A program made the position numbers and the translations under genes. The notes under the pieces are model-generated. The model worked only from the letters and a program-made list of their open reading frames with translations. It did no database searches and was not told where the DNA came from. From positions 1 to 20,577 of the forward strand of contig JAOZFT010000041.1 of assembly GCA_027492035.1 (NCBI GenBank): a stretch of 20,577 nt of DNA, read 5' to 3'. How positions within the stretch are numbered: the stretch's first letter is position 1; each line of letters starts with the position of its first letter. Of this stretch, positions 1 through 20,577 are shown piece by piece. This DNA comes from Thermoproteota archaeon. Its GTDB lineage: Archaea > Korarchaeota > JAOZGF01 > JAOZFZ01.

Positions 1-151
1 ATTCATAGAGAAACAGCCGCCAAAAATAAAAGCAGCACTAAAATACTACATAAAAGAGGGGGACCTTTACGTGGCCTCGAGAATAGCAAACCTTAAAATA
101 GAGGAATTCAATGAATTAAGAAAGAAGGCGGGGATACCTAACGTTGCCTGA
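1..151 (+). CDS. 3' end of an UPF0175-like antitoxin (5' partial)
   Basis: An open frame enters from the left edge (first full codon at 2) and ends at TGA 149-151. Its 49 visible codons match the antitoxin at 688-915: both carry FIEKQPPKIKAALKYYIKEG and then diverge. The tail (VASRIANLKIEEFNELRKKAGIP) has the pattern of UPF0175/VapB-like archaeal antitoxins, where a short helical segment ends in a G/N-I-P motif. The stop overlaps the TTG start of the PIN gene at 144 by 8 bases, so the two are translationally coupled, as expected for antitoxin followed by toxin. Inferred role: neutralise that PIN ribonuclease and autoregulate the operon. The first 60 bases are identical to 765-824. The N-terminus lies outside the window. 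Confidence 0.75.
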   Translation, partial: FIEKQPPKIKAALKYYIKEGDLYVASRIANLKIEEFNELRKKAGIPNVA

Positions 152-722
152 AACAGCTATAGCTGATACTTGTTTCCTCATAGACTGGGCAAGGTATAGG
201 AGAAGAGATATTTTGTTTGAATTGTTCTCAACGGTTTTCGTACCTGAACAAGTCCTTGACGAAGTTGTGAGTGAAGAAACAATTGAGTGGATCGCTAACT
301 CCTTAGCTAAGAGGAAACTTTCTTTATATGTTGCTCCATCATCAATTGCGGATGAAGCTTTAAAGATAATTGATGTGATGGCTTCGTTAACTTGGACGCG
401 AAGAGTGGAGCTTCCAGAAGCCATATGTTTAGCAATTGGAAAGAAACATGGCTACACTGTTTTAACAGAGAACAGAGGCGCTTTACAAGCTGTTGAAATC
501 TTAACTGAGTACTCAGGTGTCAAGGCGATGAGGGCAATCGATGTTTTAGCTGAAGCTATTTCTACATCAAAAATCACCGTTTTAAGTCGAGAAGAAGTTA
601 AATCTATTCTTTCAGAGTATGAAAAGGACACCAAACATAGATTTCCAAAGGGGGATGTTAAAGAAATAATTGAAAGGGTGATCTCTCGTGGAGGAAATAA
701 AGAAGAAGTGGGAGAGGCTTGA
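144..722 (+). CDS. PIN-domain toxin, DUF3368-like
   Basis: A 192-residue protein, probably a PIN-fold ribonuclease toxin. Visible acidic PIN positions: D8 (IADTCFLID), E40 (VLDEVV), E92 (LPEAICLAIG) and the C-terminal strand TVLTENRG at 105-112, followed by helices typical of DUF3368/COG2405 proteins (VKAMRAIDVLAEAI). In most relatives the last strand ends in D-D before R-G; here it is E109-N110, so metal binding may be altered. The TTG start at 144 is chosen because it overlaps the upstream antitoxin stop and puts D8 in place; no ATG lies closer. The tail after about residue 150 is highly charged and overlaps the next antitoxin from 688. Order antitoxin-toxin-antitoxin is unusual. Function is assigned by family, and targets are unknown. 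Confidence 0.8.
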   Translation: MPETAIADTCFLIDWARYRRRDILFELFSTVFVPEQVLDEVVSEETIEWIANSLAKRKLSLYVAPSSIADEALKIIDVMASLTWTRRVELPEAICLAIGKKHGYTVLTENRGALQAVEILTEYSGVKAMRAIDVLAEAISTSKITVLSREEVKSILSEYEKDTKHRFPKGDVKEIIERVISRGGNKEEVGEA

Positions 723-915
723 GGAGGAGGCTAGGAGGATAAGGGAGAATGAAGCTGACTGGGAATTCATAGAGAAACAGCCGCCAAAAATAAAAGCAGC
801 ACTAAAATACTACATAAAAGAGGGAGATATAAGAATAGCTTCTAAATTAGCTGATCTGCCACTAGAGAAATTCAGAGAGATAATTAGGAAAGCAAACATT
901 CCAGTTGTTGTTTAG
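688..915 (+). CDS. UPF0175-like antitoxin, second copy
   Basis: A 75-residue, highly charged protein starting at GTG 688, inside the last 35 bases of the PIN gene, in another frame. Residues 1-24 form a likely coiled helix (KKKWERLEEEARRIRE). The middle contains the KAALKYYIKEG segment also present at the left edge of the window, and the end (ASKLADLPLEKFREII) fits the UPF0175 C-terminal helix pattern. It is a paralogue of the first antitoxin: 60 bases are identical, while the 3' parts differ. No toxin follows before the UPF0282 gene at 1058, so it is either an orphan antitoxin or a second antitoxin for the same PIN protein. Antitoxin function is inferred from family pattern and gene order. 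Confidence 0.75.
   Translation: MEEIKKKWERLEEEARRIRENEADWEFIEKQPPKIKAALKYYIKEGDIRIASKLADLPLEKFREIIRKANIPVVV
765..824 (+). repeat. 60-bp direct repeat, identical to bases 1-60
   Basis: Bases 1-60 and 765-824 are identical; the copies differ from the next base on (ggggac versus gggaga). The repeat lies in the middle of the two antitoxin genes in the same frame, and may extend left of the window. The sharp edge of identity inside coding sequence suggests a recent duplication or gene conversion. Confidence 0.95.
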
Positions 916-916
916 G

Positions 917-936
917 TTTCCCCCTTATTTTTTATG
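917..936 (+). terminator. T-rich transcription stop after the toxin-antitoxin operon
   Basis: Directly after the stop of the second antitoxin comes a pyrimidine tract (ttcccccttattttttat). Oligo-T runs without a hairpin act as archaeal terminators. No stem is visible. Confidence 0.35.
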
Positions 937-1057
937 AATTTAAAAAACCTTTAATCGAAGGATTCCTTTAAAGTTTAGAGAGGGTAACAGTAAATTTCTT
1001 CCTTGCTGGTTAAAAGCTAAAAAAATTAACATTTAAAGTTTCTAGATAGGTGTAGGG

Positions 1058-2122
1058 ATGGAGAAAATAAAATTTAGGCTTGTCTGGTTCGATTCTTTCG
1101 GGGCGAAGTCAACATGCACATTTATGAATACTCCTGACGTCTCTGTTTTAATAGATCCAGGGGCAGCTGTGATGCAGCCTAGTTTCCCTGGTTCATGGAG
1201 TCAAAAAGTTACCTGGAAAAATGAGGCGAAGAAAACCATTAAAGAAGCTAGTAGAGAAGCAGATGTAATTGTTATATCTCATTACCACTACGATCACTTC
1301 ACTGATTTCGACGAGGAACTCTATAAAGGGAAATTACTCCTTGTAAAGGACCCAAATGAATACATAAATGATTCTCAAAGGGGTAGAGCTGAAGCTTTTT
1401 ATAATAACCTTTCAAATTTCTTCGGCGGCGTCCAATTAATGAAATTACTACGGGAAAGAGAGGTGAAGAAGTATCCTGACCCACTTGAAAATCTTCCCTT
1501 AGCAAAAAATAGAGATTACGGCGAATACAAGGAAAGGAAAAAAGAGCTTTTAAAGAAAGGAAAGAAACGGTTCCTTGAAAGGGTTAAGAGATGGAATAAA
1601 TCAAAGTTAATCCCCGAACTTAAATTTAAGGATTGCACAGTTAAGTTCGCTGACGGCAAAGATTTCCATTTCAACAAAACAAAAATAAGTTTTACAAGGC
1701 CCTTTTTCCACGGAATTGAATATTCTAGGGTTGGATGGGTGATCTCCACAACCATAACTTACGGGAAAGAGAAAATTATTCATTCATCTGATTTAGAAGG
1801 TCCTGTAATTGAGGATCAAGCAGAATGGATAATAAAGGAGGACCCAGATGTTTTAATACTTGATGGACCTAGCACTTACCTCATACCCTTCATGTTGAAT
1901 TTAATCAATTTAAGACGTGCCATAGAAAATGTTTGCAGGATAATAAGGGAAACAAGGAAGTTGAAGCTTATAATATATGACCATCACTTGCCAAGAGACC
2001 GTAAATTTAAAGAAAGAGTGAAGGAAGTCTATGATGTTGCAGAGGAAAATGGAAAACAAGTTCTTACAGCTGCAGAGTACATGGGAAAGACACCTGTAGT
2101 TTTAAAGGTGCAGAAAGAGTAA
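1058..2122 (+). CDS. UPF0282 family metallo-beta-lactamase-fold hydrolase (COG2248)
   Basis: A 354-residue, full-length protein of the UPF0282 archaeal family. The metal-binding signature HYHYDH (residues 75-80) is complete, and the family landmarks are present: FGAKSTCTF and LIDPGAA near the N-terminus, LLVKDP and the INDSQRGRA block around 94-111, then SFTRPFFHG, HSSDLEGP and YDHHLPRD in the C-terminal half, which supply further His/Asp ligands. The family is predicted to be a metal-dependent hydrolase, probably a phosphodiesterase or nuclease by fold; no substrate can be named. ATG 1058 is preceded by GGTG at 1048 and an AT-rich TATA-like stretch at 1031-1038. The gene stands alone. The stretch 140-175 is unusually lysine-rich. 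Confidence 0.88.
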   Translation: MEKIKFRLVWFDSFGAKSTCTFMNTPDVSVLIDPGAAVMQPSFPGSWSQKVTWKNEAKKTIKEASREADVIVISHYHYDHFTDFDEELYKGKLLLVKDPNEYINDSQRGRAEAFYNNLSNFFGGVQLMKLLREREVKKYPDPLENLPLAKNRDYGEYKERKKELLKKGKKRFLERVKRWNKSKLIPELKFKDCTVKFADGKDFHFNKTKISFTRPFFHGIEYSRVGWVISTTITYGKEKIIHSSDLEGPVIEDQAEWIIKEDPDVLILDGPSTYLIPFMLNLINLRRAIENVCRIIRETRKLKLIIYDHHLPRDRKFKERVKEVYDVAEENGKQVLTAAEYMGKTPVVLKVQKE

Positions 2123-2188
2123 TTTCCAATAATATTTACTGCTTTTTAATGTTTAGAAGAGTAGAAGAGGTTAAGTTATAGAAAAACA

Positions 2189-2334
2189 ATGTTTTTCACA
2201 TTCCCTTCCTTGAAAGAAAGTAAAGTGGAACATGTTTCAGAAAGCTGGAAAAAATAGTTGATGAAAAGCATGAAGTTAGCTGCGTGGATTTGGTTTACTG
2301 TTTCATGAATCCAAATGTGAAGAGAAATAACTAA
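2189..2334 (+). pseudogene. Possible short relic, unidentified
   Basis: In the gap 2123-2403 a frame starts at ATG 2189 (MFFTFPSLKESKVEHVSESW) and hits a stop at about 2255. One frame over, it continues as VDEKHEVSCVDLVYCF and runs to TAA 2332. The join falls in an A-run. The composition looks protein-like, but no family is recognised. Chance cannot be excluded for such a short stretch. Confidence 0.25.
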
Positions 2335-2403
2335 ACCTTAAAAACATGGTTTAAGTTAATTTGATCTTAAGCCTTTAAAAAAGGATAAATAAAGACTTTC
2401 TCA

Positions 2404-3246
2404 TTAACTTGCTTTTATAAAGTGTTTAATGAATTTTTCGGCGTTCCTGAATAGAATTTTGTTTTTTGCTTTCTCACTTATTTCTAATTTTGAAAGGTTT
2501 TTAAGTGGGCTGTAGGGATCCCATGCTACAATTGGTATTTCACTTCCATAGAGAATTTTGTCGCTGTACCTTTCAAGGAAATCATTTGTGGGAGGGTAAT
2601 ACTTCACATTCCTCCTTAAGACTTCACTGTAAATTTCCTTCTTAATCATTACAAGGGAACAGTCAACGTACACATTGCTTCTTTGATCCAAGTATTTCTC
2701 TAGGTAATCAAAGTATTCATAGCACATGTGCGCCAATATAACTGGGAAAGTGAAATCCATTATAAGTTGTTTATATAGCTTCGGGTGAGTATATTTATAC
2801 CCGTTATCCAGGAAATGCCCGGTATGTACAATTAACGGCTTATTTATTTTCTCTAAAACACTGTAAATTCTAATTGCCCCATTTGAATTAGGATAGAACC
2901 TTTGAACTCCTGGATGAAGTTTTAAACCATCTAACCTGTATTTTTCAAAGATTCCAGGTAAGTCCTTAACCTCGTTAAGGGGGTGGAAAGCCCCGAAAGT
3001 GTAAATATCTGCATGTTCCTCTTTAAGGGTTTTCTGCCACTTGTTGAGTTCAAATGTATGTCCAGGCTCTATTGAATGGGTTAAGTTGAAAATAAACCTT
3101 GCACCTTTCCCCTTCAATGCTGTATAAACTTCTTCTGCATTCATTTTAATTGGTATTTCAACTCCCAGTCTCTTCCTTATCCAAACCTTCATTCTATCCA
3201 TGAACTTTCCAGGTAAAAGGTGAACATGGGCATCAACAAACCTCAT
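2404..3246 (-). CDS. Amidohydrolase-family metal-dependent hydrolase
   Basis: A 280-residue TIM-barrel hydrolase of the amidohydrolase superfamily (COG2159-like). Metal and catalytic landmarks in order: DAHVHL with H7 and H9, GLKLHPG with K109 and H111, VHTGH with H141 and H144, LAHMCYE with H173, and the final-strand motif ILYGSEIP at 231-238. In most relatives that last acidic position is Asp (GSD); here it is E236, a conservative but uncommon change at a residue that normally activates the water. The usual length is about 270-300, so the gene looks complete. ATG 3246 is preceded by AT-rich sequence. No partner gene lies alongside. The substrate is unknown, and family members range from decarboxylases to lactonases. 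Confidence 0.8.
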   Translation of the reverse strand: MRFVDAHVHLLPGKFMDRMKVWIRKRLGVEIPIKMNAEEVYTALKGKGARFIFNLTHSIEPGHTFELNKWQKTLKEEHADIYTFGAFHPLNEVKDLPGIFEKYRLDGLKLHPGVQRFYPNSNGAIRIYSVLEKINKPLIVHTGHFLDNGYKYTHPKLYKQLIMDFTFPVILAHMCYEYFDYLEKYLDQRSNVYVDCSLVMIKKEIYSEVLRRNVKYYPPTNDFLERYSDKILYGSEIPIVAWDPYSPLKNLSKLEISEKAKNKILFRNAEKFIKHFIKAS

Positions 3247-3348
3247 AATTCAAAAAGTTGTTGAATTAAATTTTTAAACATTTAAATTTCCCCCCTATCA
3301 ACTCTTCAATTTTTGCAAAGGGGTTTAAGTGTAGCCAGTTTAACTTGG

Positions 3349-3780
3349 TGTAATAGCATGATAAAAAACAAAGTAGCAGATATATTCAAAAGTTAAACCC
3401 TGCGAAGCACAGTATGAAAGCAAAAAAGCAGGGATGGCTAGTAGAGTTGAACAGGTTTCATAGCTGCGGGTTTAATCCCCAAATTGTTAAAGGGTAAAGT
3501 GGCATGATCGGTGTGTAAGTAAATAAATCATTGATTAAGTGGTTAATTGTAGCTGTAAACTCGGAAACAAACCCAATAGGGAAGCTGCTCCAATTGTAGA
3601 GGCCCCCGAATAATACTCCTAAGATTACGCCGAAGATTACTCCTGCAAGCAAGGTATGATTTCTCTGCAATGCTTTACAAGCGGCTTCATTTCCAAATCA
3701 ATGTCTAGAAGCGCTGAAGAAGCAGTTATAAAAGTGCATACAACGATAACGGTTGAAGCTTCCCGCTTAATCCGTTTAGG
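3349..3780 (-). pseudogene. Decayed small membrane protein
   Basis: The 583-bp gap 3247-3829 holds fragments of a hydrophobic protein on the minus strand. From TTG 3670 to 3458, 70 codons contain a clear membrane segment (LLAGVIFGVILGVLFGGLY) and a second hydrophobic run (YTPIMPLYPLTIWG). Other frames on both sides stay open with hydrophobic content: upstream EASTVIVVCTFITASSALL (about 3755-3700), downstream STLLAIPAFLLSYCA (about 3435-3390). There is no ATG and no convincing ribosome site, and the frames need at least two shifts to join. The glycine-rich helix vaguely resembles secondary transporters, but no family can be named. An expressed one-helix peptide from TTG 3670 is the alternative. 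Confidence 0.4.
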
Positions 3781-3829
3781 CATACATCTAAGTTTATTTT
3801 TAAAAATAACCTAAGAAAACTGTAATGCA

Positions 3830-4525
3830 TTAAATCTTTGGAAGTATTTCTGCGTATTTCTTTATCCTCATCAGCTTTCCTTCTGGCTGTATTAGCCATG
3901 TCATCCAGCATAGCTCTACAGGTTTATATCCGCAAGTTAAAGCTATTTCTTCAGCTTTCTTAGTAAACTCTATATCATCGTTTATAGGCTCTAAACCAGC
4001 TTTAACCAGAATTTCATTAATCACTCGCTTAACAACCTTGTCAGGCATTACGGTATCGACACCGCCCATCATCCTTAAGTATTGGAATGTAATCAAGCCT
4101 ACACCCTTAATTCTTCCAATAGGGTCCTTTCTCCAATTTTCAAGCTTAGCATTTTTAGCCCAAGTTCTCAAAGCAATCTTATCGATGTCGCTTAAGGTTG
4201 AGAGGTATGAAGCTATTTGCTTAGCTATAAACCAAGACCTCCTATTCCTCCATACACTTCTTAACTCATTAACATCAGCCTCAGCTAGATCCTTTAAGCC
4301 TTTAATTTTTCCGGTCTCAACAAACTTTTCACAGAATTCCTCTACCTTCGGTACAACAGCTGTGAAGTAGTTTAACCCGATTGAAGTAAAAGCTGCATCA
4401 ACAACCATTAAAACCACGCTACCGTTCCATCTCTCAGTTTTAAGACATCTAGAACAAAACCTCTCTATTCCAGAAACCTTATGCATATAGCTGTCAACTA
4501 CACGCTTCAACTCCATCAAGACCAC
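3830..4525 (-). CDS. HhH-GPD-like DNA glycosylase/lyase homologue
   Basis: A 231-residue protein with a helix-hairpin-helix loop IKGVG (139-143) and, 19 residues later, an aspartate in PDKVVKRVI (D162), matching the HhH-GPD pattern of base-excision glycosylases. The lysine before the hairpin that marks bifunctional enzymes is not obvious, and there is no C-terminal four-cysteine iron-sulphur cluster. C24 and C27 form a CxxC pair near the N-terminus (FCSRCLKTERW). DNA repair is likely by fold, but a non-catalytic DNA-binding role is possible. The longest frame begins at GTG 4525; ATG 4516, three codons in, is an equally plausible start. The gene is single, with the next minus-strand frame only 17 bp upstream. 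This is a separate family from the AlkA-type enzyme at 7614. Confidence 0.6.
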   Translation of the reverse strand: MVLMELKRVVDSYMHKVSGIERFCSRCLKTERWNGSVVLMVVDAAFTSIGLNYFTAVVPKVEEFCEKFVETGKIKGLKDLAEADVNELRSVWRNRRSWFIAKQIASYLSTLSDIDKIALRTWAKNAKLENWRKDPIGRIKGVGLITFQYLRMMGGVDTVMPDKVVKRVINEILVKAGLEPINDDIEFTKKAEEIALTCGYKPVELCWMTWLIQPEGKLMRIKKYAEILPKI

Positions 4526-4541
4526 TCTTTAAAGCTAAAAA

Positions 4542-4958
4542 TTAATGAGACCCAAAAATAAAATCAGGACAAATAAATAAAGTAAAAACTAAGTATTTTC
4601 CAAAATTCATGTTTTGGAGGGTATCATATATTTCGTTGGGAGATTGTAAAGATTTAGCTAAAAAATGAGATATCAATATGTTTACCATGTCGACATAAAC
4701 GTTGTGAGCTTCACCATCAATTTTAAAGTGAGGATTAGTTAACCGTATTACTCTAAATAATGGCCATTTTTCAATACAGTCTCTATAACGAATCGGATTT
4801 AAACTTAGAATTACAAATTTCAGTTAAAGATTTTTCCTTTAAATTAGAAATTGTGAAATGATTTTCTCCTCTGATTCACTGAAAATTTTCCATGCAATTA
4901 GATCTAAAATCTCCCAATAATGATCTAAGAGGAGTTTAGGAGTAGTTAGTGCCAGAGG
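4542..4958 (-). pseudogene. Unidentified gene with two in-frame TAA codons
   Basis: One minus-strand frame reads like protein from 4958 to the stop at 4542-4544, interrupted only by TAA at 4839-4841 and 4824-4826. The first part has IAWKIFSESEEKIISQFLI, the second has RYRDCIEKWPLFRVIRL, HFKIDGEAHNVYVDMVNILI and FGKYLVFTLF. The two stops are five codons apart in the same frame, and each could come from CAA by one C-to-T change (giving FLIQRKNLQLKF). About 135 codons read through with no shift of frame. There is no ATG before the internal Met of VDMVNIL. No family is recognised. Substitution decay fits best; the frame upstream of 4958 has many stops. Confidence 0.6.
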
Positions 4959-5084
4959 TTAAGGAAGCACACACTCCTCCCAACTGAGTGTAGGTTGAAC
5001 TTAGCTACAGAGGCCACCTTGCAACTGAGCTGACACTTAAAGAAGCAACTGTGATTAAGAAGCCATGTTTAGCTGGGAATAAAT

Positions 5085-5198
5085 TCATATAATCTGACAC
5101 CTCTTCATGCCAAGGCGTACGAAGATTTCTCTTGCGACTTATCCAATGGTGACCGGGTTTCCTCCAAGTTTACAGGTACCCTTTACACCTAAAAGCAT
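5085..5198 (-). pseudogene. Possible relic with one in-frame stop
   Basis: From ATG 5198 the frame reads MLLGVKGTCKLGGNPVTIG, a TAA, then VAREIFVRLGMKRCQII and a stop at 5085-5087. It reads protein-like across one stop codon. The fragment is short and no family is recognised. The rest of the gap 4959-5250 shows only stop-rich sequence. Confidence 0.3.
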
Positions 5199-5250
5199 CA
5201 AATTAACTGTTCTTCTATGTTTTTTAGTGGAGGCAGGTTAGTGTGATATT

Positions 5251-5424
5251 TCAGTTTTTGAGACTAGTAAGTATTTTATTCATTAATTTAACAGCCTCTC
5301 TTGCATTTTCTAGGATGTTTCTTGTCTTCTCCTTTGTGAAGGTACCTCAAGGTGTAATTCCCTCCAATGGTCTGCCAGATGAAGATTCAGCTTGTATTTT
5401 GTCTAGAAAAATTTTCCTAAACGT
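5251..5424 (-). pseudogene. HEPN-domain C-terminal relic
   Basis: The frame from 5424 to TGA 5251-5253 reads TFRKIFLDKIQAESSSG, RPLEGITP, a TGA at 5347-5349, then FTKEKTRNILENAREAVKL and a short Lys/Leu tail. The second part has the pattern of the last helices of HEPN proteins (a G-x-F/I-T-K/E-E-x-A-x-x-A-L-x-x-A-R-x-x-V motif). A single CGA-to-TGA change would explain the stop. Only the last third of a HEPN domain is left, with no start codon, and its 5' edge overlaps the 3' end of the ATPase gene by a few bases. HEPN proteins usually pair with a nucleotidyltransferase antitoxin; none is intact here. Confidence 0.5.
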
Positions 5425-6742
5425 TCAGACATCCAAGAAAAACACTTACAGGCACAGCTAAGGGTTCCTCGTTAAATTCCTCTTTGGTTAAAGTTATGAC
5501 ACTTTTAATTTTTCCTACTTTTAACATGGTTATCTTTGGTTTTTTCTTGTATTTCACTTCTATTCCCAATATTTCATCACCAAAAGCTGCTATGTCTATT
5601 TCTCTCTTGTCCTTCCAGTAACCAACTTTGTACCTTCTAGCCAAGTGGGATGCAACTATGCTTTCCACCATTACCGGATCTTCAGGTTTTTTAGTGAAAC
5701 ACCAAAATGAAAAAACTTGGTAGAGAAAGGGATCTGTAATGTGCATCTTTCTCTGCTTGTGGAATACTTCTATTCCCTTGTTGGGATCTATATAGTAAAG
5801 AATCTTTAGGAGAAAGAGTTTTTCCAGTGTATCTATGTAATAGAACACTGTTTTGTGGGATTTAATTTCAAACTCCTTTGCAATCCCATGAAAACTTACT
5901 GTGGATGGAACCTTCTCTATTACGGCTTTAAGGATCCTCTTCATTATGCTTTCGTTTCTTCTTAGCTTTGCAATATCCCCCTTTATCCAGCTTAAATATG
6001 TATCGATCACACCGGTTGAAACCTCATTCCTTTCCAGCAGAGATTTTACAGCTAGGGGAAACCCTCCGCATCGAAGGTAAGATTCAAAAATCTTGTTTAG
6101 CTCATCCAACCAAGGCAAACTCTTTAAGCACGCTTTCCTTATTTCCTCTTTCCTCAAAGTTTTTATTTCCCCTATGTTTTCAAACACTTCCTTATTAACA
6201 ATCCCTATGAATTCCCTGAAGCTTAAAGGATACATAACAAAATCTTTTCCTCCTCCTCTCCTCCCCGGAAAAGTTTCGATTTCCCTTTTGGCAAACATGC
6301 TTAATGACCCTGTTAACACAAGAACGTCATCCTTGAAGTTCCCCATATCAACATGCCACTTTATAGCTCTATACCACTCCCTTGGAAAAGTCACTTCATC
6401 TAAAAGAATAAAAGACGTCTTGATTTTTTCAGCTTCCTTTATTTTCAAGTACTCCCTAATAATTTCATCCAATTCTTTAAAATCAGCCAATTGGTCGCAT
6501 CTAAAATAGAAAATAGCCTTTGGAGTTATTTCTTCCAGTAACCTCTTTACCAAAAGCTTCAATAAAGTAGTTTTACCCACTTGTCTAGGTCCAAAAACAA
6601 AATGGAGAGAATAAGGCTTAACCCCTATTTCCTCAATGATCCGTGGCACCCATTTTATTTTGCTCTCTTTCCACTTCCTGAAATCTTCATCCTTCTCTAT
6701 GTATTCCTCCCCTTTCCACCAGGGATTGTACTCTTCAAGCAT
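5417..6742 (-). CDS. Archaeal AAA ATPase with C-terminal DUF4143 domain
   Basis: A 441-residue, full-length protein. The N-terminal AAA_14 ATPase carries Walker A GPRQVGKTT (51-59), Walker B FILLDEV (111-117) and a sensor-like LTGS (143-146). A linker of helices follows (LPWLDELNKIFESYLRCGG, a hallmark of this family), then a winged-helix-like stretch (GIAKEFEIKSHKTVFYYIDT) and a DUF4143 end with a nuclease-like core (DKREIDIAAFGDEILGIEVKYKK), where D, E and K resemble a PD-(D/E)XK site. The cellular role of this large archaeal family is unsettled; DNA binding and mobility or defence are suggested. ATG 6742 follows a 19-bp palindrome by one base and a TATA-like ATTTAAAT by about 25, so the transcript is probably leaderless and self-repressed (inference). 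Confidence 0.85.
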   Translation of the reverse strand: MLEEYNPWWKGEEYIEKDEDFRKWKESKIKWVPRIIEEIGVKPYSLHFVFGPRQVGKTTLLKLLVKRLLEEITPKAIFYFRCDQLADFKELDEIIREYLKIKEAEKIKTSFILLDEVTFPREWYRAIKWHVDMGNFKDDVLVLTGSLSMFAKREIETFPGRRGGGKDFVMYPLSFREFIGIVNKEVFENIGEIKTLRKEEIRKACLKSLPWLDELNKIFESYLRCGGFPLAVKSLLERNEVSTGVIDTYLSWIKGDIAKLRRNESIMKRILKAVIEKVPSTVSFHGIAKEFEIKSHKTVFYYIDTLEKLFLLKILYYIDPNKGIEVFHKQRKMHITDPFLYQVFSFWCFTKKPEDPVMVESIVASHLARRYKVGYWKDKREIDIAAFGDEILGIEVKYKKKPKITMLKVGKIKSVITLTKEEFNEEPLAVPVSVFLGCLNV

Positions 6743-6743
6743 A

Positions 6744-6796
6744 TTGGTATTTATATTACCAATTATTTAAATAACTTTTGGTATTTAAAATACCAA
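6744..6796 (-). promoter_or_regulatory. Twin 19-bp palindromes bracketing the ATPase TATA box
   Basis: Two near-identical palindromes, TTGGTATTTATATTACCAA (6744-6762) and TTGGTATTTAAAATACCAA (6778-6796), lie 34 bp apart. The second has perfect 9-base arms, the first perfect 6-base arms. Between them is ATTTAAAT (6765-6772), positioned as a TATA box for the minus-strand gene. The proximal copy ends one base before the ATG and the distal copy covers the BRE side. Occupancy of both would block transcription, so an operator is the natural reading; the protein bound could be the winged-helix part of the ATPase itself. Confidence 0.75.
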
Positions 6797-6857
6797 TAAT
6801 TTGAATTTTAAATTCATTAAACAACTCTAACTCGGCTTGCTCACTCGCATATGTGAT

Positions 6858-7066
6858 ATGAATAACATCCCTTCAGGAAAAATAATAAAACCCTTTTATG
6901 AAGAAGCTGTACAGCTGCATCTTACGACTTAAGGTTAGGATCAGAGGTATGGGTTGGCCCTACATTGGAAGAAAGGAAGCATCTTGTAGATCTGAGGAAA
7001 GTTGAAGGTAATCATACCGCGTCAGGCTTAGACAGTTCATCATTAGATAAAAACATCCCTTTTTAG
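6858..7066 (+). pseudogene. dcd: dCTP deaminase (Dcd) relic, truncated and frameshifted
   Basis: From ATG 6858 the frame reads SGKIIKPFYEEAVQ and then stops in the wrong frame. Shifted at about 6912-6917 it continues ASYDLRLGSEVWVGP, KHLVDLRKVEGNHTA and ends at TAG 7064-7066. The block P-F-x-E-E-x-V-Q-(P)-A-S-Y-D-L-R-L-G is the hallmark N-terminal motif of archaeal dCTP deaminase, which makes dUTP from dCTP. Complete enzymes have about 170-200 residues; here about 69 remain, the catalytic core is missing and the N-terminal strand is shortened. It is clearly non-functional. Whether an intact copy exists elsewhere cannot be seen here. Confidence 0.75.
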
Positions 7067-7083
7067 AGAAAGGGGTAGGGACA

Positions 7084-7333
7084 GTTTTGCGAGGCTCATT
7101 CGACGTAGTTTTAGAAGAATTTGGGAAGCTTTCATTTGAAGAGTTAAAGTTCTCTTAAAAAAGCTTATACGCTATGTGAAGATGAAATTAAACATGTTTT
7201 CAGTGAAAACCAGATATTAAAGGAAATCCTTATTTGTGACGGTAAAAATGTTTTACACATCAAAGAAAGGGGGAGGAATTACAAACAAAATAATAAAAAG
7301 CTGATGAATAAAGAGGAAAAGCATGTTACATGA
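7084..7333 (+). pseudogene. Unidentified frameshifted gene
   Basis: Two overlapping frames read as one protein. The first, from about 7084 (possible TTG start 7087 after a purine-rich GGGGTAGGGA), gives GSFDVVLEEFGKLSFEELKF and ends at TAA 7156. The second gives KKAYTLCEDEIKHVFSENQI, LKEILICDGKNVLHIKERG and ends at TGA 7331. The join falls around 7150-7158, near an A-run. The product would be about 80 residues. I do not recognise the family. Acidic helices followed by a strand-turn-strand (ILICDGKNVLHI) suggest a small antitoxin-like or regulatory fold, which is speculation. Confidence 0.5.
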
Positions 7334-7436
7334 CTGGTAAATCAGTTCAAACAGAGGAAACAACAGGCTTTATCCTTAAATAAAGACCTTTTTTCAAGAA
7401 ATATTACTTACATTATTTGTTGAATGTTGAAAAACA

Positions 7437-7607
7437 GGAAGGAAGTTTACAGTTTGTCTGGATAATTTCGAGAAGCTTAAAGGTAAAGATCTAATTAAGA
7501 AGTTTCTGCTACTCAGATTAATCGTTGTTCTGTAACATAAGGAAGTGTTTGACAGAGTGCCTGAATGGTTTAAGATTTTAAGAGAGGTTTATCAAAGAAA
7601 TTTTTAA
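7437..7607 (+). pseudogene. Unidentified relic with one in-frame TAA
   Basis: The frame reads GRKFTVCLDNFEKLKGKDL, IKKFLLLRLIVVL, a TAA at 7533-7535, then HKEVFDRVPEWFKILREVY and a stop at 7605-7607. It stays in frame across the stop and has protein-like composition. The frame is closed upstream at 7428. The interval between this and the previous relic (7334-7430) also has short open stretches but nothing nameable. Confidence 0.45.
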
Positions 7608-7613
7608 ACTCGC

Positions 7614-8561
7614 TTAAACTTCTAAACCTATTCTGTAAGCGTAAAGTAGGTAAACTGGTAAGTATTTCAGGTCCTTCCAATTCTTCATAAAGTCTCTAAC
7701 TGTCTCTACCTCCCGTAACTTTCCATTAAAATAGTATTTGGAAATGGCTTTTCTTATCCCTAAATCTTCAGCTGGGACTTGACCAATGCCTAATCCTGCA
7801 ATTGCTACCATTTTAGCAGTCCATTCACCTATTCCCTTAAATTTCGTTAACTCCTCCAAGATTCTTTTCTCATTCCACTTTGCAACTTCTTCAACTTTAA
7901 AGTTTCCTCTAGCCACTTCTTTAGAGAAGTTGATTATGTATTTTGCCTTTCTCTGACTTAGACCGCATCTTCTCAATTGTAAGATGGATGCGTTTGCAAG
8001 TTTGTCTGGTTTAGGAAAACCATAAAATTTTTCTCCTTCAAAGGTAATGTTCTCACCGAAAGCTTTGACTAAATTGGAAATTATCTTGAAGGCGGCGTAC
8101 AGCGAAATCTGTTGTTGTATTATAGATTTAATGACTACCTCGTAAACAGTGACACCCATTTTAGGAACTTTTAAACCATACAACTTTTCCTTGATCTTCC
8201 TAAGCTTCTCATCCCTCTCCATGAATCTATAAAGCTTTGATAAGTCATCATTTAGATTAAGCCAGTAAATTATTTTCTCTTTAATCCTCTCTCTAGTTTT
8301 AATGGGAAGGCTGCTGGAAGTTACCACCAGCCTTGGTTTATTTATGCTTCCCTCAAAAGTAATTTTAGCTGGAATGACCCTGTCATTCACCAAAAAAGCT
8401 CTTAATAAACCATTACCCATCCTTCTCTCAGGAAATGGTCCACTACCCTTCCTTAACAACATAAAATCCAAGCTCAATTCAAAATTGTAGGGAGGCTTCG
8501 GAAAGATTAATAGTTTAGACGTCTTTCCACCTTCATAGCGATTAAAGTAATCCCCTGACAT
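7614..8561 (-). CDS. AlkA/OGG-type DNA glycosylase
   Basis: A 315-residue HhH-GPD base-excision repair enzyme of the AlkA (3-methyladenine DNA glycosylase II) type. Residues 1-100 form the mixed alpha/beta N-terminal domain seen in AlkA and OGG. The catalytic part starts with YEVVIKSIIQQQIS (140-153), the family signature. The hairpin FKGIGEWTAK (241-250) follows and then the catalytic Asp in PAEDLGIRKAI (D266). No lysine sits in the OGG catalytic position just before the hairpin, which fits a monofunctional glycosylase removing alkylated bases. Length is typical. ATG 8561 follows a purine stretch (GGATAGGG) on its strand. The gene is single; to the left are relics, so no repair operon is visible. 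Confidence 0.85.
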   Translation of the reverse strand: MSGDYFNRYEGGKTSKLLIFPKPPYNFELSLDFMLLRKGSGPFPERRMGNGLLRAFLVNDRVIPAKITFEGSINKPRLVVTSSSLPIKTRERIKEKIIYWLNLNDDLSKLYRFMERDEKLRKIKEKLYGLKVPKMGVTVYEVVIKSIIQQQISLYAAFKIISNLVKAFGENITFEGEKFYGFPKPDKLANASILQLRRCGLSQRKAKYIINFSKEVARGNFKVEEVAKWNEKRILEELTKFKGIGEWTAKMVAIAGLGIGQVPAEDLGIRKAISKYYFNGKLREVETVRDFMKNWKDLKYLPVYLLYAYRIGLEV

Positions 8562-8599
8562 CTTCCCTATCCTTTTTTATTACTATTGATATTAACCTT

Positions 8600-8856
8600 C
8601 TAATTAGATAATTTACTTAACAGCTTAATTGTTTTCATGCTTCTAGAAGCCACGTAAACCTTTTCTTTAAAGTATTTAGATAAAACCTTCTCCATCCTTG
8701 AACTGTTGCGTAATAAATCTTCTTTTCTCAAAAAACTGTGTTACCTATCCCAACGACTCTAACTATTCTTAAATTCTCATCCCCTATGCTTCTACACAGT
8801 TCAAGCACTTGCTTCTTAGATATCCTCCTACTTTTAAAAATTGACCTCCCTACCAA
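8600..8856 (-). pseudogene. Small unidentified gene broken by one frameshift
   Basis: A TTG at 8856, eight bases after AGGAG, opens a frame (SKKQVLELCRSIGDENLRI, VRVVGIGNTVF) that stops in a T-run near 8740. With one extra T the text continues LRKEDLLRNSSRMEKVLSKY, FKEKVYVASRSMKTIKLL and ends at TAG 8600-8602. The product would have about 85 residues and looks complete at both ends: helices, a glycine turn, a strand pair, a C-terminal helix. I do not recognise the family. A single-base loss in a homopolymer may be a real mutation or a sequencing error. Confidence 0.55.
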
Positions 8857-8897
8857 ATGCTACTCTCCTGGCTCAAAACAGTCATTAATTGATTTAA

Positions 8898-9072
8898 CTA
8901 ACTTATTTTAATCTTAATAACAGGTGTTCTGCCAATATTTCATCTTGTAATTTCATCATGGATTAAAGGAGCTATAACGAATCTCTAACTTATTTGCACC
9001 ATATAAATCAATTCTTTCACAACTTCAATATTTCGCTCGGATTTACTCGGTTTCCTCGGCCAACTCCTCCAT
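8898..9072 (-). pseudogene. Possible relic, unidentified
   Basis: From ATG 9072 the minus strand reads MEELAEETE, stops, then SCERIDLYGANKLEI. Shifted by one frame it gives IAPLIHDEITR, a TGA, then GRTPVIKIKIS and a stop at 8898. Three lesions are needed to join it. Composition is protein-like, but the evidence is weak and no family is recognised. Confidence 0.3.
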
Positions 9073-9167
9073 TATTTATCTCTTAGTAAGGCATTCTAAT
9101 TGCACTAGTTGATTTCGTTAAGAAAAAGTAAAGGTTCACAAGTGTTTATATTGTAGCCAGTTGTTCA

Positions 9168-9257
9168 ATGAAGGTTTCCACTTTAACTATCATGAATCCA
9201 AATGATTTAATACCTAGAAGCTTCATTATTGATAAAGTCAGAGAATTTCTCAGTTAA
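9168..9257 (+). pseudogene. 29-codon open frame, probably a gene fragment
   Basis: ATG 9168 to TAA 9255 reads MKVSTLTIMNPNDLIPRSF, IIDKVREFLS. There is no good ribosome site. It is flanked by an exact 13-base direct repeat (GAAGGTTTCCACT at 9170-9182 and 9259-9271). The rest of 9073-9500 shows nothing else I can support. Confidence 0.2.
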
Positions 9258-9490
9258 GGAAGGTTTCCACTGAAACCCTCTTTCACACAATGGAAACTCA
9301 CCTGTAAGTGGAAAACAGCCTTTAAAGATTAAATCCTTAACATGGCTTCGGTTACAGGTATGTATTTGCCTTGGGTGAGTTATGTTTCTTGGGTAAGCGG
9401 GCCTTAAGTTAAAAAGTTGGGGAAATGAAAAGATTCAAATAGCGGAATTTTCTTTATTTTATCCGTTAATTTTATAAATGTTGGAAAAAT

Positions 9491-9520
9491 TTTTATTATA
9501 CAGATATGTACCTGAGAGGA
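9491..9520 (+). promoter_or_regulatory. Promoter and ribosome site of the VapBC operon
   Basis: TTTTATTATA at 9491-9500 is a good archaeal TATA box about 30 bases before the start codon. GAGAGGA at 9514-9520 can serve as ribosome binding site for ATG 9525 or 9528. Confidence 0.5.
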
Positions 9521-9524
9521 TGTA

Positions 9525-9767
9525 ATGATGGAAAAATCAAAGATTCAAAGAAGGTTCACTTTAACCATTCCAAAATCTATCAGGAAAGCTGCTAGTCTTA
9601 AAGAAGGAGACGTGGTGTACTGGAGTTTTGTAAATGGTAAAATAATTCTCACTAAACCTTCATTCAAGGCTTTCAGGTCCAGATTTAAAGTTAGCTTTAA
9701 AACATTATCTGATGCTGAAAAGGAAATTCTTGACAAAGCTTTCTTAGAAGAGGCATCTAGAAAGTGA
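9525..9767 (+). CDS. vapB: AbrB/MazE-fold antitoxin (VapB)
   Basis: An 80-residue protein with the N-terminal swapped-hairpin AbrB fold: RRFTLTIPKSIRKAASLKEG, then DVVYWSFVNGKIILTKP, the standard antitoxin DNA-binding pattern. The C-terminal 30 residues are charged helix (SDAEKEILDKAFLEEASRK), the part expected to block the toxin site. Two adjacent ATGs (9525, 9528) are possible starts. The stop TGA overlaps the GTG start of the PIN toxin in a GTGA junction, so the pair is coupled. It is expected to repress its own promoter with the toxin as co-repressor. All features look intact, in contrast to the broken VapBC at 12082-12378. Confidence 0.85.
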   Translation: MMEKSKIQRRFTLTIPKSIRKAASLKEGDVVYWSFVNGKIILTKPSFKAFRSRFKVSFKTLSDAEKEILDKAFLEEASRK

Positions 9768-10204
9768 ATTATTTAATTGATTTAAATGTGCTTCTAGCGT
9801 ACTCCTTCGAACTCCACAACGAACATGAAAGTGCAGACAGATTCTTCACCTTAGCTGAAAATGAGGAATGGAGCATTCACTTGTCTTCTATAGCCATATT
9901 AGAAGCCGAAACCTTGTTTCTGTCAGGGAAAGTTAATGTTGAAAGGGAAGAATGGTTAAATTTTATTCATGACATATTAACCTCACCCGTTCTCAGGATT
10001 ATTGAGATTTCACCTAAAATATTTCTCTACCACACCTTTTATTACAGGGGGTATGGAGGAAAATACAGCTACTTTGACTCCTTCCATGTTGCAACAGCCA
10101 GAGAAACATCTCTGCCACTTGCCACGCTTGACAATAAAATATTAGCTGAAAAAACAATAAAAGCAGTCAATTTGAGAGATTTTAAAGGGGTAAAATCAAC
10201 CTAG
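9764..10204 (+). CDS. vapC: PIN-domain ribonuclease toxin (VapC)
   Basis: A 146-residue PIN protein with all four acidic residues visible: D6 (LIDLNVLLA), E47 (AILEAE), D105 (YFDSFHVATA) and D123 (LATLDNKI). VapC proteins cleave RNA, often tRNA or rRNA, with Mg or Mn; the target here is unknown. GTG 9764 overlaps the antitoxin stop. The length fits the family (about 130-150). An aromatic-rich loop (IFLYHTFYYRGYGGKYSYF) before the third acidic residue is notable. The operon ends here; the next gene has its own promoter. Confidence 0.87.
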   Translation: MNYLIDLNVLLAYSFELHNEHESADRFFTLAENEEWSIHLSSIAILEAETLFLSGKVNVEREEWLNFIHDILTSPVLRIIEISPKIFLYHTFYYRGYGGKYSYFDSFHVATARETSLPLATLDNKILAEKTIKAVNLRDFKGVKST

Positions 10205-10357
10205 TCACCTAAATGGTGAAGATATAGAAGTGAAGTTAAACAATTAAGCTTAAAAAGACAAGGAACTTATTTATACCCCCTTTAAAAATCAGAGGTTTAA
10301 GTTTAAAGATTAAAATCAAACACTTTAAACATTTAATTTGGGAGAGGGTCTTGCAAC

Positions 10358-11350
10358 GTGGCTGGAATTTCAGATCCTTTAGAAGTTAAGGGGTACACAT
10401 TTAGGAATAGGATTGTTATGCCTCCCATGGCTTCTGAGCTTGCCACCTTTGAAGGAGAGGCTACAGATGAACTAGTTAACCACTACAAGAGTAGAAGCTA
10501 TTGTACAGGATTAATCGTGGTTGAGCACTCCTACGTCTCAGTTGAAGGGAAACTAAGTCCAAGACAACTTGGAATACACATGGATACCTTGATAAATAGT
10601 CTTTCAAAAGTTTCCTCTGTGATAAAGGGAAATGGATGCTTAGCTGTTATCCAGTTGAACCATGCAGGTGGAAAAGCGAACCCAAGTGTAACCGGAACCA
10701 AACCACTTGCCCCTTCACCTGTACCTGTCCCAGGGGGATATGTAACTCCTTCAGCACTGGTTGAAAAGGAAATAGAAACAGTAATAGATTCATTTGTTAA
10801 AGCTGCTTCAAGAGCATTTAAAGCAGGTTTCGACGGAGTTGAAATACATGGAGCCCACGGCTTCCTTCTAAACCAGTTTCTTTCACCGTTAACAAATAAA
10901 AGGAGAGACAGTTACGGTGGAACCTTGGAAAACAGGATGAAATTTCCTTTAAGAGTTGTTAGGGAAGTTAGGAAGTTAACAGGCAGCAAATTACTGCTAT
11001 ACAGGTTGGGAGCAGATGATTTAATGCCTAAAGGCTTCACTATTGATGAAGCTAAGAAATTATCAATTAAACTTGTGGAGGAGGGAGTTGACATAATCGA
11101 TGTTTCAGGTGGACTAGCTGGTTCCAGGCCTCCTGAACTCCAAGGGAAACAGGGTTACTTTGTTCCGTTAGCTGAGAAAATAAAAAAGGTTACTGAAGCC
11201 CCAGTTATCGGGGTGGGAGGCATAAAAGACCCTTACTATGCAGATAAAATTGTAAGAGAAGAAAGAGTAGACTTAGTTGCCGTAGGCAGGGCCATGCTTC
11301 AAAACCCTAACTGGGCCTGTAAGGCTTTAGATTTACTGAAGAAAAACTAA
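10358..11350 (+). CDS. Old Yellow Enzyme-family NADH:flavin oxidoreductase
   Basis: A 330-residue FMN-binding TIM barrel, a single-domain OYE-family reductase (YqjM-like length), lacking the iron-sulphur and FAD domains of 2,4-dienoyl-CoA reductase. Signatures: NRIVMPPMASE (17-27), QLNHAGGKA (99-107), FDGVEIHGAHGFLLNQFLSP with H164 and H167 that bind the substrate carbonyl, RRDSYGG and ENR after it, YRLGADD, and the phosphate-binding GVGGI and AVGRAMLQNP near the end. The cysteine that YqjM-type enzymes carry in the first strand (M-C) is absent (M-A-S). The likely reaction is NAD(P)H-dependent reduction of activated C=C bonds; the physiological substrate is unknown. GTG 10358 is preceded by GGGAGAGGG and a TTTAAA promoter element near 10324. 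The gene stands alone. Confidence 0.88.
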   Translation: MAGISDPLEVKGYTFRNRIVMPPMASELATFEGEATDELVNHYKSRSYCTGLIVVEHSYVSVEGKLSPRQLGIHMDTLINSLSKVSSVIKGNGCLAVIQLNHAGGKANPSVTGTKPLAPSPVPVPGGYVTPSALVEKEIETVIDSFVKAASRAFKAGFDGVEIHGAHGFLLNQFLSPLTNKRRDSYGGTLENRMKFPLRVVREVRKLTGSKLLLYRLGADDLMPKGFTIDEAKKLSIKLVEEGVDIIDVSGGLAGSRPPELQGKQGYFVPLAEKIKKVTEAPVIGVGGIKDPYYADKIVREERVDLVAVGRAMLQNPNWACKALDLLKKN

Positions 11351-11391
11351 TTAAACCATTCAAGTGAACAAGTTATTTAAGGGTCATCAGG

Positions 11392-11505
11392 ATAAAGCCT
11401 AGGCAAGACCCTGGATTTACCTCCCTTTTTAAGTTTAAAACATTAACTGACTTATTTAAGTCTTGTGAAGGAGAAAGGGTTGTTTCAAAGAAGAAATAAA
11501 CCATT
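11392..11505 (+). pseudogene. Possible relic downstream of the OYE gene
   Basis: In the gap 11351-11731 the plus strand stays open from about 11368 to TAA near 11503, reading IKPRQDPGFTSLFKFKTLT, DLFKSCEGERVV. It is protein-like, but there is no start codon and no family is recognised. The rest of the gap, 11506-11731, is AT-rich and I see nothing in it. Confidence 0.3.
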
Positions 11506-11731
11506 AAAAAAGTGCTTAAATACATAATTAAATTTACAGCTTTAGTTACGGATACTTCATTGTTCAAGTGTTTATAAGCGAGTTTTAGACTTTAAAGTTA
11601 AACATTGAAAAAAGGAAAACAAGCAAAAAACAAAAGTTAATTACGCAATTAAACTGTAACTCTTCCCTAAGATTTCTCCAAAAACCTTCAGCTGACCTAA
11701 AAACCATGAAGAAACCATTGTTGAACCTTAC

Positions 11732-12031
11732 TCAAGTGGAAAATTTTCTCTTTAATTTTTTAATTAACTCCTCCTTTTCCGGGAAACCTTCAAATATTTT
11801 TTCTCCGTTCAACAAAACACAAGGTGTTTTCTTAATTCTATACCTGAGAGTTTTAAATAAACCAAGTAAAGAGGAAGAATCTATTAATCTAAAAAAGAAA
11901 AAACCTGGAAACTCTTCATTAATCCACTTAACTATTTCAGATATTCTCAAATACTCATTCTTTAATTCTTCAGGTACATTGTTGAAGTTACCTGTCACAA
12001 GTTTAGCTTTAGAAGCTAAAACAGTAGGCAT
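11732..12031 (-). CDS. Thioredoxin-like protein, start unclear, possibly 5'-damaged
   Basis: 99 codons from ATG 12031. The C-terminal third, KKTPCVLLNGEKIFEGFP, has the thioredoxin-fold pattern (cis-Pro site T-P, then strand-turn-strand N-G-E-K and helix). The frame stays open upstream of the ATG for 37 more codons, to a TGA at 12143-12145, and there encodes IVGSFPNVYGICWSCMP: a C-x-x-C (CWSC) motif ending just before the first ATG. No ATG, GTG or TTG occurs in that extension, so the redox motif cannot be reached from a normal start. The gene either lost its start when fused to the broken vapC upstream, or uses a rare start. A redox role is inferred from fold only. Confidence 0.5.
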   Translation of the reverse strand: MPTVLASKAKLVTGNFNNVPEELKNEYLRISEIVKWINEEFPGFFFFRLIDSSSLLGLFKTLRYRIKKTPCVLLNGEKIFEGFPEKEELIKKLKRKFST

Positions 12032-12081
12032 ACAACTCCAACAAATACCGTAAACATTAGGGAAAGAACCAACAATTTCAA

Positions 12082-12159
12082 TTAAATTCTTTTTAGCCGT
12101 AAAAACACCTCTACACCTAAAACCGGTGGAAGATAAGTTGTATCAAGAAGTATTTTCAT
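12082..12159 (-). pseudogene. vapC relic, first 25 codons only
   Basis: ATG 12159 begins MKILLDTTYLPPVLGVEV, a typical PIN-domain first strand with its Asp. It overlaps the end of the vapB relic as in a normal operon, then ends at TAA 12082-12084. The rest of the PIN domain is missing, replaced by the thioredoxin-like frame. Confidence 0.6.
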
Positions 12160-12378
12160 TCCGTGTTTCGAAAAATTCATTTTGCATTTCCTCAGATTCC
12201 TTCTCAAATTCTTCAAAAGTTGTTTCAGCAAATTTCGGCCCCGTCAAAGCAAACTCAAAAGGGTCAGGTATAGGTTCTATTATTATTTTCCTTTTCTCAA
12301 CCACGTAATTCACTTCCGCTCCCCTCCCTGAAACCTAACTTCCTCAGTAACTTTTTAGGTAAGTAAAACTCTCCCTTT
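12143..12378 (-). pseudogene. vapB (AbrB-type antitoxin) relic with two frameshifts
   Basis: Three frames join into one antitoxin: KGRVLL (about 12378-12360), then PKKLLRKLGFREGS (AbrB hairpin), then VNYVVEKRKIIIEPIPDP, FEFALTGPKFAETTFEEFEK and ESEEMQNEF to TGA 12143. The last part is the standard C-terminus of archaeal VapB proteins (P-I-P-D-P, then a helix with T-x-E-E-x-E-x-x-S). Two single-base shifts, near 12356 and 12315, break it. With the vapC relic it shows a dead toxin-antitoxin module. The stretch 12379-12641 holds nothing I can identify. Confidence 0.7.
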
Positions 12379-12641
12379 TACCTATTTACCCTTTACATTT
12401 CGCCACCGGTAAAACCTATTAAAAAATGGCGTATTTAAATTTACAGGTAAACCAATATTTTTCAGGTATAATAAGAAAAATTAAAATGTAACTTTCTCCC
12501 GCTTAAAATTTTTCAAACATAAACAATATTGCAAAATAACAGATGCTTTGCTTACGTTTGCACACAAAACAAATGTAGGGTCGCAAAAAACAAAAAGGTT
12601 CTAAATGGGGAAAAGTAAAACAGAAATTCACAGAAACTTTT

Positions 12642-14066
12642 TTATGTTTTTTTCAAACTTTTAAACCCTGTTTTCGCCTTCACTATTTTTATTATGTGTT
12701 CATCCTCTTCAATGAAACCATAAGTTAACACAACTGTTTCACCCTTTTCCAATTTCCCAAGCTGCATAAGTTTTTTATATGTGTTGTTAACTCCTTCCAT
12801 GTAGTTTTCAGCTTCAACCTTTAAAGGTTTAACGCCCCAAACAATTGAAAGCTTCCTTAAAACATTTACATCTGAAGATGCAGCGTAAAAAGGTATTGCA
12901 GGTCTAAACCTTGAAATTCTGAAGGCTGTTCTTCCTTTACGAGTGTAAACAGCCAATTTAGCATTCAAGGATTCAGACAAGAAAACAACTCCCTCTGCAA
13001 ACTTTGTTTTAACACTGAAACCTAAATGCTCCTCCCTCCTACGAAGCACCCTATCTTTACATGCTTCAATTATTTTCTTCAACCACTTAACAGTTTCAAT
13101 AGGGTACTTACCTACAGCTGTTTCACCGGTTAACATTACACCGTCAGCTCCCTCCCTCACTGTTTCAGCAATATCTGAAACTTCAGCCCTGGTGGGGGTT
13201 GGGTTACTTATCATTGAAGCAAGGATTTGGGTTGCAACAATCACAGGTTTCCCAGCCTTAAGACTCTTAAGTACTATGTTCTCCTGAAGCTTAGGCACTT
13301 CCTCAAGTGGAAACTGCATCCCCAAATCTCCCCTCGCAACTATAATGGCATCTGACAAAGGAATTATTTCCTCCATGTTTTCAACCCCCTTTACAGTTTC
13401 AATTTTAGCCATTACAGCCATGTCAGCCTTTTCTTTTTCAATAACTTCCCTAACCTTCTCTAAATCCTCCCCTTTCTTAACGTAACTTACAGCTATGTAA
13501 GTGAAACCGTTCCGAGCTGCAAACTTTATGTTTTCCACATCCTCACTTGTTAAGGAAGGAGTATCTATATCTAAACCACGAACCACCAAGGTTTTCCTTG
13601 AAGAAACAAAACCTTGAGTTAAAGCTGAAGCCCTTATTTCATCTTCACACTTCCCCTTAACCTTAAACACTAAACTTCCGTCATCCATTAAAATTTCGTT
13701 TCCAACCTTTACAGCCCTGTAAAACTCATCAACAGGAAGAGGAAACACCAACTTCGAATCCTCAACATACTTTGCATTTATAAACTTGACTTCATCGCCA
13801 CGTTTTATTTCAGCCTTCCCTCTTATGTCCCCCAACCTTATAGAAGCCCCCTTCAAATCTCCTATAATTGCCACATAAGTTCCAAGTTTCTCTTCAACAC
13901 ACAAAATATTTTTAAGATATTTAACCCATTCAGATTTATTTCCATGGCTGAAGTTAATCCTAAAACCTGAAACCCCATCCTTAACCATTTCCAACAATTT
14001 ATTTTCAGCAGAGGTTGAAGGACCAAGCGTTGAAACCATTTTAACAGGAACAGTCCCAAAAAACAT
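12642..14066 (-). CDS. pyk: Pyruvate kinase
   Basis: A full-length enzyme of 474 residues that converts phosphoenolpyruvate and ADP to pyruvate and ATP in lower glycolysis. Seen: R36 with NFSHG (38-42), the short-loop motif GDLKGASIRLG (69-79), a B domain of about 95 residues, the catalytic AKIET with K221 and E223, ARGDLG with D247, VATQIL with T279, PTRAEVSD and MLTGETAVGKYP, and a C-terminal allosteric-type domain. The normally strict G-P-K/E-I-R motif reads G-A-S-I-R (73-77), so the residue that separates potassium-dependent (Glu) from independent (Lys) enzymes is Ser75. ATG 14066 follows GGTGGA by 7 bases, and a TTTAAATT promoter element lies near 14110. The gene stands alone. Confidence 0.95.
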   Translation of the reverse strand: MFFGTVPVKMVSTLGPSTSAENKLLEMVKDGVSGFRINFSHGNKSEWVKYLKNILCVEEKLGTYVAIIGDLKGASIRLGDIRGKAEIKRGDEVKFINAKYVEDSKLVFPLPVDEFYRAVKVGNEILMDDGSLVFKVKGKCEDEIRASALTQGFVSSRKTLVVRGLDIDTPSLTSEDVENIKFAARNGFTYIAVSYVKKGEDLEKVREVIEKEKADMAVMAKIETVKGVENMEEIIPLSDAIIVARGDLGMQFPLEEVPKLQENIVLKSLKAGKPVIVATQILASMISNPTPTRAEVSDIAETVREGADGVMLTGETAVGKYPIETVKWLKKIIEACKDRVLRRREEHLGFSVKTKFAEGVVFLSESLNAKLAVYTRKGRTAFRISRFRPAIPFYAASSDVNVLRKLSIVWGVKPLKVEAENYMEGVNNTYKKLMQLGKLEKGETVVLTYGFIEEDEHIIKIVKAKTGFKSLKKT

Positions 14067-14616
14067 AACGCTTCCACCAGAAAAAACAAATTATTCCAAC
14101 TTAATTCATCCCAAATTTAAACATAAGTTTCCAAAAGTAAAAAAATTAATTAAACCATTAAAACACAAGAGATTAAAGAAAGGAAAAAAAGAAAAAGGCT
14201 GAAAAAGCTTTCACTAAATACCTCAAAAAAGATATACTGCTCCGTAATCACTGTAACTTCTAATAACTACCCAACAAATTATCTCCTTTAACACCAAAAA
14301 TAATTATCTTTCCTGTCTCCCCTGGATCAATGAACCAACCCTACAAACTCCGTTAAAAAACATGCGGACTAGCACCCATGAAGCTCATATCACAAGTTCA
14401 CTTTTTGGAACAATATAAAGAGTTCGCCCTTAAAATGCCACATAAAAAATGGACATACTACTAAAAAAGATTTGGATTCTCTAAATTTTTAACTTATGGA
14501 TTTGTAAGCCATTTAACCATTTAATAAAATTGGTTCCTGAAATTTTTTACTTAGTTTTTTATTCGTTAAAGATTTTAAATGAGTAGGTGAAATGATGTAC
14601 CCGGGGGTAACTTCGG
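14067..14616. other. Gene-free stretch between pyk and the CARF gene
   Basis: AT-rich, with no reading frame of substance on either strand. From 14592 a mini-frame MMYPGVTSAL (ending TAA 14622-14624) follows a good ribosome site (TAGGTGA at 14584-14590) and an upstream TTTAAAT element. It may be a leader peptide or chance. I see no relic here comparable with the other gaps. Confidence 0.4.
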
Positions 14617-14711
14617 CTTTATAAACATTCCAAAAAGGTTAAGTTTGTTACTTCAATTGTTTATCTGAGGTTGGTTGGGAGGTTAAGTGTTACCTTAGTT
14701 TTTGGTGGTGA
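14617..14711 (+). promoter_or_regulatory. CARF gene promoter, leader repeats and ribosome site
   Basis: CTTTATAAAC (about 14617-14626) is a near-ideal archaeal TATA box. Downstream in the likely leader are two similar direct elements, GGTTAAGTTTGTTAC (14637-14651) and GGTTAAGTGTTAC (14681-14693), 44 bp apart. GGTGGTGA at 14704-14711 is a strong ribosome site five bases before ATG 14717. The repeats may bind a regulator; this is inference. Confidence 0.5.
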
Positions 14712-14716
14712 AAAGT

Positions 14717-15388
14717 ATGGATTTATCCCTTGCTGTAAAGAATATTGGGAAAGTTAAGGAGGTTAGTTTAACTGAATTAGAGGAAATGGCTGTAAGGGTT
14801 TCTAACGAATTGAAGAGAATGATTAAGGAGGAGTTGCTAGGTAAAGTGGAGGATTTCTATGCTGGTGCTGCTTTTCATTTAAGTTTAGAAATTTTTAGGA
14901 GACGTGTTGAGAGGGAACTTAACGTTTTATTTCCTGCAGGTGAACCTGACGCTGTAATTGCTACTTTAGGTTTCACTCCTCAACCTCTTATTTTGCTTCT
15001 ATATGCCTTGCATCCCCGTTACTTCTTTGTTTTAGCTTCCCACGAAACAGCCCCTGTTTCTAGCCACGTTCTCAAGTTTACTGACGAACTTGGTTGGGAA
15101 AGTTTTCGTTACCAAGTTTTCACTGTTAAAAAGGATGACCCTGTCAGTATTGAAGAAGAAGCAGGGAAAGCTTTAAAACTTCTTCTTGAAGAAAAGGAAA
15201 CAGTTAATGGTGTTTGTGTAGATATTACAGGTGGAACAAAACTTATGAGTGCAAAAACAGCTGTTTATGTTTACAACAACTTAAGAAATGCTGGTGTCCC
15301 CGTTTATTTGACTTATGTAGCTTCCAACCAAATTTCTCGGACTATCTCTGAACCTGGAAGTGAAAAACTGGTTGTTATGCCCCTTTAA
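14717..15388 (+). CDS. Stand-alone CARF-domain protein (cyclic oligoadenylate sensor)
   Basis: 223 residues from ATG 14717; the frame is open from TTG 14702, but GGTGGTGA overlaps those codons and fits ATG 14717. Residues 1-75 are helical. A Rossmann-like CARF domain follows, with the two ligand loops visible: ATLGFTPQPLILLLYAL (82-98, G-x-T-P-x-P) and VCVDITGGTKLMSAKTAVYV (166-185, D-x-T-G-G-T-K). This pair is typical of CRISPR-associated CARF proteins (Card1/Can2 and relatives) that sense cyclic oligoadenylates made by type III systems. The protein ends right after the fold: there is no HEPN, PD-(D/E)XK or helix-turn-helix domain. No cas gene or CRISPR array is in the window. It could be a ring nuclease, a decoy sensor, or a regulator through its N-terminal helices. 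Confidence 0.75.
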   Translation: MDLSLAVKNIGKVKEVSLTELEEMAVRVSNELKRMIKEELLGKVEDFYAGAAFHLSLEIFRRRVERELNVLFPAGEPDAVIATLGFTPQPLILLLYALHPRYFFVLASHETAPVSSHVLKFTDELGWESFRYQVFTVKKDDPVSIEEEAGKALKLLLEEKETVNGVCVDITGGTKLMSAKTAVYVYNNLRNAGVPVYLTYVASNQISRTISEPGSEKLVVMPL

Positions 15389-15998
15389 ATCCTTCAATCC
15401 TTTTAGAGAGAAAGAGTCATAGAAGAAACTTAAAGCCTTCCATAGAGAATCAGCAACTTCAGAAAATATTGTAGGTCCTAGAGCCTAAGCTACACCAAAA
15501 CCCTTTTAATATTTATTGGGTTAGAGAGGCCTAATTTTTCATGTATATGTTTAAATACAATATAAATATGAAATACCCAAACACATCAACATTAGGAAAG
15601 CAAAAGAAAAAGCTAACTCACTCAAAACCTTTATGAAAGCCCTAGAAGACCCCTAAGAAACACAGCTAAAAAATATCCACCTTCATGCTTCTGCAAAACA
15701 CACTTTAAATGTGGAAGCTCCCCCACCACATATACTTAAGTTTAATTATCAATCGAAAACTTAGCAGAACAGGAAAATGAAAAATTTATAAAGCGATATG
15801 CATGTCTATTTTTATCCTTTAATTATTCCTTTAAAGTGAGTGTGATGCCTTACCAATCCCAGTCTCACTAAACAAATTAATCTACCTGGCCAGTTTACTC
15901 CATAACTTATACCCATGCCTTTTCCCCTCTAAAACCTTTAAACTTTCCAGGTTAAACGCTTTTCCCAAAACTTTTTTTAAACATAGAGAGGTGGTGAC
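15389..15998. other. Gap between CARF and HAD genes, with possible minus-strand relic
   Basis: 610 bp without an intact gene. On the minus strand at about 15740-15560 a text reads YVVGELPHLKCVLQKHEGG, YFLAVFLRGLLG and, shifted by one frame, SRAFIKVLSELAFSF; this may be a decayed gene. On the plus strand at about 15593-15658 a frame reads RKAKEKANSLKTFMKALED. Neither can be named, and at most one is real. The last 30 bases hold the promoter (TTTTTTAAACA) and ribosome site (GAGGTGGTGA) of the HAD gene. Confidence 0.3.
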
Positions 15999-16611
15999 AT
16001 GGATAAAATAGTTGTGTTTGACATGGAAAGCGTCTTAATAAATGGTGAGTATCTTTCCATGCCTTGCTGAAGCAGTGAACCCTGAACTAAAAAGTAAAAT
16101 AGAAGTAACAACAGAACTTGCTTTACAGGGGAAAATAGACTGGGTTACTGGGTTAAAGAAAAGGATTAATCTGCTTAAAAACATTGTCGATAAGGACTTA
16201 GCATTAAAAGTTGCATCTAAATTAACCTATGTTAAAGGAGCCAAGAAAACCTTGAAAAAATTGAAGAAAAGAGGATACCACCTAGTTGTGATAACAGGGG
16301 GTTTCGATATCGTAGCGAAAAGACTTGAAAAGGAATTTAAGATAGAGGTGATATGTAACGAATTAGTTTTTGACGGAAACAAACTTGTCGATGTCAAAAT
16401 AAAAGTTGCAGATAAATCACTGGTTTTCAAGGAAAGATTTCACTCTGCACCCTACGCGGTAATCGGGGATGGAGCTAACGACTTAAACTTAATGAAAGAG
16501 GCAAAGTTAAAGATAGGTTACAACCCGAAACACATAGTTAAACAATACCTTGAAAAAAACAACGGAAAAATAATTTATAACCTGGAAGACTTGTTAAAGA
16601 TATTAAAATAA
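15999..16611 (+). pseudogene. HAD-family phosphatase (SerB-like) broken by one frameshift
   Basis: The natural start is ATG 15999, five bases or fewer after a near-perfect GAGGTGGTGA. It encodes MDKIVVFDMESVLINGEYL, HAD motif I (usually DxD; here D8-M-E10), but that frame stops at TGA 16068-16070. A second frame, open from ATG 16042 to TAA 16611, carries the rest: PCLAEAV, a helical cap, motif II VVITGGFD, motif III Lys region and motif IV IGDGANDLNLM. Removing one T from CTTTCC near 16054 joins the two as GEYLPCLAEA. The joined protein has about 204 residues, like phosphoserine phosphatase-type HADs. If translated only from 16042, it lacks the nucleophile and would be inactive. A recent mutation, a sequencing error or programmed shifting are the options. 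Confidence 0.75.
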
Positions 16612-16858
16612 ACCGTTAAACCCCTAAAATTCAGAGCCCCTACCTGAAAAACGGTATTGTTTAACTATGTTTATTTTAATTCTTTTTTACAGAGCAACTC
16701 TAAAATTTTTTGGTAGTTTCCCACTTGCACCCAGACTAAGCCCCTACCCTTTCTCCAGTACTACCATAATAGGTTTTACTATACAAATAGCTCTAACATA
16801 TGTGTGAAGACTTCCCAGGAAACCTCTAGAAACATTAACAGAAACCTGTAGAAAAAAG

Positions 16859-17258
16859 TTATAGCAGCGTTGCCATGAATACATCTATCATCGGGGTTTC
16901 TGGTGATGCTGGGTTAAGTATGAGTTTCCTTGTTTTTGGATCTACCACTAGGTCCAATACCTCTAAAACCACTTGTCCTATAAGGGGGCTGTGAACCCTT
17001 CTCTCCACCTATAACATCAAAGGTTCCTTCACGTCCAAGAATCTCTACTGCCGCAGCTCTATAAACCAGCTTCATCTCTACCTTGTTGTTCGCATATCTC
17101 ACTTTTACTTCGAGAGCCTTTCTTAGCTCCAACTTGTCCACTTTATCTTAGGGTAGCACTGCTGTTGTAGCTCCTGTATCAATAAGGGCATCTGTTTCTA
17201 TGGATTTGGTTGGCTTGAACACGTTTGTGATTTTGACTTTCCCAATCACCTCCCCCAT
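16859..17258 (-). pseudogene. Retroviral-type (clan AA) aspartic protease relic
   Basis: ATG 17258 follows AAGGAGGA and starts MGEVIGKVKITNVFKPTKS, then the active site ALIDTGATTAVLP. An in-frame TAA at 17148-17150 interrupts, where AAA/AAG (Lys) would be expected before DKVDKLELRKALEV. The frame then reads on through VEILGREGTFDVIG and GSQP, until a run of five C residues (plus-strand GGGGG, 16984-16988) shifts it. With one base fewer it continues PLIGQVVLEVLDLVVDP, KTRKLILNP to a stop at 16859. These are the flap and C-terminal features of bacterial/archaeal RVP-like proteases of about 110-130 residues, which act as dimers through the D-T-G motif. Two lesions mean it is probably dead. The gap 16612-16858 shows nothing more than a T-rich stretch. 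Confidence 0.8.
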
Positions 17259-17417
17259 CTTTGTTTCCTCCTTCTTAAAGCCACGTTATTTAAAATAAAG
17301 CCCCTTCTTAAATTCTTTTTCAATGTCACTAATGTTTTCGGTGATGCAAAGTCGTGCTAAAGCCGTGGCTCAGGTAAGTGTAAGTGATTGCATACGTCGA
17401 GTATTTTTGGGCAGTGA

Positions 17418-17693
17418 TTTATTTATTGCGAAACTTCAAGGGCAACGTTTACTGAATTAAGTCGTCATTATCCTACAAAATTTGTAGCAACATATGATTC
17501 AAGAGTTGGTGATGCGACAGTGGTAATTGCAAAGGCATTTGCCAGTCCATATCTGATAGAAAGAATTGAGAAAGAGGGGAGAGAAGGGTTAATAAAAAGA
17601 ATTATACATCTTGGTTCTGACTATTACAAAATAACAGAGAAAGGCCGAGAAATTATTATTCCTCTTCTCGAGAAGAAGAGAAGCGTTATATGA
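17418..17693 (+). CDS. Winged-helix-like small protein, start uncertain
   Basis: A frame open from 17418 to TGA 17691-17693 (91 codons) contains no ATG. It reads ATFTELSRHYPTKFVATYD, then AKAFASPYLIERIEKEGR and EGLIKRIIHLGSDYYKITEK, GREIIIPLLEK. The second half has the wing signature of MarR/PadR/ArsR-type winged helices (G-L-I-K-R, Y-Y-K-I-T-E-K-G-R-E). The best start is GTG 17520, seven bases after GGTGAT (17508-17513), giving 58 codons that lack the first helix. The upstream 34 codons still look like protein (T-E-L-S-R), so a larger gene may have lost its start. It is either a truncated regulator or a relic. The gap 17281-17417 holds the aspartic protease promoter only. Confidence 0.45.
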   Translation, partial: FIYCETSRATFTELSRHYPTKFVATYDSRVGDATVVIAKAFASPYLIERIEKEGREGLIKRIIHLGSDYYKITEKGREIIIPLLEKKRSVI

Positions 17694-17788
17694 ACTACAA
17701 CAAATGCAGCATAACTCTAATTAAAATGCGTTCAAGGAATAACTGTGTAATAATGTTTAAAGTTAACTAAATTCCTTCTTTAAATCCC

Positions 17789-18553
17789 TTAAAGTAGACT
17801 TGTTTCTATGAGTTTCTCTATTTCTCCTTTTACTTTCTTGAATGAAGGTAAATTTGTAACTAGAGGTTTTAGTTCTGTCCCCCACTTGATTTTTACATCT
17901 TCTAAGCACATTAAAAACCTTTTTTCATCGAATTTCAGGTTGTAATACCCCAGTTTTTTCTCCACTATGCTTTTCTTGGCTTTTACTCCTTTCCTTAACA
18001 GGAACCAAAGGTCGTACATGTCTCTTGCCCTTGATCTTCTAACCATTGCTCTAATTTTCTCTGCTAAAATTTCCTCTAGGTGCATCACAGGTAGAAAATA
18101 GGGTCTTAAATCAGGGTAAACAGGGATTACCTCTATAACTTTAGGCTCTAAAAGTAAGTCTTTCCTTAAACTGATTTCCATCCTTAAATTTGAAATGGTT
18201 TTTTCAGTTCCATCATATAAAGGCCCCTTAACCTTTAAAGTGATGTTTTTGGAGTGTCTTTTCTCTTCTACCTTGAACAGTTCACATGGGAAACCGAAGT
18301 TTGTTATGTCTCTGGAAACCTTTTCAATAGATTCCCTGATTTCATTGATGGTTAATGTGAAGTCAAGGCCTATACTGAATCTGTTCAACCCAAATATTTT
18401 TTGCAAAGCTGTTCCACCCTTAAAAACCAGTCCTCTCTTAATTCTTTGCGATAAAAACAAAAGTAGGATATGTTGCAGGTAATCCTTTTCTGTTTGCCAA
18501 ACATTGAAACCGGTAACTTTTGTCAGTTCCGTAAGTTCAACTTTACTCAGCAC
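17789..18553 (-). CDS. abiEii: AbiEii-type nucleotidyltransferase toxin
   Basis: 254 residues, COG2253/DUF1814 family, the toxin half of the AbiE type IV toxin-antitoxin system used in phage abortive infection. Seen: FKGGTALQKIF (44-54, the G-G-T/S nucleotide loop), RFSIGLDFTL (58-67), and the C-terminal HLEEILAEKIRAMVRR with RARDMYDLWFLL, the two later motifs. In relatives the second motif is S-E-D-L/I-D; here it is S60-I-G62-L-D64, so one of the two metal-binding aspartates is missing. This may make the enzyme inactive. GTG 18553 overlaps the antitoxin stop by one base (TAGTG), so translation is coupled. Length is near the family norm, with no truncation. Co-transcribed with abiEi. Confidence 0.83.
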   Translation of the reverse strand: MLSKVELTELTKVTGFNVWQTEKDYLQHILLLFLSQRIKRGLVFKGGTALQKIFGLNRFSIGLDFTLTINEIRESIEKVSRDITNFGFPCELFKVEEKRHSKNITLKVKGPLYDGTEKTISNLRMEISLRKDLLLEPKVIEVIPVYPDLRPYFLPVMHLEEILAEKIRAMVRRSRARDMYDLWFLLRKGVKAKKSIVEKKLGYYNLKFDEKRFLMCLEDVKIKWGTELKPLVTNLPSFKKVKGEIEKLIETSLL

Positions 18554-19266
18554 TACTCCAGCACCTCATTAATTATTAGTTTCCATTTTCTGTTTTTAAC
18601 CCCTGTTGAAGGGGAGAATGGGTTTAGTTTCACAAAATTCCCCGTTAAACCTTTTTTAGTGCGGGTGGAGATATCTACGCCTTTCAACTCTAATAGATAA
18701 CCTAGTCTTTTCAGTAAGGCGTCTGACCTCATCCTTAATGCATAATTTAAAGTTTTATCTAGATCCAGATTTGAATGGGTTAAAGCAAAAAATGTTTCTT
18801 GGATAGGGCAATATTTCGGTAGATATAAGCTGTCAATGATTGCTTTTTCCACTTCTGCGACAAACAGAAACTTATTGTTTAAAATTTCCCTTTTAAACCC
18901 GAAAAATCTATGCTTTTGAAACTTTACAAACTTTATGGAGGTGTTGTTGCAGCGAATTTCCTTTCTCTGCTTTAATGAAACCACAAAATAGGTGTTAGGT
19001 ATTTGTGTTGTTAACTTATGGTAGCTGAGAGCAGAAAGAAACGAAATGTAAGAGGGAAAAACCACGTTAGATGCAACTAAAAAGGGGTTAGACTCGATGA
19101 AATACTTGCCCTTTTCTAATCTAAACAATAAACCCTTCTTAACTAAACGGTTTATAAAAACCTTTGTATATCCTTCACTCTTATTCAAAATTTTAACGAG
19201 ATCAGGAAATTCAAAAACAGCTCTCCTAGAGTTACGCAGGACACTTAGAAACTTATAACTTTTCAT
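18553..19266 (-). CDS. abiEi: AbiEi-type antitoxin / transcriptional regulator
   Basis: 237 residues. The N-terminal 60 residues form a winged helix (FEFPDLVKILNKSEGYTKVF, INRLVKKGLLFRLEKGKYFI), the DNA-binding part known from AbiEi. Then come VVFPSYISFLSALSYHKLTT and, near 150, FVAEVEKAIIDSLYLP, hallmarks of COG5340/AbiEi proteins, and a C-terminal domain that counteracts the toxin. It lies directly upstream of abiEii with a one-base overlap. ATG 19266 is about 22 bases from a TATA-like AATATAAAAA, so a leaderless transcript is likely. Family members repress their own operon by binding inverted repeats; a perfect one lies at 19299-19316. Confidence 0.82.
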   Translation of the reverse strand: MKSYKFLSVLRNSRRAVFEFPDLVKILNKSEGYTKVFINRLVKKGLLFRLEKGKYFIESNPFLVASNVVFPSYISFLSALSYHKLTTQIPNTYFVVSLKQRKEIRCNNTSIKFVKFQKHRFFGFKREILNNKFLFVAEVEKAIIDSLYLPKYCPIQETFFALTHSNLDLDKTLNYALRMRSDALLKRLGYLLELKGVDISTRTKKGLTGNFVKLNPFSPSTGVKNRKWKLIINEVLE

Positions 19267-19298
19267 GAATGAACCTATTGTGTTTTTATATTATTAAA

Positions 19299-19316
19299 GT
19301 TATCTTTTTTGATAAC
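19299..19316 (-). promoter_or_regulatory. Inverted repeat, likely AbiEi operator
   Basis: GTTATC-TTTTTT-GATAAC is a perfect 6-base inverted repeat with a 6-base spacer, just upstream of the abiEi TATA box (19283-19292, minus strand). Its placement suits negative autoregulation. A T-tract hairpin terminator for plus-strand transcription is unlikely because no gene reads into it. Confidence 0.55.
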
Positions 19317-19387
19317 CATAAATCTACAAATGAACTTTTGAAAATATTATGAGAAACCAAATTTAGGGCTTAGAAATTGGTAAGCAA

Positions 19388-20130
19388 TTACGGTTTTTCA
19401 GACTCTCTTTCAAACCCAAATTCCTCTGCAGCCCTCAACAACCATTCAGCCCTTTTCCACCTTAATTGTTCAACGTTCAAGGGGACGTGACCCTGGATAT
19501 TGAGTCGTCTAGTAAACTGTTTGACCCCCTACTTCACCAATGAAGCAGGAAACAACTTCATCCCTGCCAAGCCCCCTATTTCTCTGTATAAAAATGCATA
19601 GGTCGCGCACTATGAAGGCTCATGCCCCCTCTAAAACCCTTCCTCGCTCCGCAATCCAGCTTAAATCAAAGTGAAGAGACACAGGTCTTACAGCCCCAGT
19701 TTTCTTTTTACCATGGATTAAAGGGGTTTCAGCTTTAACTTTCCACTTAATCTTAGATAAAACTTCATAGTAAAGGTTAACATCTATTTTAATAGAGGGT
19801 TTAGCCTCTATTTCCTCTACACATAAATTAGTACTGGTTATGAGCAGTAAACCTATGCCTTCCCCCTGACAAACCTCTTTAACATATCCTTGTAACTCAG
19901 GGTTTGAAAGATACTTGTCTCTCCATGTGCCAAAAAAATCTAGAGAAGAAGGTAATAATAAAGTGGAAGGAAATAGGGGCTGTGTAAATAAAGGGTTTCG
20001 AGGTGCTGTTTAGTAATAGTTGAAGCAAATCTAATAAATCTGGCTCTTTTAAGCTTAATTAATCCTTGTAAAGGATTTGTGCTTGCCGATCCAGGCTTAA
20101 ATAGAAATTTTTCTTTTTATTCTCCCTCAT
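19388..20130 (-). pseudogene. Decayed gene of about 247 codons, unidentified
   Basis: ATG 20130 starts MRENKKKNFYLSLDRQAQI; a TAA interrupts after LYKD, then LKEPDLLDLLQLLLNSTSKP. After a shift near 19965 the text runs for over 115 codons without a stop: SSLDFFGTWRDKYLSNPEL, GYVKEVCQGEGIGLLLITST, YYEVLSKIKWKVKAETPLIH, RPVSLHFDLSWIAERGRVLE. A TGA at 19620-19622 follows, then FIVRDLCIFIQRNRGLGRDE, a shift in a G-run near 19525, and NIQGHVPLNVEQLRWKRAEW to TAA 19388. Two stops and two shifts separate coherent parts. I do not recognise the family. It starts seven bases after the stop of the relic upstream, so the two were probably an operon. Confidence 0.6.
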
Positions 20131-20137
20131 GTTGGTC

Positions 20138-20304
20138 TCACCCAAACTTCCTTTCAAGCCATTCAAATTTCCCCTTAAAATCATAGAACTCCTTAACATT
20201 CTTAATGTCTAGAAGAGTTATCTTATCTTTAAGTTTATGTAGTTCACCGAGAAACCAGCCTTATAAACGCTTACTTCAAACGGAACAAGGAGCAGAGTTT
20301 CTCT
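20138..20304 (-). pseudogene. Relic upstream of the decayed 247-codon gene
   Basis: Two frames join: RETLLLVPFEVSVYKAGF (from 20304), then, after a shift near 20255, GELHKLKDKITLLDIKNVKE and FYDFKGKFEWLERKFG to TGA 20138. The C-terminal part is clearly protein-like. The 5' part of the gene is not readable: 20305-20486 shows only stop-rich sequence on this strand in the relevant frames. Family unknown. Confidence 0.45.
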
Positions 20305-20486
20305 CTAACAGGCCATCAAGGCATCTAAACTCCACCAGCTGAAAAACCATGTCACCTTAAATAACAACCACATAATCTTTCTTTTATCCATTCTTCCTTT
20401 CAGAAAAACACCCTGAAGAATAGCTCCTCTCCACTTTAAAGCTGAAAAAGCACAGGTCTGTAAAGGTAAAAACAAGTTTTGCCTAT

Positions 20487-20577
20487 TTACGTCTTCATGG
20501 GCCATGTCCTCTTTACATGTGTCCTGTCAAAGTCTCTGTCCTCAGTAGCTATTACTTGTACACCATTATTGTCTATC
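20487..20577 (-). CDS. 3' end of a PIN-like domain gene (partial at window edge)
   Basis: A minus-strand frame enters from the right edge and ends at TAA 20487-20489 with about 29 codons: IDNNGVQVIATEDRDFDRTH and VKRTWPMKT. The pattern G-x-x-V-I-A-T-E-D-x-D-F-D is the last strand and acidic cluster of PIN-domain nucleases. Most of the gene is outside the window, so whether it is intact and has an antitoxin cannot be judged. Confidence 0.55.
   Translation of the reverse strand, partial: IDNNGVQVIATEDRDFDRTHVKRTWPMKT

Follow-up and report, generated by a model that had tools for sequence, protein, structure and literature searches.

A CARF-only protein of the Csm6 lineage in a Thermoproteota archaeon as a candidate for removal of cyclic oligoadenylate

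Background

Signalling in type III CRISPR immunity is toxic and has to be brought to an end. The CARF domains of the effectors Csm6 and Csx1 are reported to degrade their own activator (PMC12409355), with cleavage by the Csm6 domain taking place within the full protein (PMC12409355, PMC10897365), and the activator is also cleaved by CARF proteins that carry no toxic domain, namely Crn1 (PMC10018336). The sequence G-T-S at motif I has been taken as a sign of this cleavage (PMC10018336). Proteins consisting of a CARF domain only, CARF1 ones included, are already catalogued, this architecture having its own PADLOC profile within the same clade (CARF1--CARF, PDLC01794), while Csx15 is a small, effector-free protein of the CARF superfamily that can be found as an orphan away from CRISPR loci.

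The original prediction singled out a stand-alone CARF protein encoded within 20,577 bp of archaeal DNA, hereafter the window, as a candidate for an undescribed role. With stand-alone CARF ring nucleases (Crn1) and sponges of cyclic oligoadenylate (cOA; Csx15) both known, this wording is too strong. Most likely the role is of a known kind and it is the type of protein that is unlisted: the signal-binding half of Csm6 without its ribonuclease half.

Coding evidence

The protein, here named P0001, is the product of a real gene (Table 1). Its frame is intact over 223 aa, from the ATG at 14717 to the stop codon at 15386-15388; an open frame of this length would be expected by chance with p ~2e-7, and its codon score of 0.31 lies within the range of real genes of the genome (0.17-0.33), outside which the flanking DNA falls. 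The Shine-Dalgarno-like octamer upstream of the gene also precedes the ATG at 15999 of the gene downstream. That gene, encoding a HAD phosphatase (15999-16611, + strand), exhibits an apparent frameshift: the frame beginning at this ATG stops at approximately 24 codons and the remainder is in another frame from 16042, reflecting either an assembly indel or a pseudogene.

No trace of a HEPN domain could be found in any frame of the 600 bp 3' of the P0001 gene, in a search for which the positive control gave 1e-32, and on this basis the suggestion that P0001 is a truncated reading, or the result of an assembly break, was rejected. The claim of a stand-alone CARF protein with no effector domain is hence borne out, the frame being intact and nothing lying past the fold.

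Table 1. Positions of the P0001 gene and its features in the window
Feature	Position	Strand	Description and basis
Shine-Dalgarno-like site GGTGGTGA	14704..14711	+	5 nt 5' of P0001 ATG; sequence
CARF-only protein P0001	14717..15388	+	223 aa, Csm6/TIGR02710 (CARF1) lineage, without HEPN; profile, fold and coding score
N-terminal helices, residues 18-71	14768..14929	+	DSSP on model; superpose on Thermus Csm6 N-terminus; aligned in relatives
CARF domain, residues 77-223, up to stop codon	14945..15385	+	Model; Csm6, Cam1, Can2, Card1 and Crn1 structure matches
Motif I GFTPQP, residues 85-90	14969..14986	+	Equivalent to G58-T59-S60 of Thermus Csm6; alignments; residue roles from PMC10897365
Motif II DITGGTKLM, residues 169-177	15221..15247	+	K175 equivalent to K137 of Thermus Csm6; relatives' alignment

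Family assignment and predicted structure

P0001 matches the PADLOC profile CARF1--CARF_HEPN with an E value of 6e-16, as opposed to 5e-5 for CARF1--CARF. As the profile that includes a HEPN domain scores far better than that of the catalogued CARF-only proteins, P0001 looks like a separate HEPN-less derivative. The match to Pfam CARF_Card1 (6e-5) is slightly below the cut-off, and that to NCBIfam TIGR02710 (5e-4, 19.1 bits) is far under the curated cut-off of 83.9 bits. HEPN was absent from the Pfam search, neither CARF7 nor CARF_m13 was present among the best 25 of 37 PADLOC matches, and no relative of solved structure was found from sequence alone.

An AlphaFold2 model, based on an alignment with 15 relatives, has a pLDDT of 91.9 and a pTM of 0.87. 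Its top match among solved folds is Csm6 of Thermus thermophilus (PDB 5FSH, 8JBB; a TIGR02710 or CARF1--CARF_HEPN protein), with a Z score of 19.2 over 186 residues and a sequence identity of ~22%; residues 19-223 of the model superpose on residues -2 to 186 of Csm6. Cam1, Can2, Card1 and Crn1 follow, the whole set having Z scores of 12-19. Both the model and these matches indicate a Rossmann-like CARF fold, in which the helix at residues 175-190 is followed by two strands and no further helix. The last CARF strand is the end of the protein, as was originally proposed, and no winged HTH of the Csa3 type is present C-terminal to the CARF domain. By profile and predicted fold, P0001 is therefore a real CARF protein, its best match being to CARF1--CARF_HEPN and the Csm6 fold rather than to a non-CARF Rossmann family.

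The helical N-terminus had been interpreted as standing in place of a nuclease or HTH domain. The helices do exist, but because they superpose on the N-terminus of Thermus Csm6 they are Csm6's own, an inherited feature common to Csm6/TIGR02710 proteins rather than a replacement domain; neither does the idea that they form a new surface for a partner hold. P0001 ends where Csm6 continues into its 6H and HEPN ribonuclease domains, and only these two are missing. With neither the R-X4-6-H motif of HEPN nor a TIGR02710 score above cut-off, P0001 is not a Csm6 effector.

Crn1 (Sso2081, Sis0455) resembles P0001 in being a CARF protein without a nuclease or toxin domain, in its fold (Z of 12-13) and in the lysine of motif II. 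However, P0001 lacks the C-terminal helical lid insert of the Sso2081 type, has G-F-T at motif I and, among the PADLOC matches listed, is nearest to CARF1 in sequence, whereas Crn1 belongs to CARF7/CARF_m13 (PMC12409355). It may act like Crn1 without being Crn1. The Csm6-type fold of P0001 also contrasts with that of Csx15, reported to form stacked filaments and to lack one of the canonical CARF strands through loss (PMC13148439).

The ligand pocket

Both of the predicted CARF ligand loops are present, motif I (G85-F-T-P-Q-P) following strand 1, and motif II, of the form D-x-T-G-G-T-K (here D169-I-T-G-G-T-K-L-M), following strand 4. The D, T, G, G, K and M of motif II are invariant across 16 relatives and are kept in P0001. 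When the pocket is mapped onto that of Thermus Csm6, the equivalents of G58, E83, T133, G135, K137, Y161 and E179 are identical (G85, E110, T171, G173, K175, Y200 and E216, respectively), and those of S60 and T81 are conservative (T87 and S108). The altered positions are T59, which is F86 in P0001, N164, which is S203 or N204, and the R172/R173 pair, represented by R208 only in a lid loop that is two residues shorter.

Mutational data for Thermus Csm6 allow these differences to be put in context. Cleavage is abolished in the K137A mutant and in the T59A/S60A double mutant, is not stopped by T59A alone or S60A alone, and is weakened by T81A, Y161A and N164A (PMC10897365). In P0001, the G-F-T of motif I keeps a hydroxyl at the third position (T87) behind the phenylalanine at the second. 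This phenylalanine also occurs in CARF-only proteins of Lokiarchaeota (G-F-T in L078, G-F-S in L114), and G-F-S is found in other members of the family, full-length CARF-HEPN proteins included; F86 is therefore not a private accident of P0001. The mapping implies that the residues for binding are largely kept and those for cleavage partly altered. As judged from its residues, the pocket supports binding and may also permit cleavage.

Genomic context

The window is the whole of contig C32 of a 1.87-Mb archaeal assembly that is 93% complete, and the P0001 gene lies 5.2 kb from one of its ends. Its neighbours encode a pyruvate kinase, the HAD phosphatase, an FMN oxidoreductase and, at a distance, an AbiE pair, in which the AbiEii toxin and AbiEi antitoxin constitute a type IV toxin-antitoxin system (17789-19266, - strand). 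Elsewhere in the window are a PIN-domain toxin preceded by its MazE/AbrB-type antitoxin (9525-10204, + strand) and an AAA_14-DUF4143 ATPase (5417-6742, - strand).

The original statement that there is no CRISPR locus is true of this contig but not of the genome, in which the search for a type III cas10 gene that it recommended was successful. Contig C37 contains a type III locus encoding an 880-aa Cas10 with HD and GGDD motifs, several Csm3-like RAMPs, Csx1 with the ring nuclease Csx3 (Crn3) adjoining it, a protein with a C-terminal PD-DExK-like domain and no assignment for its N-terminal half (L006:8766-10049, - strand), and Cas6, next to which is an HTH-CARF protein of the CARF_m5 type (L006:385-1041, - strand). 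An oligoadenylate cyclase is thus encoded by the same genome as a largely intact pocket. No Cas1 was found in the assembly, and there were no Rfam matches in either the window or contig C37. The two contigs share no end words, and a physical join between them was rejected. No second member of the P0001 family is encoded in the genome, where the sole further match, a weak one, is to the HTH-CARF protein.

Two further features of the C37 locus were observed. An ATPase similar in appearance to that in the window adjoins it (L007:9397-10896, - strand), and two copies of a 108-nt element (L006:3443-3550 and L006:8591-8698), 78% identical and 5.1 kb apart, flank the part that contains Csx1 and Csx3.

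Related proteins and the loss of HEPN

The relatives of P0001, in both archaea and bacteria, are nearly all CARF-6H-HEPN proteins of ~400-570 aa, and the R-X4-6-HG of HEPN was present at 33 of 35 family loci in the Loki and Deinococcus classes. P0001 itself had no match in 28 other genomes of the same phylum, and no close orthologue was found among the sequences searched. Three other members without HEPN were detected. The first (L021) is in a Thermaceae type III-B operon, alongside Cas10 (GGDD), RAMP genes, a CARF-HEPN protein, Csx1 and Cas1; the second (L039/L078) is beside a Cas10 with NGDD in a Lokiarchaeota genome; and the third (L083/L114), which comes from another genome of the Lokiarchaeota class, adjoins Cas6, Cas10d and a CARF_m5 gene, the last of these (L114:8509-9027, - strand) directly upstream of it. 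The same pair of CARF proteins, CARF_m5 and a HEPN-less member of this family, is hence found in two distant genomes, that of P0001 and one of Lokiarchaeota.

The two Lokiarchaeota proteins are 50% identical, and a dN of 0.37 relative to a dS of 2.07 (dN/dS ~0.18, with dS near saturation) implies that they are under purifying selection. In a tree of the family, L021 groups with CARF-HEPN proteins of Meiothermus and L039 with those of Lokiarchaeota; HEPN has therefore been lost at least twice. P0001, on a long branch (2.51 against a median of 0.73) of tentative placement, may represent a third loss. P0001 and L021 terminate at nearly the same column of the alignment, with the Lokiarchaeota proteins ~20-25 residues longer.

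Several other short sequences were not counted as CARF-only proteins: L045, L046 and L116 are cut short by the ends of their contigs, and L115, which ends inside the CARF fold, is a broken fragment of Thermus Csm6. Archaeal matches of ~230 aa, among them L004, L063, L065 and L066, have the appearance of CARF-HTH proteins of the Csa3 regulator type and were set aside. An origin of P0001 as a phage or plasmid anti-CRISPR was also rejected, there being no relative in the phages or viral contigs scanned; the plasmid matches consisted of a Meiothermus CARF protein belonging to TIGR02710 and one at chance level. One Lokiarchaeota member of the family (L024:4113-5459, + strand) has 240 C-terminal residues that are not HEPN and have no Pfam match, possibly a new effector.

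Proposed function and alternatives

The most economical interpretation is that P0001 is a free cOA-binding dimer which lowers the level of the signal, through either slow cleavage or sequestration. It would be an effector of the Csm6/TIGR02710 type reduced to its sensor, having kept the N-terminal helices and CARF domain and lost 6H and HEPN. Predicted here as a monomer, it would form the usual CARF dimer and bind cOA produced by the type III Cas10 of its own genome, most likely cA4, as for its nearest solved relative. Slow cleavage of this ligand in the pocket would be the ring-nuclease reaction of Csm6 CARF domains, and P0001 would thereby serve in trans to turn off the Csx1 ribonuclease. 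Removal of cOA is favoured by the match to the Csm6 fold, the largely conserved pocket, the presence of Cas10 (GGDD) and Csx1 in the genome, and the HEPN-less relatives in or beside type III loci of Thermaceae and two Lokiarchaeota, the latter pair under purifying selection. Against the proposal of slow cleavage are the lack of linkage between the gene and the type III locus, the lack of a close orthologue among the genomes searched, and the Csx3 already present beside Csx1; in a survey that went no further than 6 kb from type III loci, only ~4% of the loci with a ring nuclease had two (PMC12409355). Of the two functions originally offered, a ring nuclease ending signalling is supported as regards cOA removal, which is the best fit; the G-F-T of motif I and the short lid loop with its one arginine speak against cleavage. 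The other, a switch for neighbouring genes, is disfavoured because the relatives lie beside Cas10 or in type III operons and not with the neighbours seen in this window.

Whether the signal is removed by slow cleavage, with P0001 a HEPN-less dimeric ring nuclease, we regard as evenly balanced. A dimer that binds cOA and cannot cut it, buffering the cell against low-level or accidental activation, is a distinctly less probable alternative, albeit one that would explain why the binding residues are better kept than those for cleavage. A dedicated ring nuclease, Csx3, being already available is consistent with this, and some Csx15 proteins, including one orphan, are such non-enzymatic sponges (PMC13148439); on the other hand, type III systems produce so much cOA that sponging may be fruitless (PMC13148439), and Thermus Csm6 still cleaves with T59A alone, while T87 provides a hydroxyl at the S60 position. 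It is unlikely that P0001 is instead a signal adaptor, the cOA-bound CARF domain acting on a partner such as the HTH-CARF regulator CARF_m5. That regulator is encoded in the type III locus of the same genome and, in L114, immediately upstream of the gene for the CARF-only protein, but it is not linked to P0001, none was seen in the Thermaceae operon, and the N-terminal helices are inherited from Csm6 and not an added docking domain.

We consider it similarly improbable that P0001 is a Csm6 truncated recently, no longer functional and in the course of being lost. As a single gene on a long branch, lacking both a close orthologue and linkage to the type III locus, with a gene after it that looks frameshifted, it has some of the expected attributes, and a decayed Csm6 fragment is known from a Thermus relative (L115). 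Nevertheless, its frame and codon bias are intact, the invariant residues of the pocket are kept and the 600 bp beyond it are free of HEPN sequence; it stops at a domain boundary, where L115 stops within the CARF fold. The same or nearly the same end point is shared by three relatives, including the two that are under purifying selection.

Conclusions

Cleavage or sequestration of cOA by P0001 would be activity of a familiar kind, but no description of recurrent HEPN-less derivatives of Thermus-type Csm6 beside Cas10 in unrelated lineages was found in the literature consulted for comparison. We tentatively suggest, with the balance tilted slightly against it, that HEPN-less Csm6 sensors constitute an unlisted class of proteins that remove cOA in type III immunity, a class that has evolved recurrently, with two or more origins from ribonuclease effectors, and has been missed by surveys of ring nucleases. 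They would be missed because models of effectors match them and because their genes can lie far from a CRISPR locus. If effectors do turn into off-switches time and again through loss of the ribonuclease half, annotation by the best match to Csm6 labels suppressors as toxins, and surveys that extend no more than a few kb from Cas10 arrive at too low a count of them.
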